Source: Ancylobacter crimeensis
GTDB lineage: Bacteria; Pseudomonadota; Alphaproteobacteria; Rhizobiales; Xanthobacteraceae
Reading direction: 5' to 3'
Length of the DNA stretch: 64,000 nucleotides
NCBI RefSeq assembly: GCF_023016805.1
Contig: NZ_JALKCH010000012.1
Location: forward strand, 62,001-126,000
In this document: one piece after another, positions 1-64,000 of the stretch
Numbering within the stretch: the stretch's first letter is position 1
How the letters are laid out: each line of letters opens with the position of its first letter
Position numbers and translations under genes: made by a program
Notes under the pieces: generated by a model
Told to the model about the DNA's origin: nothing
Database searches by the model: none
The model's input: only the letters and a program-made list of their open reading frames with translations

Positions 1-2
1 TT

Positions 3-1280
3 GAGGCCAGTGCCTATTTCTGCTGCCTCCCCCAGGGACTCGCTGCGGACATGGTCGAAGGCCTCGGTCGTCTGTGCGCCGAGACCGCCCCCCTCAAGAA
101 GCGGTTCGAAAAGGCCAAGGCCGACTGGCTCGAGCACAAGCTCCACTCGGTGGTCGTCGCGGCGTTTCCCAACGCGGACGTCCGGCACACCGTCAAGCGC
201 AAGGATCACATTGACCATGAGGAGCGCGAAAGCGACGTGGTCGTTCTCATCGACAAGACGATCATCATCTTCGAGGCCAAGTCGGGCGGGATCGACCCGG
301 CCGCCCTGCGCGGGGCCGCTAACAGCTTGAAGGGGGATCTGTCCAAACTCCTGGTCGAACCGTCCCGGCAATCGCTGCGCCTGAAGCAGCATATCGAATC
401 CGCCGTCGCGCCCATCGCGTTGACGACTGCCAGCGGCCCCCTGGAGATCGATCCGAAATTCGTGCGCAACATTGTACGGGTGAACATCCTGTTCGACACC
501 CTGGGTCCCTTGTCGGCGCACTGGCCCAAGCTGAAAGCCGCCGGCCTCATCCCCGTGGATGAGGACATGGCGCCGTCAATGAGCGTGTTCGAACTAGAGA
601 CCGTGTTCGAGGCGCTCACCCTTCAGAGCGAGCGTTGCCACTACCTCACCCGCCGCACGGAGATCGAGCGCAGCGCGCGCTATATAGCTGACGAACTCGA
701 CCTTCTCGCCTTCTATCTCGAGACGCAGTTCAACATCGGGGAGGCCGAGTTCAGCGCCCGCGACCTGACCCTCTACGGCAAGTCGCAGGCGGTCGCCGTC
801 GGATACTCGGAGCGCCGCGCGGCGGGAACGCTTTCCTTCCCGATACCGCGCGTCGCGCCTTGGCGGGACGTGCTCGCAATGCTCGAAGAGCAACGGCCTG
901 TCGGCTGGACCCGGTTCGCCCACCGCCTGCACTCCGTGCCTTATGACGCTCAGCGCGAGGTCGAGCGCGGCCTGCGCAGAGGATTTGCCCAAGTCGCACG
1001 GGCTCCGGGGCATTTCTTCACAACGGGCTACACTGTCGGCCCGGTCGACCGGCGCCATTGCCTGTCCATCCTGATCGGTGCACCGACCCAGCTCGATCAA
1101 GACCTCCGTTACGCCGCTGAAACTGCCTGCGAACAATCCGGCCAAGACGATGTCATGGTCCTCTACTGGCAGGTCCCACGCACGGAGAACGTTCTGGACT
1201 TCATCGGCGTGCTGCGACGGACGAATCTGTTCCAGGACGTTGCGCCGGGCAAGGCGTCCGTCAGCCGGATCGACCGTTGA
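3..1280 (+). CDS. nuclease-like protein (NERD/PD-(D/E)xK type), 5' end outside window
   Basis: The reading frame is open to the left edge, so the start lies outside the window; an internal ATG at 51 exists but the frame before it is also coding-like. A block about 60-80 residues after that ATG has an acidic residue in ESDVVVLID followed by a strand ending in FEAKSG, the D...ExK layout of PD-(D/E)xK nucleases such as NERD-domain proteins. The remaining roughly 330 residues match no domain I recognise. It may act on DNA in defence or mobile-element biology, but that is inference from the fold signature and its position in an accessory island. The stop is followed by about 230 bases without a recognisable gene. 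Confidence 0.6.
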   Translation, partial: EASAYFCCLPQGLAADMVEGLGRLCAETAPLKKRFEKAKADWLEHKLHSVVVAAFPNADVRHTVKRKDHIDHEERESDVVVLIDKTIIIFEAKSGGIDPAALRGAANSLKGDLSKLLVEPSRQSLRLKQHIESAVAPIALTTASGPLEIDPKFVRNIVRVNILFDTLGPLSAHWPKLKAAGLIPVDEDMAPSMSVFELETVFEALTLQSERCHYLTRRTEIERSARYIADELDLLAFYLETQFNIGEAEFSARDLTLYGKSQAVAVGYSERRAAGTLSFPIPRVAPWRDVLAMLEEQRPVGWTRFAHRLHSVPYDAQREVERGLRRGFAQVARAPGHFFTTGYTVGPVDRRHCLSILIGAPTQLDQDLRYAAETACEQSGQDDVMVLYWQVPRTENVLDFIGVLRRTNLFQDVAPGKASVSRIDR

Positions 1281-1512
1281 GCGCCAGCCCTTGGCGAATC
1301 AGACACCCGGCGATGTAAGCAACGTGAGAGAGACCGTCGCGAGAAGATCGGCACGCGCCGGACACTGTCGCCGAGGGCCAAATCACGCCGCGCGGCCTGT
1401 TAAGGACCAACGTGCCGCGGTCCTTCGGCGTGTCCCGATTGACGCGTCGTTGCAGGCTTATTGGCCGACCACCCGAATACTTGCGTCGATCTGGCGCTCG
1501 ATTATGGACCCG

Positions 1513-1750
1513 TTAGGCGAAGAAGGCATGTCCCTTCAGGGCTCCAGTCCATTGTGCCGCTGGATCGGACCTTGAGACGAACTTCGGCTTCACCTCGCTG
1601 GCCGCACCCCAGGCCGCCTCGTCGAGCGTGTCGAGATATTCCCGAACCGAGCGGCGGCTTTCGGCGAGGGCGTTCCACTCGACCTCTTCCGAGCCCTCCG
1701 CAGAGCGCTGCTTGTTCGCATCCGCCTTGATCAGGCTGGCATCAAACCCA
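1513..1750 (-). pseudogene. IS1182-family transposase remnant
   Basis: A minus-strand frame reads DASLIKADANKQ and later SEVKPKFVSRSDPAAQWTGA, then KGHAFFA and a stop. These are the central blocks of IS1182-family DDE transposases, which continue well past this point in intact copies. Only about 80 codons remain, with no N-terminal DNA-binding part, no catalytic C-terminal half and no visible terminal repeats. It is a decayed fragment whose 5' boundary (near 1745) coincides with the truncated front of the neighbouring recombinase remnant, so the insertion or a later deletion probably removed that gene's front. Confidence 0.7.
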
Positions 1751-2672
1751 TTCCCAATCTCATCACCGAGCGCGACATCGCCACGGTCCGCGCCGACTGG
1801 GCCGGCGCCTGCGAGCAGATGCACAAGCACGGACTTGCCCGCGCCAGGGAAGTCCAACGTGTCGCGCGCATCCATCGCGATCCCTTCGAGCCGATCATGG
1901 TCGTGCTGGAAGCCGACAGTCCTGTGGGCGAGTACCGCAAGATCACCGAGGAGATCCTGCGGCTGATGCCGGACGAGAAGCGCTACCCGCGCGCCGCCGC
2001 TGAAGCCGTGAGGGCTTTCCTAATGCTCCGGCTCGGCCTGCATCTCGGGTTACGCCAGAAGAATCTGCGTCAGCTCCTTGTCTGTCCGCGCGGACACATT
2101 CCGAGCTCGGAACGTCGCCTTACGGAATTGAAGCGCGGTGAACTGCGCTGGAGCGAACGCGATCGAGGCTGGGAAGTGTTCATCCCCTCCGTCGCGTTCA
2201 AGAACGCGAATTCGTCCTTCTTCGGCAGCAAGCCGTTCCGGCTGATCCTACCGGACCTCGGCGGTCTCTACCACTATCTCGACGCCTATATCGACCGGCA
2301 CCGGAGAGCACTGCTGAAGAATGCCGCCGATCCCGGCACGCTGTTCGTAAAGACGGTGAAACTCACCAGCAAGGACGCCGCATACGACCAGAACACCTTC
2401 TATGAGGCGTGGCGGCTCGCGATCCAGCGCTACGGCATCCACAACCCCTATACGGGTCGCGGCGCCATCAGGGGCTATTGCCTCATGGACCGCACAATGT
2501 CCGCGACGTGCTCGCCACCCATATCCTGAAGCAGACCGGCTCCTATGAGCAGGCGAGCTACGCCATCCAGGATACGCCCGATATGGTGGCCAAGCACTAT
2601 GGGCGCTTCCTGCCGCAGGACAAGGCGGCGCTCGCCGCACAGATCCTCAATCGCGTCTGGGAGGCGGCGTAG
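1750..2672 (+). pseudogene. tyrosine recombinase/integrase remnant, 5'-truncated and frameshifted
   Basis: The first segment reads through to about 2475 (RADWAGACEQMHKHG ... LGLRQKNLRQL) and carries the first catalytic Arg region. The same protein continues in another frame with GPHNVRDVLATHILK, which has the HxxR signature, and KHYGRFLP with the nucleophilic Tyr, ending at 2672. One missing base in the ggggctatt stretch (about 2472-2478) explains the shift. The front of the gene is replaced by an IS1182 fragment. Two independent lesions make it a pseudogene, although the frameshift alone could be a sequencing error. It probably once moved this island or an older one. Confidence 0.75.
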
Positions 2673-2682
2673 CGGCACCGCT

Positions 2683-3582
2683 TCACTGTTTGAAGCAGTG
2701 TTCTCGGTGCCATTGCAGGAAGTGCGGATGTGGCCGCTCGAACGCCTTTTTTGGCGCGATGGCGCGGCCGCTCCGGTTGACGAAGGCCCGCACGCCATCG
2801 GGGTCGTTGGCCTGCCGGGAGATGAGGATCTCCAGATCATCCGAGAGGCTGATCAGACCGCGATCGAACATCCAGTGCGCAGTGCCCGACAATGCCAGGC
2901 CGTTGCTGATGATGTCGGGTCCGTTCGCTTCCACCGGTCGGATATGGGCCGCAGCGACCTCGGCCCGTCCTCCGCCATTGATCAGCTTGAGCCCGCTGAT
3001 CGCACAGCGCTCGTCATAGGCGCGCAGCACCACCCGCCGGAAGATCCGATCCCGTACGATCCGCGATGAAAGGCTGCTGACGCGTTCCCGGGGTTGCTCG
3101 AATGTGAACGGTGCCTGCTCTTCATGAAAGCCGGCAATGGGCGCGTCATCGTCGACGCGCGGAAGCAACGGTTCGCTGTCATCCAGCCCGAGCCGGATGA
3201 TGCGATAGAAATCGTCCGGCGAGAGCGCGCGCACGGCGGCCTGTGCGCGACCTGAAATCCGCCCCTCTTCATTCAGCACGCCACGCTCGATGACACCATC
3301 CGCATCGCTGAACGGCACCGGATGGACGAAATCGAGATAGCTGCCGGGCTTGATCAGCGCCAGATACATGCCGGGCGCCGTCGGATCGGGCACCACACGT
3401 TCAACCTTGGCGATCGCGAAATAGCCGCGTGTCTCTGCGATCTTCCGTGGCTCGTAATAAACGATCCAGTCGCCGACACAGGCCTCGACCCGCCCGAGAT
3501 ACTGTGGTGGAAACTGATATCGCTCCGCCGGACTGTCATCGTAGATCGAGTCCGAGCGGTGAATGAAGACGCCGAATCCCAT
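2683..3582 (-). CDS. HNH endonuclease with N-terminal recognition-like domain
   Basis: A 299-residue protein. The start at 3582 (MGFGVF) is chosen because AAGGA lies six bases upstream; the frame is open for 33 more codons but those look non-coding. The C-terminal third has the HNH core: DERCAISG, then AAAHIRPVEANGPD, then NGLALSGTAHWMFDRGLI. The N-terminal half (FIHRSDSIYDD ... YLGRVEACVGDWIVYYEPRK ... FAIAKV) looks like a compact beta domain of the kind that reads modified bases in McrA-like enzymes, though that assignment is tentative. Known relatives are annotated as putative restriction endonucleases. It is divergent from the Fic gene across 173 bases and lies in an island, so a defence role is plausible but unproven. 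Confidence 0.85.
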   Translation of the reverse strand: MGFGVFIHRSDSIYDDSPAERYQFPPQYLGRVEACVGDWIVYYEPRKIAETRGYFAIAKVERVVPDPTAPGMYLALIKPGSYLDFVHPVPFSDADGVIERGVLNEEGRISGRAQAAVRALSPDDFYRIIRLGLDDSEPLLPRVDDDAPIAGFHEEQAPFTFEQPRERVSSLSSRIVRDRIFRRVVLRAYDERCAISGLKLINGGGRAEVAAAHIRPVEANGPDIISNGLALSGTAHWMFDRGLISLSDDLEILISRQANDPDGVRAFVNRSGRAIAPKKAFERPHPHFLQWHREHCFKQ

Positions 3583-3682
3583 GTCCCATCCTTGATCCGC
3601 GTCATCATATTGCGTTTTCGGCGCCAAGGAGGAGAAAGCTGCGCCCTTCGTTCCACAATGCACTTCGGCCCCGTAGGCCATG

Positions 3683-3756
3683 TGAGCGATAGGACGACTT
3701 TCTATAAATCATATATCTGCTAATATGCGAGCTATAGAGGAGGACTCTATCGCTCA
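3683..3756 (+). promoter_or_regulatory. AT-rich promoter region of the Fic gene with inverted repeats and an RBS hairpin
   Basis: The interval between the divergent HNH and Fic genes is unusually AT-rich for this genome (TATAAATCATATAT around 3703-3716). A 10-bp perfect inverted repeat, TGAGCGATAG at 3683-3692 and CTATCGCTCA at 3747-3756, brackets it and ends on the A of the Fic start codon. A second, tighter repeat, ATAGAG (3734-3739) and CTCTAT (3745-3750), encloses the GAGGAGGA ribosome-binding site in a five-base loop. This could be an operator, a translational hairpin, or both. No -35 box is convincing. Confidence 0.45.
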
Positions 3757-4877
3757 TGGCATGGAATTGGACGCAGCCCCATTGGCCGCACTTTACCTAT
3801 GATCCAGCCGCCCTTGAGTCGCTGGAGCGGCACTTCCTGCTGCTCTCCGGTGAGGTGATCGGCGCGGTCCGGCATGTAGGTGACGATGATCGCGACATGC
3901 TGCGGATCGAGCTTCTCAGCGAGGAGGCGGTCAAGACCAGTGCGATCGAGGGCGAGGCCCTGGATCGCATGAGTGTGCAATCCTCCCTGCGCCGGCAATT
4001 CGGCCTCGACACCGACAATCGCACCGTGAAGCCGAAGGAGCGCGGCATCGCGCAGATGATGGCTGATCTGTACCGGAGTTGGGCGAATCCGCTGGACGAC
4101 GATACCCTGTTCCGCTGGCACAGCATGTTGATGGCGGACAGCCGGCATCTGGAGACGATCGGCGGGTACCGCCATCATGAAGATGCGATGCAGATCGTAT
4201 CCGGCCGCTACGATCGACCGAGAGTGCATTTCGAGGCGCCACCCTCCTCCCGTGTTCCCGAGGAGATGACCGCCTATCTCGACTGGTTCAACCGCTCGGC
4301 ACCGAACGGTGGCACGCCGCTGCCCGCCCTCACTCGGGCCGGAATCGGGCATCTTTATTTCGAGAGCATCCACCCCTTCGAGGACGGCAACGGCCGGATT
4401 GGTCGCGCCGTCGCGGAAAAGTCCCTCGCGCAGAACATCGGCCAACCGACGCTGATCGCACTCGCCCATACCATCGAGCAGCACCGCAAGGCCTATTATG
4501 AACAGCTCGAGGTCCACCAGCGGACACTCGATATCACGGGGTGGCTGGCCTACTTCGCCGAGACGATCATCACAGCCCAGCGGACGACACTGGGCCGCGT
4601 CGCCTTCCACATCGCCAAGACGCACTTTTACGATCGCTTCCACGACAAAATGAACGACCGCCAGGAGAAGGTGATCGCCCGGCTATTCCGTGAAGGCCCC
4701 GGCGGATTCACGGGTGGCCTGAGCGCGGAGAACTACATCGCGATCACCGGCACTTCTCGTCCGACCGCCACGCGTGACCTGCACGATCTGGTCGAGAAAG
4801 GCGCCCTGACGCGAACCGGCGAGCGCCGATATACGCGCTATCGTCTGAGCCTGAGCGACATGGCTGGAAAGTCCTGA
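3756..4877 (+). CDS. Fic family protein (AMPylase type, self-inhibited)
   Basis: A 373-residue Fic-domain protein. The catalytic loop HPFEDGNGRIGR is at residues 206-217, matching the active HPFx[D/E]GNGRxxR motif in full, so AMP transfer to a target hydroxyl is expected. TSAIEG at residues 61-66 fits the inhibitory [S/T]xxxE[G/N] helix, placing it among class II (N-terminally self-inhibited) Fic proteins. The last 80 residues look like a winged helix (SRPTATRDLHDLVEKGAL), common in this subgroup. The start ATG follows GAGGAGGA. The target is unknown; in islands such proteins may be toxins, stress switches or regulators. No separate antitoxin gene is visible, consistent with the built-in inhibitory helix. 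Confidence 0.93.
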   Translation: MAWNWTQPHWPHFTYDPAALESLERHFLLLSGEVIGAVRHVGDDDRDMLRIELLSEEAVKTSAIEGEALDRMSVQSSLRRQFGLDTDNRTVKPKERGIAQMMADLYRSWANPLDDDTLFRWHSMLMADSRHLETIGGYRHHEDAMQIVSGRYDRPRVHFEAPPSSRVPEEMTAYLDWFNRSAPNGGTPLPALTRAGIGHLYFESIHPFEDGNGRIGRAVAEKSLAQNIGQPTLIALAHTIEQHRKAYYEQLEVHQRTLDITGWLAYFAETIITAQRTTLGRVAFHIAKTHFYDRFHDKMNDRQEKVIARLFREGPGGFTGGLSAENYIAITGTSRPTATRDLHDLVEKGALTRTGERRYTRYRLSLSDMAGKS

Positions 4878-5006
4878 GTTTGTGGACGGACGGAACAACA
4901 AGCAACGTCCGACCATTGCCTTGGACACACTGTGTATCATCTGGAGCAATCAACCAGTACAGGTTCGAGATAAACGTCGTGATCGCGTCCGGTTTTCACA
5001 ATCTCT

Positions 5007-5897
5007 TCATTCCCTTCCCGGCGTCCGCGCATCGGCGCCGACAGCCTCCATAACCGTGGCAAGCTCACCGGTCAGATCCTGATGATAGCGGTTCAGATAC
5101 CCCGATATCGCGTTGTTACGCAGCAGGCGGGCGACGAAGCCCTTCGCGACCACCAGCACCAGAAGCGTCTCGCCGAGCGTATCCTCGACCGCCTTGTAGT
5201 CCAGATAGAGCTTCTCCATCTGCCGCTCCATCCGGGCAATATCCTCCGGCGTCGCGTCGAGCTGGCGAGGCTTCTTCACTTCGATGAGCATGTCGGGCCG
5301 GGAGGCGGCAAGGATCATCTTCGCATAGGGCACGTTCAGCCGGCTGGCGGAAATCATCATCTCGGCCGCATCGATCTGGCGCAGCGGCTTCATCTTGCGC
5401 AGGATGGCGAACACGCCCCGGCTGACCATGCGGTCCTTCAGCAGTTCCACCGCTTCGGGCACGACGCCGTCGAGCAGCCGCTCGCGCTCCCGGATACGCT
5501 CGACATTGACGCTGAGCGTCTGGGCGATCCGTTCGGGCGGCACGCCCTTGCGGATCGCCTGCAGGATCATCTTGTGCTCCTGGATCGCGCTGAGACGGTT
5601 GATTTGACGGTTATAGGTGAAGCCCTCATCGTCGGTGGCGACGAGGCAGACCGCCTCCGTCGCCTCGAGCGCCTTCAACGCCTCCAGGCGCAGATGCCCG
5701 TCCAGCAGGATATAGCCCTTGCCGCCAGCGGGCTCGGGGTGGACGGCGAGCGGCTCGATGATGCCGACCTCCTGGATCGAGGCGAGGATCGTCCGGAATT
5801 TCGGCGTATCGCGGATATCCTTCGCCAAAGTGCGGGTCGGCAGAATGTCGCCGATCGCGACCCTCATCGTCTTCTTTTGAAAGGCGTGTCGCGTCAC
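5007..5897 (-). CDS. RepB/ParB-like protein, last gene of recombinase operon
   Basis: A 296-residue protein with a ParB N-terminal fold (IGDILPTRTLAKDIRDT ... GIIEPLAV ... LLDGHLRLEALKAL) followed by an HTH-containing middle (ERIAQTLSVNVERIRER) and the C-terminal domain typical of plasmid RepB proteins. In true ParB CTPases the phosphate motif is GERRxRA; here it is GHLRLEA, and the ENxxR position reads NRQINR, so CTP hydrolysis may be lost or altered. Its ATG overlaps the stop of the upstream ParB-like gene by four bases (ATGA), so the two are translationally coupled. No parA or repC is nearby, arguing against a plasmid partition locus. It probably acts with the serine recombinase, by inference from the operon. 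Confidence 0.85.
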   Translation of the reverse strand: MTRHAFQKKTMRVAIGDILPTRTLAKDIRDTPKFRTILASIQEVGIIEPLAVHPEPAGGKGYILLDGHLRLEALKALEATEAVCLVATDDEGFTYNRQINRLSAIQEHKMILQAIRKGVPPERIAQTLSVNVERIRERERLLDGVVPEAVELLKDRMVSRGVFAILRKMKPLRQIDAAEMMISASRLNVPYAKMILAASRPDMLIEVKKPRQLDATPEDIARMERQMEKLYLDYKAVEDTLGETLLVLVVAKGFVARLLRNNAISGYLNRYHQDLTGELATVMEAVGADARTPGRE

Positions 5898-6814
5898 GGC
5901 AGCACCTCCCCGCCGATCCGGTCTGCGAGCGGCTTCGGAATATCGCCGACGCTCTCAGCCCGCAGGAGGGTACGGAAATGCTCATCCGCGAGCATCCTTC
6001 TCAGCGCCGTCACGACGAACAGAAGCCGTTGTTCGGCGACCTCAGACTTGCGAACCACGAGCTGCTGCCGTCGGACCTCGGCCTGGAAGGTCTGTGCCAG
6101 CTTGCTCGCGGTGAGCGGCTGCTCACCCTTGCGCTTCCAAGAGCCGTAGGTCTTGCCGAGCGCCTGGCGCCGATCGATCAGCCGGCGAACCTTGAGAAGC
6201 TGCTCGCCGCGCAGGAGGCCGGTCTCATAGGCCTCCATCATGGCAATCTGCAGCTCGCCCGGGGCCGCCTTGGCGATATCGGTGGCCAGCGAGAGCGGCA
6301 GCCAGCCTTTCTCGACCGCACCGATCAGGCGTTCCTCGCCAGCCTTCAGCAGTTGTATGATGCAGGAGATGTATCCGGCATCGAGGCCGGTCTTGCGGGC
6401 GATTTCGGCCGGACCATAACCGCGATCCTCGAGCACGCGCACGGCCGTGAGCAGATCCCGGTTGGAGTGCTTCCGACGCGCCAGGTTTTCCACGAGGCTC
6501 ATCAGATAGAGCTCGGTTTCCGACGCCCGGACGACGAGAGCGGGTATCTGCGTCTCCCCCAGGGCCTTGAAGGCTTCCAGCCGGCCCTGTCCGCAGATGA
6601 GATCGTATCCCGGCTCGCTGCCTTCGCGCCGGCCCTCCGTGACGGTGATCGGCCGCTTGAGGCCGACTGTGGCGATGCTCTCGACGATTCCGGCGAAGAT
6701 CTTCGGACTCCGCGCCCGCGGATTGACGACGCGGACATTGTCGACCGGGATTGACCGGATCTCCTGTACGCCACCGACATGGTGAGGAACGTGTTCCTTC
6801 CGGTCTCGGGCCAT
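5894..6814 (-). CDS. ParB-like protein, middle gene of recombinase operon
   Basis: A 306-residue ParB/RepB-family protein. It has a ParB N-terminal domain (IPVDNVRVVNPRAR, GLKRPITVTEG, CGQGRLEAFKALGE) and an ENLARRKHSNRD box, then an HTH (GPAEIARKTGLDAGYISCIIQLL) that should bind DNA. The nucleotide motif is GQGRLEA instead of GERRxRA. The C-terminal half resembles RepB. Its start overlaps the recombinase stop by one base (TAATG) and its end overlaps the next gene as ATGA, so three proteins come from one message in fixed order. Two distinct ParB-like paralogues with no ParA suggest a DNA-bridging or accessory role for the recombinase rather than segregation. Confidence 0.85.
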   Translation of the reverse strand: MARDRKEHVPHHVGGVQEIRSIPVDNVRVVNPRARSPKIFAGIVESIATVGLKRPITVTEGRREGSEPGYDLICGQGRLEAFKALGETQIPALVVRASETELYLMSLVENLARRKHSNRDLLTAVRVLEDRGYGPAEIARKTGLDAGYISCIIQLLKAGEERLIGAVEKGWLPLSLATDIAKAAPGELQIAMMEAYETGLLRGEQLLKVRRLIDRRQALGKTYGSWKRKGEQPLTASKLAQTFQAEVRRQQLVVRKSEVAEQRLLFVVTALRRMLADEHFRTLLRAESVGDIPKPLADRIGGEVLP

Positions 6815-8373
6815 TACGCCACCTCCGCAAGAGGAACACGGCGCATCAGCTCGTAAAGCGCCTCAAGCGTCGCGAAACGAAACGTATCGAGACCCGCCTC
6901 ATTCCGCTCGGCGAGGCGGAGACGCGCGGCCATGCCGTCGAGCGACGGCAGCAGATAGTAATCGCGGACGGCTTCCTCGCCCGGCTCCATGCGCACCGCG
7001 ATGGTGATGTCGGGCGGCGCTGTTCCATCGAGATGGATCAGCCAGCGAAGCGATCCCGCCGCCGTTTGCGTGCAGCGGCACAGCAGCAGCGATGCGGTGA
7101 CCTCCTCATTGATGGTGAGAATCCCCGTTTCGGGATCGACGGCAACGGAGGCACCCGCCGCCCGCAGCGCCGCCAGCACCTCGTCGACCACCGTCGGATT
7201 GAGCAGCCGAAGCCGGCGGTTGCTCTCCACATAGGCGAAGTCGCGATCCGGCGCGTATCCCACCAGCGAATAGGTTCGCAGCAGGCTGCCGAACCGACTG
7301 CGATAAGCACTGCTCGACGGACAGCCAGACGCCTCGTCGATCATCAGGCCGGAGAGATAGCCGTGCTCGGCGAGCAGGCGCCGCAGCACATCCAGCATAT
7401 CGGCGTCGGAAAGCCTCGCCGACCTGCCGCGGATGATCGCCTGCGCTGCGTCGAACAGAAGGCGATCAACAATGGGCAGGAAGGCGCCCTCCGCTCTGAT
7501 CCACATGGACGGCTCGTTGCGGGTCCGCTTCCGCTTCAAGGCCGCAGTGCCGCGGTTCCAGACATTGTTGCCGATATACTTCTCGTTGATCAGCACCTGA
7601 TGGACCGTTCCGCGTGTCCAGGTGCGACCGAGATCCGTCCGGATGCCGTCCGCGTTCAGCATGGCGGCGACCTCGCCTTCGTTGCGGCCGTCCTCGACGA
7701 AGCTCCGATAGATGCGCCGCACTACCTCCACCTCATCCTGGGGGCCGGGGACGAGAACCACCCGATCGGTCTGGATGCTCTTGTGCTCGAGGCGCGCGAG
7801 CAGCGCCTTGCTGCGGCCGGCCTCATCGACGAGCTGCCGCCTCAGGCCGAAGCCGGCGGGACCACCCTGGCGAAAGCCCAACCTGATCAAACGGCACTGA
7901 CCGGCGAAGACCTTGACCGACAGGTCACGGCTGTATTCACCGGCCATCTTGCGCTTCAGCATCTTCTGGATGTCGGAGCCGAGACTGCCGTCGTTGTCGA
8001 AGGGCTCGGCGCAGTACTCGACCCGCACGCCGGCGCGGCGGCAGAGATATTCGTAATAGGCGCTCTCGTCGGCGTCCTGAAAACGCCCCCACCGGCTGAT
8101 GTCGTAGACGAGCACGATCTCGAAATCGGCGTGTCCGCCGGTGACGTCGGCGATCAGCTTCTGCAGGCCGGCGCGGCCATCGATGTTGAGGCCGCTCTTG
8201 CCCTCATCGGCATAGGTCCTGACGATCGTGCAGTTGTGGCGGGCCGCATAGTCACGGATGGCATCCGCCTGGTTCTCCGTCGAATAGCGCTGATGCTCGG
8301 TCGACATCCGCACGTACTGCGCGGCCCGAATCTGGGGAAGATCGGAAGAAGTCTCGTCGCGCGACTCTGTCAT
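6814..8373 (-). CDS. large serine recombinase
   Basis: A 519-residue recombinase. The resolvase domain starts AQYVRMSTEHQ with Arg22 and nucleophilic Ser24, and continues through YADEGKSGLNIDGR and LVYDISRWGR. A recombinase domain (PF07508 type; GGPAGFGLRR, then GTVHQVLINEKYIGNNVWN) follows to about residue 330. From about 350 on I see no Cys4 zinc ribbon or long coiled coil as in phage integrases; instead there is a block HGYLSGLMIDEASG ... SRFGSLLRTYSLVGY and an unfamiliar tail. It is the first gene of a three-gene operon with two ParB-like genes (TAATG junction) and divergent from an HTH gene across 109 bases. Whether it integrates, excises or inverts DNA cannot be told here. Confidence 0.9.
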   Translation of the reverse strand: MTESRDETSSDLPQIRAAQYVRMSTEHQRYSTENQADAIRDYAARHNCTIVRTYADEGKSGLNIDGRAGLQKLIADVTGGHADFEIVLVYDISRWGRFQDADESAYYEYLCRRAGVRVEYCAEPFDNDGSLGSDIQKMLKRKMAGEYSRDLSVKVFAGQCRLIRLGFRQGGPAGFGLRRQLVDEAGRSKALLARLEHKSIQTDRVVLVPGPQDEVEVVRRIYRSFVEDGRNEGEVAAMLNADGIRTDLGRTWTRGTVHQVLINEKYIGNNVWNRGTAALKRKRTRNEPSMWIRAEGAFLPIVDRLLFDAAQAIIRGRSARLSDADMLDVLRRLLAEHGYLSGLMIDEASGCPSSSAYRSRFGSLLRTYSLVGYAPDRDFAYVESNRRLRLLNPTVVDEVLAALRAAGASVAVDPETGILTINEEVTASLLLCRCTQTAAGSLRWLIHLDGTAPPDITIAVRMEPGEEAVRDYYLLPSLDGMAARLRLAERNEAGLDTFRFATLEALYELMRRVPLAEVA

Positions 8374-8482
8374 TGGCGGTCAATACCCGTCTTACCGGCG
8401 CGCCAAGCAATCGACCGTTGTGTTGACGTTCCTACGCCGGAAATCCTCTGCTTCTCTCAGTGTATCTCCACGGAGAAGAAGC

Positions 8483-9103
8483 ATGTTGCAGAAGAAGGGC
8501 AGATCATTGCCGCCGGGATCGGAGGGAGACGGCCCGCCCCGACGCTATGCCGAGATCGTCTCTCTCGCATTGAAGACGGAGCTCGACGACAGCCGCCGGA
8601 CGATCAAGACGGTTCAGCGCTGGACGAGGGCCAGTGAACGCACGGTCAAGAACTGGATTGCCGGCACCTGCGGCCCGGATGGAGATCATCTCATCGCGAT
8701 GCTCATCCACTCCGATACGATGCTGCACATGCTTCTGCTCGCCAGCCGGCGGTTCGATATTGTTGAGATGTTGATGAATCGCTCGGGATCGAGCGCCGAC
8801 GAGCACTCGGGAAAGCGGCCAGAGGATCGGAGTCCGCGTCGGAAAACCTCACTCCACCATTACCCTGGTCCCGACCCTATTGACGACCCTGAACTTGACC
8901 CTGATGAAGCGTTCGTTCCGAACGAGCGGCAACGCTGGTTCCTTGCCGAGCTCGCCAGCGGCAGGCGGGTCTCGGCCCGAGAGTTGCTGTCCCGGTTCGG
9001 CATCTCCGAGAAGACGGCCAAACGGGACATAGCCGGGCTAAAGGCAAATGCGTCGATTTCATTTACGGGGTCGAGGCGGAAAGGACGATATCGGCTACGG
9101 TGA
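8483..9103 (+). CDS. helix-turn-helix regulator divergent from the recombinase operon
   Basis: A 206-residue protein. The start at 8483 (MLQKKG) is set by GGAGAAGAAGC just upstream. The first half contains an HTH-like stretch (RTIKTVQRWTRASERTVKNWIAG); the middle is acidic and Pro-rich; the C-terminus is a winged helix resembling DeoR-type domains (RQRWFLAELASGRRVSARELLSRFGISEKTAKRDIAGL). Two DNA-binding modules in one small protein fit a transcriptional switch for the adjacent, divergent recombinase-ParB-ParB operon, sharing the 109-base gap. That is inference from position. It ends shortly before insertion-sequence remnants. Confidence 0.75.
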   Translation: MLQKKGRSLPPGSEGDGPPRRYAEIVSLALKTELDDSRRTIKTVQRWTRASERTVKNWIAGTCGPDGDHLIAMLIHSDTMLHMLLLASRRFDIVEMLMNRSGSSADEHSGKRPEDRSPRRKTSLHHYPGPDPIDDPELDPDEAFVPNERQRWFLAELASGRRVSARELLSRFGISEKTAKRDIAGLKANASISFTGSRRKGRYRLR

Positions 9104-9141
9104 CCGCATGCGTAAATTGCGGCGCCTAGAACATTTTCCGA

Positions 9142-9210
9142 TCAGGTTGCATCATATCCTGCGGCATTGAAGTAGTTGCGGCATTCGGCTGGCTCGAAAA
9201 TGTCGATAAG
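9142..9210 (-). pseudogene. IS630-family transposase, 3' end remnant
   Basis: On the minus strand the last 22 codons before TGA read [19 protein letters not shown] and then DAT, the usual C-terminus of IS630-family transposases. Nothing else of that element is recognisable. The fragment is fused in space to a truncated IS3-type element, marking a deletion or insertion junction somewhere between about 9210 and 9275. Confidence 0.65.
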
Positions 9211-9274
9211 TTGTTGATTTCCGCTGAGATCTGACCCGGCAGGAGCGGATTTTTCCATCGAGAAGTGACCCATG

Positions 9275-9820
9275 TTTTACCGCGGCGCCAGATCGCCATG
9301 ATGAGGGCATCGGCGACGAGTTGTGCCGTCATCTCCGCCTTCATTGCCCAGCCGACGACACGTCGTGAGAACAGGTCGACGACGGCGGCAACGTAGAGCC
9401 AGCCCGCCGCAGTCCAGATGTAGGTGAAGTCCGCCACCCATTTCTGGTTGGAGCCGAGGCCTCGAAGGCGCGGTCGAGCAGTTTGTCCAACGCGGCGGCC
9501 CGCACGCCGACATCCTTCGGCAGACGACGGCGCGGCCGAGCCCGCAATCCATGCTCCCGCATGATCCGTTCGACTCGATGCAGGCCGCAGGAGAGCCCTT
9601 CCGCCAGCATATCGTGCCAGACGCGTCGTGCGCCATAGGTTCGATCGCTGCTCTTGAAGCTGCGGTCGATCACCGTCGCGAGCACGTCATCGTGCCGGGC
9701 ATGCGCACTCGGGCTGCGGTTGAGCCAGGCATGAAAGCCTGATCGGGAGACATCCAAAGCGTTGCATAGCCAAGCCAACGGCCAGATGCTCCGGTGCTTC
9801 GCGATGAAGGCGAACCTCAT
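9275..9820 (-). pseudogene. IS3-family transposase orfB, frameshifted and 3'-truncated
   Basis: The start overlaps orfA as ATGA. The first part reads FAFIAKHRSIWPLAWLCNAL, with SGFHAWLNRSPSAHA and [15 protein letters not shown], typical of IS3 orfB (HTH_21 then the rve integrase core). Near 9440-9460 the frame breaks and the core resumes in another frame as [20 protein letters not shown], holding the first catalytic Asp. The protein then stops matching after IWRRGK, so the second Asp and the Glu of the DDE triad are absent. Frameshift plus truncation make it non-functional. Confidence 0.85.
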
Positions 9821-10107
9821 GTCGCTTCCATGGCGAAGAAGGCTGCGGCCTTTTTTAGGATGTCGCGCTCCGCTTTCAGCTTGGCCAATTCCCTGCGCAG
9901 CCGGTCAATCTCAAGCTGCTCGGGCTTCATCTGACCTTGTCCGGGAAAGGCATGCTGAGGATCAATCTTCGCCTCGCGGATCCATTTACGCAGCACGTTC
10001 TCGTGGACATCCAGGTCGCGGACAGCCTGCGCAACGGCAACGCCCCGATCCTTCACTAACCTCATAGCCTCAAGCTTGAACGCGCGGCTGAACCTCCGTC
10101 GTTGCAT
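9817..10107 (-). CDS. IS3-family transposase orfA
   Basis: A 96-residue HTH_8-type protein: RRRFSRAFKLEAMRLV, an HTH (VAQAVRDLDVHENVLRKWIREA), and a leucine-zipper segment (LEIDRLRRELAKLKAERDIL). Intact orfA normally binds the element's ends. A run of six A plus G within KKAAAFF (complement of 9850-9856) is positioned for -1 frameshifting, and the new frame is open into orfB. With orfB broken it may persist only as a DNA-binding or inhibitory protein. Confidence 0.9.
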   Translation of the reverse strand: MQRRRFSRAFKLEAMRLVKDRGVAVAQAVRDLDVHENVLRKWIREAKIDPQHAFPGQGQMKPEQLEIDRLRRELAKLKAERDILKKAAAFFAMEAT

Positions 10108-10149
10108 TCCCGCTCTCCAGTCCCGTTGAATACCTTATCTCGGTGTCCA

Positions 10150-10356
10150 CGAAACCGGCAACAGGCCAATCAGGTCATTGTGAATCAAGGTAACGGCCTG
10201 TTTTACAGCCGGGACGTGCAGTGCGGTCGAGCGGCCGACCAAGACGCCGGAATCGGTCGGGATCGGCCCATAGCTTCCGAAGTCCATCAGAGTGAGGGCT
10301 TTCAGCTCACGCGAGCCGAAAGACCTCTTCACAAAATTGATTGCCGTCTCAAACAC
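10150..10356 (-). pseudogene. phage portal protein N-terminal fragment cut by the IS3 element
   Basis: About 69 codons starting MFETAINFVKRSFG, with SGVLVGRSTALHVPAVKQAV followed by LIHNDLIGLLPV. The layout S-G-V...(A/T)AL.VPAV..AV..I...I..LPV is the N-terminus of HK97-type phage portal proteins. The frame ends abruptly where the insertion sequence begins (TGGACACC). It follows the integrase on the same strand, suggesting a compact prophage or satellite whose structural genes were lost or displaced. Confidence 0.55.
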
Positions 10357-10380
10357 ACGATGCTCGCGTCAATATTTAAC

Positions 10381-10440
10381 TTGACGAGAATCGTCTCATA
10401 CCGCGAATCGCGGATCAACAAAAAGTGAATGATCGTTCAC
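10381..10440 (-). promoter_or_regulatory. cluster of short palindromes between integrase and portal fragment
   Basis: Three palindromes sit side by side: GACGA/TCGTC around 10384-10395, CCGCGAATCGCGG around 10401-10413, and GTGAATGATCGTTCAC around 10425-10440 directly after the integrase stop. They could be operators for a phage-type repressor or a terminator; none is followed by a clear T-run. Function is not established. Confidence 0.35.
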
Positions 10441-12147
10441 TCACATAAAAGATTTCAGGTCGAGCCCGTCGTAATGCAGGCGCTCGACAGCTTCCTTGAG
10501 GGCTTCCACAGACACGCCGTGCACGTAAACCGCGCCGGCGGTGTTATCGCTATGCCCGCAAAGCTGATCCATCACGCCACGCTCAACGCCGGCCATTGAA
10601 AGGCCGGTCTTGAAGGTATGGCGGAAGCTGTAGAAGTCCTTGCGCGGATCGGCGATGCCGGCGTTTTTCTTATAGGTGACGTTGAACCGCCGGGGGATGA
10701 AGCGCGGGAAATAGTGGTTGAGCACGGTCTTGCTTTTGGCCGTGGCCTCGGCTTTCGCCGTCATCCCGTCCTCATACCATTTCGGAAAGAGGTGCGTTTC
10801 CTTGGTCTGGCGCAGGCGCTCCACATATTGCTCAAAGCCGAGGGCGATCAGGGTGGAATGCACCGGCACGATGCGCCGGCTTCCCTCGGTCTTGGTTTCT
10901 TCCTCTACCGTCAGGCAGAGCACGCCGCGCTGATGGATGACGGAATCAAGCCGCATTTGCGCGCTTTCGGATGGGCGCAGGCCGGCAAAGAGGCCGATAA
11001 GCATCGCCCATTGCGTCTCACCAAGCCGGCCGGTCGGGGCAAACAGGCGAGGGGCAAAGAGCTTTGTCAGGTCGCCGGGGTTGAAGTGCACACGTGGCGG
11101 CGCCTTCACCTTGCCGCCCGTGATCTCGGCACGCACGCCGGTCGCCGGGTTGTCGGGGATAATGTCCTGCCGCATGGCCCAATTCAGAAGGCCCGTCAGC
11201 CGCATCAGGGTCTTGTCGTTGATGGTCTTTGGGTCGAGGCAGTCATAGGGTTGTGCGCGCTTCTTGTTCGCCTCGATGGCTTCCGGCAGTGTCATGTCCT
11301 TAAAGCGTTTGGTCGCGCTTGAGGGCGTTTCAAGCAGGCGGTCCTTGAAGCGCTGAACGTGGCGTCGGGTGATCTCGTAAACGGCCGGCACAGGGTCAAC
11401 CAATTCCTCGAACTGGCGCGCCATCACCTCATATTCCCGCGCCGTAGCCGGGGAGGGCTGGCGCTCACGTATCAGGCGCGGCACCAGCTCGCTAAGCGTC
11501 TTCGTTGAATCTGCTGAAAGGATGCGTGCCGATGTCGCCTTGTCCGGTGCAGGTTGCGCTGGCTGGGCAATGAGGTTGGCCGGTATTGGCGGATCGGGTT
11601 CCCCCTCGTCACGCGACATCTCAGTGTCGATTGCAACCAGCTCGGCTTGAGCGAGCAACCGAAGGGTTGCACCTTCATTCTTGAGATTGCCCGTAGCGCG
11701 CGCATGGTCGAGCGCGAAGGCAAGGGAGGCTGGCAGGATGGCCGGACGCTTCCCGGCGACAATCTGCCGAAGCTGGTCGATATGATCGTGGTCGGGATAG
11801 CCGAGGCCAGCCAGCGGATGCCCGCTATTGCGTACTTCGTCGTCGAGCTTGAGCCGGGATTGCAGGAATGGAGCGGCGATCTCGACAGGCTCAAGCTGCC
11901 GTCGCGGGGAGGGCTTCGGCCGATAGGTCGGCTTTTGCTGCGTGCCGAGCTGCCGCTTGGCGATGGCGATTTCCTCTTTCATCCCGGCGATGGCGGCGGG
12001 GAGGCGGTCGAGTGCCGCAGTCCGATCCGCGCCGAGGGGCGCTACAAATTCCTTCCTGCCGAGGATGGGTTGAAGCGCCTTATGGATCGAAAGCCGGGCG
12101 TAATATCGTCCGTCCTTGAACTGCAAATTCCGCGTCTTGCTCGCCAT
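10441..12147 (-). CDS. tyrosine-type site-specific integrase
   Basis: A 568-residue integrase when started at 12147 (MASKTRNLQFKDGRYYARL); the frame is open for 21 more codons, but these derive from a GGGAGAA tandem repeat and look non-coding. The N-terminus resembles the DUF6538 domain of alphaproteobacterial integrases (RYYARLSIHKALQPILGRKEF). A core-binding SAM-like segment lies mid-protein (LIRERQPSPATAREYEVMARQF). The catalytic domain has IGLFAGLRPSESAQ (Arg I), SFRHTFKTGL (RHxxK/R region) and GHSDNTAGAVYVHG near the nucleophile. It lies next to a tRNA-like CCA hairpin and tandem 12-mers, the expected place for an attachment site, and its 3' side leads into a portal fragment. Likely the integrase of the prophage-like island. 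Confidence 0.93.
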   Translation of the reverse strand: MASKTRNLQFKDGRYYARLSIHKALQPILGRKEFVAPLGADRTAALDRLPAAIAGMKEEIAIAKRQLGTQQKPTYRPKPSPRRQLEPVEIAAPFLQSRLKLDDEVRNSGHPLAGLGYPDHDHIDQLRQIVAGKRPAILPASLAFALDHARATGNLKNEGATLRLLAQAELVAIDTEMSRDEGEPDPPIPANLIAQPAQPAPDKATSARILSADSTKTLSELVPRLIRERQPSPATAREYEVMARQFEELVDPVPAVYEITRRHVQRFKDRLLETPSSATKRFKDMTLPEAIEANKKRAQPYDCLDPKTINDKTLMRLTGLLNWAMRQDIIPDNPATGVRAEITGGKVKAPPRVHFNPGDLTKLFAPRLFAPTGRLGETQWAMLIGLFAGLRPSESAQMRLDSVIHQRGVLCLTVEEETKTEGSRRIVPVHSTLIALGFEQYVERLRQTKETHLFPKWYEDGMTAKAEATAKSKTVLNHYFPRFIPRRFNVTYKKNAGIADPRKDFYSFRHTFKTGLSMAGVERGVMDQLCGHSDNTAGAVYVHGVSVEALKEAVERLHYDGLDLKSFM

Positions 12148-12159
12148 GGCGCTTCCAAA

Positions 12160-12195
12160 ATTCCGGGAGAAATTCCGGGAGAAGCTAAGGGAGAA
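12160..12195. repeat. three tandem 12-mers ending GGGAGAA
   Basis: ATTCCGGGAGAA occurs twice in tandem (12160-12171, 12172-12183), followed by the related GCTAAGGGAGAA (12184-12195). The array lies between the integrase start and the putative attachment hairpin, where arm-type integrase or excisionase sites are usually found. Function is inferred from position and spacing (12 bp, a little over one helical turn). Confidence 0.6.
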
Positions 12196-12234
12196 ACCTC
12201 GTGAGTGCAAGGTTTTGCGGAGATTTCAAAGACT

Positions 12235-12271
12235 TGCGGAACGATGGGTTTTGATCCCGTCGTCCGCACCA
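12235..12271 (+). other. tRNA 3'-end-like hairpin, probable attachment site and island border
   Basis: The sequence folds as TGCGGA, a bulge, ACGATGGG, a loop TTTTGAT, CCCGTCGT and CCGCA, then CCA. This imitates a T-arm plus acceptor strand ending in CCA, as tRNA genes do, but the loop does not fit the TTCRANN consensus and no D-arm or anticodon arm is found upstream. It is best read as the duplicated 3' end of a tRNA (or tRNA-like RNA) gene left by integrase-mediated insertion. Core chromosomal genes start right after it. The intact partner would lie left of the window. Confidence 0.45.
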
Positions 12272-12289
12272 CTTTTCCTGGAGAGCATC

Positions 12290-12688
12290 ATGAAGCGTCG
12301 CCTGGCCGTGTCTGTCTGCGGGTTGCTGGTGGGACTGGGTGTCGTCCGGGTGTGGGCCGGAGATATTTATGCGACCCAGCAGCCGGCGGATGAGGGCGTC
12401 AAGCAGATCGTCCTCGGTGAGCTGAGGAAATATTCCGATGATCCCACCGCCGTGCACAACGCGGAAATCTCGGGCGTGGTCACGCTGGATGCGGCGAACC
12501 ATATCAGGGCGGTCTGCGTCAGGTTCGACACGAAAGGCAGGGACGGCGCGGAGGCCAAAGGCGTGCTGGTGTCGGTCAAGATGCAGAACAGCTACACCGT
12601 CGGCTTCATGGAGAACGCTGCGGGCTGTCGCAATGCGGCGCTGAACTTCGCTCCCTTCCCGGAGGCCGACACACTGCCGCCGAAGTGA
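12290..12688 (+). CDS. small exported protein of unknown function
   Basis: 132 residues starting at 12290 after a CTGGAGAGC ribosome-binding site. The first 24 residues form a signal peptide (KRR, a hydrophobic stretch VCGLLVGLGVVRV, cleavage after WAG). The mature part has two Cys residues (AVCVRFDT and AAGCRNAAL) that could form a disulphide. I do not recognise the family. Frames extending upstream run into the attachment-site hairpin and are rejected. It is the first gene outside the island and convergent with putA. Confidence 0.75.
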   Translation: MKRRLAVSVCGLLVGLGVVRVWAGDIYATQQPADEGVKQIVLGELRKYSDDPTAVHNAEISGVVTLDAANHIRAVCVRFDTKGRDGAEAKGVLVSVKMQNSYTVGFMENAAGCRNAALNFAPFPEADTLPPK

Positions 12689-12786
12689 AACCGGCGTCCC
12701 CGGACGCTCTCTTTGGCGTCTGGCGGTCTGTCGGGGGCAGAGCAAGCGGGGGCGGCGTCGATACGGCCATCCCCGCCTGTTCCGTT

Positions 12787-15700
12787 TCAGCCGATCGACA
12801 TCAGGCTCGCATTGCCGCCGGCAGCGGCGGTGTTGGTGCTGATCGAGCGCTCCAGCACCAGAAGGTCGAGCGGCGGGTACTCGCCGGCCTCGAACTCCGC
12901 CGGCGAGGCGCCATGCACCAACACGATGGCGCCTGCGCGCGTGGCGATCTCCTCGTTGAGCGCCTTCAAGGCATCGCCGTCGCCCTCGAACAGCACGGCG
13001 TCGAAATGCGCGGTGGTGCGATCGCTCGCCGTCCCGGTCACCACGCGAAGCCCCGCCGGAATCTGCTCGGCATAAACCGGCGGCAGCAGCACCCGGTTAC
13101 CGGTGGCGAGTGCCGCGGTGACCTGAAGTGCGAAGCCGAGCGGGCTCGCCGGCAGGCAGAGCACGGTGCCTCGCCCCTCCAGCGCATAGACGTTCCGCTC
13201 GCCGACCGGGCCGGGCAGCTCGACCTGCGCGCCATGGCGGGCGGCGTCCAGCAGCGCCGCGCAACGCAGGCGGATCGGCTCTTCTTTCAGGCTTTCGACG
13301 AACAGCCGGGCCGGCTCCGGCACGAGGGACTTGCCTGTCAGCGGCAGGTTCGCGAGCGGCAGGTCCGCCGGCCGGGTCGCCAGCAGGCGCTGCAGATAGA
13401 GCGGGCCGCCCGCCTTGGGTCCGGTGCCGGAAAGTCCGTGCCCGCCGAAGGGTTGCACGCCGACCACCGCGCCGATGATGTTGCGGTTCACGTACAGGTT
13501 GCCGGCCTCAATCCGCTCCGTCACATGGGCGATGGTCTCGTCGATGCGGGTGTGCAGCCCGAAGGTGAGACCGTAGCCGGTGCCGTTGATGGCCTCGATC
13601 AGCCGGTCGAGCCGATCGCGACGGTAGCGCAGCACATGAAGCACCGGGCCGAACACCTCGCGCTTCAGGCTGGCTATATCGTCGATCTCGACCAGGGTCG
13701 GGGGTACGAAGGTGCCGGTGCGGCACTCCTCCGGCACGGCAAGCTGGTGCACCGGTCGGCCGGCCTCTCGCATGCGGGCGATGTGCGCCTCGATGATGCC
13801 CTGCGCCTCGGCGGTGATCACGGGCCCGACATCCGTCGAGAGCTTCGCGGGGTCGCCCAGGGCGATCTCATCCAGCGCGCCCTTCAGCATGGTCAGCACG
13901 CGATCGGCGACGTCTTCCTGCAGGCAGAGTACGCGCAGCGCGGAGCAGCGCTGGCCGGCCGAATCGAAGGCGGAAGCGATGACGTCGCCAACCACCTGCT
14001 CGGCGAGGGCGGAGGAATCCACGATCATCGCGTTCTGGCCGCCGGTTTCGGCGATGAGCGGAATGATCCGGCCTTCCGGGCTCAGGCGGCCGGCAAGCTG
14101 CTTCTGGATGAGGCGGGCGACCTCGGTGGAGCCGGTGAACATCACCCCCCGCGTGCGCTCGTCCGCCACCAGCGCGGCGCCGGCATCGCCCGCCCCCGGC
14201 AGAAGCTGCACCACGCCGGCCGGAATGCCGGCCTCGCGCAGGATCTGGACTGCGGCATGGGCGATGAGGGGGGTTTCCTCGGCGGGCTTCGCCAGCACCA
14301 CATTGCCGGCGGCCAGCGCCGCGGCGACCTGGCCCGAGAAGATGGCGAGCGGGAAGTTCCAGGGGCTGATGCACACCACCGGGCCGAGCGGTCGGTGGGT
14401 GTCGTTGGAGAAGCGGCTGGCGACCTCTGCTCCATAATAACGCAGGAAATCAACGGCTTCGCGCACCTCGCCGATGGCGTTGGGAATGGACTTTCCGGCC
14501 TCGCGCACCGCGAGCGCGATCAACGCCGGCATGCGGGCTTCCATCAGGTCGGCGGCGCGGGCAAGTCCGGCGGCTCGCTCCGCCGGGGGGGTGGATTGCC
14601 AGATGGGCGCGGCGGAGAGCGCCTGTTCCATGGCGCGGGCGACGATCTCCGGCGTCGCGTCCTCGACGATGCCGACGGTTTCTCGCCGGTCCGCCGGGTT
14701 CGTTATCGGCCGGGCGACGCCTTCCGCCACGCCGTCGCCGAGCAGTGGTGCGGCATGGAGCGAGGTGGCGGCGGCGGCGAGCAGGGCGCCGGAGAGCGAG
14801 GCGAGGCGCTGCTCGTTGGAGAGGTCGAGGCCCGCGGAATTGCGCCGCGCCTCGCCGAACAGCCGGTCGGGCAGGGCGATGGCGGGGTGGGGCGAGCCGA
14901 CCGGCTGGATGGCGCGCGCCACCGCCACCGGATCGGCCACCAGCTCGTCGATCGGCACGCCGGGATCGGCGATGCGGTTGACGAAGGAGGAGTTCGCACC
15001 GTTTTCCAGCAGGCGGCGCACCAGATAGGCCAGCAGCGTTTCATGCGTGCCGACAGGGGCATAGACCCGGCAGGGCCGGTTCAGTCGATCCTTGCCGACC
15101 ACCTCCTCATAGAGCGGCTCGCCCATGCCATGCAGGCACTGGAACTCGTATTGGCCGGCATAATAGTTCGGCCCTGCCATCTCCATGATGGAGGACAGGG
15201 TCTGCGCGTTGTGGGTGGCGAATTGCGGGAAGATGGCGTCCGGCGCCGCCAGCAGCTTGCGGGCGCAGGCGAGGTAGGAGACGTCGGTGTGCACCTTGCG
15301 GGTATAGACCGGGAAGCCTTCCAGCCCGTCGATCTGCGCGCGCTTGATCTCGCTGTCCCAATAGGCGCCCTTCACCAGCCGCACCATCAGGCGGCGACCG
15401 CTGCGGCGGGCGAGATCGACAAGGAAATCAACGACGAAGGGGCAGCGCTTCTGGTAGCCCTGGATCACGAAGCCGATGCCGTTCCAGCCCGCCAGCGTCT
15501 CGTCGAAGCACAGCGCCTCCAGCAGGTCGAGCGAGAGCTCCAGCCGGTCGGCCTCCTCCGCGTCGATGTTGAGGCCGATGTCGTAGTGCTTCGCAAGGCG
15601 GGCGAGGGAGGCGACGCGGGGCAGCAACTCGTTGATAACGCGCTCATATTTGGCGCGGGCATAGCGCGGGTGCAGCGCCGAGAGCTTGATCGAGATGCCG

Positions 15701-16635
15701 GGGCCCTCATAGATGCCGCGCTTGCCGGATGCCTTGCCGATGGCGTGGATGGCCTGCTCGTAATCGGCATAATAGCGGGCGGCGTCGGCGCTCGTGGTCG
15801 CGGCCTCGCCCAGCATGTCGTAGGAATAGCGGAAGCCCTTGGCCTCCATCTTGCGGGAGTTGGCGAGCGCTTCCGAGATGGTCTGCCCGGTCACGAACTG
15901 CTCGCCCATCATTCGCATGGCGAGGTCGACGCCCTTGCGGATCAGCGGCTCGCCGCCGCGACCGATGAGTCGCGTGAGAGCGACAGTCAGTCCAGATTCG
16001 CTGGTCGTCGAGGTCAGCTTGCCGGTGACCAGCAGGCCCCAGGTCGCGGCGTTGACGAACAGCGAGGGGCTGTGGCCGAGATGGGCCTGCCAGTCGCCCA
16101 CCCCGATCTTGTCGCGGATCAGGGCGTCGCGGGTGGCGCGATCCGGGATGCGGAGCAGGGCCTCGGCGAGGCACATCAGCGCCACGCCTTCCTGGCTGGA
16201 GAGCGAATATTCGTGGATCAGCCCTTCCACCGCGCCCTTCTGGCCCTTGTCGCGCAGGGTCTGCACGAGGGCGGCGGCGCGGGCCTTCACCCGGGCGGCC
16301 TCATCCGCGTTCAGCGCGGCTTCGGAAAGAAGCAGGGGAACGCAATCCGGTTCCGGCGTGCGGTAGGCCGATGTGATGCGGGCGCGCAGCACGGTCTGAG
16401 GCAGGACACCGGTGGCGAAGGGAAGGAAGCGATTGGCCGTGTCGGCAAGGAGAGGTGCAACCTCGTCACCCGAGGTTTCTCCCGCCGAGGTCTCGCCGGT
16501 TTCCAGACGGTCAAGCGTGTCGAGCAACGCCTGCTTGACGATGGAATGAGCGGTCCGGCCATGGGTTTCTGCCACGGTCTTGAGACGCGCCCGCAAATCT
16601 TCGTCGATCTTCACGCCAATGGTGGTGGTCGCCAT
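12787..16635 (-). CDS. putA: bifunctional proline dehydrogenase / P5C dehydrogenase with DNA-binding domain
   Basis: 1282 residues, close to the length of the E. coli trifunctional PutA. The N-terminus (MATTTIGVKIDEDLRARLKT) is a ribbon-helix-helix domain, so the protein should also repress its own gene. The FAD-dependent proline dehydrogenase barrel covers roughly 190-560 (EGPGISIKLSALHPRY, RLMVRLVKGAYWDSEI). The NAD-dependent P5C dehydrogenase covers about 640-1110, with FTGSTEVARLIQ and catalytic Cys897 in AGQRCSALRVL. A degenerate aldehyde-dehydrogenase-like C-terminal domain follows, as in long PutAs. It oxidises proline to glutamate at the inner membrane surface. Four GGTTGCACC boxes, three upstream and one inside codons near the start, fit PutA operators. 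Divergent from a flavin oxidoreductase gene. Confidence 0.98.
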   Translation of the reverse strand: MATTTIGVKIDEDLRARLKTVAETHGRTAHSIVKQALLDTLDRLETGETSAGETSGDEVAPLLADTANRFLPFATGVLPQTVLRARITSAYRTPEPDCVPLLLSEAALNADEAARVKARAAALVQTLRDKGQKGAVEGLIHEYSLSSQEGVALMCLAEALLRIPDRATRDALIRDKIGVGDWQAHLGHSPSLFVNAATWGLLVTGKLTSTTSESGLTVALTRLIGRGGEPLIRKGVDLAMRMMGEQFVTGQTISEALANSRKMEAKGFRYSYDMLGEAATTSADAARYYADYEQAIHAIGKASGKRGIYEGPGISIKLSALHPRYARAKYERVINELLPRVASLARLAKHYDIGLNIDAEEADRLELSLDLLEALCFDETLAGWNGIGFVIQGYQKRCPFVVDFLVDLARRSGRRLMVRLVKGAYWDSEIKRAQIDGLEGFPVYTRKVHTDVSYLACARKLLAAPDAIFPQFATHNAQTLSSIMEMAGPNYYAGQYEFQCLHGMGEPLYEEVVGKDRLNRPCRVYAPVGTHETLLAYLVRRLLENGANSSFVNRIADPGVPIDELVADPVAVARAIQPVGSPHPAIALPDRLFGEARRNSAGLDLSNEQRLASLSGALLAAAATSLHAAPLLGDGVAEGVARPITNPADRRETVGIVEDATPEIVARAMEQALSAAPIWQSTPPAERAAGLARAADLMEARMPALIALAVREAGKSIPNAIGEVREAVDFLRYYGAEVASRFSNDTHRPLGPVVCISPWNFPLAIFSGQVAAALAAGNVVLAKPAEETPLIAHAAVQILREAGIPAGVVQLLPGAGDAGAALVADERTRGVMFTGSTEVARLIQKQLAGRLSPEGRIIPLIAETGGQNAMIVDSSALAEQVVGDVIASAFDSAGQRCSALRVLCLQEDVADRVLTMLKGALDEIALGDPAKLSTDVGPVITAEAQGIIEAHIARMREAGRPVHQLAVPEECRTGTFVPPTLVEIDDIASLKREVFGPVLHVLRYRRDRLDRLIEAINGTGYGLTFGLHTRIDETIAHVTERIEAGNLYVNRNIIGAVVGVQPFGGHGLSGTGPKAGGPLYLQRLLATRPADLPLANLPLTGKSLVPEPARLFVESLKEEPIRLRCAALLDAARHGAQVELPGPVGERNVYALEGRGTVLCLPASPLGFALQVTAALATGNRVLLPPVYAEQIPAGLRVVTGTASDRTTAHFDAVLFEGDGDALKALNEEIATRAGAIVLVHGASPAEFEAGEYPPLDLLVLERSISTNTAAAGGNASLMSIG
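16454..16462 (-). promoter_or_regulatory. GGTTGCACC box inside the putA 5' coding region
   Basis: GGTTGCACC on the minus strand, identical to the three boxes upstream of the start codon and lying about 175 bases into the gene. It contains GTTGCA, the core bound by the E. coli PutA ribbon-helix-helix domain. A downstream operator could support looping repression; that is inference. Confidence 0.55.
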
Positions 16636-16679
16636 GTCCCGCTCCCGCTTTGCCGTCCCGAATGCGTTTTCCTAGCATG

Positions 16680-16744
16680 GGTGCAACCCGGTGTCATCGA
16701 AGGTGCAACCTTTCGTGCGGAAAAATGTAAGGAGAGGTGCAACC
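16680..16744 (-). promoter_or_regulatory. put control region with three GGTTGCACC operators
   Basis: GGTGCAACC on the plus strand (GGTTGCACC on the minus strand) occurs at 16680-16688, 16702-16710 and 16736-16744, spaced 22 and 34 bp. GTTGCA is the known recognition core of the PutA DNA-binding domain in enterobacteria, so these are probable autoregulatory operators. They lie between putA and the divergent luciferase-like oxidoreductase gene and could control both. A chance cluster of a 9-mer in 65 bases is very unlikely. Confidence 0.75.
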
Positions 16745-16823
16745 CGATGAAGACCGGTTGTCCGTCGTATTCTATCGTGCGCGACCCTTGCGGGCGAAAA
16801 GCCGGCGCCCCACCTCCCTGACC

Positions 16824-17885
16824 ATGAACGCACATTCACGCCCACAAGGCTCCGCCGTGCCGCTGTCGGTCCTCGACCTGTCCTTCGTCGCCTCCGGCCA
16901 CAGCGGGCCGGACGCGCTGAGAGGCACGCTCGACCTTGCCGCGCATGTGGATGCGCTCGGCTATGCCCGCTTCTGGGTCGCCGAGCATCATAACCTGCCC
17001 TCGGTCGCCTCCGGTGCTCCGGACATCATGGCGGGACAGATTCTCGCGCGTACGCAGCGCATCCGGGTCGGCTCCGGCGGGGTGATGCTGCCGAACCATG
17101 CGCCGCTGATGGTTGCAGAGCGGTTCAAGGTGCTTGAGGCACTCTACCCGGACCGCGTGGATCTCGGCCTCGGCCGGGCGCCCGGCACCGATCACCTCAC
17201 CTCCATCGCCTTGCGGCGGCGCCAGAATGTCGAGCCCGAGGACGATTTCCTCGATCGGCTCCGCGAACTCATGGCCTATGACGAGCACACCTTCCCGAGC
17301 GACCATCCCTTCCGCAACATCGGGGTGATGCCGGTGGATGTGGAACTGCCGCCGATCTGGCTGCTGGGCTCCAGCGGCTACAGCGCGCGTCTGGCGGCGC
17401 AGATCGGGGTGGGATTCGCCTTCGCCCACCACTTCGCCACCCATGACGTGTTGGACGCCATGCTGAGCTATCGCTCCGGCTTCCAGCCCCATCAGGGCCG
17501 GCTCATGAAGCCGCATGCGATATTGGCGCTTTCGGTGGTCTGCGCGGACACCGATGCGGAGGCGGAGTATCTCGCGGGCTCCATCGACCTGTCGCATCTC
17601 AACCGGCAGCGCGGCGTCTTCGCCCCGATCCCGACGCCGGAGGAGGCGGCCGCCTACCCCTACACCGAGGCCGACCGCCGCTTCCTCGACCGCAACCGCG
17701 ACCGGGTTCTGGTCGGCGGCCCGGAAAAGGTGGCGGAGGGGCTCAACCGCTTTCTCGCCACCACGCTGGCAGACGAGTTGATGATCGCGACCCCGGTTCA
17801 CGACCTCGCGGCCAAGAAGCGCTCCTACGACCTGCTGGCGCAGATGCGCGACTCGCTGGTCTCGGGCGTGCCGGTCTCCGGCTAG
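16824..17885 (+). CDS. luciferase-like flavin-dependent oxidoreductase
   Basis: 353 residues from the ATG at 16824 (MNAHSRPQG); the frame extends upstream through the PutA boxes but that part is not protein-like. It belongs to the bacterial luciferase-like (LLM) class: LSVLDLSFVASG at the N-terminus, YARFWVAEHHN, the VGSGGVMLPNHAPL block and DLGLGRAPGTD, all typical of the MsnO8-like group. Such enzymes use FMNH2 or F420 and an unknown organic substrate. Divergent from putA across the operator cluster, so expression may respond to proline. The stop codon TAG lies at the edge of a dispersed palindromic repeat. Confidence 0.92.
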   Translation: MNAHSRPQGSAVPLSVLDLSFVASGHSGPDALRGTLDLAAHVDALGYARFWVAEHHNLPSVASGAPDIMAGQILARTQRIRVGSGGVMLPNHAPLMVAERFKVLEALYPDRVDLGLGRAPGTDHLTSIALRRRQNVEPEDDFLDRLRELMAYDEHTFPSDHPFRNIGVMPVDVELPPIWLLGSSGYSARLAAQIGVGFAFAHHFATHDVLDAMLSYRSGFQPHQGRLMKPHAILALSVVCADTDAEAEYLAGSIDLSHLNRQRGVFAPIPTPEEAAAYPYTEADRRFLDRNRDRVLVGGPEKVAEGLNRFLATTLADELMIATPVHDLAAKKRSYDLLAQMRDSLVSGVPVSG

Positions 17886-17988
17886 AGCCATTCATCGTTT
17901 CACGGAATCGATGAATGGTTCTAAGCTATTGATAGAACGAATTTTCTTCACGCGAACCGGTATCCGCTTCGCTTGAAAATGCGCTAGG
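17884..17988. repeat. dispersed intergenic palindromic repeat, copy A (full length)
   Basis: Two modules: a hairpin CATTCATCG...CGATGAATG (17890-17920) and a second unit with TTTTCTTCACGCGAACCGG and TATCCGCTTCGC followed by GAAAATGCGC (17942-17984). Related copies occur at 28096-28154 and 59887-59935. The outer ends CTAGAGC/GCGCTAG carry the stop codons of both convergent flanking genes. Similar sequences are widespread in Hyphomicrobiales genomes (from memory). It may act as a bidirectional terminator or a MITE-like element. Confidence 0.8.
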
Positions 17989-18964
17989 ACGCGGCGGGCC
18001 TGCCCGGCCGCGTCACCAGCCAGATGCCGGCGGCGATCGGCACGATGCCGACGATGTCGAGCGGGGGGATCGCCTCGCCCAGCAGCAGCCAACCGAAGAA
18101 CAAACCGAGCGGCGGCATGAGGAAGTGCAGGCTGGAGGCCGCCGTCGCGCTGGAGCGGGTGAGCAGGTAGAACCACAGCCCGTAACCGCCGATCGACACC
18201 GCGACGACCAGATAGGCGAGGCCGTAGAGCAGATCGGCCGTGAGCCGCACCTCGTGCAGATTCTCGCTCGCAAGCGCCACGGGCAGCAGGAGGACGGCGC
18301 CGGAAAGGCTCTGTATCGCCGTTCCGAGCCAGACGCCGCCCTGCGGCTTCAGATATTTGAAGGCGATGGTGCCGGCGGCGAGCGAGAGGCAGCCGCAGGC
18401 GATGAGCAGCGTGCCGAACAGGCTCTCATGCCCGCCGGCAAGGCGCGAGCGCAGCACGATGGCGACGCCGGCCAGGCCGAGCCCGATGCCGAGCCATTTC
18501 GCCAGCGTCAGGCGCTCGCCGAGCACCGGGCCGGCGGCGAAGGCGACGACCAGCGGCAAGCAACTGGTCAGCACCGCGACATAGGCGGAGGAAGCGTAGG
18601 TCAGTCCCACCCAGTTGAAGCCGAGATAGAGCGCATTGTTGAGCGCACCGATGAAGGCGAGCGCATAGAGGTCACGCCGCCGCAGCCGCAGCGGGCCGTC
18701 CACGAGCCGCGCGAGACCCAGCATCAGCACGCCGGCCAACACGAAGCGGGCGGTGAGCAGGATGAGCGGCGGGCTCGCGGAAAGCGCCAGCTTCGCCCCG
18801 GCAAAGGCCGACGACCACAGGATGCAGAACAGCCCGACCAGCAGCGGCAGCGGCAGGAAGGTGCGTGGCGCCGGCGCGGCTGCGGCCATGGGTGCGGCCA
18901 AGGGCGTGGCGGCGGTGGCGGCCGGTCGAGTGGCGGCTGGGCCGGATGTGGTCGGTTCGCTCAT
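17984..18964 (-). CDS. EamA/DMT-family transporter
   Basis: 326 residues starting at 18964 (MSEPTTSGPAATRP); a longer frame upstream is not protein-like. After an Ala/Pro-rich cytoplasmic tail of about 30 residues there are ten hydrophobic segments in two repeats of five, each an EamA domain (FLPLPLLVGLFCILWSSAFAG starts the first; LFGTLLIACGCLSLAAGTIAF starts the second). It probably exports or imports a small metabolite by a drug/metabolite-transporter mechanism; the substrate cannot be told. The TAG stop is provided by the adjacent repeat element. Convergent with the luciferase-like gene. Confidence 0.92.
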   Translation of the reverse strand: MSEPTTSGPAATRPAATAATPLAAPMAAAAPAPRTFLPLPLLVGLFCILWSSAFAGAKLALSASPPLILLTARFVLAGVLMLGLARLVDGPLRLRRRDLYALAFIGALNNALYLGFNWVGLTYASSAYVAVLTSCLPLVVAFAAGPVLGERLTLAKWLGIGLGLAGVAIVLRSRLAGGHESLFGTLLIACGCLSLAAGTIAFKYLKPQGGVWLGTAIQSLSGAVLLLPVALASENLHEVRLTADLLYGLAYLVVAVSIGGYGLWFYLLTRSSATAASSLHFLMPPLGLFFGWLLLGEAIPPLDIVGIVPIAAGIWLVTRPGRPAAS

Positions 18965-19235
18965 CTGCGGGGCCTTGGCTCGGGGCGCGGACCATAGGCG
19001 CAGAACCGGCGCGGGGTGAAACGCGATGTTTCGATGCGCCCCATGAGGAAAGCCGATGCCGGCGATGGACCTCCTGACGCCGGCACGCGATACCTCAACC
19101 AAAATCATGCCAGTGCGACCATAAAACGGTTGCTGCCCCTGCGGCATTGGGTCAAACACCGTCGCATGGTGTCTCGCATGGCCTGCCTTGCGGGCCTATC
19201 GTTCGCCGCCGACCTGTCCGGCAGGCGGGTTCAGC

Positions 19236-20519
19236 ATGGGCATGCCGATGATCGAATTCCTGATGGTGCTGCTCGGTGCCCGCCTCATCCGCCGCAAATG
19301 GTGGGTGCTGGCGGCGCTGGGCGTGATCTGGCTGGCAATCGGGCTCTTCTTCGTCGTCAACGCGCTTTATGACGAATACCGGATCTCGCCGAGCCTGTTC
19401 GCGGTGCCTCTCCTGATCGACGCGACGGTTTCTGTCATTGCCGGCATTGCCTCACAGGGCACGCGACGCACGATGCGCCTCGTCAAGGCGGCGTTCCTTC
19501 TGGCGATTTGCGCGCTCATCATGGCGCACACGCCGCACAGCGACATGATCATCGGCATCCTGACCGGTATCGTGATCATCGCCGATGGTGCCTGGCGCGC
19601 GGCGAGCGCTTGGGTGGTGCGCTTCTCGAAGTGGCGACGGCAGATCGTGCTGGCCGGGTTCGAGTTCGCGTTCGGCATCTGGTCCTTCGTGCCCTGGCCG
19701 ACCCAGTGGCGCGGCTCGGTCGGCATCGACGTGGGAACGCTGATAGCGGTCATGGCCGTCAGCATGATCGTGCTGGCGCTGCGCATCCGTCGGCTGCCGC
19801 ATGGCGTGCGGATGGCGACGCTGTTCAGCGACGGCTGGCCGCGCTCCGGCACCGTCCTCGGCGAGGAGCATCCGTTCAATCCGTCCGGCACGCTGACCGT
19901 CCATGTATGGACCCCGACCGGCACGCTCGCCAATATAGGCGTCTCCCGCTATGTCGCCGCGCTGGACGCGAAGGGCGTCGTCTCCACCGGTCATGCGGCG
20001 CTGGAGGCGGGCGGGGATGTCTATGTAAGCCACTACCCGGCGGTGGAGATCGAGCGCGACCAGTCGCAGTTCACCCGTACCCTGCGCGCGACACAGGACA
20101 ATGACGTGCCCGGCAAGTTTCAGCCGAGCTACGCGATCGAGAGCGCGGAATGGTGTCCCTCGACCCGGCAGGTCGAACTTGCCGGCGTCAATGTCGAGGC
20201 GCTGCGCGGCTTCTGGGCGGAGTACAGCACGGACACCACTTACAACCTCACCAACCGCAACTGTTCAAGCGCGGTGGCGAAGGCGGTCGATTCGGCGGTC
20301 GAAGGCCTGTTCGAGCGGGAGGGCCGCTCGCCCTGGTTCGTGGCGCGCCTCGTGCTGATGCCCGAATTGTGGGCCGGGGGGCTGATGCGCCGCCGCGCCG
20401 CCGCCATGGCATGGACGCCGGGCATGGTGCTGGATTATGCGCGGGCCATTTCCGGCATCATGGAACTGACGCCGCGCCCCGCTGCGACCACCTCCCACCC
20501 CCGCGAGGCCCGCCCATGA
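19236..20519 (+). CDS. membrane protein with HdeD-like domain and permuted papain-like (NlpC/P60-type) C-terminus
   Basis: 427 residues from ATG 19236 (MGMPMIEFLMVLLGARL). The first 200 residues hold six or so transmembrane helices in a DUF308/HdeD-like pattern (WWVLAALGVIWLAIGLFFV ...). The soluble rest has TGHAALEAGGDVYVSHYP and, about 95 residues later, NLTNRNCSSAVAKAVD. A His in an early strand followed by an NC motif at a helix start is the order seen in circularly permuted NlpC/P60 (LRAT-like, DUF4105-like) hydrolases, so a Cys-His amidase or acyltransferase site at the membrane is likely. The stop overlaps the next gene's start (ATGA), so it is cotranslated with an MFS transporter. Confidence 0.75.
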   Translation: MGMPMIEFLMVLLGARLIRRKWWVLAALGVIWLAIGLFFVVNALYDEYRISPSLFAVPLLIDATVSVIAGIASQGTRRTMRLVKAAFLLAICALIMAHTPHSDMIIGILTGIVIIADGAWRAASAWVVRFSKWRRQIVLAGFEFAFGIWSFVPWPTQWRGSVGIDVGTLIAVMAVSMIVLALRIRRLPHGVRMATLFSDGWPRSGTVLGEEHPFNPSGTLTVHVWTPTGTLANIGVSRYVAALDAKGVVSTGHAALEAGGDVYVSHYPAVEIERDQSQFTRTLRATQDNDVPGKFQPSYAIESAEWCPSTRQVELAGVNVEALRGFWAEYSTDTTYNLTNRNCSSAVAKAVDSAVEGLFEREGRSPWFVARLVLMPELWAGGLMRRRAAAMAWTPGMVLDYARAISGIMELTPRPAATTSHPREARP

Positions 20520-21682
20520 CCCTGCATGAGGGAACCGCCCCGCTCGCCGGCCACACCCTTCTGGCGCGGGCCGCGGTCATCGCCACCGCGACCATCTTCG
20601 GACTGACCTACAGCCTCAGCGCGGCGCTGATCGCGCTCGATCTCGCCGAGCGCGGGCTCAGCGAGGCATTGATCGGTGCAAATGCGGCCATGCACGCCGT
20701 GGGCGTTCTGGTGACGGCGGTGCTGCTGCCGCACATCACCGCGCGCTTCGGGTTGCGACCGACGGTGATCGGCGCGCTCCTCAGCGCCGCGGTGCTGCTG
20801 TGCCTGTTTCCGTCCTTCCCGCTGGTGTGGCTCTGGTTCCCGCTGCGGCTCATGCTGGGCATGGCGTCCGAGGTGCTGTTCGTGCTGTCGGAGACGTGGC
20901 TGAACGCCCTGTCCTCGGAACAGTCGCGCGCCCGCACCATGGGCGCCTATACGGCAGCGCTCTCGGTGGGCTTCGCGCTGGGACCGCTGATCCTGTCCTT
21001 CGCCGGCTCGGACGGCTTCCTGCCTTATCTCATCGGCGCGGGCCTTGCGGCGGGGGCGGCGGGCCTCGTGGTTTCGCCGGCGGTGGTGGCGCCGCGTATC
21101 GAGGGGCACGCCCACTCCAATCCGTTGCGCTATGTCGGCCTCGCCCCGGTGGCGATGGCGGCGACGGCGCTGAACGCGGCGGTGGAGACGGCGGGCCTCA
21201 CCTTCCTCACCCTTTATGCGATGTCGCTCGGCTGGGCGGAGACGCAGGCCACCCAGCTCATGACCTGCATGATGTTCGGCGCCATCGTGCTGCAGCTTCC
21301 GATTGGCTGGCTCGGCGACAAGATGGACCGCGAGCGCCTCATCATCTGGCTCGCCGTGCTCTCGGCGGCGAGCGCGCTGGCGTGGCCCTTCGCGCTGGGC
21401 TCGGTTTGGGCGATCTACCCGCTGCTCTTCGTGTGGGGCGGGCTGTTCGTGGGCATCTACACGATCATGCTCACCATCGTCGGCAGCCGGTTTTCGGGCA
21501 GCGAGATCATCGGCATCTACGCCGGCATGGGCGTGTTCTGGGGCGTCGGCGCGCTGATCGGCCCGACGCTGGCGGGCGCGGCGATGCAGGTGACGACGCA
21601 TGGGCTGGTGCTGTTCGTCGCCATGGCCTGCGCCGCCTTTGCGTTAGCGGCGCTGCGTCTGAAGGCCGGCTCCGCGCGCTGA
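20516..21682 (+). CDS. MFS transporter
   Basis: 388 residues starting at 20516, with ATGA overlap to the preceding gene. Twelve hydrophobic segments in two halves; MFS motif-like loops are visible at GLRPTVIGAL and GWLGDKMDRERLI (the motif A loop D-K-x-D-R between helices in the second half). It resembles the YfkF/UMF2-type group with an MFS_1 domain. Substrate unknown. Its coupling to a predicted membrane-bound hydrolase suggests the pair handles the same cell-envelope or lipid-like compound, which is speculation. Confidence 0.92.
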   Translation: MTLHEGTAPLAGHTLLARAAVIATATIFGLTYSLSAALIALDLAERGLSEALIGANAAMHAVGVLVTAVLLPHITARFGLRPTVIGALLSAAVLLCLFPSFPLVWLWFPLRLMLGMASEVLFVLSETWLNALSSEQSRARTMGAYTAALSVGFALGPLILSFAGSDGFLPYLIGAGLAAGAAGLVVSPAVVAPRIEGHAHSNPLRYVGLAPVAMAATALNAAVETAGLTFLTLYAMSLGWAETQATQLMTCMMFGAIVLQLPIGWLGDKMDRERLIIWLAVLSAASALAWPFALGSVWAIYPLLFVWGGLFVGIYTIMLTIVGSRFSGSEIIGIYAGMGVFWGVGALIGPTLAGAAMQVTTHGLVLFVAMACAAFALAALRLKAGSAR

Positions 21683-21688
21683 GCCGCG

Positions 21689-22438
21689 TCAGGCGCCGGC
21701 GATCCGGCCGAGGATGTCCGCCATCTCGGCCGGCTCGCTAAGGAAGGGCGAGTGGCCGGAATTGATCTGGTGGATCGCCGCCCCCGGCACCGCCGATTGC
21801 ATCTCCCGCTGCACGGGAAGGGGCAGGGCCTGATCGTGCAGGCACTCGACATAATGGCGCGGCAGGCTGCCATAGCGGCCGGGCGTGATGGCGGAAACCG
21901 CGGCGAAGGGCGCGTGCGGGGTGACCTTCACCAGATTGGCGAGCGCCACCTCGATGTCGCGCTCCGTGCAATCCGAATAGAGCGAGCGCACGATGAGGTC
22001 GCGCTTGGACAGGTCGATGCCGAGCCCCTCCCGGCCCATGCGCAGCATGCCCTGCGTCGCGACGATGGCGGGATCCTTGAGATAGGCCGGCGTCATGACG
22101 AAATCGCGCGCGCTTTTGCCGGCCGGCGCCATGAAGCCGGTGAGGTAGACGAGCGCCTCGATCTTCTCCGCCATCAGCTCGCCGAGCCATGTGCAGGTCG
22201 CGCCGCCGACCGAATGGCCGACCAGTATGGCCTTGCCCTCGACCCGCTCCAGGGCGGCCTTCACCGGCGCGGCATAGATCGCGATGTCGGTGACGGCGGC
22301 GGTCGGGGTGGGGTTGAACCCGTGGCTGGCGAGGTCCGGCATGATGACGGCATGGCCCTGTGCGGCGAGCAGGTTCGCCACCTTCACGAAGCAACCGCCC
22401 CAATGCCAGGAACCGTGGATAAGGATGAAGGTCGCCAT
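21689..22438 (-). CDS. alpha/beta hydrolase, methylesterase/HNL-like
   Basis: 249 residues. The start at 22438 (MATFILIHGSWHWGG) is chosen because GGAG lies eight bases upstream; an ATG six codons earlier lacks such a site. The oxyanion HGSWHWGG, nucleophile elbow VGHSVGGATC and catalytic His in INSGHSPFLSEP place it in the salicylate-binding-esterase/hydroxynitrile-lyase-like group of alpha/beta hydrolases. Likely an esterase for a small aromatic or alkyl ester. It is convergent with the MFS gene, six bases away. Confidence 0.9.
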   Translation of the reverse strand: MATFILIHGSWHWGGCFVKVANLLAAQGHAVIMPDLASHGFNPTPTAAVTDIAIYAAPVKAALERVEGKAILVGHSVGGATCTWLGELMAEKIEALVYLTGFMAPAGKSARDFVMTPAYLKDPAIVATQGMLRMGREGLGIDLSKRDLIVRSLYSDCTERDIEVALANLVKVTPHAPFAAVSAITPGRYGSLPRHYVECLHDQALPLPVQREMQSAVPGAAIHQINSGHSPFLSEPAEMADILGRIAGA

Positions 22439-22634
22439 GGGTCTGCTCCGTGTCATGCCGTGCGAGTGTCGCCGCGCGAGTCTGGCCGGTTGGTAGCTTT
22501 CGCGCGCCGGCTCGTCCAGTCCGCTGCCGCCGGCAATCAGGCTTGGCAGCGCGGTGCCTCGCGGTCACAATGCCCGCGAAGGAGGCTTGCCTGCGAATGA
22601 GGCTTCGCCCCCGCCTTCTCGCCGGGAGATGCCA

Positions 22635-24023
22635 ATGGCCTATCGCCACATGATCGGGACGCGCAGCCATGTCTTCGCCGATCTGCGCGAGCTGATGGCC
22701 AAGGCGACGCCTCCGCGCTCCGGCGACATGCTGGCCGGCATCGCCGCGACCTCGGCGGAGGAGAACGTCGCCGCCCGCATGTGCCTCGCCGAGGTGCCGC
22801 TTTCGACGTTCCTCAGCGAGGCGCTGGTTCCTTACGAGGGCGACGAGGTTACCCGCCTCATCATCGACACCCACGATGCCGCCGCTTTCCGCCCGCTGTC
22901 GCACATGACGGTGGGCGATTTCCGCGACTTCCTGCTCTCCGAGCGGGCGAGCTCGGCGGTGCTGGCGGCGCTGGCGCCGGGGATCACCCCGGAGATGGCG
23001 GCGGCGGTCTGCAAGCTGATGCGCAACCAGGACCTTATCATGGTCGCGCGCAAATGCCGGGTGGTGACCCGCTTCCGCAACACGATCGGCTTGCCGGGCA
23101 CGATGGCGGTGCGGCTCCAGCCCAACCACCCGACCGATGATGCCGCCGGCATCACCGCGGCGATCCTCGACGGGCTGCTCTATGGCTGCGGGGATGCAGT
23201 GATCGGCATCAACCCGGCCTCGGATAGTCTGCCCGTGCTGTCCGACCTGCTGAAGCTGATCGACGGCATCATCCAGCGTTTCGACATCCCGACCCAAGGC
23301 TGCGTGCTCACCCATGTGACCACCTCGATCGAAGTGATCAATCGCGGCGTGCCGGTGGATCTGGTGTTCCAGTCGGTGGCGGGAACTGAGGCGGCGAACG
23401 CCTCGTTCGGTATCGACCTCGCGGTGCTGAAGGAAGGCCGCGAGGCGGCGCTCTCGCTGAAGCGCGGCACGCTCGGCGACAATGTGATGTATTTCGAGAC
23501 CGGGCAGGGCTCGGCGCTCTCGGCCGGCGCCCATCACGGCGTCGACCAGCAGACGCTGGAGGCCCGCGCCTATGCGGTGTGCCGGCCGTTCCAGCCGCTG
23601 CTGGTGAACACCGTCGTCGGTTTCATCGGGCCGGAATATCTCTATGACGGCAAGCAGATCATCCGTGCCGGGCTGGAGGACCATTTCTGCGGCAAGCTGA
23701 TGGGCGTGCCGCTGGGCTGCGACGTCTGCTACACCAACCATGCCGAGGCCGACCAGGACGACATGGACACGCTGATGACGCTGCTCGGTGCGGCGGGCGT
23801 CACCTACATCATGGGCATTCCCGGTTCGGACGACGTGATGCTGAACTACCAGTCCACCTCGTTCCACGACCAGCTCTATCTGCGCGAGGTGCTGGGCCTG
23901 AAGCGTGCGCCGGAATTCGCCCGCTGGCTGGCCGAGATGGGCATCACCGATCTCGACGGGAAGCTGCGGCCGCAGGGCGCCAACCATCCGCTGCTCGCCG
24001 CCGCGCCGGGGATGGCGGCGTGA
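22635..24023 (+). CDS. eutB: ethanolamine ammonia-lyase large subunit
   Basis: 462 residues from ATG 22635 after GGGAGATGCCA. Near-full-length match in layout to Eut[40 protein letters not shown], the substrate region LQPNHPTDD and [20 protein letters not shown], and [14 protein letters not shown]. With EutC it forms the adenosylcobalamin enzyme that splits ethanolamine to acetaldehyde and ammonia. Its stop overlaps the eutC start (GTGA). No reactivase (eutA), permease or B12 riboswitch is seen nearby, so supporting functions are encoded elsewhere. Confidence 0.97.
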
Positions 24024-24925
24024 CGGAGGCGAAGGGCATGGAGGCGAAGGGCATAGAGGCGAAGGGCATGGAGGCGAATGCCGCAGAGGTTTCCGCCGCC
24101 GATGCGGACCAGCCTTCGGTGCAGCGCGACAGCTGGCGGCGGCTGGCGGCGATGACGCCGGCGCGCATCGCGCTCGGGCGGGCCGGCGCGGGGCTGCCGA
24201 CCTCCGAAGTGCTGCGCTTCTCGCTGGCCCACGCGCAGGCGCGCGATGCGGTGCACGCGCCCTTCGATGCGTCCGAGGTGGAGGCCGGCCTCGCGGGGCT
24301 CGGCTTTCCGACGCTGGCGGTCACCTCGGCGGCGAGCGGGCGCGACATCTATCTGCGTCGGCCTGATCTCGGGCGCCGGCTTTCCGACGAGAGCCGGGCC
24401 GCGCTGGCCGACTGGCGCGCGCTGGCCGGACGGGGGGCGCCTGAGAATGCGCCGGACCTCGCCCCCGATCTCGCCATCGTGGTGGCGGACGGGCTGTCCT
24501 CCACCGCCATCCATGTGCAGGTGGTGCCGTTCCTCCAAGCGTTCCGTGCCCGCATCGCCGAGCATGGCTGGCGCGTCGCGCCGGTCGTGGTGGCGAGCCA
24601 GGCGCGGGTGGCGCTCGGCGACGAAGTGGGTGCGCTGCTTGGCGCTCGGGCGGTGGTGGTACTGGTTGGCGAGCGGCCGGGCCTCTCTTCGCCGGACAGT
24701 CTCGGCCTCTATCTCACCTTCGACCCGAAGGTCGGGCGCACCGACGCGGAGCGCAACTGCATCTCAAATGTGCGCGGGGAGGGGCTGTCCCACGCGCACG
24801 CCGCCTTCAAGCTGAGCTGGCTGCTGAAGGAGGCGCTGGCGCGCCGCCTGACCGGCGTGAACCTGAAGGACGAGAGCGACGACCTGCTGGTCGCCGGCCG
24901 GGTGCCGCCGGTGCGGATCGGTTAG
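24020..24925 (+). CDS. eutC: ethanolamine ammonia-lyase small subunit
   Basis: 301 residues, starting with GTG at 24020 overlapping the eutB stop. After a repetitive N-terminus the protein matches Eut[50 protein letters not shown], and the cobalamin-side residues in [17 protein letters not shown] and [17 protein letters not shown]. The unusual front is [15 protein letters not shown], encoded by 15-bp tandem repeats, giving an extra flexible tail relative to the core enzyme. It provides part of the B12-binding interface of the EutBC complex. Confidence 0.97.
24026..24079. repeat. 15-bp tandem repeat in eutC 5' end
   Basis: GAGGCGAAGGGCATG repeats three times (24026-24070, one copy with A for G at the last base) plus a partial fourth unit GAGGCGAAT. 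It encodes [10 protein letters not shown] repeats. A short in-frame minisatellite likely to vary in copy number between strains. Confidence 0.9.
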
Positions 24926-25463
24926 CTCTCCCCTGCGCGCGGCGAGAGGCGGCGCCCGCACTCTCCCGAGGGCAGGCCGGCAAACTCTTTCGCTCCAGCC
25001 TGCCAGCAGGCGCGCAACAGCCGGACATGGCCGTTGGAGAGGTGGCGGGCAGCATCTTCTGAGCTTGGGGCTGCTGCCGAAACGGGGGGCAGATGCACGC
25101 GCGCGGTTGCGGCTGGAGGACAGGCGCGAGAGGCGATGCTTTCCGCCCGAGGATCGCCGGCTGGTAGAGGTGGTCGGCTCGGTTGCGGAAGGGCCCGAGG
25201 CGATACTGTTTGCCAAGTCACGGCCGATGGGAGTCGGCGCCTCGCCGGCGGAGGCGCGGTATGCGGCCGGGGAACACGAGGAGACCGCCAGCTTGTTCCT
25301 GCGGATCGGCCACCGCCCGCGGCTCCTGAGCGGCGAGCAGGTGGAGGAGCCGAGGAGAGCCTTAGCGTTCAGCCGAAGAAGCATTCCTGCTGCCAATACG
25401 CGGCGAGGTTGCCTTCATGTACTTCCTTCGTTCGCTAAATGATCCGATTGTCTTTCCCTAGGG
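24926..25463. other. 538-base region without a recognisable gene
   Basis: Open frames of about 100-200 codons exist on both strands here, but none resembles a known family, none has a good ribosome-binding site, and their composition (Arg/Gly-rich) is typical of shadow frames in high-GC DNA. It may be a decayed gene between eutC and the convergent LysR gene. No clear terminator hairpin was found. Confidence 0.5.
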
Positions 25464-26372
25464 TCAATTGTGGTCGATGCTTCTGTGTTCGCCGAATTCC
25501 GCCACCACCCAGTCGCGCAGCACCGCCGCGCCGGGGCGGGCCGCGGCTCCGGCAGGGGCGACGAAATGGTAGGCGAGGCCCGGCATGACGCAGCCGAAGG
25601 GTTCGACCAGCGTGCCGGCAGCCAGTTCGGCGCTCATCAGGGCAAGGCTCAGCAGCGCGACGCCCTGGCCGAGCAGCACCGCCTGGATCGCGCTGTTCTC
25701 GTCATTCACCGTGACGCCGGCGGCACCCTCGATCCCGGGCAGGTCGGACGCCTCGGCATAGGCGCGCCAGCTCGGGGCGCTGGCGTCGGGCGCGAAGGAC
25801 AGCGGCTCGATATGGATCAGCGTGGCGCGGGCGAGATCGCGCGGCGTCCTGATGCCGAGCTGCGGCGCGCAGACCGGGGCGAAACTCTCCGGCATCAGCT
25901 CGACCGCGTCGAGGCCGGGCCAGGGACCGGCGCCATAGCGGATGGCGGCATCGGCCTCGCCGGCGGCGAGATCGACATTGGCGTCCGCGGCGTTCAGCCG
26001 GAGGTCCCAGTCCGGGAATCGGGCGCGGAAACGGGCGGCACGCGGCACCAGCAATCGGGCGGTGAAGGACAGCGTGGCGGACAGCGTCGCCACCTTGCGG
26101 CCGCGCCCGGCGCGCAGCCGCCCCACCACCGCGGCGATGCCGGTGAAACCGGCATGGACGGGCTCGTAGAGGGCGCGGCCTTCCTCGGTCAGCACCACCT
26201 TCCGCGTCTGGCGCAGGAACAGCGCCACGCCGAGATCGGCCTCGAGCTGGCGGATCTGGTGGCTGATCGCGGTGGGGGTGACGGCCAGCTCGACGCTGGC
26301 CCGCTTGAAGCTGCCGAGCCGCGCGGCGGCCTCGAAGGCGCGCAGCGCACCGAGCGCGGGCAGGGCGGTCAC
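25464..26372 (-). CDS. LysR-family transcriptional regulator (GcvA-like)
   Basis: 302 residues. Starts with GTG at 26372; no in-frame ATG precedes it before a stop and no strong ribosome-binding site is visible. N-terminal winged helix: LGALRAFEAAARLGSFKRAS, then ELAVTPTAISHQIRQLE, then LGVALFLRQTRKVVLTEEG, the GcvA-type LysR signature. The effector-binding domain follows from about residue 90. It is divergent from an SMR transporter gene 175 bases away, the usual target arrangement for LysR regulators. Ligand unknown. Confidence 0.93.
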   Translation of the reverse strand: MTALPALGALRAFEAAARLGSFKRASVELAVTPTAISHQIRQLEADLGVALFLRQTRKVVLTEEGRALYEPVHAGFTGIAAVVGRLRAGRGRKVATLSATLSFTARLLVPRAARFRARFPDWDLRLNAADANVDLAAGEADAAIRYGAGPWPGLDAVELMPESFAPVCAPQLGIRTPRDLARATLIHIEPLSFAPDASAPSWRAYAEASDLPGIEGAAGVTVNDENSAIQAVLLGQGVALLSLALMSAELAAGTLVEPFGCVMPGLAYHFVAPAGAAARPGAAVLRDWVVAEFGEHRSIDHN

Positions 26373-26547
26373 GAGCCGCGCCGGAATGCGGCTATGGATG
26401 AGGCTGTTTCATCCATCAGGTGAGAACTCCGCGTTTGTCGTCGCCTATCATAAGAAACTATAAGGCAAAACGGCTGGCGCGTGCCAGCGACGATCCTTGT
26501 TTTTCTCATGCAAAAGCGTCGTCCGGAGGCGGCGCCCGGAGGTTACA

Positions 26548-26865
26548 ATGGCCTGGCTTTATCTCGCCATCGCCGCTGCGTTCGAGATCGTTTTTGCCGG
26601 TGGGCTGAAGGAAGCCGACGGCTTCACCCGCCTGGTGCCGAGCCTCATCACCCTCGCGGCGGGCGCGGCGAGCCTTGCCTTCCTCACCTTCGCGATGCGC
26701 TCGATACCCGTCAGCATCGCCTATCCGGCGTGGGCGGCGGTCGGCACGGTGGGTACCGTCCTGTTGGGCGCGATGCTGTTCGGCGAGGCGCTGTCGGTGA
26801 TGAAGGTCGTGTGCGTGCTCGCCATCCTTGCCGGCATCGTCGGCCTCAAGATGCAGATGGCGTAA
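26548..26865 (+). CDS. SMR-family multidrug/guanidinium-type exporter
   Basis: 105 residues with four hydrophobic helices, the usual SMR length. Starts at 26548 after GGAGG. The membrane-embedded glutamate is in helix 1 (YLAIAAAFEIVFAGGLKEADG), the position of the conserved Glu14 of EmrE/Gdx; the later SIPVSIAYPAWAAVGTVGT stretch is the second family signature. In the SugE/Gdx branch a single gene forms a homodimer. Likely controlled by the divergent LysR gene. Confidence 0.93.
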   Translation: MAWLYLAIAAAFEIVFAGGLKEADGFTRLVPSLITLAAGAASLAFLTFAMRSIPVSIAYPAWAAVGTVGTVLLGAMLFGEALSVMKVVCVLAILAGIVGLKMQMA

Positions 26866-26870
26866 GCGCG

Positions 26871-28085
26871 TCAGGGCAGCGGCGGCGGGGTCCAGCCATA
26901 GATCCAGCCATAGCGGCGATAGAGCGAGGCGCCGGACTGGTTCCTGATGACGAAATCGCGCGCCAGCCGCGCCGGCCCGCCGAGGTGGTAGATGCGGTCC
27001 ATGCCGAGCGCCGCCTTCTGCACCCGGCGGGTGCGCGCCTTGCGGGCCTGCTCATAGGCGCGCAGCGCGACATGCTCGTCGCGCCCTTTCACCGCGAGGC
27101 AGGCGCCGAGCACGCAGGCATCCTCGATCGCCTGTGCCGCGCCCTGCGCGAGGAACGGCAGCATGGCATGGGCGGCGTCGCCGAGCAGGGTGACCCGGCC
27201 GAGACCCCATTGGTGCAGCGGTTCGAGATCGCACAGCGCCCAGCGCAGCCACGCATCGGGTTCCGCGAGAAGATTGCGCGGTTCCGGATGCCATCGCCGG
27301 AACAGTGCGACGAGTTCCTCGCGTGCCGCGCCGAAGCCCCAGCCATGGGCGGCGCGCTCGTCGGCGGTCACCACCACGAGATTGAGCGCGCGCCCGGCCT
27401 TCACCGGATAGGCGACCATATGGGCGCCGGGTCCCATCCACAGGCGCACCACCGGCGCCACCAGCCCGCCCTCGACAAAGGCGCCGGGCACCTCGTCCAC
27501 CGGCAGCGTGGCGCGCCAGGCGGCGCGCTTGCGGAACACCGGGATCGCGGAGGGGGAGAGGCGGGCACGGATGGTGGAACGCAGGCCGTCCGCCCCGATG
27601 AGGGCGGCGCAACGGATCGCCTCCCGCTCGCCCTCATGGGAGACCGAGACGGTGAGGAAGGGCTTGCCTTCGGGGTCGGAGAAATCCTCGACGGTGCGTC
27701 CGAGCTTCAGCTCGATCTCCGGTATCTCCGCCGCTTTCTCAAGCAGCGCGCGCTGCAGGTCGGCACGATGCACCACGAGAAAGGGGCCGCCATAATGGGC
27801 CTCGGCGTCGCGGGCGGTGTCGGCCTCTGCCAGCAACCTGCCGCTGATGCCGTCACAGATGCGGAAGGCGCGGGGATGGACCGCAGCGTCGCGCAGCCGA
27901 TCCAGCACGCCGAGCGCGGCGAGGCAGCGCGTGGCATTGGCGGCGAGCTGGACGCCGGCGCCGGCTTCTTCCAGCGCCACGGCGCGCTCCAGCACGGTGA
28001 CCGGCCGTCCGGTGCGGGCGACGGCGAGGGCCGCCGCGAGCCCACCAATGCCGGCCCCGGCGATGACGATGCGGTTCGACGCCAT
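26871..28085 (-). CDS. FAD-dependent aromatic-type monooxygenase
   Basis: 404 residues from ATG 28085 (MASNRIVIAGAGIGG) with GGGAG five bases upstream; the longer frame runs into a repeat element and is rejected. It has the GxGxxG FAD fold at the N-terminus (AGAGIGGLAAALAVARTG), the class A DG region (IGADGLRSTIRARL) and the GDAAHAMLPFLAQGAAQAIED motif. This is the salicylate 1-monooxygenase/3-hydroxybenzoate 6-hydroxylase group, which hydroxylates aromatic acids with NAD(P)H and O2. The exact substrate is not readable. Convergent with the SMR gene, five bases apart. Confidence 0.93.
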   Translation of the reverse strand: MASNRIVIAGAGIGGLAAALAVARTGRPVTVLERAVALEEAGAGVQLAANATRCLAALGVLDRLRDAAVHPRAFRICDGISGRLLAEADTARDAEAHYGGPFLVVHRADLQRALLEKAAEIPEIELKLGRTVEDFSDPEGKPFLTVSVSHEGEREAIRCAALIGADGLRSTIRARLSPSAIPVFRKRAAWRATLPVDEVPGAFVEGGLVAPVVRLWMGPGAHMVAYPVKAGRALNLVVVTADERAAHGWGFGAAREELVALFRRWHPEPRNLLAEPDAWLRWALCDLEPLHQWGLGRVTLLGDAAHAMLPFLAQGAAQAIEDACVLGACLAVKGRDEHVALRAYEQARKARTRRVQKAALGMDRIYHLGGPARLARDFVIRNQSGASLYRRYGWIYGWTPPPLP

Positions 28086-28095
28086 TGCGGCTCCC

Positions 28096-28154
28096 GCTAG
28101 AGCATTTTCGAGCGAAGTGGAGCGATTCATCGATTCCGTGAAACGATGAATTGC
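28096..28154. repeat. dispersed intergenic palindromic repeat, copy B (internal deletion)
   Basis: CTAGAGCATTTTCGAGCG and AAGTGG join directly to the hairpin ATTCATCG...CGATGAAT. Compared with copy A read in reverse, about 50 internal bases (the ATACCGGTTCGCGTGAAG unit) are missing. It separates the FAD monooxygenase start from the zf-CHCC gene end, so it lies within or near a promoter here rather than between convergent genes. Confidence 0.8.
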
Positions 28155-28185
28155 ATCCAGATGCCGCCCGGAGGCGACGAGACGG

Positions 28186-28437
28186 TCAGGCCGCGGCGTC
28201 GGTCATGTCGAGGGCGCAGCCGGCGGGCACGGTGTCGGTGCCGTGCAGCGCGTGGTCGAAACGGTAGAGCGTCGAGCAATAGGGGCAGATGATCTCGTCG
28301 TCCGAGCCCATGTCGAGGAAGACATGCGGATGGTCGTAAGGCGGCTTGGCCCCGACGCACATGAATTCCTTCGCGCCGATACGGATGATCGGAACGCCCG
28401 CCGAATTGTGGAAGTGAGGAACGACGTGGCCCGCCAT
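28186..28437 (-). CDS. zf-CHCC zinc-finger protein (NDUFS6-like)
   Basis: 83 residues starting at 28437. The metal site is EFMCVGAKPPYDHPHVFLDM followed by IICPYCSTLY, the Cys-His-Cys-Cys pattern of zf-CHCC, the family of the mitochondrial complex I subunit NDUFS6 and its alphaproteobacterial counterparts. It may assist respiratory complex I assembly, from family knowledge; no complex I genes are nearby. Upstream frame extension to 29073 is antisense to another gene and is rejected. Confidence 0.88.
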   Translation of the reverse strand: MAGHVVPHFHNSAGVPIIRIGAKEFMCVGAKPPYDHPHVFLDMGSDDEIICPYCSTLYRFDHALHGTDTVPAGCALDMTDAAA

Positions 28438-28651
28438 GATGCGCTCTGTTCTCGTTCGAACCGGGTCGCCCCGGTGCGGTGTGCCCGTGTCCGGCGGCGC
28501 GGTGCAGCCGGATGGCGCCCGGCCGGCGCCGGTCGCGAACATAGCGGTTCCGGCCGGCGGGTCAAAGGGCCGCGCGCCCTTTTGCCCGCCACAATGCCGC
28601 ACCATATGGAGCGCGTGATGCTGACGCTCCGGCATGCCGCATGGAGCGCGG

Positions 28652-29773
28652 ATGAGGTTTCCCCGAACGATCATGCGCCGCCTCGCTGCCAGCTTCGGCC
28701 TCGTGCTCGCCTTTGCCGCCTGCGCCAACTGGCTGCTGCCGCTGGGACGCAGCGCGTTCGAGCTGGTGGCCTCGCGGGACGATCCGGCGCGGATCGCCGA
28801 TGCGCGCCTCGCGGCCACGCTGACGCCGGACAACCTCGCGCAGGACATCGAAAGCGCGCTCGCGGGCGGGGATACCGAGCTTGCGGCGAGCTTCGTCGCG
28901 CTGGCGGATGATCGCGGCCTTGCGGTCGATCCCGCGGTCAGGGCGCGTGTCGCGGACGAATCGGCACAGGCCCATTCGATGCTAGCCACGGCATTGAGCG
29001 CGGGGCACGGCTTCCTGACTGGCGAGGTCGATGGTGGGGCGAGCCTCGCGGGTTCGGCCGCCGGCGATCTCATCGGCTGGGGCGACGTGCGCGACCTGAC
29101 CCGCGAGGGCTACCACGCCGCAACCGGCGTGCCGGTCGATCCGCTGGTGGTCGGCCTTGCCGGGGTCGGCCTTGCCGCGACCGCCGCGACCTTCGGAAGC
29201 GGGCTGGTGCTCGCGCCCATGCGCGCGGGGCTGACGACCTTCAAGGTGGCACGGCGGGCGGGGGTGATGGGGGCCGGCTTCGTCGGCGACGTCGCGCGTC
29301 TGCTGCGCGAGGCGCGCCCGGCACTGCCGGTTGCCGCTGAGGGCGCGGATATCGCCCGCATCGGGGCCAAGACGGGCGCGAAGGCCGGCGCCACCGCCGG
29401 CGCCGCAGGTCGCTCGCTGGTCCGCATGGCCGGCGACCTTGGCATGGTGCAGGCGAAGGCCGGCACCCGCGCGACGCTTCAGGGCATCAAGGTGCTCGAT
29501 AGCGCCGGCGACACGACGCGCCTCGCCCGACTGGCGGAAAAGAAGGGACCGGCGACTCTCGCCATCCTCACCAAGCTCGGACGCGGGGCGCTGTTCCTTT
29601 CCGAGATGGCGATGAAGCTGGGCTTCTTGATCATCGCCGCGCTGGTCAACCTCGTCGGCCTCGTCGCGGCGCTGAACCGTTTCATCGTCGAGATGGTGCG
29701 TCCGCTCTGGCGCCGGCGCCGGGCGGGCTTCGCCGCAGCGGTGCCGGGGCTGGGACCGGCGGGCCTTCCCTGA
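28652..29773 (+). CDS. membrane protein of unknown function
   Basis: 373 residues when started at 28652 (MRFPRTIMRRLAASFG), chosen because GGAG lies six bases upstream. A signal-anchor (LAASFGLVLAFAACANWLL), a soluble helical part, two or three hydrophobic segments around residues 160-200 (PLVVGLAGVGLAATAATFGSG), a Gly/Ala/Lys-rich repeat-like patch, and a C-terminal transmembrane segment (LGFLIIAALVNLVGLVAAL) with an Arg-rich tail. I do not recognise the family. It is divergent from the zf-CHCC gene. Confidence 0.8.
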   Translation: MRFPRTIMRRLAASFGLVLAFAACANWLLPLGRSAFELVASRDDPARIADARLAATLTPDNLAQDIESALAGGDTELAASFVALADDRGLAVDPAVRARVADESAQAHSMLATALSAGHGFLTGEVDGGASLAGSAAGDLIGWGDVRDLTREGYHAATGVPVDPLVVGLAGVGLAATAATFGSGLVLAPMRAGLTTFKVARRAGVMGAGFVGDVARLLREARPALPVAAEGADIARIGAKTGAKAGATAGAAGRSLVRMAGDLGMVQAKAGTRATLQGIKVLDSAGDTTRLARLAEKKGPATLAILTKLGRGALFLSEMAMKLGFLIIAALVNLVGLVAALNRFIVEMVRPLWRRRRAGFAAAVPGLGPAGLP

Positions 29774-29889
29774 GACAGTTCGATCCCTCGTCCACGCATT
29801 GCTCTTATGCGCCTGCGGCGCCGCCGGCTTCTTGCCGCGGGCAGGCGGCTCCTTTACGCCGGGGACGACATGTCCGAGGGAGCCTGCCG

Positions 29890-30642
29890 ATGCCCACCTT
29901 TCACCATGACGGCCTCGACTTCGCCTATCTCGACGAGGGCGACGGCGATCCGGTGCTGCTGGTGCACGGCTTTGGCTCCAACAAGGAGACGAACTGGGTC
30001 GGGCCGGGCTGGGTCTCGACGCTGGTGCGCGCCGGACGGCGGGTGATCGCGCTCGACAATCGCGGCCATGGCGCGTCGGGCAAGGTCTATGAGGCGGACG
30101 CCTACGACCCCGACATCATGGCCCGGGACGCGCTCGCCTTGCTCGACCATCTCGGCATCGCGCGGGCCGATGTGCTGGGCTACTCGATGGGCGGGCGCAT
30201 CGGCGCCTGCATGGCGGTGATGGCGCCGGAGCGGCTGCGCTCGCTCGTTCTCGGCGGCATCGGCATTCATCTGGTGGAGGGCGTCAGCCTGCCGACCAGC
30301 ATCGCCGACGCGCTGTTGGCCGAGGATCCGGCAAGCATCACCGATCCGGTCGGGCGTACCTTTCGCGCCTTCGCCGACCAGACGAAGAGCGATCGCCCCG
30401 CGCTCGCGGCCTGCATCATCGGGTCGCGGCGCAAGCTGGCACCCGCCGATGTCGCCGCGATCCTCGTCCCGACGCTGATCGCGGTCGGCACGAAGGACAC
30501 GGTCGCCGGCTCGGCCGCGGAACTCGCCGCGCTCATCCCCGGTGCCGAGGTTGTCGACATCCCGAACCGGGACCATATGGTCGCGGTGGGCGACAAGGTG
30601 TTCAAGGCGGCGGTGCTGGACTTCCTCGACCGTCGGCCGTGA
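29890..30642 (+). CDS. alpha/beta fold hydrolase
   Basis: 250 residues starting MPTFHHDGLDFAYLDEGDG. Oxyanion VHGFGSNKETNW, the DNRGHGASGK strand-turn, nucleophile elbow GYSMGGRIG and catalytic His in NRDHMVAVGD are all present, with an Asp in GTKDTVAGS. Typical of esterase/lipase or C-C hydrolase members; substrate unknown. AGGGAGCC lies just upstream of the start. Confidence 0.92.
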   Translation: MPTFHHDGLDFAYLDEGDGDPVLLVHGFGSNKETNWVGPGWVSTLVRAGRRVIALDNRGHGASGKVYEADAYDPDIMARDALALLDHLGIARADVLGYSMGGRIGACMAVMAPERLRSLVLGGIGIHLVEGVSLPTSIADALLAEDPASITDPVGRTFRAFADQTKSDRPALAACIIGSRRKLAPADVAAILVPTLIAVGTKDTVAGSAAELAALIPGAEVVDIPNRDHMVAVGDKVFKAAVLDFLDRRP

Positions 30643-30785
30643 GGCATCGGTCTTCCGCATGGCTGTCGCAACGGTTTCGCGGGTGGACGCTTTGGGCAGC
30701 ACTGCCCAGCTGTGTTAAGACGGACGCAACTTGCGGGACGGCGCGCCGGCGACGGCACCCTTCCCGTTCTCTGCACGGGTGACTC

Positions 30786-31643
30786 ATGGCGCAGAATTCC
30801 CTTCAGGTGGCGGAAATCCCGTCACGTCCGCTCGACAAGATCGACCCGGTCTGGGCCCGCATTCGGGCCGAGGCCGAGGAGATGGCGGCGCGCGAGCCGG
30901 CGCTGGTCAGCTTCATCTTCTCGACCGTGCTCTATCACCAGACGCTCGAGCGCGCGGTCGCGCACCGCATTTCGCAGCGGCTGCACAATGTCGACGTGCC
31001 GGGCGAGCTGATCCGGCAGGCCTTCGACGAGGCCTTCGCCGACGATCCCGATATCGGCCATGCCATTCGCGCCGACCTGATGGCGGTGTGCGACCGCGAC
31101 CCCGCCACCACGCGGGCGCTGGAGCCGCTGCTCTATTTCAAGGGTTTCCACGCGATCCAGACCCACCGCCTGGCGCACTGGCTGTGGAGCAACGGGCGCC
31201 GCGACTTCGCACTCTATCTGCAGAGCCGCTCCTCCTCGATCCATCAGGTCGACATCAATCCGGCGGCGCGGCTGGGGCGGGGGCTGTTCTTCGACCATGC
31301 CACCGGCATCGTCATCGGCGAGACCGCGGTGATCGAGGACGACGTCTCGATCCTCCAGGGCGTCACGCTCGGCGGCACGGGCAAGGAGCATGGCGACCGC
31401 CACCCGAAGATCCGCCGCGGCGTGCTGATCGGCGCCGGGGCCAAGGTGCTCGGCAATATCGAGGTCGGCCATTGCGCTCGCGTTGCCGCCGGCTCGGTGG
31501 TGCTGAAGGCGGTGCCGCCCTGCACCACGGTCGCGGGCGTTCCGGCCAAGGTGGTCGGGGAGGCAGGCTGTAGCGAGCCGTCCCGGCAGATGAACCAGAT
31601 GTTCGACATCTACGACCTGCCGTTCCTCGGCGAGGCGATCTGA
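30786..31643 (+). CDS. cysE: serine O-acetyltransferase
   Basis: 285 residues. N-terminal helical domain (IRAEAEEMAAREPALVSFIF ... LERAVAHRISQRL) and a C-terminal left-handed beta-helix with hexapeptide repeats (PAARLGRGLFFDHATGIVIG, VTLGGTGKEHGDRHPKI, IGAGAKVLGNIEVG). Catalytic Asp and His residues sit in FFDHATG and KEHGDRHP. It makes O-acetylserine from serine and acetyl-CoA, the first step of cysteine synthesis, normally as a hexamer inhibited by cysteine. A terminator hairpin follows directly. Confidence 0.97.
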   Translation: MAQNSLQVAEIPSRPLDKIDPVWARIRAEAEEMAAREPALVSFIFSTVLYHQTLERAVAHRISQRLHNVDVPGELIRQAFDEAFADDPDIGHAIRADLMAVCDRDPATTRALEPLLYFKGFHAIQTHRLAHWLWSNGRRDFALYLQSRSSSIHQVDINPAARLGRGLFFDHATGIVIGETAVIEDDVSILQGVTLGGTGKEHGDRHPKIRRGVLIGAGAKVLGNIEVGHCARVAAGSVVLKAVPPCTTVAGVPAKVVGEAGCSEPSRQMNQMFDIYDLPFLGEAI

Positions 31644-31655
31644 CCTGAGCGGCAC

Positions 31656-31675
31656 GGGCGGCCTGCCGCCCTTTT
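31656..31675 (+). terminator. intrinsic terminator after cysE
   Basis: GGGCGG, loop CCTG, CCGCCC, then TTTT. The hairpin begins 13 bases after the cysE stop. Confidence 0.75.
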
Positions 31676-31858
31676 CGCACGCCCTGCGAACACCGATTCC
31701 CGCCCGGCATCCGGGCCCGAATCGGGCAAGACGGAGAAGAATCCCCGTCATCCACCATATCGGTGCGGGGGCCGGTCCTGCCGTCCTCTTCGCTTGCGCG
31801 GGGGCGGCAAAGCTGGCAAGCCTGCGCCCGTCCACGCCATCATTTCAGGAGCACGGCT

Positions 31859-32071
31859 TTGGAGAAGAAGGACCTCGAGCGCGTCCAGACCTATATGCGG
31901 CGGCTTTTCGCCAATTCGCAGATCAAGGTCGTCGCGCGTCCGAAGAAGAAGGATTCCGCCGAGGTGTATATCGGCGACGAGTTCATCGGCGTGATGTTCG
32001 AGGACAAGGAAGACGGCGACCTGTCCTACAACTTCCAGATGGCGATCCTCGACACCGATCTCGAAGACTGA
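31859..32071 (+). CDS. DUF3126 family protein, TTG start
   Basis: 70 residues. No ATG lies near the conserved start; TTG at 31859 begins (L/M)EKKDLERVQTYMRRLF, exactly where family members start, with AGGAG seven bases upstream. The rest, KVVARPKKKDSAEVYIGDEF then IGVMFEDKEDGDLSYNFQMA, is characteristic of this small alphaproteobacterial family of unknown function. It precedes the carbonic anhydrase-like gene by 16 bases, so they likely form an operon. Confidence 0.88.
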   Translation: MEKKDLERVQTYMRRLFANSQIKVVARPKKKDSAEVYIGDEFIGVMFEDKEDGDLSYNFQMAILDTDLED

Positions 32072-32087
32072 GCCCGAAAGGCCCATC

Positions 32088-32618
32088 GTGACGATCTACG
32101 CGCTCGACGGCATCGCGCCGGAGCTTCCCGCCCCCGGCCGCTACTGGGTCGCCCCCGATGCGGTGGTGATCGGCAATGTGCGGCTCGGCGAGGAAGCGAG
32201 CGTGTGGTTCGGCGCGGTGCTGCGCGGCGACAATGAGCGCATCGCGCTCGGCGCCCGGGCGAATGTGCAGGAGCTGTCCATGCTCCACACCGATCCGGGA
32301 TTTCCCATGACGATCGGGGGCGACTGCACCATCGGCCATAAGGCGATCCTGCATGGCTGTACCATTGGCGCGGGAAGCCTCGTCGGCATGGGTGCGACCG
32401 TGCTGAACGGCGCACGGATCGGGGCGGGGTGCCTTGTCGGCGCCGGGGCGCTGGTCACCGAGGGCAAGGAATTCCCGGACAACGTTCTGATCGTCGGTTC
32501 ACCGGCGCGGGTCGTGCGGGAACTCGACGACGAAGCCCGCGCCCGGATGCGGCGTACTGCCGCCCATTACGTCCGCAACTGGCGGCGCTTCTCCACCGGT
32601 CTCGCCGCCATAGGCTGA
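32088..32618 (+). CDS. gamma carbonic anhydrase family protein
   Basis: 176 residues of left-handed beta-helix: WVAPDAVVIGNVRLGEEASV, WFGAVLRGDNERIALG, NVQELSMLHTDPGFP, TIGHKAILHGCTIG. The three zinc-binding His of gamma carbonic anhydrases are present (MLHTD, GHKAILHG). Members of this group hydrate CO2 or act in complex I assembly; activity of a given member cannot be assumed. Probably cotranscribed with the DUF3126 gene. Confidence 0.93.
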   Translation: MTIYALDGIAPELPAPGRYWVAPDAVVIGNVRLGEEASVWFGAVLRGDNERIALGARANVQELSMLHTDPGFPMTIGGDCTIGHKAILHGCTIGAGSLVGMGATVLNGARIGAGCLVGAGALVTEGKEFPDNVLIVGSPARVVRELDDEARARMRRTAAHYVRNWRRFSTGLAAIG

Positions 32619-32635
32619 AGGCCGGCACATTCGTT

Positions 32636-33346
32636 TCAGTTGCCGCCGACAATGGCCGGCGCAATCACGTTGCCGAGCGAGACCCAGCGGTCCGGCTCGC
32701 CCTGCACCTGACGCTTCACATAACGATAGGGCGTCTGGAACCAGGGCAGGATGCGGCTGTCCTGGTTGTCGAGCACGAGGTCGCCATGGTCGGTCACGAC
32801 CGTGAGCACCGAATGGCCGTCGCCATGCTGGTCACGCACCACGGTGATGAGGAGCGTCTCCGCCGGCCAGCCTAGGCCGATGAGCGTGCGGCGCTTCAGC
32901 AGCACATAGTCCTCGCAATCGCCATAGCCGTCGTCGGGATAGGTCCACAGCTCCTCGACCCCGTAATGCTCGAGGTCGGAGAGCGGCTTGATGCGCGTGT
33001 TGATGTCCTCGTTCACCGAGGAGAGCTGCGCATAGGTTTCCTCATCCAGCACCACCTGGCCGCCATGGCCATTGCCGGGGCCGCATTCGCCGGGCTGGGC
33101 GCGGCAGAAATTGGCATAGCCGATCGGCGCTCCGGTTTCCCGGCCGGTGGACATGCTGGCAACGGCCGCCTGCGCCGGCGGCAGCATGGCAAGGTGCATG
33201 CCCTGTGCCCGTGTGGCGGCGCTGCGCTGCTGCGTGCCCGGCGTGCCGGAGGTTGTTGCGGCGTTCGCGGCATTGACGGCGAAAGCGCCCCCCAGGACGA
33301 TTCCCGCCAGTGCTGCGATCAGGGCCAGTTCAAGCCTCTTCTTCAT
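32636..33346 (-). CDS. transglutaminase-like cysteine protease (BTLCP, LapG-like)
   Basis: 236 residues from ATG 33346 (MKKRLELALIAALAG), a signal peptide. The Cys-His-Asp triad is visible as GDCEDYVLLKR, GDGHSVLTVVTD and LVLDNQ, the order of peptidase family C93 (DUF920). LapG members cut large adhesins at a di-alanine site under c-di-GMP control by LapD; alphaproteobacterial homologues often stand alone with unknown substrates. No lapD or adhesin gene is in the window. Periplasmic by prediction. Convergent with the carbonic anhydrase gene. Confidence 0.9.
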   Translation of the reverse strand: MKKRLELALIAALAGIVLGGAFAVNAANAATTSGTPGTQQRSAATRAQGMHLAMLPPAQAAVASMSTGRETGAPIGYANFCRAQPGECGPGNGHGGQVVLDEETYAQLSSVNEDINTRIKPLSDLEHYGVEELWTYPDDGYGDCEDYVLLKRRTLIGLGWPAETLLITVVRDQHGDGHSVLTVVTDHGDLVLDNQDSRILPWFQTPYRYVKRQVQGEPDRWVSLGNVIAPAIVGGN

Positions 33347-33583
33347 CGCGTACCCCATCCCTGTCGATGAGGACATATTTGCACGTCGGTTTTTATCTTG
33401 ATCTAAGCTGATACGGCAATTCGAAGATACCTGAGACAGGACTTGTTAATTCCTGTTTTGCTTGACGTTAACCAATAGGATTGCGTTAATGTTGCGAAGT
33501 TCTTTCCAAGATATCAACGCATCCTTACCGCGCTGGCGCATATTCGAGCGGTCGGCGTAACGCTGTCGCTTGCGGTCGGCGCG

Positions 33584-34369
33584 ATGGGCGCCTATGTCAG
33601 CCTTGTGCTCGATACCAGCTCGCTTCACCGGCCGCGGCGCCAGCCCATTCTCAACGTGCCAGCGGTGATCGCCGCGCTGGGCGCTGCGATGCTCCTCATC
33701 CATGGCGCGCGGGCGCTGATGGGACCGGAGCTCGATGCCGAACTCCTTGTGCGGTTTGCCTTCATTCCGGCGCGCTACGAGGCGAATTTCATCGGCGAGT
33801 CGATCGGCGCCGATATCTGGACCTTCCTGACCTATGCCTTTCTCCACGCCAACCTCACCCATATCGGGGTGAACGTGCTGTGGATGCTGGCTTTCGGCAG
33901 TCCGGTCGCCCGGCGCTTCGGCACGGTGCGATTCCTCGTCTTCTTCGCCGTGACGGCGGTGGCGGGGGCGTTCGCCCATCTGGCGGGGCACTGGGGCGAG
34001 ATGCTGCCCATGGTGGGCGCTTCCGCAGCAATCAGCGGCTGTATGGCCGCAGCGGTGCGGTTCATCTTCAGCCATCCCGGCTTCGGGCTTGGGCCGCATG
34101 GTTTCGAGATGGCAGTGCGTCAGCCCGCGCCGCCGCTCTCGCTGGTGCTGCGCGACCGGCGGGTGATCGGCTTCCTCGCGGTGTGGTTCTTCGTGAACCT
34201 CGCCTTCGGGTTCGGGATGCCCTCGGGGCTCGGCGAGGGCGGCACCGTTGCGTGGGAGGCGCATATCGGCGGTTTTCTCGCCGGCCTGCTTCTGTTCCCG
34301 CTGTTCGACCCCGTGCCGCGGATGAGCGACGATTTCGAGGATCCCTTCGTCAGCCGCGAGCCGCATTGA
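33584..34369 (+). CDS. rhomboid family intramembrane serine protease
   Basis: 261 residues with six or seven transmembrane segments. The rhomboid signatures are LTYAFLHANLTHIGVNVLWM (HxxxN-type helix 2 region), MVGASAAISGCMAA with catalytic Ser in GASAAISG, and EAHIGGFLAGLL with the catalytic His. Cleaves membrane-embedded substrates; none can be named. The ATG at 33584 is the first in frame but has a weak ribosome-binding site. The 240-base upstream gap is AT-rich for this genome (TTAATTCC, GTTAACCAATAGG) and probably holds its promoter. Confidence 0.93.
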   Translation: MGAYVSLVLDTSSLHRPRRQPILNVPAVIAALGAAMLLIHGARALMGPELDAELLVRFAFIPARYEANFIGESIGADIWTFLTYAFLHANLTHIGVNVLWMLAFGSPVARRFGTVRFLVFFAVTAVAGAFAHLAGHWGEMLPMVGASAAISGCMAAAVRFIFSHPGFGLGPHGFEMAVRQPAPPLSLVLRDRRVIGFLAVWFFVNLAFGFGMPSGLGEGGTVAWEAHIGGFLAGLLLFPLFDPVPRMSDDFEDPFVSREPH

Positions 34370-34546
34370 GGCGTTGCAGAGCCGCGTAAGCCTGCCGCAC
34401 CTCCAGGCTCGGGATACCGCTTCCTCCGCGTCAGACTTGCCCTCGCGTCCATATGGATCAATCATTCTTCCAAGGTACGGCCGGTCGCCGTGCCGGGATG
34501 AGCGTGCGACGCCTTCATGATCGCGCGCCTTTCAAGGAGGAAGACC

Positions 34547-34978
34547 ATGACGGTGCGATCGATCATCGACGCGAAGGGCCATGACGTGCTCACCATCGTG
34601 CCGGAAACGCCGCTGCGGGAAGCCGCACGCCTGCTCGGCGAACATCGGATCGGCGCGATCGTGGTGGTGGACGCCATGCGGCGCGTCGTCGGCATCCTGT
34701 CCGAGCGCGACGTGGTGCGCGTCGTCGGCCTTGACGGACCTGCACGGCTCGATGACCCGGTGGAACAGGTGATGACCCGCAAGGTCGTGACCTGCAGCGG
34801 CAACGACACGGTTCAGGAGATCATGGGAACCATGACGGCCGGACGCTTCCGTCATATCCCGGTGGTGGAGAATGCCCGGCTTGTCGGCATCATCTCGATC
34901 GGCGACGTGGTGAAGCATCGCGTGGCGGAGATGGAGCGGGAGAGCCACGCGCTGCGCGAATATATCCTGACGGCATGA
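34547..34978 (+). CDS. CBS-domain protein
   Basis: 143 residues starting at 34547 after AAGGAGG. Two CBS motifs in tandem: DVLTIVPETPLREAARLLGE with GAIVVVDAMRRVVGILSERD, then VTCSGNDTVQEIMGTMTAG with HIPVVENARLVGIISIGDVV. Stand-alone CBS pairs bind adenine nucleotides and regulate partners; the partner is unknown. Followed immediately by a 16-bp stem terminator shared with hisI. Confidence 0.93.
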   Translation: MTVRSIIDAKGHDVLTIVPETPLREAARLLGEHRIGAIVVVDAMRRVVGILSERDVVRVVGLDGPARLDDPVEQVMTRKVVTCSGNDTVQEIMGTMTAGRFRHIPVVENARLVGIISIGDVVKHRVAEMERESHALREYILTA

Positions 34979-35013
34979 GAATGTGCCGGGCGGAGGCTCC
35001 GCCCGGCACATTC
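34979..35013. terminator. bidirectional terminator between CBS gene and hisI
   Basis: A perfect 16-bp stem (GAATGTGCCGGGCGGA, loop GGC, and its complement) starts one base after the CBS stop and ends 19 bases before the hisI stop. No T-run, but the position between convergent genes and the stem strength support termination in both directions. Confidence 0.8.
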
Positions 35014-35031
35014 GCGGCTCGACGGTGACGC

Positions 35032-35523
35032 TCAGAAGCGCGGCGTATCGCTCGGGGCGGGCGTGCCGTAGACCGCTTGCGGGTCGAACAGCTTGCCGGC
35101 GTCGTTGACCGTGAGCGCCAGTTCCGGCGTCGGGCGCGCGCCGAGCGGCACGGACCGGAAGAAGCAGGAGCGGTGTCCGGTGTGGCAGGCCGCGCCGGTT
35201 CCGGCCATCTCGACACGCATCACCACAGCGTCCTGGTCGCAATCCACCCGCAGCTCGATCACGCGCTGGGTGTGGCCGCTGCTCTCGCCCTTCTTCCAGA
35301 GCTTCCCGCGCGAGCGGCTGTAATAATGCGCTTCGCCGGTCTCGATGGTGAGCGCCAGCGCTTCTGCGTTCATGTGCGCGACCATCAGCACCTCGCCATC
35401 GCTCGCGGCGACGGCGACGGCGGTGACCAAGCCGCTGGCGTCGAATTTCGGGCGCAGGCGGTCGCCTTCCTCGGTCTCGCGCGTGTCCGCGGCCGGGGCG
35501 AAATACGGGGCGTCGGACACCAT
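35032..35523 (-). CDS. hisI: phosphoribosyl-AMP cyclohydrolase
   Basis: 163 residues starting at 35523 ([10 protein letters not shown]), sharing one base with the folE stop (TGATG). Core: [44 protein letters not shown] in segments, and the zinc Cys residues in [13 protein letters not shown] and [13 protein letters not shown]. It opens the purine ring of PR-AMP in histidine synthesis. The folE-hisI pairing is known from related genomes, both enzymes hydrolysing purine-type rings. Confidence 0.95.
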
Positions 35524-36176
35524 CACCTCAGCGATACGCCGCGCACCAGGCTCAGGAAGCGGATCTGCTCCTGCGGGTCGTCGCGGAAAAGCCCGGTGAA
35601 CTGCGTGGTGATGGTGGAGGCGCCCTGCTTCTGGATGCCGCGCATCGCCATGCACATGTGCTCGGCCTCGACCATGACGGCGACGCCGCGCGGCTTCAGC
35701 GCCTCGTCGATCGTGCTGATGATCTGCGAGGTCATGTGTTCCTGCGTCTGCAGGCGGCGGGCGAACATATCGACCACGCGAGCGATCTTGGAGAGGCCGA
35801 CCACGCGCTCGACCGGGAAATAGGCGACATGTGCCTTGCCGACGAACGGCACCATGTGGTGCTCGCAATGCGAGTGGAAGGTGATGTCCTTCACCAGCAC
35901 CATGTCGTCGAAATTGCCGATCTCTCCGAAGGTGCGGTCCAGCACGCTCTCGGTCGGGATGCGGTAGCCGCTGAAAAGTTCCTCATAGGCCTTCACCACG
36001 CGCTTCGGCGTGTCGAGCAGGCCTTCACGGCTCGGGTCGTCGCCGGCCCAGGCGATAAGGGTGCGCACGGCCGCCTCGGCGTCCTCCCGGCTCGGCCGGT
36101 CGCCGACGCGATTGGCCGTACGGGCCTCGGCTTCGTTCTTCGCACGCTCCATCAGCGACTTCAGCACTGCATCCAT
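35523..36176 (-). CDS. folE: GTP cyclohydrolase I
   Basis: 217 residues from ATG 36176 ([14 protein letters not shown]) with CGGAG upstream; a longer frame is rejected. Family blocks: [40 protein letters not shown] with zinc Cys and active-site His residues, [19 protein letters not shown] and [14 protein letters not shown] with the second zinc Cys. Converts GTP to dihydroneopterin triphosphate, entry to folate and, in some bacteria, queuosine. Translationally coupled to hisI. Confidence 0.97.
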
Positions 36177-36433
36177 GACGAACTCCGTTCGACGGCGCGT
36201 TATCCAACCGGAGCGCCGGGGTGTCACCGGTTTGGTCGTCCTGTGGAGGCAGTACCGGCATATGCCGGCCGCGCCACCTGACTAGGCCGTAAACCCGCCC
36301 GAAGCCGGAAGGTTGCCGTATGCGCGAACGCACGGCGTCTTTCGTCCCCGGTTACGCTTTCCTATATAAGGGACCGGCGGGGCCCCGCAACCTACCCTTA
36401 TACGTAGCTGATCTGCGTTGAACGAGCCGAACG

Positions 36434-36895
36434 ATGATCAACGATGTCTATAACCGCCGGATTCTCGAGCTTGCCGCAGATATTCCGCGGCTGGGTCGTC
36501 TTGCGGCGCCGGATGCCACTGCAACGGCGCATTCCAGGCTTTGCGGTTCCACAGTCACCATCGACCTCGCGATGCAGAACGGTGTGGTGACCGATTTCGC
36601 CCATGAGGTGCGCGCCTGCGCGCTCGGGCAGGCCTCGTCCTCGGTCATGGGCGACCTCGTCGTAGGTTCGACGGCCGCCGAACTGCGCGAGGTACGCGAG
36701 ACCATGCGCCGCATGTTGAAGGAGAACGGCACCCCCCCGGCCGGGCGCTGGGCGGAGCTTGCGGTGCTGGAGCCGGTGCGCGACTACAAGGCGCGCCACG
36801 CGTCCACGCTGCTGACCTTCGACGCGGTGGTCGACGCCATCGACCAGATCGAGAGGCGCGGCACGGCCCACGTGGAGGCCGACGCCGCCGAGTGA
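36434..36895 (+). CDS. IscU/NifU-N-like iron-sulfur scaffold protein
   Basis: 153 residues. NifU_N fold with cluster-ligand-like cysteines in HSRLCGSTVTID and VRACALGQASSSV; the third Cys usual in IscU is not evident, since the later block KARHASTLLTFDAV has none, as in the SufU-like group of alphaproteobacteria next to folE and yidD. It may scaffold Fe-S clusters or carry sulfur or zinc. Divergent from folE; the shared 257-base gap contains CTATATAAGGG near 36362 as a possible promoter element. Confidence 0.88.
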   Translation: MINDVYNRRILELAADIPRLGRLAAPDATATAHSRLCGSTVTIDLAMQNGVVTDFAHEVRACALGQASSSVMGDLVVGSTAAELREVRETMRRMLKENGTPPAGRWAELAVLEPVRDYKARHASTLLTFDAVVDAIDQIERRGTAHVEADAAE

Positions 36896-36917
36896 AGCTG
36901 TCCAGTGTTGAGGCTGC

Positions 36918-37469
36918 TCAGCGTTCGGTGAAGAAGGTAAAGAGGACCTTGCCGTCCGCGCCGGTGAGGCAGAGGAAGCGGTTGGCGTGGTCCGTGCGGT
37001 CGCGCTGGATATAGGCCTCGCCCATCAGAACGCCTTTCACCTCCGTATCCCCGAGCTTCTGGTTGGCCTCCGCAATGGTGAGCCCGTCGACATCAATGAA
37101 GATATCCGCGATCGAGGGCGACTTCTGCTTCAGCCGGGCCAGCGCCTGTTCCTTGCAGGCGGCGACCCGCTGCATGTCGCGCGTCATGGCCGCGTCCTCG
37201 ACCTCCGGCTGCATACCCCCCACGGGCTTCGGCGCTTCGGCCTCGGCGGGCTTCACGGGCGGGGCAGGAGCCTTTTCCGGCACCTTGGCGGCGTCGGGCT
37301 TGGCGGGGGGCGCCGGGGCGACCTGCGGGGCGGGAGCGGGCGGAGGAACCGGGGCCGCGGTCTGTGCCAGCGCGGGCATGGTCACACCCGAGAGCAGGAC
37401 CGCCGTCAGGAGCGCCCGGCAGGCCGGAGCGGAGGGGCGCGGCAGCGACGCGGTGATGCGGTTCGGCAT
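36918..37469 (-). CDS. exported Pro/Ala-rich protein of unknown function
   Basis: 183 residues from 37469 (MPNRITASLPRPSAPA) after AAGGAG. A signal peptide (ALLTAVLLSGVTMPALAQ) is followed by about 60 residues rich in Pro, Ala and Lys (PVPPPAPAPQVAPAPPAK), then a folded domain of about 100 residues with one Cys pair (VAACKEQAL and FLCLTGADG). Family not recognised; periplasmic by prediction, the Pro-rich part perhaps a spacer. Convergent with the iron-sulfur scaffold gene. Confidence 0.8.
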   Translation of the reverse strand: MPNRITASLPRPSAPACRALLTAVLLSGVTMPALAQTAAPVPPPAPAPQVAPAPPAKPDAAKVPEKAPAPPVKPAEAEAPKPVGGMQPEVEDAAMTRDMQRVAACKEQALARLKQKSPSIADIFIDVDGLTIAEANQKLGDTEVKGVLMGEAYIQRDRTDHANRFLCLTGADGKVLFTFFTER

Positions 37470-37577
37470 GATGGGCTCCTTCGATCCTGTGTCGACCGTT
37501 CCGGTCTGGCCAGCGTCAATGCGCCGGCCGGTACGTGGTTCCCGAAGGGGAGGGCGACCGGCGACGGTTTCGCGCGC

Positions 37578-37904
37578 ATGGGTGCAGCGATGCTTCAGAT
37601 GAGGGCGCAGCTTTCCCGTCTTCCGGAATATGCGCTGCGCGGCCTGGTGCTGGCTTATCGCTACACCCTGTCCTCGGTGATGGGCCGGCAATGCCGCTAT
37701 CTGCCGAGCTGCTCGGAATTCGCGGAGCAGGCGCTCGGCCGGCATGGGGCCTGGGCGGGCGGCTGGATGGCGGCGGGCCGGGTGTGCCGCTGCCATCCCT
37801 GGGGCGGCTCGGGCTTCGAGGCGGTCCCGGTGGAATTGCCGCGCGATGCCCGCTGGTATATGCCGTGGCGCTATGCGCGGCGGCCGAAGACCCGCGAAGA
37901 ATAG
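37578..37904 (+). CDS. yidD: membrane protein insertion efficiency factor
   Basis: 108 residues from ATG 37578 (alternative ATGs at 37590 and 37599). Core motif: LRGLVLAYRYTLSSVMGRQC, then RYLPSCSEFAEQALGRHG and RVCRCHPWGGSGFEAVP, the cysteine-rich signature of the YidD (DUF37) family. It is membrane-associated and assists YidC-dependent insertion. Ends about 95 bases before thrS, with a palindrome between. Confidence 0.93.
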   Translation: MGAAMLQMRAQLSRLPEYALRGLVLAYRYTLSSVMGRQCRYLPSCSEFAEQALGRHGAWAGGWMAAGRVCRCHPWGGSGFEAVPVELPRDARWYMPWRYARRPKTREE

Positions 37905-37919
37905 GCCGCGCGAAGAGTA

Positions 37920-37939
37920 GTATGTATCCCCATACATAC
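37920..37939 (+). promoter_or_regulatory. perfect palindrome between yidD and thrS
   Basis: GTATGTAT, loop CCCC, ATACATAC: an 8-bp perfect stem, strikingly AT-rich in a high-GC region, 60 bases upstream of the thrS start codon. It may be an operator, an attenuator hairpin in the thrS leader or part of the thrS promoter. No threonine-codon-rich leader peptide is obvious. Confidence 0.45.
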
Positions 37940-37998
37940 GGGTGCCTGACCAACACGCCTACCTGCGTGGTTCGCAGGAGTGGGCCGGAGAGAAGACG

Positions 37999-39960
37999 AT
38001 GATCCACCTGACATTCCCCGATGGCGCCGTCCGCGACTATGCTCCGGGCACCACGGGTGCCGAGGTTGCGGCCTCCATCGCCAAGTCGCTCGCCAAGAAG
38101 TCGATCGCAATGAAGCTCGACGGCGTGCTGAGCGACCTTGCCGACCCCATCACCACCGATGCGCGTTTCGAGCTCGTGACCCGGGAAAGCCCCGAGGCGC
38201 TGGAGCTGATCCGCCACGACACCGCCCATGTGCTCGCCGAGGCGGTGCAGGCCCTGTGGCCCGGCACGCAGGTGACGATCGGCCCGGTCATCGAGAACGG
38301 CTTCTATTACGACTTCTTCCGCAACGAGCCCTTCACCCCGGAGGATTTCGCCGCGATCGAGAAGAAGATGCGCGAGATCATCGCCCGCGACGCGCCCTTC
38401 ACCAAGGAGGTGTGGACCCGCGACGAGACCAAGCGCGTCTTCGCCGAGAAGGGCGAGGCGTTCAAGGTCGAGCTGGTGGATGCCATCCCCGCCGACCAGT
38501 CGATCAAGATCTACCGACAGGGCGAGTGGTTCGACCTCTGCCGCGGCCCGCACATGCCGAGCGTCGGCAGGATCGGCAACGCCTTCAAGCTGATGAAGGT
38601 GGCCGGCGCCTATTGGCGCGGCGACGCGAAGAACCCGATGCTGACCCGCATCTACGGGACGGCGTGGCGCACGCAGGAAGAGCTCGACGCCTATCTGCAC
38701 CAGCTCGAGGAAGCCGAGAAGCGTGACCATCGCCGGCTCGGCCGGGAGATGGACCTCTTCCACTTCCAGGAGGAGGGGCCGGGCGTCGTGTTCTGGCACC
38801 CGAAAGGCTGGAGCCTGTTCCAGGGCCTCGTCGCCTATATGCGCCGGCGCCTTGCGGCGGATTACAGCGAGGTGAACGCCCCGCAGGTGCTCGACAAGTC
38901 GCTGTGGGAGATCTCCGGCCATTGGGGCTGGTACAAGGAGAACATGTTCAAGGTTCAGCCGGCCGGCGATGCGGACGACAATGACCGCGTCTATGCGCTG
39001 AAGCCGATGAACTGCCCCGGCCATGTCCAGATCTTCAAGCATGGGTTGAAGTCGTACCGCGATCTGCCGATGCGGCTTGCCGAATTCGGCGCAGTGCATC
39101 GCTATGAGCCTTCCGGCGCGCTGCATGGGCTGATGCGCGTGCGCGGCTTCACCCAGGACGACGCCCACATCTTCTGCACCGAGGAGCAGATGGCGGCCGA
39201 GTGCCTGAAGATCAACGACCTGATCCTCTCGACCTATGCCGATTTCGGCTTCGAGGAGATCGTAGTGAAGCTCTCGACCCGGCCCGAAAAGCGGGTCGGC
39301 TCCGATGCCGTGTGGGACCATGCCGAAGAGGTGATGGGCCGCGTGCTCAAGCAGATCGAGGAGCAGTCGGGCAGCAAGATCAAGACCGGTATCCTGCCGG
39401 GCGAAGGCGCGTTCTACGGGCCGAAGTTCGAATACACCCTGCGCGATGCCATCGGCCGCGAATGGCAGTGCGGCACCACGCAGGTGGACTTCAACCTGCC
39501 GGAGCGCTTCGGTGCCTTCTATGTCGACGCCGACGGCAGCAAGAAGACGCCGGTGATGATCCACCGCGCCATCTGCGGTTCGATGGAGCGCTTCACCGGT
39601 ATCCTGATCGAGCACTTCGCCGGGCATTTCCCGCTCTGGCTGGCACCGGTGCAGGCAGTGGTGGCGACCATCACCTCCGAGGGTGACGACTACGCCGCCG
39701 AGATCGCCGCGCTGGCGCGCAAGGCGGGGCTGCGGGTGGAACTCGACTTGCGCAACGAGAAGATCAACTACAAGGTCCGCGAGCACTCTCTGGCCAAGGT
39801 GCCGGCGCTGATCGTGGTCGGGCGCAAGGAAGCGGCCGAGCGCACCGTCTCAATCCGCCGCCTCGGCAGCCCGAACCAGACGGCGATGACGTTGGACGAG
39901 GCAATGATGAGCCTCACGGCCGAGGCCGTGGCGCCGGATCTGGTGCGCGGCGCGGCGTGA
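37999..39960 (+). CDS. thrS: threonine--tRNA ligase
   Basis: 653 residues from ATG 37999 after GGAGAGAAG. An N-terminal TGS domain ([20 protein letters not shown]), the editing domain with [17 protein letters not shown] and the later [17 protein letters not shown], the class II catalytic core with motif 2 ([20 protein letters not shown]) and zinc ligands (MNCPGH ... DDAH), and a C-terminal anticodon-binding domain. Full length and intact. It charges tRNA-Thr; a tRNA-Thr(UGU) gene lies at the far end of this window. Confidence 0.98.
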
Positions 39961-39968
39961 CAAAGGCG

Positions 39969-39995
39969 AAGGGCGGCGTATTCAGCGTCGCCCTT
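39969..39995. terminator. terminator between thrS and ParA-like gene
   Basis: AAGGGCGGCG, loop TATTCAG, CGTCGCCCTT (one G-T pair), followed by TCTG; placed 9 bases after the thrS stop and 55 before the convergent gene's stop. Confidence 0.65.
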
Positions 39996-40049
39996 TCTGC
40001 TGTCTCTTCAAGGTCTTGAGGGCCTTTCTGCGCAAACTGATTCAGCGTT

Positions 40050-40694
40050 TCAACCCAGCAGCAGGCGGATTTCCTCGGCCAGCGCCGTGATTTCCTGCGC
40101 GCCTTTCGAGCCGGGCTCGGTTTCCTGAATGGCTCGGCCCTGCCCCATGCTGGCGGCGAAGCCGACGCGATTGCCGAGCCGGGTCTGCGCGGCCGGGTGG
40201 CCGAGTTCGCGGATGGCCGTGCTCATCTCCTCGGTCAGTCCGACGCGCGAGAGCGCGCGATTGATGACGATGAGGGAGGGCGTGCCTTCCTTCGCGATCA
40301 TCTCCAGCGTGGGAGCCGTGGCCCAGAGGTCGATCGGGGTCGGCTGCACCGGCACCGCGACGAGGCTCGCCGCCTCGATCGCCGGACGGGATTCGATATC
40401 GGATTTCGGCGGGGTGTCGATGACCACGACATCATAGTCGCGAGCGAGGCTGCGGGCTTCGCGGCGGGCGCCCCAGCCACTGGCGGTGCGGAAATCGAGC
40501 CCCGTGCCGTCTTCGCCGAGCGCCGTCTCGCGTCTTTCGAACCATTCGCCGAGGCTGCCCTGCGGATCGCAGTCCAGAAGCGCGACCCGCGTGCCCATGC
40601 CGGCGCGGGCGAGGGCAACGGCGAGATGGGCGGCCAGCGTGGTCTTGCCGGAGCCGCCCTTCTGCTGTGCGATGGTGATGACCTTGCCCGCCAC
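40050..40694 (-). CDS. orphan ParA-family ATPase
   Basis: 214 residues. Deviant Walker A QQKGGSGKTTLAAHLAVAL, Walker A' LLDCDPQGSLGEWF, and Walker B VVVIDTPPKSD. The short length and lack of an N-terminal HTH put it with small ParA/MinD-like positioning ATPases (ParC, PpfA or MipZ-like). There is no parB next to it. It may position a protein cluster or small replicon; cargo unknown. Confidence 0.93.
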   Translation of the reverse strand: MAGKVITIAQQKGGSGKTTLAAHLAVALARAGMGTRVALLDCDPQGSLGEWFERRETALGEDGTGLDFRTASGWGARREARSLARDYDVVVIDTPPKSDIESRPAIEAASLVAVPVQPTPIDLWATAPTLEMIAKEGTPSLIVINRALSRVGLTEEMSTAIRELGHPAAQTRLGNRVGFAASMGQGRAIQETEPGSKGAQEITALAEEIRLLLG

Positions 40695-40861
40695 GCTCCG
40701 CCCCGTTTTCGAATAACGCCAGGCGCAACAGCCCGGAGGCGTTGCCGCAGGGCGTCAGGCTGGCATCGTGCCGCGGTGCCTGCAAGATCTCGCAGGAGGT
40801 CGGAACGGGACCGGGCCCCGTTCCGGGAAGGCTTGAAACGTCAGGGCGTTCGCGCGTTCGG

Positions 40862-41623
40862 TCAGGAGGTCTTGGCGTTCGGACCCAGCACTACGACGCG
40901 AGTGCCGGGGGTGACGCGGCTGTAGAGGTCGATCGCATCCTGGTTGATCATGCGGATGCAGCCGGAGGACACGTTCGAGCCGATGGAATAGGGCTCAACC
41001 GTGCCGTGGATGCGGTACAGCGTGTCCTTGTTGTTCTGCCACAGATACATGGCGCGCGCGCCGAGCGGATTGCCAGGGCCGCCATGCATGCCGGTGCCGC
41101 TCTGCAACTGGGTGAGGGCCGGCTTGATGTCGGGGCGGCGCTCGATCATCTCCTTGGGCGGATACCAGTCCGGCCATTCCTGCTTGGAGTTGATCGTCGC
41201 GACGCCGGACCAGGAAAAGCCCTGCTTGCCGACGCCGACGCCATAGCGGATGGCCCGTCCGCCGCCTTCCACGTAATAAAGGAACTTGTTCTGGGGATCG
41301 ACGACGATGGTGCCGGCCGGCTCGGTGGTGATGTAGCTCACCTCCTGCCGCTGGTATTTCGGGTTGATCCTCTTGGTGTCGACCGCCGCGATCGGGAACT
41401 TGTCCTGCACCGGACCGTAATCCGCCGCGACGAAGCCGAGCGGGCCGGTCGTGTCGAGGGGAGACGAGGTGACGGGCGAATCCATCCATCCCGAGAGCGG
41501 CTGGGCGGTCGGCATATAGGCGGTCGGCGTCGCGGTGGAGGTGGTTTGGCACCCGGCGAGGGCAAACCCGATTCCGGCAATCGAAACACCGGTAAGGAAC
41601 GAGCGGCGGCTGAAATGGGACAT
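40862..41623 (-). CDS. L,D-transpeptidase (YkuD family), lipoprotein-type signal
   Basis: 253 residues from 41623 (MSHFSRRSFLTGVS). SRRSFLTG is a twin-arginine motif and LAGC a lipobox, so it may be a TAT-exported lipoprotein. The catalytic region is IHGTVEPYSIGSNVSSGCIRM, with the His and Cys of the HxxxxxxxxxxxxSxGC[IV]R YkuD pattern. It crosslinks peptidoglycan 3-3 or attaches proteins to it. Convergent with none; upstream lies a flavin reductase on the same strand. Confidence 0.95.
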   Translation of the reverse strand: MSHFSRRSFLTGVSIAGIGFALAGCQTTSTATPTAYMPTAQPLSGWMDSPVTSSPLDTTGPLGFVAADYGPVQDKFPIAAVDTKRINPKYQRQEVSYITTEPAGTIVVDPQNKFLYYVEGGGRAIRYGVGVGKQGFSWSGVATINSKQEWPDWYPPKEMIERRPDIKPALTQLQSGTGMHGGPGNPLGARAMYLWQNNKDTLYRIHGTVEPYSIGSNVSSGCIRMINQDAIDLYSRVTPGTRVVVLGPNAKTS

Positions 41624-41777
41624 GGACGGGAAAGGCTCCGGAATCAGGACGTTACGCGATGTTAAACGTTCCGGGGCCCGCCCGATATTGCACCGGCGAC
41701 ACGCAGCGCCTTTCGTGTGCGTGCAAAAGCCGGTTCGGCGATCACAGTCTGCGGCGCAGAGGTGTCTTGGTACCCAT

Positions 41778-42386
41778 TCATTCACCCCCTGCGGGGCGTG
41801 GGAGAGATTTCACCCGATCGACCCACGAATAGTCGAAATAGCCGCCACGAGCGATCGGCTGCATCCGCTCTGCTTTCAGCAGCCCGTCCTCGATGAAGCG
41901 CTCGTCGATATGCACGCCGATCACCTCGCCGAGCACGAGGAAGGTGCCGGCCTCGCGCCCGTCCGCACCCTTCAGCCGGATCGTCTCGATATAGCGGCAT
42001 TCCAGCGCGCAGGGGGCGGCGGCGACGCGCGGCGCTTTCACCAGCCGGGAGGGCGCCTGTTCCAGCCCGGCGAGGTCGAACTCGCTGGCGCTGGCCGGGA
42101 TCGGCTTCGAGGTGAGGTTCACCTGTTCGAGCAGCGGCAGCGTTGCGAGGTTGCAGACGAACTCCCCGCTCGCTTCGGCATTGCGCATCGAATGCTTGGC
42201 GCCAGAACTCGAAAAGCCGACGATGTCGGGCTCCTCGCTCAACAGGTTGAAGAAGGAATAGGGCGCGAGGTTCGCCGTGCCGTCCGGGGCGAGGGTGGAG
42301 ATCCAGCCGATCGGGCGCGGAGTGACGATGGCCTTGAGCGGGCGGTGCGGCAGGCCGTGATTGTCGAGGCGCGGCTCGTAGAACAT
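41778..42386 (-). CDS. flavin reductase family protein
   Basis: 202 residues of the FMN-binding split-barrel type (DIM6/NTAB, flavin reductase-like): HRPLKAIVTPRPIGWISTLA, NLAPYSFFNLLSEEPDIVGF, and EFVCNLATLPLLEQVN. Such proteins bind FMN and either reduce it for partner monooxygenases or act on their own substrates. It lies ten bases after the nitroreductase gene on the same strand, so the two flavoproteins likely form an operon. Confidence 0.92.
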   Translation of the reverse strand: MFYEPRLDNHGLPHRPLKAIVTPRPIGWISTLAPDGTANLAPYSFFNLLSEEPDIVGFSSSGAKHSMRNAEASGEFVCNLATLPLLEQVNLTSKPIPASASEFDLAGLEQAPSRLVKAPRVAAAPCALECRYIETIRLKGADGREAGTFLVLGEVIGVHIDERFIEDGLLKAERMQPIARGGYFDYSWVDRVKSLPRPAGGE

Positions 42387-42395
42387 CGTTCCTCC

Positions 42396-42959
42396 TCAGA
42401 AGCGGGTAACGATATCGGTAAGGGCGGGCCGGGGGCGATCCTCCTGCGGGCGGGCCAGCGTGCCGATATGGACGAAGCCTACGATGCGCTCGTTCTCCGA
42501 AAGGCCGAAGGCCGCGCGCACCCGTGCATCATAGGCGTACCACTGGGTCAGCCAGGTGCCGGCATAGCCCAGCGCATGGGCGGCGAGCAGGAGCAGCGTG
42601 CAGGCGGCGGCGCCCGACAGGAGCTGCTCCCACTCGGGAATCTTCGCATGCGGGGTGGCGCGGGAAACCACCGCGATCACCACAGGTGCATGGGAGAGGC
42701 GGGTGCGTTCGATCTCGACGCGCTGCGAATCGGCGTCCGGGTTGTCCTGCGCGAAGATGCCGGCGATGAGCTCGCCGGCGCGCTGGCGGCCCTCGCCTTC
42801 GAACACGATAAAGCGCCACGGCGCGAGCTTGCCATGGTCCGGCACGCGGGATGCGATGGTGAGGATTTCGTCGATCTGCGCGGGAGTCGGGCCCGGGGTG
42901 GTGAGGTCGAAGACTTTCGGGCTCTTGCGGGTTTCGAGCAAAGCACGGGCATCGGTCAT
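42396..42959 (-). CDS. nitroreductase family protein
   Basis: 187 residues from 42959 after GAGGAA. FMN-binding motifs: ALLETRKSPKVFDL (RxSxxxF-like front), RVPDHGKLAPWRFIVFEGEG, and ALGYAGTWLTQWYAYD toward the C-terminus. This YdjA-like small nitroreductase group reduces nitro compounds or quinones with NAD(P)H; native role uncertain. First gene of a pair with a flavin reductase; divergent from the next gene across about 120 bases. Confidence 0.94.
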   Translation of the reverse strand: MTDARALLETRKSPKVFDLTTPGPTPAQIDEILTIASRVPDHGKLAPWRFIVFEGEGRQRAGELIAGIFAQDNPDADSQRVEIERTRLSHAPVVIAVVSRATPHAKIPEWEQLLSGAAACTLLLLAAHALGYAGTWLTQWYAYDARVRAAFGLSENERIVGFVHIGTLARPQEDRPRPALTDIVTRF

Positions 42960-43080
42960 GATCGGTTCCTCATTTGCTGTCGCGGTAGCACGGGGATGCG
43001 CCGCATCCAAGGCGCGGAACGGTGAGGGCGTATGCCGGCGCGACTTGAATTCGCCCGGGTTTGGAGGCACGACATCGCCT

Positions 43081-44283
43081 ATGCCGTCCGATGACCAGAG
43101 CTTTTCCGTGATGTCGTCCCGCGTAGCCTCTGCCCGCGTGGCCTGTTCCCTTACGGCCTCTTGCCGCGCGCCGCGGGGTCGTCGCCTTGCGGTGGTCGGG
43201 CTGGTTCTGGCCAGCGCCGTGCCGGCCTTCGCGCAGGACAATTCTTTCAACAGCTCGGTCAATATGAGTCCGCTGCCCGGCTTGCCGCAGGCGATGCCGT
43301 TTTCCGGCGCGACCGGCGGTGCTGGCGGGCTGCGGGCGATGCCCGGCATGTCGCAGGTGCCGGTGCTCAACCCGAACGGGCCGCCGGCCGCGCCCGACGC
43401 GCCGGGCCGCGATCCGCACACGGTGCTGCCGCAACCCCCGTCCGGCAAGGCGGCGATCGGTGTGAGCGCGCGTTTCGGCGCAGATGGCGCAGTCATTCCG
43501 CGGGGGTTGGTGTGGCGGGTCTTCGCCGACAAGCCCGAGGCCTCGGGCGCCTATCCGCTGGTCGCGGAGGCGGTCGATCCCTCGCCGGTCTTCTTCCTGT
43601 CGCCGGGCGGCTATGTGGTGCACGTCGCCTATGGCCTCGCGAGTGCCGCGCAGCGCATCATCGTGGGAGCCAGCTCGCGACGCGAGCAGCTCGTGCTCGA
43701 CGCCGGCGCCATGAAGCTGCAGGCCGACGTCAACGACAAGCTGATTCCCGCCCAGAAGATCAGCTTCGATCTCTTCGAAGGCAGCTTCCTGCAGGGCAAG
43801 CCGTCGAGCCGACCCTATTTTCGGGGCATCGGCTCGGGCGAGGTTCTGATCCTGCCATCCGGCAACTACCATGTCGTGGCCACCTATGGTGACGGCAATG
43901 CCGTCATCCAGGCGGACCTATCCGTTCAGGACGGAAAGCTGACGGACGCCACGATCCACCAGCGCGCCGCCGAGATCACGCTGAAACTGGTTTCGCAGGC
44001 CGGGACCACGCCGCTGGGCGACACCCAGTGGTCGATCCTTTCCCCCGGCGGCGATTCCATCAAGGAAGCCGGCGGATCGACCCCGGCCTTCGTGCTGGCG
44101 GAAGGCGGCTACATCGCTATCGCCCGCCATGACGGCAAGACCTACAGCAAGGAGTTCGACGTCGAGGCCGGCAAGGACCAGTCAGTCGAGCTCACGCTGA
44201 CCGCCAATGAGGGCCTGCCGCAGCAGCCCTCCGGCGACTCCTCGGGCGATGGCGGCGGCTCGGATAGCGGCGGGCAGGACTGA
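43081..44283 (+). CDS. exported protein with three beta-sandwich-like repeats
   Basis: 400 residues from ATG 43081 (MPSDDQSFSVMSS); ATG 43111 is an alternative. A signal peptide (RRLAVVGLVLASAVPAFAQ) precedes a Pro/Gly-rich linker. Three related units start LSPGGYVVHVAYG, LPSGNYHVVATYG and LAEGGYIAIARHDG, each followed by a strand-rich stretch and resembling carbohydrate-binding or PEGA-like sandwiches. The C-terminus is Ser/Gly/Asp-rich. Function unknown; likely periplasmic or surface-associated. Convergent with nadK. Confidence 0.82.
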   Translation: MPSDDQSFSVMSSRVASARVACSLTASCRAPRGRRLAVVGLVLASAVPAFAQDNSFNSSVNMSPLPGLPQAMPFSGATGGAGGLRAMPGMSQVPVLNPNGPPAAPDAPGRDPHTVLPQPPSGKAAIGVSARFGADGAVIPRGLVWRVFADKPEASGAYPLVAEAVDPSPVFFLSPGGYVVHVAYGLASAAQRIIVGASSRREQLVLDAGAMKLQADVNDKLIPAQKISFDLFEGSFLQGKPSSRPYFRGIGSGEVLILPSGNYHVVATYGDGNAVIQADLSVQDGKLTDATIHQRAAEITLKLVSQAGTTPLGDTQWSILSPGGDSIKEAGGSTPAFVLAEGGYIAIARHDGKTYSKEFDVEAGKDQSVELTLTANEGLPQQPSGDSSGDGGGSDSGGQD

Positions 44284-44298
44284 GCCGGCCGGGCGAAG

Positions 44299-45072
44299 TC
44301 AGCAATAGTCGAACTGCTCGCGCAGGATGCGTTCATCACTGGAATGGTCCGGGTCGAACAGCATCGTCATGGACGAGGTCGGGTCGAGCTGCGCGCGGAC
44401 CGAGACGACGCCGAGCACCTCGTAGTGATCGGCGGTGGCGTTGACCGGGCGCTTCTCCACCTCCAGCACCGAAATCTCGACCGAACAATGGTCCGGCACC
44501 AGCGCCCCGCGCCAGCGGCGGGGGCGGAAGGCCGAGATCGGCGTGACCGCGAGAAGGGGCGTGCCGATCGGCAGGATGGGGCCCTGGGCCGAGAGGTTGT
44601 AGGCGGTCGATCCGGCCGGAGTAGCAACCAGCACGCCGTCGCAAATGAGCTCCTCCAGCCGCACCTTGCCGTCGATCGCGATGCGCAGCTTCGAGGCCTG
44701 GTAGGACTGGCGGATCAGCGACACTTCGTTGATCGCCGGAGCGCGGTGGATCGCCCCCTTGCTGTCGGTGGCCTCCATCATCAGCGGATGGATCACCACG
44801 CGCTGCGCGGCGGCGATGCGCGCGGGCAGGTCTTCGGCGTGATAGGCGTTCATCAGAAAGCCCACCGAGCCGCGGTTCATGCCGTAGATCGGGATGCCGG
44901 TGTCGCGGAAGCGATGCAGGGTCTGCAGCATGAAGCCGTCGCCGCCAAGCGCGACCACCACGTCGGCATCATCGGGCGGCACGCCGCCATAGCGCGCGGC
45001 CAGAACGGTGCGGGCCTCGCCGGCGTCCTGCGCCTCGCTCGCGACGAAGGCGATTCGGCCATATGCTGGCAT
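44299..45072 (-). CDS. nadK: NAD kinase
   Basis: 257 residues when started at 45072 ([13 protein letters not shown]), which matches the usual family start; the frame allows ATG 45150, 26 codons earlier, without a good ribosome-binding site. Motifs: [14 protein letters not shown] (GGDG, catalytic Asp), [19 protein letters not shown] (NE) and [18 protein letters not shown]. Phosphorylates NAD to NADP with ATP. Divergent from cutA. Confidence 0.96.
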
Positions 45073-45177
45073 TTCGGTTCCCGCCACGTCCGCAACGAAT
45101 CGGCCGTCGCCGGAATGGGTGGTGAAACGGGGGCGGGCGGCGTTGGTCATCGGACAGGCCCGGAGCACGAGGAACAA

Positions 45178-45516
45178 ATGGCGGCGCCGGACAACGCATA
45201 TAGCACAATCGTCGTGTATACGACGTGGCCATCCATGCTCGACGCCGAGGCGGCGGGGCGGGCGATCGTGGCCGACGGGCTCGCCGCCGCGGTGAACATC
45301 CTGCCCGGCGCGGTTTCGCTCTATCGGTGGCAGGGGGAGATCGAGCGGGCGGAGGAAGCGGTGATGTTCCTCAAGACCCGGGCCGACCTCGCCGAGCCGG
45401 TCGCGCAGGCGGTGCGGGCGCGCCATCCCTACGAGACGCCGGCGATTCTCATATTGCCGGTCGATGGAGGGGATCCGGCCTATCTCGACTGGATCGACGC
45501 GGCGACCGACGAGTGA
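45178..45516 (+). CDS. cutA: CutA-like divalent cation tolerance protein
   Basis: 112 residues from 45178 after GAGGAA. Ferredoxin-like CutA fold: [55 protein letters not shown] and [14 protein letters not shown]. Trimeric proteins linked to copper tolerance in E. coli, with unclear biochemical role. The metal-site residues differ among members; none can be assigned here. Confidence 0.95.
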
Positions 45517-45534
45517 GAAACTGCCCCAGAAGGA

Positions 45535-45780
45535 TCAGCCTTCCGCGCCCTTGAGATAGGGCTCGACCGGGCCTTTCAGCTTCACCGTCATCGGGTTGCC
45601 GGCGCGGTCCTTCGCCTTGCCGACGGAGACGCGGATCCAGCCTTCGCTGACGCAATATTCCTCGACATTCGTCTTCTCGGCACCCTTGAACTTGATCCCG
45701 ATGCCCTGTTCCAGCAGCTTCGCATCGTAGAACGGGCTGGCAGGGTCGGTTGAGAGACGGTCGGGAAGGGTCTGCGCCAT
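45535..45780 (-). CDS. DUF3297 family protein
   Basis: 81 residues: LPDRLSTDPASPFYDAKLLE then QGIGIKFKGAEKTNVEEYCV and RVSVGKAKDRAGNPMTVKLKG. This matches the small, well-conserved proteobacterial DUF3297 family, whose function is not known to me. Convergent with cutA, 18 bases apart. Confidence 0.92.
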   Translation of the reverse strand: MAQTLPDRLSTDPASPFYDAKLLEQGIGIKFKGAEKTNVEEYCVSEGWIRVSVGKAKDRAGNPMTVKLKGPVEPYLKGAEG

Positions 45781-45891
45781 CGGCTCGGCTCCTTGGCATC
45801 GATACCCGCGCGCCGGCGCGGGAAGGGACCGGAGACATAATAGGCTCCGGTCCGTAAGCCAACCTCCCGCTTGCGCGCAGGGCTTCGAGCG

Positions 45892-46878
45892 TCAGAGCAC
45901 CGGGTTCCACGCCGCGGGAACGAGGCGGTAGCCGTCACCGTCCTTCGCGACGAAGCCGAGCGCCGGGAAGGGGAAGTGATAGCCGGTGACCGCCATGCGC
46001 TCCGCGGCCAGCATGTCATAGACCTTGCGGCGGGTTTCCGTCGCCTTCGCCGGGTCCATGTCGTACTGCACCTGCCATTCCGGGTGAGTGACGAACAGCG
46101 CCGGCAGGTTGGTGACGTCGCCCTGCACCAGCAGCTTCTCCTTGCCCGAGGCGACCACCAGCGAGGTGTGGCCGGGTGTATGGCCATAGGTGGCCATGGA
46201 GGTGATGCCCGGCGCGATCTCCTTGTCCGCCTCGAAGCGGTTCACCTTGGTCTCGATATCCTTGAACACCCGGCGCACATTCTTGAAGCCGGCCTGCTGG
46301 CCTTCCGGAGCCCGGCTCATCTGGCCGTCATCCATCCAGAACGCCCATTCCGCCGCCGGCACCATGACTTCCGCATTGGGGAAGGCAAGGCCACCATCGT
46401 CGTCGCGCAGGCCGTTGATGTGGTCGGCGTGGAAATGGGTGATGATGATGGTGTCGATGTCGATCGGCTTGACCCCGGCCCAACTCAGATTCTGCATGAG
46501 CTTGCCGACGCTCGCCGTGCCGGCCTGCGGTCCGTTGCCGGTGTCGATCAGGATCAGCTTCTCGCCGGTGTTCACCAGCAGAGGATTGAACTGCGAGACG
46601 ATCTGGCCTTCGGGCAGGAAGGCTGCCTTCAATGCCGCATTCACGTCGGCAAGGCTCGCATTCTTGACGAAGCCTTCCGCAAGCGGGGAAACGCGCGCGC
46701 CGTCGCTGACCGCGGTGACCTCGAGGTCGCCGACCTTGTAGCGGTAGAGGCTCGGCACTTGCTGGCCGGACTGCGACAGGCTCGCGAAGGCTGGCGCCGG
46801 CAGCATCGAGGACAGCGCGCCATAGGCCGGAAGGGCCGCAGCGGCGGCGAAGAGCGTGCGGCGGGAAAAATCCGTCAT
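45892..46878 (-). CDS. MBL-fold metallo-hydrolase, TAT-exported
   Basis: 328 residues from 46878 (MTDFSRRTLFAAAAALPAYG). SRRTLF is a twin-arginine signal, so the enzyme is folded before export to the periplasm. Metal ligands: THFHADHINGL (HxHxDH), GHTPGHTSLVV and VQGDVTN. The closest type is the methyl parathion hydrolase/AHL lactonase-like branch of the MBL superfamily. Substrate unknown. It lies 100 bases after the polyamine-type permease gene on the same strand and could be its last operon member. Confidence 0.92.
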   Translation of the reverse strand: MTDFSRRTLFAAAAALPAYGALSSMLPAPAFASLSQSGQQVPSLYRYKVGDLEVTAVSDGARVSPLAEGFVKNASLADVNAALKAAFLPEGQIVSQFNPLLVNTGEKLILIDTGNGPQAGTASVGKLMQNLSWAGVKPIDIDTIIITHFHADHINGLRDDDGGLAFPNAEVMVPAAEWAFWMDDGQMSRAPEGQQAGFKNVRRVFKDIETKVNRFEADKEIAPGITSMATYGHTPGHTSLVVASGKEKLLVQGDVTNLPALFVTHPEWQVQYDMDPAKATETRRKVYDMLAAERMAVTGYHFPFPALGFVAKDGDGYRLVPAAWNPVL

Positions 46879-46983
46879 GTCGTACCTCTGTTTACGCGTC
46901 CGCAGGCTAGAGCCGGGGCCCCATCGGGTCACCGCGCACGGCTTTCACGATCGAGTGAGAGCCTATGCCGAGAGGCTCGGCGC

Positions 46984-47787
46984 TCAGGCCTGCTTTTTCC
47001 GGCTGTTCAGCAGAACATAGGTGACAGCGGCTGCGACCGTGAGGGCGACGAAGATGACACCCACAACATTGATGACAGGTGACAGTCCGAAGCGCAGCCG
47101 CGAGGCGATCTCGGTGACGAGCGTCCATTCGCCGCCAATGGCGAAGACCGTGGTGTTGTAGTTCTCGAAGGACTGGAGGAACGCCACCACAGCCGCGGTG
47201 AAGGCAGTGGGCGCGAGGAAAGGCAAGGTGATGCGGCGGAACACCATGAAGTGGCCGGCGCCGAGATCAAGCGCGGCTTCTTCCTGCGTCCGGTCCTGCC
47301 GCTGGAGGCGGGCGAGGAAAAGCAGCATCGCATAGGAGGCGATGAAGCTCGATTGCGCCATCACCGCCACGAACAGCCCGCCCGGCACGCCGAAGCGGCG
47401 CCAGAAGATGAGGCTGGAAATGCCGAGGATGATGCCCGGCGTCAGCACCGGCGACACCAGCACGGAATAGAGCGCGGTTCCTGTCTTCGCCTGCAGCCGG
47501 GTCAGGATGAGCGCTCCGCACAGCCCGGCCGGGATCGACACCACGATCACACCGAGCGCTACGAGCAGCGAGTTCCACAGTCCCTGCAGCAGCCGCTGGT
47601 CATGGGCGAGCGCCACGAACCATTTCAGCGTGAATCCCTGCCACTGGGTGACCGAGGGATAGTCATACGCGTTGAAGGCCGCTGCCGACATGACCGCGAG
47701 CGGCAGGAAGAGATAGAGCACGAACAGCCCGACATAGATGTTGAGCACGAGCTGCGCGCCGCGGCTTTCGGTCGAGGCGGCACTCAT
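46984..47787 (-). CDS. ABC transporter permease (PotC-type)
   Basis: 267 residues, six transmembrane helices. Starts at 47787, overlapping the upstream permease stop as ATGA. The cytoplasmic EAA loop is EEAALDLGAGHFMVFRRITLP. Pairs with the preceding permease to form the membrane channel of a spermidine/putrescine-type importer. Confidence 0.95.
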   Translation of the reverse strand: MSAASTESRGAQLVLNIYVGLFVLYLFLPLAVMSAAAFNAYDYPSVTQWQGFTLKWFVALAHDQRLLQGLWNSLLVALGVIVVSIPAGLCGALILTRLQAKTGTALYSVLVSPVLTPGIILGISSLIFWRRFGVPGGLFVAVMAQSSFIASYAMLLFLARLQRQDRTQEEAALDLGAGHFMVFRRITLPFLAPTAFTAAVVAFLQSFENYNTTVFAIGGEWTLVTEIASRLRFGLSPVINVVGVIFVALTVAAAVTYVLLNSRKKQA

Positions 47788-48821
47788 TTCGCGATGTCCC
47801 GCAGGCCGACGCCGAAGAGGCGCATCATGAGGAGGATGAAGAGGGTGCAGACCACCAGAAGCGACACCGCATAGGCGGACCCCATATTCCAGTTGTTGCT
47901 CTCGTAGAACTGCCGGTAGACGAGCTGGCTGAACCAGTCGCCGCCCTGGCCGCGGGTCATGATCTGCGGCACCGAATAGGAGCCGGCGGAGAGCATGAAC
48001 GTCATGATGCAGCCGACCGCGATTCCCGGTTTGGCATGGGGGATGATGACGCGGCGATGGATGCGCCAGCTCGTCGCGCCGAGATCGCGGGCCGCCTCGA
48101 TCTGGTTGCGGTCCAGCGTCTCCAGCGTGTTCACCATCGGGAACACCATGAAGAGCACATAGGTGTAGATCATCGCGACGAAGACGGCGGACGGGTTCTC
48201 GAGGAAGGGAATCCAGCCGCGATTGTCGAGATCGACGACACCGAGCCAGCCCAGCACGCCGTTGATGACGCCGCGATAGTCGAGGATCATCAGCCACGCA
48301 TAGACCCGCAGCAATTCGTTGATCGCATAGGGCACGATGAGCGCGACCGTGAGTACGACGGTCTTGCGCGGACCGCTCGCCAGCGCGACCGCATAGGCCA
48401 GCGGGTAGCAGACGACGAGGGCGAGCAGCGTCACCAAGAGCGCATAGAAGATGGTGCGCACGAAGATGTAGATGTGCAGCTCGCTCATTCGGGTGAAATT
48501 GGCGAGGCCATAGATCTTGCGCGGATTCTTCTCGCTCGCCTCCAGCTCGGTCGCCTGCGCCTGCTTGGCGACGATCTCGGCGTCGAGCGCGGCCTGCTTT
48601 TCGGTGTCGGTCGCGCTGTCGCGGTCGAGCTGCAGGGTTGCGATGTCGTTGTAGAGCCGGTCGATGGTGAGCGAGGTTTCGCCCGCCGATTCCTTCCACC
48701 ACAGCGATTGTTCCACCATCGCGCCGAGCGGCACGACGATCAGCGCCAGGATCCAGAGCACCGTGATGCCGATGATTAGCGCGGCCAGCGGGCGGCCATA
48801 GGCGCGGGCGAGGCTACCCAT
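47784..48821 (-). CDS. ABC transporter permease (PotB-type) with long periplasmic insert
   Basis: 345 residues. After the first helix there is an extra helical segment of about 70 residues (LTIDRLYNDIATLQLDRDSA ... EIVAKQAQATELEASEKNPR) before the remaining helices; it is predicted to be periplasmic and coiled-coil-like, longer than in E. coli PotB. The EAA loop is IEAARDLGATSWRIHRRVIIP. Overlaps the ATPase gene by eight bases. Confidence 0.95.
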   Translation of the reverse strand: MGSLARAYGRPLAALIIGITVLWILALIVVPLGAMVEQSLWWKESAGETSLTIDRLYNDIATLQLDRDSATDTEKQAALDAEIVAKQAQATELEASEKNPRKIYGLANFTRMSELHIYIFVRTIFYALLVTLLALVVCYPLAYAVALASGPRKTVVLTVALIVPYAINELLRVYAWLMILDYRGVINGVLGWLGVVDLDNRGWIPFLENPSAVFVAMIYTYVLFMVFPMVNTLETLDRNQIEAARDLGATSWRIHRRVIIPHAKPGIAVGCIMTFMLSAGSYSVPQIMTRGQGGDWFSQLVYRQFYESNNWNMGSAYAVSLLVVCTLFILLMMRLFGVGLRDIAK

Positions 48822-49890
48822 TGGCGAGCGGCCCTTCCGGATAGACCATGGCGTCGCTGCGTCCGAAGCTGAGCGTCATCTCTTCCGGCAGGTCGCGCGC
48901 GGCAGGTCCGTTCGGCACCACGGCGAGGATGCGGCGCTCCTTGGCCTCGAAGACGAGGTTGACGCTGGCGCCTTCCAGATGGCGTTCGGCGAGGCGGGCG
49001 GGAAAGCTGTTCTCGCGCCTTCCGTCGAGGGCGAGCCGTTCCGGGCGTACCATCACCAGCACCGGAGCGCCGGGTGCCAGCGCGCCCTTGGGCCGACCGG
49101 ACACCTTGCCGACCGGGGTTTCGACCACGGCCTCATTGGCGTTCGCCGACACCACGGTTCCGGGGAACACGTTCTGCTCGCCGACGAAAGTGGAGACAAA
49201 GGGTGTCGCGGGGTCGGCATAGATCGAATCCGCGCTAGCGACCTGTTCGATCCGTCCCCGGCTCATCACCGCGACGCGGTCAGACATGGTGAGCGCTTCG
49301 CCCTGGTCGTGGGTGATGTAGATGAAGGTGATGCCGACGCGCTTCTGAATAGCGCGCAGCTCCGCGCGCATGTGCTGGCGCAGCTTCAGGTCGAGCGCCG
49401 AGAGCGGCTCGTCAAGCAGCAGCACGGAGGGCTCGACCGCCAGCGCACGGGCGATCGCGACACGCTGGCGTTGGCCGCCGGAAAGGTCGGAGGGCATCTT
49501 GCCGCCATAACCCTCCAGCGCCACGAGGGCGAGCAGTTCCTCCGCCCTGGCGAGCCGCTGACGCTTGCGAACGCCGCGCGCTTCCAGGCCGAAGGCGACA
49601 TTCTCGGCGACGCTCATGAGCGGGAAAAGCGCGAGATTCTGGAAGATCAGCGCGGTGGGACGCTCGTTCGGACCCTTGCCGGCCATATCCTCGCCGCCGA
49701 TCAGCACCCGTCCGTCGGATGGCTCGATGAAGCCGGAGATGGTGCGCAGCAGGGTGGTCTTCCCGCAACCGGACGGGCCGAGGATGGAGAAGAACTCGCC
49801 CGCCTCGATCGCGAGGTCGGTGGGTTGCACGGCCGTAGTGCCGCCGAAGCGGATGGCGACCTTGTCGAGCCTGACGTCCTTGCCGCGCAT
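48814..49890 (-). CDS. ABC transporter ATP-binding protein (PotA-type)
   Basis: 358 residues. Walker A LGPSGCGKTTLLRTI, Q-loop LIFQNLALFPLMS, signature LSGGQRQRVAIARAL, Walker B VLLLDEPLSALD, switch His in YITHDQGEAL, then a C-terminal TOBE-like domain (VMVRPERLALDG). Energises the polyamine-type importer. Preceded by a 17-bp hairpin that separates it from the binding protein gene. Confidence 0.96.
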   Translation of the reverse strand: MRGKDVRLDKVAIRFGGTTAVQPTDLAIEAGEFFSILGPSGCGKTTLLRTISGFIEPSDGRVLIGGEDMAGKGPNERPTALIFQNLALFPLMSVAENVAFGLEARGVRKRQRLARAEELLALVALEGYGGKMPSDLSGGQRQRVAIARALAVEPSVLLLDEPLSALDLKLRQHMRAELRAIQKRVGITFIYITHDQGEALTMSDRVAVMSRGRIEQVASADSIYADPATPFVSTFVGEQNVFPGTVVSANANEAVVETPVGKVSGRPKGALAPGAPVLVMVRPERLALDGRRENSFPARLAERHLEGASVNLVFEAKERRILAVVPNGPAARDLPEEMTLSFGRSDAMVYPEGPLANG

Positions 49891-49957
49891 GAAGGTGAGA
49901 TCCTGAAAGGTGCAGCGGCGCCATGGGCCGACGCGGCCACGCTGTCGCGTCAGGGAT

Positions 49958-49995
49958 CCCGTCTTCGGCGCATCGCGGGATGCGCCGAAGACGGG
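49958..49995 (-). promoter_or_regulatory. long hairpin between binding protein and ATPase genes
   Basis: A perfect 17-bp inverted repeat, CCCGTCTTCGGCGCATC at 49958-49974, loop GCGG, and its complement at 49979-49995, lies in the 168-base gap of the importer operon. No T-run follows. Such hairpins after binding-protein genes (as in malE-malF) protect the upstream mRNA or partly terminate, giving excess binding protein. That role is inferred. Confidence 0.7.
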
Positions 49996-50058
49996 CGATG
50001 GCGGCCCGCAATGGGCCGGAACGTCAGGGGCGGCGGGGCACGGACCCCGCCTTCATCG

Positions 50059-51183
50059 TCAGGCGTTTGTCAGCTTCTCGACATATTCGCCGCGGAGCTT
50101 GGCATAGAAGTCGGTCTGCATCGGCCACCAGAACAGGTTGTCGATGGTGCCGGCCGGATAGGCCGCCTCGAAGGCGGTGCGGGCCTCGTCGGAGAGATAC
50201 TTCTCGGCGCCGTTCGCGCAGGTGTTGTAGCCCGTTGTGTTGGCGAACTTCGCACCGTTCGGCGCCTCGTAGAGGAAGTTCATCAGCGCATAGGCCTGCT
50301 CGACATTCTCGGCGCCCGAGGGGATGCCGAAGGTGTCGGTCCAGGCAAGGCCGCCTTCCTTGGGCATGCCGTAGGACCACTTCTTGTCGGTCTTCCGGTT
50401 CAGCAGGATGCCGGTGGTGTCCCAGGTCTGGCCGATGGTGCAGCCGGCGTCGGTGAAGGCGGCGGTCGCCTCGGTGGCGTTGTTCCAGAAGGCGCCGATA
50501 TTGCCCTTGTGAGCGGTGATGAACTTCAGGCAACCATCGAAGACGCGGCGGGCATCGGCTTCCGACTTGTAGAGGTCGAGGCCGCGATTGGACTTCAGCT
50601 CGCCGGTCGAGTCGAGATAAAGCGCCACGCCGTTGAAGACCGACTTCTGGCGGATCGCGGTCTGCTTGTCATGGCCGGGGAGCCAGAGGTCGCCATAGGA
50701 AATCTCGCCCGACTTCTTGTCGAACTTGGTCGAATCCCAGGTGATGCCTTCGGTGCCCCAGTCGAACGGCACCAGATAACGCTTGCCGCGATGGGCGGCG
50801 CCGAGGGTCAGCGAGTTGCGATAGATCGAGGGCACCACCTGCGCGACCTTGAACTTCTTCTCGTCGATGGCCTGCAGCAGGTTGTCCTTGTAGTAGTTCG
50901 GGCCGGTGTCCACGGAGGGGAAGATCACGTCGAAACCCTTGCCGCCGGCGGCGCGCAGCTTGTTCTCGGCTTCCTCGTTGGAGCCGTAGGTCGACAGGTT
51001 CACCTTCACGCCGGACGCGTTGGTGAAGTCGGCGAGCAGGGTGTTCTTGTCGAAATAGTCGCCCCAGGCATAGACATTGACCGAGCCGGACGAGGCGAGG
51101 GCGTCGTGCGCGCGGAGCACCGCCGGGGCGGCGAGAGCGAAGGCGCCGGCCTTCATGACGTCACGGCGGGAAAAGCGGGTCAT
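50059..51183 (-). CDS. extracellular solute-binding protein (spermidine/putrescine type), TAT signal
   Basis: 374 residues from 51183 (MTRFSRRDVMKAG) after GGGAGG. SRRDVMKAGAFALAAPAVL is a twin-arginine signal. The mature protein starts SVNVYAWGDYFDKNTLLADF, as in PotD/PotF family proteins, and has family blocks FDVIFPSVDTGPNYYKDNLL and WGTEGITWDSTKF. Periplasmic receptor of the importer encoded next on the same strand (ATPase and two permeases). Polyamine is the family guess; other amines or peptides are possible. Confidence 0.94.
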   Translation of the reverse strand: MTRFSRRDVMKAGAFALAAPAVLRAHDALASSGSVNVYAWGDYFDKNTLLADFTNASGVKVNLSTYGSNEEAENKLRAAGGKGFDVIFPSVDTGPNYYKDNLLQAIDEKKFKVAQVVPSIYRNSLTLGAAHRGKRYLVPFDWGTEGITWDSTKFDKKSGEISYGDLWLPGHDKQTAIRQKSVFNGVALYLDSTGELKSNRGLDLYKSEADARRVFDGCLKFITAHKGNIGAFWNNATEATAAFTDAGCTIGQTWDTTGILLNRKTDKKWSYGMPKEGGLAWTDTFGIPSGAENVEQAYALMNFLYEAPNGAKFANTTGYNTCANGAEKYLSDEARTAFEAAYPAGTIDNLFWWPMQTDFYAKLRGEYVEKLTNA

Positions 51184-51352
51184 CTTGAGCCTCCCAAACA
51201 TCTTTGTCCGCCCCTCCGGGGACGGCGCGCGTCCGCTCTATTCGGGGGCTGTGTATGGACGATGACACGGCTTGCGCGCCAGAGACAGCCGGCGTCGCTT
51301 GTCTTCTGCGATTCCGTCGCATGTCTTCAACAACATGACGGGTCCACGTGCC

Positions 51353-52294
51353 TCAGCTCGGCAACACGATGCAGGCGGCGCCGGCGGCGTGAAGTCTGGC
51401 GCAAAGCTGGTTCGCGTCTGCGCGCGTCGGACTGCCGATCCGCACGCGGTAATAGATTCGGCTGCCCCGCGAGCGCAGGCGCTGGCCGATGACCATGGGC
51501 TCCGTGCCTTCCAGCACGGCGGAATAGCGCTTTCGCGTGCGCTGATAGGCGGCGAGCGCACGGGCCTTCGAGAAGTTTCCGGAGAGCTGCACGCCCCATG
51601 GAGCGGTGATGGTGGCGATCTCCACCGCAAGCTCCCCACCACCCTTGCGCAGCTCGGCGGTGATGGCGAGGCAGCCCTTCTGGGGGGCCTCGGGCGCGGT
51701 GGCCGGTCGGTCCGATGAGGTGGACGATGAGTCCGATGAGGCCGACGCGGGAGCGTCCGTCCTCGCCTTGCGCTGGTCCGCCCAGTCCTGGGCCTCCCGC
51801 CCGGTTACGGCGACGACATAGGCTTCCGTCTCGAAGGGAAGGCCGCCGGTTCCGCCGAGCCATTTCTCCACCCGCGCCGGCCCCGCATTATAGGCCGCCG
51901 CCGCCAGCCCGAGATTTCCGAATCGTGCCTTCAGCTCGGCGAGGAAGCGGGCGGAGGCGGGCAGGGCGCTTTCCGGGTCGAACGGATCCTCGAGCCCGCG
52001 CTCATTGGCGGTGCCGGGCATGAACTGGGCGATGCCCTGCGCGCCCTTCGGGCTCACCACATCGGTGCGGAACGCGCTTTCGCGCCAGATCAGCCGGGTG
52101 AAGAGGTCGACAGGCAGGTCGTTTTCGCGCGCGGCGTTCTCGGTCAGCCGGCACAATGCCTGCACCACGGTCTCGTCGCTCGCGGTCGGGTGCTCGGCGG
52201 GGGTCAGGTCCGGCTCGGCGCGGGCGGGCGACGCCGGCAGCAGGAGCGCACATGCGGCGAGGCGGGCGATGCGGAGGGCGGGGTGTGTGGGCAT
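51353..52294 (-). CDS. lytic transglycosylase with SPOR domain
   Basis: 313 residues from 52294 (MPTHPALRIARLAACA), a signal peptide ending near ASPARA. The SLT domain has the catalytic Glu in LIWRESAFRTDVVSPKGAQG, followed by IAQFMPGTANERG and LGLAAAAYNAGPARVEKWL. A Ser/Asp-rich linker (SASSDSSSTSSDRP) leads to a C-terminal SPOR-like domain (WGVQLSGNFSKARALAAYQR ... RVRIGSPTRADANQLCARL), which would target septal peptidoglycan. Cleaves murein glycan strands in the periplasm. Confidence 0.94.
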   Translation of the reverse strand: MPTHPALRIARLAACALLLPASPARAEPDLTPAEHPTASDETVVQALCRLTENAARENDLPVDLFTRLIWRESAFRTDVVSPKGAQGIAQFMPGTANERGLEDPFDPESALPASARFLAELKARFGNLGLAAAAYNAGPARVEKWLGGTGGLPFETEAYVVAVTGREAQDWADQRKARTDAPASASSDSSSTSSDRPATAPEAPQKGCLAITAELRKGGGELAVEIATITAPWGVQLSGNFSKARALAAYQRTRKRYSAVLEGTEPMVIGQRLRSRGSRIYYRVRIGSPTRADANQLCARLHAAGAACIVLPS

Positions 52295-52682
52295 GCGCAA
52301 CCGGACGGTGTCTACGAACCGCGAGCATAGAGCGTTTTTGCGCACGGGACTCGCCTGCCTTGTCACGGCCCACCCTTGTCGCTGCCGTTCCGGCACGCTA
52401 CATAGAGATACCCGATCCGGGCCCCTCTGACGCGAGCCGCGCCGGCGTTCGCGTGATGTCGGATCCTTTCCGATGTCATGCGCCGGCAGAAAAGGCTGCT
52501 TCGTGTCCACCCGTCCGACCGTCTTTCCGGGCTCCCTGCGTGCCCCGGCCCTGACTCATGACCCCTTTCTGCGGTTCGCACCGCGCGCGGCGACACCTTT
52601 GCATGCGCGTGCAGCGGCTGCGCATCGCCCGGTCGCGCCGCGTCCCGTCCTGCCTGCCACCATCACCCCGGCGGAGTGATCG

Positions 52683-53420
52683 ATGGATTACCTTCTTCAG
52701 CTTGCCGCAGACCCCACGGCCTGGGCTGCGCTCGTCACGCTCGTCGCCATGGAAGTGGTGCTGGGCATCGACAACCTGCTCTTCATCTCGATCCTGACCA
52801 ACAAGCTGCCGGAGCACATGCGCTCGAAGGCGCGGCGCATCGGCATCAGCCTCGCGCTCATCATGCGCCTCGGCCTGCTGTCGACGGTGGCCTTCATCGT
52901 GCAGCTCACCGAACCGGTGATCGAGCTGTTCGACCATCCCTTCTCGTGGCGCGACTTCATCCTGATCGCCGGCGGCCTGTTCCTGGTCTGGAAGGCGACG
53001 AAGGAAATCCACCACACCATGCAGCCGCATGAGGAGGCGGAGGCGAGCGCCGGGCAGGTGATGACGATCGGCTACACCTCGGCGATCGTGCAGATCCTGC
53101 TGCTGGACATCGTGTTCTCGATCGACAGCATCGTGACCGCGGTGGGCATGACCGACCACATCCCGATCATGGTGGTGGCGGTCGTGATCGCGGTGCTCAC
53201 CATGCTGCTCGCGGCCAATCCGCTCGGCAACTTCATCGGACGCAACCCCAGCATCGTGATGCTGGCGCTCGGCTTCCTGCTGCTGATCGGCACCACGCTG
53301 ATCGCGGAAGGCTTCGGGGCCCATGTGCCCAAGGGCTATATCTACACCGCCATGGCCTTCTCCGCCGCGGTGGAGGCGTTGAACATGGTGCAGCGCAAGC
53401 GCTCCGGCCCCACGCACTGA
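52683..53420 (+). CDS. TerC family membrane protein
   Basis: 245 residues with seven or so transmembrane helices. TerC signatures: [20 protein letters not shown] in the first half and [20 protein letters not shown] in the second, each with the conserved Asp-Asn/Ser pair in the membrane. Homologues (Alx, MeeF/MeeY) export manganese. No yybP-ykoY riboswitch was recognised in the 390-base region upstream, which otherwise shows no gene. Confidence 0.94.
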
Positions 53421-53443
53421 CGACCTCGGCCGCTTGACGAACA

Positions 53444-53479
53444 GGACGGCGCCGCTCCGGGAACGGGGTGGCGCCGTCC
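53444..53479 (+). terminator. hairpin after the TerC gene
   Basis: GGACGGCGCC (53444-53453) pairs perfectly with GGCGCCGTCC (53470-53479) across a 16-base loop, 24 bases after the TerC stop, followed by GCGTTTCG. Confidence 0.6.
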
Positions 53480-53563
53480 GCGTTTCGGGCGGTGTGGATC
53501 GCGGTTTCCGGCACCATATCTGCATGATCCGCGACAGGCCCCCATGCGATGCAGGAGCCCCCG

Positions 53564-54256
53564 ATGGCCGACCGTTCCGATCCGCCCGATTCCGTTGCCG
53601 GCGCCGCGCCGCCGGACAGCAAGCTGACCGCAACCAAGCAGCGCTGGGCGCGCGAGGGCAAATTCCTTACCGGGCGCGTCACGCGGCCAGAGGCGGAACG
53701 GCTGCCGCCCGGCCAGCATCTGGTGCGCGACTGGCCGGTACTCGACCTTGGCCTGCAGCCGCAGATCGCTCCCGCGCAATGGCGACTGGACGTCACCGGC
53801 CTCGTCGAGAACCCGGTCTCGTGGAGCTGGCGCGATTTCCTCGACCAGCGGCAGAGCCGTATGGTGACGGACATCCACTGTGTCACCACCTGGTCGCTCT
53901 ACGACAATGACTGGGAGGGGGTGGCGGTGCGCGACCTGCTCGACATCGTGGGGCCGAAACCGCAGGCCAGCCACGTGACGCTTTCTTCCTATGACGGCTA
54001 CACCACCAATGTCGCGCTGGAGGATTTCGCGGCCGAGGACGCGCTTTTGGTCCATGCCTGGCAGGGCACGCCCCTGACCCGCGAGCATGGCGGGCCGGTG
54101 CGGGTGGTGATTCCGCACCTGTATTTCTGGAAGAGCGCGAAGTGGGTGAAGCAGATCGACTTCATGGCCGCCGACCGTCGCGGTTTCTGGGAGATGCGGG
54201 GCTACCACAACCACGCCGATCCGTGGCGCGAGGAACGCTATTCCGACGACGGGTGA
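53564..54256 (+). CDS. molybdopterin-dependent (sulfite oxidase-like) oxidoreductase
   Basis: 230 residues from 53564, with AGGAG six bases upstream. An oxidoreductase molybdopterin-binding domain (SUOX fold): WRLDVTGLVENPVSWSWRDF, the molybdenum Cys in VTDIHCVTTWSLYDN, GVAVRDLLDIVGPKP, and YTTNVALEDFAAEDALLVHA. It is of the soluble YuiH-like type, with no signal peptide and no heme domain, so probably cytoplasmic; substrate unknown. Confidence 0.93.
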   Translation: MADRSDPPDSVAGAAPPDSKLTATKQRWAREGKFLTGRVTRPEAERLPPGQHLVRDWPVLDLGLQPQIAPAQWRLDVTGLVENPVSWSWRDFLDQRQSRMVTDIHCVTTWSLYDNDWEGVAVRDLLDIVGPKPQASHVTLSSYDGYTTNVALEDFAAEDALLVHAWQGTPLTREHGGPVRVVIPHLYFWKSAKWVKQIDFMAADRRGFWEMRGYHNHADPWREERYSDDG

Positions 54257-54728
54257 AGGGGGGCGGGCGGCAGGAGCGCCGGACGGGCGAAGCTCAGGCA
54301 GCAGCGGATCGGCTCACGACACCAGGGGCGGCAGGGCTGCCGATTGGGGCTGATGGCCCATGAGGCTCGGAGCCTTCCTTGCCGGCGAGCGTCGCGCGGG
54401 CGCCCGCACCGATGCGGCGGGCGTGCGGCCGCGGGAGGCGAATGATGTGAGGGCAAAGCCGCGTGCGGTGCGTGGCGGCGATCTCTTCGATGTGCCACGG
54501 GCCTGCGCCGCTCCGTCGGCCGATCGCGGGATGCGGAGGCGGTGAGGCTCGCGGCTCCGTTCGTGCCGACGTGACGACCGACCTCTTTCGCTTGGCGCGC
54601 CAGGGGCCATTTCCGCGAAAATGGATCGACCTTTGCAGGAATAAAATGCTCCAGCCCTTTAAATATGAAGCACTCTTGAGATCATGCGCGTGCGCAGGTC
54701 AGGCGGGTTCGCCCGATTGCAAAATGCC
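54257..54728. other. 472-base region without a supported gene
   Basis: Short frames (61 codons at 54360-54545; 98 codons on the other strand) lack ribosome-binding sites and family resemblance. From about 54640 the sequence turns AT-rich (AATAAAATGCTCCAGCCC, TTTAAATATGAAG), which could be a small non-coding or promoter patch; nothing definite is seen. Confidence 0.5.
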
Positions 54729-56282
54729 TCAGGTGGCCTGCCGGCCCTTGCCCGCGCGAGTAGACATGCCGGCCTCGCTGCTGAGGTCCGACGCCCGGAT
54801 CGGCTCGTCATGGGCGTAACCATTCGCCCGATATCCGTTTGCGGCATAGCCGTTCACGGGCCGTGCGGCGTGCTCGCGCTCCTCGGCGCGCTGGCGCTCC
54901 AGCTCGCGGCGAATGCGCTCGCGGCGGCCGAGTTCGAGCTGCAGGGGTGCGAGGTTGCGCTGGGCGGCGAGCACGTTCTCCCGCTCGCGGGCGACGGTGA
55001 CATGCCGGCCCAGAGCCTGGCGCACCACCTGCGGCAGCTCGATGCGCAGGGTGAGGCTTTCCGCAGCGGCACCATACCCGGTGTCCTCCATCGACCAGCC
55101 ATGGCTGGCGGCCGGGCGTGGCTCCCGCCCTCCGGGCGGAATGAGCTCATAGCCGGCGTCGCGATGCCGGCGAGGGCCCTCCGGCGCGCGCATCCGGTCC
55201 AGAGGCGGGTCGTTCGTGGCGGTGGGCATCTGTTCGTCCGCTTGCAGCGTGAAGCGCTGGCGTTCGGCGAGCGCGGTGACAAGCTCCTGTGCCAGCTCCT
55301 GCACCAGAAGCTCGGTCGCTTCCTGCTCGATGGCCTGCTGATCGTCGGCGTCGAGCATGCGGGTGGAGGCATGGTCCTGCGCATCGGGCGTGAAGCTGGT
55401 CTCGTCCTCCTCCGCGCGCCAGGCTTCGCCGGCCCGCCACGCATCGAGATCGGCGGAGTAGGCGAGGGCATGCAGCGCCGGGAGAGCCGCCTTGTGGGCG
55501 GAGGAGAGCGGCGCATAGAGCGGCGCAGGGTGGTCATGGCCGGCGACCGGCGTATCGACCACGTCCCATGCCTCGTCATCGGGTACCCAGTTTCCGGCGG
55601 GCAGCGCGTCCATGGCCGGAGGAACGGATTCCGCAGCGGGGGCCGCGGCGTTCGCCGCCGGCCGCTGCGCGCGGCGCTGGCCATTCAGCCCCGCTTCCGC
55701 ATCCCGGCGATCGGGGGCGGCTGCCGGCGGCGCCGTGTGCGATCCGGTGCGGACAGCCTGTTCGCGCTGGGCGGCATCGGCCGCATGCGCGGGCGCGGAT
55801 TGCTGGGCCATGTTGCGGTGGGAATGCGCGGGCCGGCCGGAATGCTGCGCGGCGGAACGGCGAGCGGCGGAATCGTGGGCGGACCCATAGCCAGCATGGG
55901 GATCGCCGGGCGCATCGGCCCCATGGCCGTAGGCGGGCGCGTCATAGGCTTTGGCAGCGGCGGCATGCGTGGCGGCGGGCGCGGAGGTGCCGGCGGGCTG
56001 CGGGCGTGCCGCGTGGGAGCCCGCGCTATCGGCGCGCGTCGCGGCACGGCGCTGCGAAACCAGCGGGAGCGCGTTCCCGGCGCCGTCCGCCTCGGCGGAC
56101 GGACGTTCGCGCCGGCGGCGGGTGGCGGTCTCATATTCGCTGATCGCCCACATCGCGGAGCCGCCGAGGCCCGCGCCTGCGCACAGGTCCAGCACGCTCA
56201 CGCCCGGCACCATGAACGCATAGGCGAGGCAGATGATCGACACGCCCGCTATGCTGAGCGGCATCTGCCAGTTCACCGTCAT
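54729..56282 (-). CDS. membrane-anchored low-complexity protein of unknown function
   Basis: 517 residues. Two N-terminal hydrophobic segments (MPLSIAGVSIICLAYAFMV and LDLCAGAGLGGSAMWAI) are followed by about 200 residues of Ala/His/Arg/Pro-rich disordered sequence. A more regular part (AWDVVDTPVAGHDHPAP ... IEQEATELLVQELAQELVTA) follows, then a basic helical, coiled-coil-like C-terminus (RRERIRRELERQRAEEREHA) and a motif NGYAANGYRANGYAHD with three NGY/A repeats. Family not recognised. Codon positions favour this strand over overlapping plus-strand frames, but the low complexity limits certainty. Confidence 0.65.
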   Translation of the reverse strand: MTVNWQMPLSIAGVSIICLAYAFMVPGVSVLDLCAGAGLGGSAMWAISEYETATRRRRERPSAEADGAGNALPLVSQRRAATRADSAGSHAARPQPAGTSAPAATHAAAAKAYDAPAYGHGADAPGDPHAGYGSAHDSAARRSAAQHSGRPAHSHRNMAQQSAPAHAADAAQREQAVRTGSHTAPPAAAPDRRDAEAGLNGQRRAQRPAANAAAPAAESVPPAMDALPAGNWVPDDEAWDVVDTPVAGHDHPAPLYAPLSSAHKAALPALHALAYSADLDAWRAGEAWRAEEDETSFTPDAQDHASTRMLDADDQQAIEQEATELLVQELAQELVTALAERQRFTLQADEQMPTATNDPPLDRMRAPEGPRRHRDAGYELIPPGGREPRPAASHGWSMEDTGYGAAAESLTLRIELPQVVRQALGRHVTVARERENVLAAQRNLAPLQLELGRRERIRRELERQRAEEREHAARPVNGYAANGYRANGYAHDEPIRASDLSSEAGMSTRAGKGRQAT

Positions 56283-56693
56283 CCCGGCCCCTCCATCGCT
56301 GCCGGGAGCTTAGGCTGATTCGCGAGGTGCCGGCTCGAATAGCGGCACGCTAAACCCGCGTTTCAACACCCATTTTCGCCCCTTGTCCTGATCCTGCCAG
56401 ACTCCTCGCCCGCAGGAAACGTGCAGAAGGTGCATTCGTTACATTTTCGTGTGCAGGCTGCAGGTATGCGACACAATGCAGCATCCTCGCGCATCGCGGC
56501 CATGGCGACCGGAGAGACGCATCGGAGTACCGCGTGCCGCTCCATCCATGCTGCGCTGCAGAAAAAACGGAAACCTGTCAATCGGTTGCGCGGGACGCCT
56601 CGGTGTCGCCTCGGTGGTGGCTGCCGTCGCATCCGTGCAAGTCCCTTCGCCGAGGCAGGTCGAAACTGTTCCAAAAAGAAGCGAGGGGAGATG
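56283..56693. other. intergenic region holding the promoter of the betaine/proline importer
   Basis: About 410 bases between divergent genes. GTGCCG/CGGCAC at about 56328-56349 forms a short inverted repeat, and GTGCAG occurs repeatedly near 56418-56466. Plus-strand frames continue through here in phase with the ATPase gene but are not protein-like. GAGGGGAG at 56683-56690 is the ribosome-binding site of the next gene. No osmo-regulated promoter consensus could be assigned. Confidence 0.5.
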
Positions 56694-57950
56694 ATGACGC
56701 CAAACCAGATTCCACACCCGAACCCGGCGTCCGAGGCACGCATCCGCGTGCGCGGGCTCACAAAGGTCTTTGGCGAGCACCCCGAGCGCGGACTCGCCCT
56801 GCTGGCGCAGGGCAAGGGGCGCGCCGAGGTGCTGAAGGACACCGGCTGCGTGGTCGGGCTGCAGGACGTGTCGTTCGATGTCGCGCCCGGTGAGATCCTG
56901 GTGGTCATGGGGTTGTCGGGTTCCGGCAAGTCCACCTGCCTGCGCTGCATCAACCGCCTCGTCACACCGAGCGCGGGCGAGGTGGTGGTGGACGGAACCG
57001 ACGTCACCCGCCTCTCGGAGCATGAATTGCTCGCGTTCCGCCGGAAGCATTTCGGCATGGTGTTCCAGCAATTCGCGCTTTTTCCGCACCGCACCATCCT
57101 GCGCAATGTCGAATACGGCCTGGAAATCCAGGGCGTCGCTCCCACCGAGCGCACCGAGCGCGCGATGACGGCCATCGAGCAGGTGGGGCTCAAGGGGTGG
57201 GACCAGCATCTGCCCTCGCAGCTTTCCGGCGGCATGCAGCAGCGTGCCGGCCTCGCCCGCGCGCTGGCCCTCGATCCCGACGTGCTGCTGATGGACGAAG
57301 CCTTCAGCGCGCTCGACCCGCTGATCCGCCGCGACATGCAGCAGGAGCTGGTGGCGCTGCAGAAGCGGGTGAAGAAAACCATCGTCTTCGTGTCCCACGA
57401 CCTCGACGAGGCCATCGCGCTTGGCGGGCGGATCGTGCTGATGAAGGACGGTCGCGTGGTCCAGCAGGGGTCGGCGGCGGATTTCCTCGGCAACCCGGCG
57501 GACGACTATGTGCGCCGCTTCGTCGAGCACATCGACGTGCTGGGCGTGGTGACCGCCGGGGACGCGATGCGCGCTCCGGCCCTCGTCGCCCGCTGGGACA
57601 TGCCGGCCGCGGAGGCGCTGTCCCGTCTCGATGCGGCCGGCGAGCCGGTCGCGACCGTGATCTGTGAGGAAGGCCGCTTCCAGGGCACCGTCGATGCGAC
57701 GAGCCTGCGCGGGGCCGGCGGCACGGTGCTCAAGCTGCTCGCCGCCGACCGCCACGCCTTCGTCGCCGAGCGCGCCCCGCTCAACACGGCGGTGGTGGCA
57801 CTCGCGGGCGGACGCGGGGAGATCGCGGTGGTGGGCGACGACGGCCATCTGCGCGGCATCATCACCAATGCCGATCTCGTCGCGGCCCTGGCACGGCGGC
57901 ACCGCGCCACCCCGCCCGCCGGCGCTTCGCCCGCCCATCCCGTGCAGTGA
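56694..57950 (+). CDS. proV: glycine betaine/proline ABC transporter ATP-binding protein
   Basis: 418 residues. ATG 56694 is preferred over the adjacent ATG 56691 because GGGGAG touches the latter. An N-terminal RVRGLTKVFGEHPERGLALL is typical of ProV/OpuAA; Walker A MGLSGSGKSTCLRCI; Q-loop VFQQFALFPHRT; signature LSGGMQQRAGLARAL; Walker B VLLMDEAFSALDPL; switch VSHDLDEAI. The C-terminal part carries two CBS domains (VLGVVTAGDAM ... VVGDDGHLRGIITNADLVAA), the ionic-strength sensor of this family. First gene of proVWX. Confidence 0.95.
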   Translation: MTPNQIPHPNPASEARIRVRGLTKVFGEHPERGLALLAQGKGRAEVLKDTGCVVGLQDVSFDVAPGEILVVMGLSGSGKSTCLRCINRLVTPSAGEVVVDGTDVTRLSEHELLAFRRKHFGMVFQQFALFPHRTILRNVEYGLEIQGVAPTERTERAMTAIEQVGLKGWDQHLPSQLSGGMQQRAGLARALALDPDVLLMDEAFSALDPLIRRDMQQELVALQKRVKKTIVFVSHDLDEAIALGGRIVLMKDGRVVQQGSAADFLGNPADDYVRRFVEHIDVLGVVTAGDAMRAPALVARWDMPAAEALSRLDAAGEPVATVICEEGRFQGTVDATSLRGAGGTVLKLLAADRHAFVAERAPLNTAVVALAGGRGEIAVVGDDGHLRGIITNADLVAALARRHRATPPAGASPAHPVQ

Positions 57951-57960
57951 GGGGCTGACG

Positions 57961-58815
57961 ATGGCCTTCGAGATTCCGCAGATCCCGCTCGCCGACTGGT
58001 GCGACGCGGCGCTGGACTGGGCGACCGACCATTTCTCCGGGGTGACACGCGCCATCAGCGCGGTGATCGGCACCGGCATCGAGACCATAACCGACACGCT
58101 GGTGTCGCTGCCGCCCTGGGTGGTCATCGTCGCGGTGGCGCTGCTGGCGTGGCGGCTGACCACGGCGCGCATCGCGCTGCTCTCCGCGGTGGGCTTCGCC
58201 TTCCTGTGGAATGTCGGGCTGTGGATCCCCACCATGCAGTCGCTAGTGCTGGTGCTGGTCTCCACCGCCTTCGCGCTGATGATCGGCGTGCCCATCGGCA
58301 TCACGGCGGCGCTAAGCCGCCGGTTCTGGCGGGTGGTGGGACCTCTGCTCGACATGATGCAGACCATGCCGAGCTTCGTCTATCTCATCCCCGCCATTCC
58401 GTTCTTCGGGCTGGGCGCGGTGTCGGCGTGCTTCGCCACCATCGTCTTCGCCATGCCGCCGACCATCCGGCTGACCGCGCTCGGCATCCTGCAGACCCCG
58501 CCGGAACTGGTGGAGGCCGCGGATGCCTTCGGTTCCTCGCGCTGGCAGAAGCTGTTCAAGGTTCAGCTGCCTCTCGCCATCCCGACCATCATGGCCGGCA
58601 TCAACCAGACCATCATGCTCGCTCTGTCCATGGTCGTGATCGCCGCGATGATCGGCGCCGGCGGCCTGGGCGGCGAAGTGTGGAAGGCCATCCAGCGCCT
58701 GGAGGCGGGCGCGGGGTTCCAGGCCGGCATCGCCATCGTGGTGCTTGCCATCATCCTGGACCGCATCACGCAGCACGTCGCGCTGCGCATGCGGGTCGAC
58801 AAGAAAAACGACTGA
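57961..58815 (+). CDS. proW: glycine betaine/proline ABC transporter permease
   Basis: 284 residues with an N-terminal amphipathic stretch (IPQIPLADWCDAALDWATDH) and six to seven helices. The EAA loop is PPELVEAADAFGSSRWQKLF; GLGAVSACFATIVFAMPPTI and MVVIAAMIGAGGLGGEVWKA are typical of ProW/OpuAB. Ten bases after proV and 21 before the binding protein gene. Confidence 0.95.
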   Translation: MAFEIPQIPLADWCDAALDWATDHFSGVTRAISAVIGTGIETITDTLVSLPPWVVIVAVALLAWRLTTARIALLSAVGFAFLWNVGLWIPTMQSLVLVLVSTAFALMIGVPIGITAALSRRFWRVVGPLLDMMQTMPSFVYLIPAIPFFGLGAVSACFATIVFAMPPTIRLTALGILQTPPELVEAADAFGSSRWQKLFKVQLPLAIPTIMAGINQTIMLALSMVVIAAMIGAGGLGGEVWKAIQRLEAGAGFQAGIAIVVLAIILDRITQHVALRMRVDKKND

Positions 58816-58836
58816 ACAGAGGCTAAGGAAAACGCC

Positions 58837-59700
58837 ATGACCACACGAAACCGCTCGCTGCTCAACCGTCTCCTCGGCCTCGCCGCTGCGGCGACGCTGG
58901 GCCTTGCCGCCGGCGCGGCCCATGCCGAGAAGAAGGACATCACCCTCGCTTATGTCGAGTGGTCCGACACCGTGGTCGCCACCAATGTGGCGAAGATCGC
59001 GCTGGAGGAGCAGGGCTACAAGGTGAAGACCGTGCCGCTCTCGGGCGCCGCCATGTGGCAGGCGGTGGCGAGCGGGGAGGCCGACGCCATGGTCGCCGGC
59101 TGGCTGCCCGCCACCCACGGCGCCTATTACGCCAAGCTGAAGGACAAGGTGGAGAATCTCGGCCCCAATCTCGAGGGCGCCAAGATCGGCTGGGCGGTGC
59201 CGACCTATGTCGACATCAATTCGATCGAGGACATCAAGGCCAAGGCCGCCGAGTTCGACGGCAAGGTCATCGGCATCGATCCGGGCGCCGGGCTGATGAA
59301 GGCTTCCGAGAAGGCGGTGAAGGAATACGGCCTGCCGGTGAAGCTGGTGGAAGGCTCGGACGCCACCATGGTGGCCGCGCTGAAGGATGCCTACACCAAG
59401 AAGCAGCCGATCATCGTGACCGCCTGGACCCCGCACTGGATGTTCGCGAGCTTCGACCTGAAATACCTCAAGGACCCCAAGGGCGTGTTCGGCGGCGAGG
59501 AGACGGTGAACACCATCGTGTCCAAGAAGCTGAAGGAAGAGGCCCCCGGCGCCTACAAGATCCTCGACAATTTCCGCATTTCGCTCGACGCCGAGCAGAA
59601 GATCATGGTGGAGAACGAGAAGCCCGGCGCCAGCCCCGCCGCCACCGCAAAGGCCTGGGTGGACGCCAACCGCGCCGAGGTCGATTCCTGGTCGAAGTGA
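58837..59700 (+). CDS. proX: glycine betaine/proline ABC transporter substrate-binding protein
   Basis: 287 residues. Signal peptide with cleavage near AGAAHAEK. An OpuAC-type domain: ITLAYVEWSDTVVATNVAKI, LSGAAMWQAVASGEADAMVA and GWLPATHGAYYAKL, with Trp residues (VEWSD, GWLPATH, TAWTPHWMF) that could form the aromatic box for quaternary ammonium groups. Periplasmic receptor of the importer. A strong terminator follows. Confidence 0.95.
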   Translation: MTTRNRSLLNRLLGLAAAATLGLAAGAAHAEKKDITLAYVEWSDTVVATNVAKIALEEQGYKVKTVPLSGAAMWQAVASGEADAMVAGWLPATHGAYYAKLKDKVENLGPNLEGAKIGWAVPTYVDINSIEDIKAKAAEFDGKVIGIDPGAGLMKASEKAVKEYGLPVKLVEGSDATMVAALKDAYTKKQPIIVTAWTPHWMFASFDLKYLKDPKGVFGGEETVNTIVSKKLKEEAPGAYKILDNFRISLDAEQKIMVENEKPGASPAATAKAWVDANRAEVDSWSK

Positions 59701-59762
59701 GATCGGGGGCGGCCTGAGGCCGACATGCCGCCGGCCGAAGCCCGGTCGCCGGCAGCGACATG

Positions 59763-59802
59763 AAACGCCGGAGACGCAGCCGCGTCTCCGGCGTTTTCGT
59801 TT
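59763..59802 (+). terminator. intrinsic terminator of the proVWX operon
   Basis: AAACGCCGGAGACGC, loop AGCC, and its perfect 15-base complement ending GCGTTT, then TCGTTT. It lies 63 bases after the proX stop. Confidence 0.85.
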
Positions 59803-59886
59803 CGGCGTGTGAGAGCGCCTGTATCCGCGGTGGAGGACGCAGCGGTGCGGCCGCTTCCTGAAAGCACGCTAACTCATCGACCCGGT

Positions 59887-59935
59887 CGCATTTTCTTCAC
59901 GCAAACCGGTATCCGCTTCGCTCGAAAATGCTCTG
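59887..59935. repeat. dispersed intergenic palindromic repeat, copy C (one module)
   Basis: CGCATTTTCTTCACGCAAACC, here given only in part (CATTTTCTTCACGC then AAACCGGTATCCGCTTCGC), ends in TCGAAAATGCTCT. It matches the second module of copy A with few changes but lacks the ATTCATCG hairpin. It lies in the 296-base gene-free gap after proX. Confidence 0.8.
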
Positions 59936-59996
59936 TCGGCCGAGGACAAGCGACGGCATGGCGAAAAGCGGAGAGTCCGGGCGCCGGCCCGGCAGG

Positions 59997-60122
59997 TCAC
60001 TCCGCCGGGCCGGGATGGCGCGGGCCGGGGCTGTGCTGTCCGGTGGTGGCGAGAAGGACGGCCGCAATCGCCAGCGCGCCGGCGGGCGCGATCATCAGGA
60101 GCATGAAATTGGCGAGCGTCAT
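59997..60122 (-). CDS. small membrane protein, coupled to upstream small membrane protein
   Basis: 41 residues: MTLANFMLLMIAPAGALAIA then AVLLATTGQHSPGP. One transmembrane helix with a short polar tail. Its ATG overlaps the stop of the preceding gene as ATGA, which supports translation. Function unknown; likely partners with the neighbouring 74-residue protein. Confidence 0.6.
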   Translation of the reverse strand: MTLANFMLLMIAPAGALAIAAVLLATTGQHSPGPRHPGPAE

Positions 60123-60343
60123 GGCCGAAGCCTCCCGAGGACATACCTCGCTGCATAATGTAGGGCGCCGCTGGAGAGGATGCAAACCCCGGCGACGAGG
60201 CCGATGAAGGGCGTGCGGGTCGAGGCCGGCTCGTTCATCACCGAGATCACAGGCCCGACCGCGCCAACTGCGAAGAGGGCGATGGACAGGCCGTTGAGAT
60301 AGAGCGCAGTCAGCTTGGTCCGTTCATTGTGGATCAGGCTCAC
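60119..60343 (-). CDS. small membrane protein of unknown function
   Basis: 74 residues: MSLIHNERTKLTALYLNGLS, then a helix IALFAVGAVGPVISV and a second helix GLVAGVCILSSGALHYAARY. The (S/T)LIHNERTKLTA start recurs in small alphaproteobacterial membrane proteins that I remember only as hypothetical. Two transmembrane helices, both ends probably cytoplasmic. Overlaps the next small gene. Confidence 0.75.
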   Translation of the reverse strand: MSLIHNERTKLTALYLNGLSIALFAVGAVGPVISVMNEPASTRTPFIGLVAGVCILSSGALHYAARYVLGRLRP

Positions 60344-60437
60344 GCGGCACCCTCACGTCACGGCGATACGCATTGCAGGAGAGGATGCCACATCCGGCCC
60401 GCCGCGTCGCGCTTTGAGGATGGAAGGGAGGAGGCGC

Positions 60438-60512
<75 letters not shown>

Positions 60513-60912
60513 GAGCCAGAAACGCCACGTCGGGTCAGAGGGTTGGCGGATGACCGGCTTGGCGGGGTGGTGTGCCTGTGCCGTGCTTCGTGGCCGCCTC
60601 TGCGCCGCGTTGGTGGGCGTTCTTCTCTTAATGCGCGTCCGGCGTCAACCCGTGCGATCGGGCGATGCCGTGCCCGCCCGGCTTTCTCGCCGGGGTGACA
60701 GCGCACTGTTTTCACCCCTGCGCGCCGCTGTGTCGCTTGGCGCTATCCGCGCGGTGCCCTTGTACCAAGGTGCAGGATGGATCGCGGCGGGATTCCGACC
60801 AAATTATGTCATTGATCGGGTGCAATGTCGGGGCGCAGTGTGTGTAGCAAGATGGAGTCCGCCTGCGCGGGAGAAGCCATCACAAGCGCCATGCCGGCGC
60901 ACGGGGAGTGGG
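60513..60912. other. 400-base region without a recognisable gene
   Basis: Frames running into the next gene from upstream are Arg/Gly-rich and lack a start with ribosome-binding site. GTACCAAGG and TATGTCATTGATCGGG near 60770-60820 are less GC-rich and may belong to the promoter of the following gene. Confidence 0.5.
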
Positions 60913-61332
60913 ATGATGAGGGGACGGATCTGGCTGGCCGGGCTGTTGCTCGCCGGGCTGACGACGGGCGCAAGCGCCCAGACGATGAGTTATGCCGAGG
61001 CCGGCGCGCTGATCGCTAAGAGCTGTGGCAAGGCCATCACCACCTATTGCGGCAAGGTGAACATCGGCAGCGGCAAGGTGCTGGACTGCCTTGAGAAGAA
61101 CAATGCCAAGGTGCCCCCGCAGTGCTTCACGGATCTGCGCGCGGCGATCGCCTCGATCGACAAGCGCAGTGTGGCGCGGCAGGACGCCTTCCGCCTGTGC
61201 AGGGCCGACGCTGCCCAGTTCTGCGGCAGCGTGCAGCCCGGCGACGCCAACCTGCTGGATTGCCTGCTCGCCTCCCGCAAGGTGGTGAACAAGGCGTGCC
61301 AGCAGGCGCTGCTCGACGCCGGCTGGCAGTGA
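60913..61332 (+). CDS. secreted cysteine-rich repeat protein
   Basis: 139 residues; start ATG 60913 or 60916 after GGGGAG. Signal peptide ending TGASAQ. The mature part has eight cysteines in a repeated pattern: KSCGKAITTYC ... VLDCLEKNN ... PQC, then RLCRADAAQFC ... LLDCLLASR ... KAC, matching the cysteine-rich (GLG1-like) repeat twice. Probably a disulphide-bonded periplasmic protein; role unknown. Ten bases before an OmpA-like gene, so likely an operon. Confidence 0.88.
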   Translation: MMRGRIWLAGLLLAGLTTGASAQTMSYAEAGALIAKSCGKAITTYCGKVNIGSGKVLDCLEKNNAKVPPQCFTDLRAAIASIDKRSVARQDAFRLCRADAAQFCGSVQPGDANLLDCLLASRKVVNKACQQALLDAGWQ

Positions 61333-61342
61333 GGGAACGATC

Positions 61343-61957
61343 ATGGACACGAAGATCATGACCTCTCGCGCTCCGCGCACGCTCCGTCACGGCATGATGG
61401 CGCTGCTGCTCGCGGCCTGCGCCGCCTTCGCCGCGCCTTCCGCCCTGCAAGCGCAGGACGCGAACGACTACATCAAGGACCTGACCGCGCCCTCGCAGGA
61501 CGAGCCCACGGTGACCGCGCTGGTGCTGCGCAAGATGGTCGAGCAGGCGGTAGCGCAGAACGCGCCGCTGGAACTGAACCGCGCCACCATTGCCGCCGAG
61601 CTCGACAAGCTGGCGCAGATCACGGTGCAGATCCAGTTCGCGCTCGATTCGGCGATCATCCGGCCGGAATCCTACGCGACCATCGGCGCGATCGCGGATG
61701 CGCTGCACCACCCGATCCTGTGGAAGTACCACTTCCTCATCACCGGAAACACCGACACCACCGGCAACCGGGCGCGCAACCTCGCGCTCAGCCAGCAGCG
61801 CGCGGATGCGGTCCGCGACGCGCTGGTCAATCTCTACGGCATTGACGGGCGCCGCCTGGAGGCGGTCGGGCTCGGACAGGAGGTGCTGCAGACGCCGAAG
61901 GACCCGAAGAACCCCATCAACCGGCGGGTGCAGCTCTTCAACATCGGCCTGGAGTGA
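61343..61957 (+). CDS. OmpA family protein
   Basis: 204 residues. Signal peptide (LLLAACAAFAAPSALQAQ). The C-terminal OmpA domain has VQIQFALDSAIIRPESYATI, ITGNTDTTGNRARNLALSQQ and RADAVRDALVNLYGIDGRRL, with the GxTD...N peptidoglycan-binding residues and a final NRRVQLF. No beta-barrel is present. Probably tethers to peptidoglycan. Cotranscribed with the cysteine-rich gene. Confidence 0.93.
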   Translation: MDTKIMTSRAPRTLRHGMMALLLAACAAFAAPSALQAQDANDYIKDLTAPSQDEPTVTALVLRKMVEQAVAQNAPLELNRATIAAELDKLAQITVQIQFALDSAIIRPESYATIGAIADALHHPILWKYHFLITGNTDTTGNRARNLALSQQRADAVRDALVNLYGIDGRRLEAVGLGQEVLQTPKDPKNPINRRVQLFNIGLE

Positions 61958-62040
61958 GGCACGCCGCACGGCGTGTTTCCAGCGTCACCGATTTCCGGCT
62001 ATAGCGACGGCCGGGCGCCCGAGCGGCGTCCGGCCGTTTG

Positions 62041-62082
62041 CATTCCGCGGCCAACATTCCGCAGCCCATATTCCGCAGCGAA
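62041..62082. repeat. short tandem repeat upstream of the RidA gene
   Basis: Three imperfect 14-mers: CATTCCGCGGCCAA, CATTCCGCAGCCCA, TATTCCGCAGCGAA. They end about 15 bases before the RidA start codon and could affect its leader. Confidence 0.75.
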
Positions 62083-62096
62083 GCGAGTTGATCCCC

Positions 62097-62438
62097 ATGA
62101 GCATCCAGAGAATCGAGACCGGCGCGCGCATGAGCCAGGCCGTCGTCCACGGCTCCACCGCCTATCTCGCCGGCCAGGTCGCCAAGGGCGCGTCGGTCAC
62201 CGAGCAGACCAGCGCGATTCTCGCCGAAATCGATCGCCTCCTCGCGGCGGTGGGTTCGGATAAGACCAAGCTGCTCTCCACGACGATCTACCTCTCCGAC
62301 ATGTCGACCTTCGCCGAGATGAACGCGGTGTGGGACGGTTGGGTCGCGGCCGGCCATACCCCGGCCCGCGCCACCGTCGAGGCCGCGCTCGCGACTCCGG
62401 AATTCAAGGTCGAGATCGTCGTCGTCGCGGCGATCTGA
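62097..62438 (+). CDS. RidA family protein
   Basis: 113 residues from ATG 62097. YjgF/RidA fold: RMSQAVVHGSTAYLAGQVAK, QTSAILAEIDRLLAAVGSD and HTPARATVEAALATPEFKVE; the Arg in PARATVE is the usual imine-binding residue. RidA proteins hydrolyse reactive enamines/imines from amino acid catabolism, though members of this subgroup differ in activity. Followed by a terminator. Confidence 0.95.
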   Translation: MSIQRIETGARMSQAVVHGSTAYLAGQVAKGASVTEQTSAILAEIDRLLAAVGSDKTKLLSTTIYLSDMSTFAEMNAVWDGWVAAGHTPARATVEAALATPEFKVEIVVVAAI

Positions 62439-62463
62439 TCCGCGCGGCCCGCACGAAAGCAAA

Positions 62464-62487
62464 ACGGCCCCGCTCGCGCGGGGCCGT
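62464..62487. terminator. bidirectional terminator between RidA and MFS genes
   Basis: ACGGCCCCGC, loop TCGC, GCGGGGCCGT, flanked by AAAA on the left and CTTCGTT on the right, between convergent genes. Confidence 0.85.
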
Positions 62488-62512
62488 CTTCGTTCCGGGG
62501 GTGTCGAGGCGC

Positions 62513-64000
62513 TCAGTGCCAGTCCTCGATGTTCCGGTCCTTGGTCTCGGGCAGGAAGATGAGGCCGATCACCACGGTCATCAGCGCCACCACGATGGGA
62601 TACCAGAGGCCGGAGAAGATGTTTCCGGAGGCCGCCACGATGGCGAAGGCGGTGGGCGGCAGGAAGCCGCCGAACCAGCCATTGCCGATGTGATAGGGCA
62701 GCGACATGCCGGTGTAGCGGATGCGGGTGGGGAAGAGTTCCACCAGCAGCGCGGCGATCGGGCCGTAGACCATGGTGACGTAGAGCACCAGCACGAAAAG
62801 CAGGCCGATCAGCGTCAGAGTGCGGCTATCGGTGAGCACGCCGCCAACGGAAGGCTGCTTGACGATCGAGGGATCGCCCGCCTTCGGATAACCCGCCGCC
62901 TGTGCCGCTGCGACGACGGCCGCACCGGTGTTGTCGGCGGTGGGCACGTCGGTGCCGTTCACCGCGACGGTGACCGGCGAGCCGGCCGGGCCCGGCTTCA
63001 GCTCATAGTGCATCGAATTGGTTGCCAGCGTGCGGCGGATCACGTCGCAGGGCCGGGTGAAGACGCGCACGCCCACCGGATCGAACAGCGTGCCGCATTC
63101 GGCCGGATCGGCGGTGATGTTGATCGTCACATTGGTCGTCGCTTCGATCAGCTTCGGGTTCGCGGTGCGGGCGATGAGCTCGAACAGCGGGAAATAGGTC
63201 GCAGCCGCGATGAGGCAGCCCGCGATCAGGATGGGCTTGCGGCCGATCTTGTCCGACAGCCAGCCGAAGAAGACGAAGAAGGGCGTGCCGATGAGCAGGC
63301 CGAAGGCGATGAGCAGATTCGCCGTCGTTCCGTCCACCTTCAGGGTCTGGGTGAGGAAGAACAGCGCGTAGAACTGGCCGCAATACCAGACCACGGCCTG
63401 GCCGGCGGTGCCGCCGAGGAGCGCGATCAGGGCGATCTTGGCGTTCTCCCAGCGGCCAAAGGCCTCGGTGAGCGGCGCCTTGGAGCGGGTGCCCTCCGCC
63501 TTCATCTTCTGGAAGGCGGGCGATTCGGAGAGCTGCAGGCGGATCCAGAGCGAGAAGCCGAGCAGCAGGATCGAGAGCAGGAACGGCACGCGCCAGCCCC
63601 ACGCCGCGAACGATTCCGGGGACATCGACAGGCGCAGGCTCAGGATGACCAGCAGCGACAGGAAAAGGCCGACCGTCGCCGTGGTCTGGATCCACGAGGT
63701 GTAGAAGCCGCGCCGTCCATGGGGCGCGTGCTCGGCCACATAAGTCGCCGCGCCGCCATATTCGCCGCCGAGCGCGAGGCCCTGCGCCAGCCGGCAAATG
63801 ATGAAAATGACCGGCGCCGCATAGCCGATGGAGGCGTAGCCGGGCAGAAGGCCGACCACGAAGGTCGAGATGCCCATCAGCGTCATGGTGACGAGGAAGG
63901 TGTATTTGCGGCCGATCAGGTCGCCGAGCCGTCCGAACACCAGCGCGCCGAAGGGACGAACCGCAAAGCCCGCGGCGAAGCCGAACAGCACGAAGATGAA
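62513..64000 (-). CDS. MHS-family (proline/betaine-like) MFS transporter, 5' end outside window
   Basis: At least 495 residues; the frame continues past the right edge. Metabolite:H+ symporter signatures: RPFGALVFGRLGDLIGRKYT, ICRLAQGLALGGEYGGAATY, YVAEHAPHGRRGFYTSWIQT and GWLSDKIGRKPILIAG. Between the later helices there is an unusual soluble loop of about 110 residues (TNVTINITADPAECG ... AAGYPKAGDPSIVK) with two cysteines, longer than in E. coli ProP. Such transporters take up organic acids or betaines with protons; substrate not readable. Confidence 0.93.
   Translation of the reverse strand, partial: FIFVLFGFAAGFAVRPFGALVFGRLGDLIGRKYTFLVTMTLMGISTFVVGLLPGYASIGYAAPVIFIICRLAQGLALGGEYGGAATYVAEHAPHGRRGFYTSWIQTTATVGLFLSLLVILSLRLSMSPESFAAWGWRVPFLLSILLLGFSLWIRLQLSESPAFQKMKAEGTRSKAPLTEAFGRWENAKIALIALLGGTAGQAVVWYCGQFYALFFLTQTLKVDGTTANLLIAFGLLIGTPFFVFFGWLSDKIGRKPILIAGCLIAAATYFPLFELIARTANPKLIEATTNVTINITADPAECGTLFDPVGVRVFTRPCDVIRRTLATNSMHYELKPGPAGSPVTVAVNGTDVPTADNTGAAVVAAAQAAGYPKAGDPSIVKQPSVGGVLTDSRTLTLIGLLFVLVLYVTMVYGPIAALLVELFPTRIRYTGMSLPYHIGNGWFGGFLPPTAFAIVAASGNIFSGLWYPIVVALMTVVIGLIFLPETKDRNIEDWH

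What the first reader, a model, noticed from the sequence alone, without database searches (positions are those of the whole stretch)
5007..9103. Serine recombinase translationally coupled to two ParB/RepB-like proteins, with a divergent HTH gene
Seen: a 519-residue serine recombinase, a ParB-like and a RepB-like protein joined by TAATG and ATGA overlaps, and a two-HTH regulator divergent across 109 bases. Known: ParB/RepB proteins normally work with ParA/RepA in partition; none is present here. Inference: the two ParB-like proteins may form a nucleoprotein complex that positions or regulates the recombinase, so the four genes would be one recombination module. This is the window's best candidate for an undescribed system.
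Basis: partly seen in the sequence, partly recalled or inferred. Interest (0 to 1): 0.72.

Follow-up and report, generated by a model that had tools for sequence, protein, structure and literature searches.

The report
Recombinase operon with two ParB-like partners
This is a compact gene set, found in very many bacteria and their mobile DNA, in which a DNA-cutting-and-joining enzyme is nearly always encoded together with two proteins of a family best known for sorting chromosomes, and many of its relatives also carry a folded RNA that the RNA catalogue searched here does not list.

Summary
A serine recombinase with intact catalytic residues (RecS), a ParB (ParB1) and a RepB-like protein (RepB2) form an operon of overlapping genes, with a divergent HTH gene. 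Among loci found through RepB2, the trio is in fixed order in 69 of 73 testable genome loci, 43 of 45 viral loci and 7 of 9 fetched plasmid loci. RecS relatives number at least 7,955 90%-clusters. Partition is unlikely: ParA was found in 0 of 36 viral records carrying module genes. RecS is usually not the carrier's only integrase: at least 24 of those 36 hold another. The set looks like a self-contained accessory unit of prophages, islands and plasmids. Between close relatives, shared DNA often stops at the RepB2 stop codon (the window's at base 5007).

Many relatives carry, just after RepB2, a ~119-nt RNA with strong covariation and no Rfam match; there, shared DNA runs to the RNA's end or beyond. 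The window's copy lacks it.

Best reading: two ParB-fold proteins bind DNA and control a serine recombinase that lacks the usual zinc ribbon. Site and job are undemonstrated. Ten paper searches found no description.

The parts
6814..8373 (-). RecS: large serine recombinase; catalytic-type residues Y20, R22, S24, D91, R94, R97; Recombinase domain; C-terminal ~200 aa without a zinc-ribbon match
   Evidence: Pfam PF00239 + PF07508; these residues invariant in 50 aligned relatives; AF2 model matches serine integrases over about 320 columns, TMq 0.43 at best
5894..6814 (-). ParB1: ParB/Noc-type protein with RepB C-terminal domain
   Evidence: PF02195 + PF07506; profile matches Spo0J, Noc and ParB structures
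5007..5897 (-). RepB2: divergent ParB-fold protein with RepB C-terminal domain
   Evidence: PF07506; AF2 model matches ParB, Noc and KorB structures, TMq about 0.3
8420..9103 (+). divergent HTH regulator (in-frame ATG near 8483)
   Evidence: HTH_11; divergent homologue detected in 69 of 134 modules
5007..9129 (.). block shared at 88-89% with pXAUT01 (L019) and Kaistia hirudinis (L062); right edge = RepB2 stop codon; left edge at 9129, where IS3-like ORFs begin (named by eye)

Best explanation
It is a self-contained, horizontally moving operon: regulator | RecS - ParB1 - RepB2, plus a structured RNA in many relatives. Mobile elements carry it as an accessory unit. Shown: trio order and coupling, intact catalytic residues, no ParA partner in the records tested, low copy number in the genomes tested, block-wise sharing between different contexts. 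Inferred: ParB1 and RepB2 load on DNA as nucleotide-dependent ParB-type clamps, recruit or gate RecS, and supply the site recognition and direction control that ordinary large serine integrases obtain from a zinc ribbon, coiled coil and directionality factor. The operon would thus carry out regulated site-specific recombination (integration, excision or exchange) of the element or cargo next to it.
For: Fixed order in 69 of 73 genome, 43 of 45 viral and 7 of 9 plasmid loci with enough upstream DNA (the genome loci are the best 80 of at least 563). Coupling conserved. Catalytic-type residues invariant in 50 sequences. RecS folds like large serine integrases over about 320 columns, and the best PDB sequence stretches end at profile position 317 of 511. 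ParB1 and RepB2 resemble ParB/Noc proteins. PF13614 (ParA) in 0 of 36 viral records. Of 61 genomes, 6 have a near-full-length RecS: five have one copy (one of these with a stop inside), the window's own has two, so not IS-like amplification. Shared DNA between relatives often stops at the unit's edge.
Against: No att or res site was found. At least 24 of 36 viral records carrying module genes hold another integrase, so mobility of the carrier need not depend on RecS. Neighbours are heterogeneous and there is no fixed cargo. In 13 of 27 RNA-less pairs and 5 of 29 RNA-bearing pairs the shared DNA runs more than 250 bp past RepB2. No complex between RecS and the ParB-like proteins was tested. Deposited phages almost never carry it (1 of 50,697 records). 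The structural matches have low whole-chain TM-scores.
Confidence: 0.45

Rival explanations
1. Anti-phage or anti-plasmid defence unit of mobile elements: the ParB-like proteins recognise incoming DNA and RecS cuts or rearranges it.
For: The module sits as cargo near prophage and island ends, where defence genes gather (recalled); in 11 of 36 viral records a second serine recombinase lies about 40 kb or more away, towards the far end. Neighbours include Fic and HNH genes (window), AbiEii (L062), Abi_2 (own C23 stretch), and R-M and Abi genes in annotated plasmids. PADLOC models hit by 100 nearest neighbours: 111, against 28 for 100 far ORFs.
Against: RecS, ParB1 and RepB2 match no PADLOC model. 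The PADLOC tallies count models, not proteins, and are swollen by redundant models; the commonest near model hit 3 of 100. A catalytically conserved recombinase is an unusual effector.
Confidence: 0.25
2. Stabilisation unit: RecS resolves dimers or tandem copies of the carrier while the ParB-like proteins act as clamps, comparable to resolvase-plus-par loci of plasmids (recalled).
For: Relatives on plasmids (99 of 72,556 records) and ParB-fold partners. ParB1 also matches KorB of RK2.
Against: Many chromosomal and prophage contexts; no ParA in 36 viral records; no res-like repeats seen upstream of RecS in the modules printed (by eye); RecS is integrase-like, not resolvase-sized.
Confidence: 0.13
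3. RecS is the integrase of the island or phage that carries it, acting at tRNA genes.
For: The own-genome C23 copy lies 186 bp from the 3' end of tRNA-Leu, and the 3' half of that tRNA recurs 39 kb away. G117 has a 97-bp direct repeat near its ends beside tRNA-Ser, with the module 2.7 kb inside. Twelve of 36 viral records show no second integrase, apart from partial resolvase pieces in G111 and G123.
Against: 24 of 36 records have another integrase. The C23 partial tRNA overlaps the end of another, truncated zinc-ribbon serine recombinase. Few loci have a tRNA near: within about 1.1 kb of the RepB2 side in 2 of 60 and 0 of 59 scanned loci.
Confidence: 0.12
4. A small transposon of about 4 kb in its own right.
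For: Sharp block edges; two copies of 91.8% identity over 8.1 kb in genome G087, one edge at the HTH gene's end; imperfect 16-bp inverted repeats near the ends of the Pseudomonas block in L020 and L070.
Against: Low copy number; no paired terminal repeats at the block ends in the window clade; left edges vary.
Confidence: 0.05

Closest known systems
Large serine integrases with directionality factors (SPbeta YokA with YotN, phiC31, Bxb1; PDB hits)
   Same: NTD catalytic and recombinase domains; an accessory protein modulates recombination in those systems (recalled)
   Different: RecS has no zinc-ribbon match in Pfam and its C-terminal half has no PDB sequence match; its near-constant partners are two ParB-fold proteins
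ParABS / RepABC partition
   Same: ParB_N and RepB (PF07506) domains
   Different: No ParA/RepA partner in the 36 viral records tested; the constant partner is a recombinase
Orphan ParB-CTPase-fold proteins on mobile elements (PMC12704722; passages read)
   Same: ParB fold outside parAB, linked to mobile DNA
   Different: The words recombinase, integrase and RepB do not occur in that paper's held main text; here the coupling to a recombinase is nearly constant
IS110 bridge RNA or other RNA-guided mobile systems (recalled, no call)
   Same: A structured RNA encoded beside a recombinase gene in many relatives
   Different: Serine-recombinase fold; the RNA is highly conserved and shows no obvious variable guide

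Membership tests
ParABS/RepABC partition system | ParA/RepA ATPase gene beside parB | tested here: not met
   PF13614 in 0 of 36 viral records carrying module genes, while the search rang in 14 of 14 control genomes. No feature named ParA in the eight annotated plasmid stretches shown, whose gene tables are incomplete
ParABS/RepABC partition system | ParB-fold DNA-binding protein | tested here: met
   Fold and domains only; DNA binding itself not testable here
Large serine integrase | Resolvase NTD with catalytic serine and arginines, plus Recombinase domain | tested here: met
Large serine integrase | Zinc-ribbon/coiled-coil C-terminal DNA-binding part | tested here: not met
   No Zn_ribbon_recom hit; best PDB sequence stretches end at profile position 317 of 511
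Large serine integrase | Adjacent att site and role in the element's integration | tested here: inconclusive
IS/transposon | Terminal repeats and multiple copies | tested here: not met
   the Pseudomonas block in L020 and L070 shows possible inverted ends, and G087 has two copies
Known anti-phage defence system (PADLOC) | Match to a defence model | tested here: not met
   RecS, ParB1 and RepB2: 0 families; HTH: a WYL-regulator hit at E 1.1e-6
Known structured RNA (Rfam 15) | Match to a family | tested here: not met
   RNA of L132: best E 6.4, 15.4 bits against a cut-off of 49; L110 and L190: none at gathering score

The most novel reading that the evidence does not exclude
The conserved ~119-nt RNA is a working part of the complex: RecS, ParB1 and RepB2 act as a ribonucleoprotein. 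This would be the first serine-recombinase system with a dedicated RNA subunit, which the window's clade, the Pseudomonas clade and the main Burkholderiales clades have lost or replaced.
Probability: 0.13. Interest if true: 0.95.

Novelty: new variant of a known kind. Interest (0 to 1): 0.66.

Why it matters
RecS relatives fill thousands of protein clusters, and public records name the parts 'recombinase family protein' and 'plasmid partitioning protein RepB C-terminal domain', so the operon is partly read as plasmid partition. If the ParB-fold proteins steer the recombinase, this would be a new way to control site-specific recombination and a new use of ParB clamps, and it could yield regulated recombinases. 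The linked RNA, absent from Rfam 15, makes the question directly testable in RNA-carrying relatives.

Tried and rejected
Partition system: rejected, no ParA. Phage integrase in general: rejected, another integrase in 24 of 36 records. Plain IS: rejected. Guide-like variable segment in the RNA: none obvious by eye in A4; not pursued. RNA in the window: searched with the model, filters off, over 4000-9200; best 9.1 bits, chance level. A divergent RNA in the own C23 copy looked possible by eye, but the model gave E 0.25, so it is not claimed. The FastTree label count of 13 changes includes one row, L027, labelled 'no' although its full locus L225 carries the RNA. L101 (a Verrucomicrobiales MAG) and L103 (a Nitrospinaceae MAG) are 99.3% identical over 3.3 kb, so at least one of these bins is doubtful. 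Papers: ten searches found no description; PMC12704722 was read in passages only, the rest only as listings.

Full report
Observation. The window holds, on the minus strand, recS (6814-8373), parB1 (5894-6814) and repB2 (5007-5897), and divergently an HTH gene (8420-9103). Pfam gives Resolvase + Recombinase, ParB_N + RepB, RepB, and HTH_11.

Recurrence. Where at least 2.9 kb upstream was held, ParB1 lies next door in 72 of 73 genome loci, 45 of 45 viral loci and 9 of 9 fetched plasmid loci, and RecS before it in 69, 43 and 7. The misses are L073, L078, L082 and L122 (genome), L208 and L215 (viral), and L059 and L060, Sinorhizobium plasmids with broken copies. The kept genome loci are titled as Alpha-, Beta- and Gammaproteobacteria, Acidobacteriota, Planctomycetota, Nitrospinota and Verrucomicrobia; the last two rest on MAG contigs that are 99.3% identical to each other over 3.3 kb, so at least one bin is doubtful. 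RecS relatives number at least 7,955 clusters at E <= 1e-100 among 8,000 scored. Coupling offsets are -3 or 0 in 111 and 93 of 136. The window's genome has a second full copy on contig 23 and a degraded one on contig 19.

Proteins. Y20, R22, S24, D91, R94 and R97 of RecS are invariant in 50 sequences; that they are the catalytic set is recalled knowledge of the family. The AF2 model (pLDDT 82, pTM 0.56) matches large serine integrases such as those of SPbeta, Bxb1 and phiC31 (TMq at most 0.43, about 320 columns). The C-terminal ~200 residues have no Pfam zinc ribbon, and the best PDB sequence stretches end at profile position 317 of 511. ParB1 matches Spo0J, Noc and KorB. RepB2's model (pLDDT 84) matches ParB, Noc and KorB (TMq about 0.3).

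Not partition, usually not the only integrase. Of the viral loci, 36 records were searched. ParA (PF13614) was found in 0 of 36, with 14 of 14 controls ringing. A tyrosine integrase is present in 12. A further serine recombinase other than RecS is present in 12 others; in 11 of them it lies about 40 kb or more from the module (G109, G110, G117, G118, G122, G129, G131-G135), and in G106 it is adjacent. The other 12 show none, apart from partial pieces in G111 and G123. These records may be fragments. Among 100 nearest neighbour ORFs of genome loci, 5 hit Phage_integrase and 3 Resolvase, with no common partner; among 100 far ORFs, 2 hit Phage_integrase.

tRNA leads. The contig-23 copy lies 186 bp from tRNA-Leu, whose 3' half recurs 39 kb on with 2 mismatches in 22; but that partial copy overlaps another, truncated zinc-ribbon serine recombinase. 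Of the 20 larger ORFs scanned there, none matched a tyrosine integrase. G117 has a 97-bp, 90.7% direct repeat near both ends beside tRNA-Ser, with the module inside. These fit an integrase role in some carriers and do not prove it.

Unit boundaries. Window and pXAUT01 align in one piece, 5007 to 9129, ending at the RepB2 stop codon; on the other side IS3-like ORFs begin at about 9126 (named by eye, not scanned). Over 56 pairs of related modules (78% identity or more) with flank on the RepB2 side, the right edge depends on the RNA. Without RNA: 13 of 27 pairs end within 40 bp of the RepB2 stop, 1 within 250 bp, 13 further out; by cluster, 6 of 11 end at the stop, and the Pseudomonas cluster ends at +630 or beyond. 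With RNA: 0 of 29 end at the stop, 24 end at +121 to +219, at the RNA's 3' end or up to about 80 bp past it, and 5 further out; 17 of the 24 come from one cluster of eight viral contigs, and by cluster 2 of 5 lie wholly in that range, one mostly, two not. Left edges vary.

The RNA. Immediately 3' of RepB2, same strand, a ~119-nt element was seen in 46 of 146 modules by sequence profile, duplicates included, or 37 of 127 after removing them. A covariance model found it in 2 of 24, 18 of 80 and 37 of 78 searched sources, each just after RepB2; other matches there scored 17.7 bits or less. It was found in 2 of 101 genomes, the window's own being without: beside the module in G021 and beside both copies in G087. 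Of 26 pairs, 15 change on both sides (6.3 in shuffles); 97.5% of cells pair, against 89.6% in shuffles and at most 44.1% in slid controls. G-U pairs suggest RNA rather than folded DNA (inference). Rfam has no match. On the tree RNA-bearing rows occur in several lineages, while the window's clade lacks it (FastTree, approximate); early presence with repeated loss is an inference. The window has none.

Judgement. Shown: a conserved, coupled recombinase/ParB/RepB unit that recurs in different contexts, without ParA in the records tested, with an optional structured RNA. Inferred: ParB-type clamps control RecS. Unknown: the site, the reaction, the benefit. Ten library searches (listed under Tried and rejected) found no description; most subscription journals are outside that library.

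Noticed in passing
L132:10892-11010, L110:10892-11012, L024:8889-9007 and others: Conserved structured RNA (model R1/R2) just 3' of repB2 in many relatives, no Rfam match; followed by terminator-like hairpins in some (by eye).
   Followed up: partly
window 9126-10107: IS3-like transposase ORFs (named by eye, not scanned) next to the HTH gene; the block shared with L019 and L062 ends here.
   Followed up: partly
window 10441-12210: Tyrosine recombinase (Phage_integrase) close to the module, as in several relatives.
   Followed up: partly
window 2683-4877: HNH protein resembling a phosphorothioate-DNA restriction enzyme model (below its cut-off) and a Fic protein (SoFic-like) beside repB2; a Fic gene also flanks the module in L190.
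   Followed up: no
window 52409-52471: terC RNA element (Rfam RF03067).
   Followed up: no
L226:8113-8198 and L234 about 1465-1521: 39-kb stretch of the window's genome bounded by tRNA-Leu and a partial tRNA-Leu copy, holding a second module, an Abi_2 gene, Radical SAM genes and pilin-like (N_methyl) genes.
   Followed up: partly
L127 about 5645, L130 about 5391, L116 about 1577: Three Burkholderia/Paraburkholderia flanks cease to match at about the same base after a stretch with several TGTGGATAA (DnaA-box-like, recalled) motifs; EutB lies upstream in L127.
   Followed up: no
L059, L060: Sinorhizobium plasmids hold several broken ParB1/RepB2 pieces without a RecS match.
   Followed up: no
L020, L070 (about -722 and +672 of the module): Imperfect 16-bp inverted repeats near the two ends of a 4.7-kb block shared by Pseudomonas modules; they may be ordinary Pseudomonas repeats.
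   Followed up: no
L101 and L103: Near-identical module contigs binned as Verrucomicrobiales and Nitrospinaceae; a binning error is likely in at least one.
   Followed up: no
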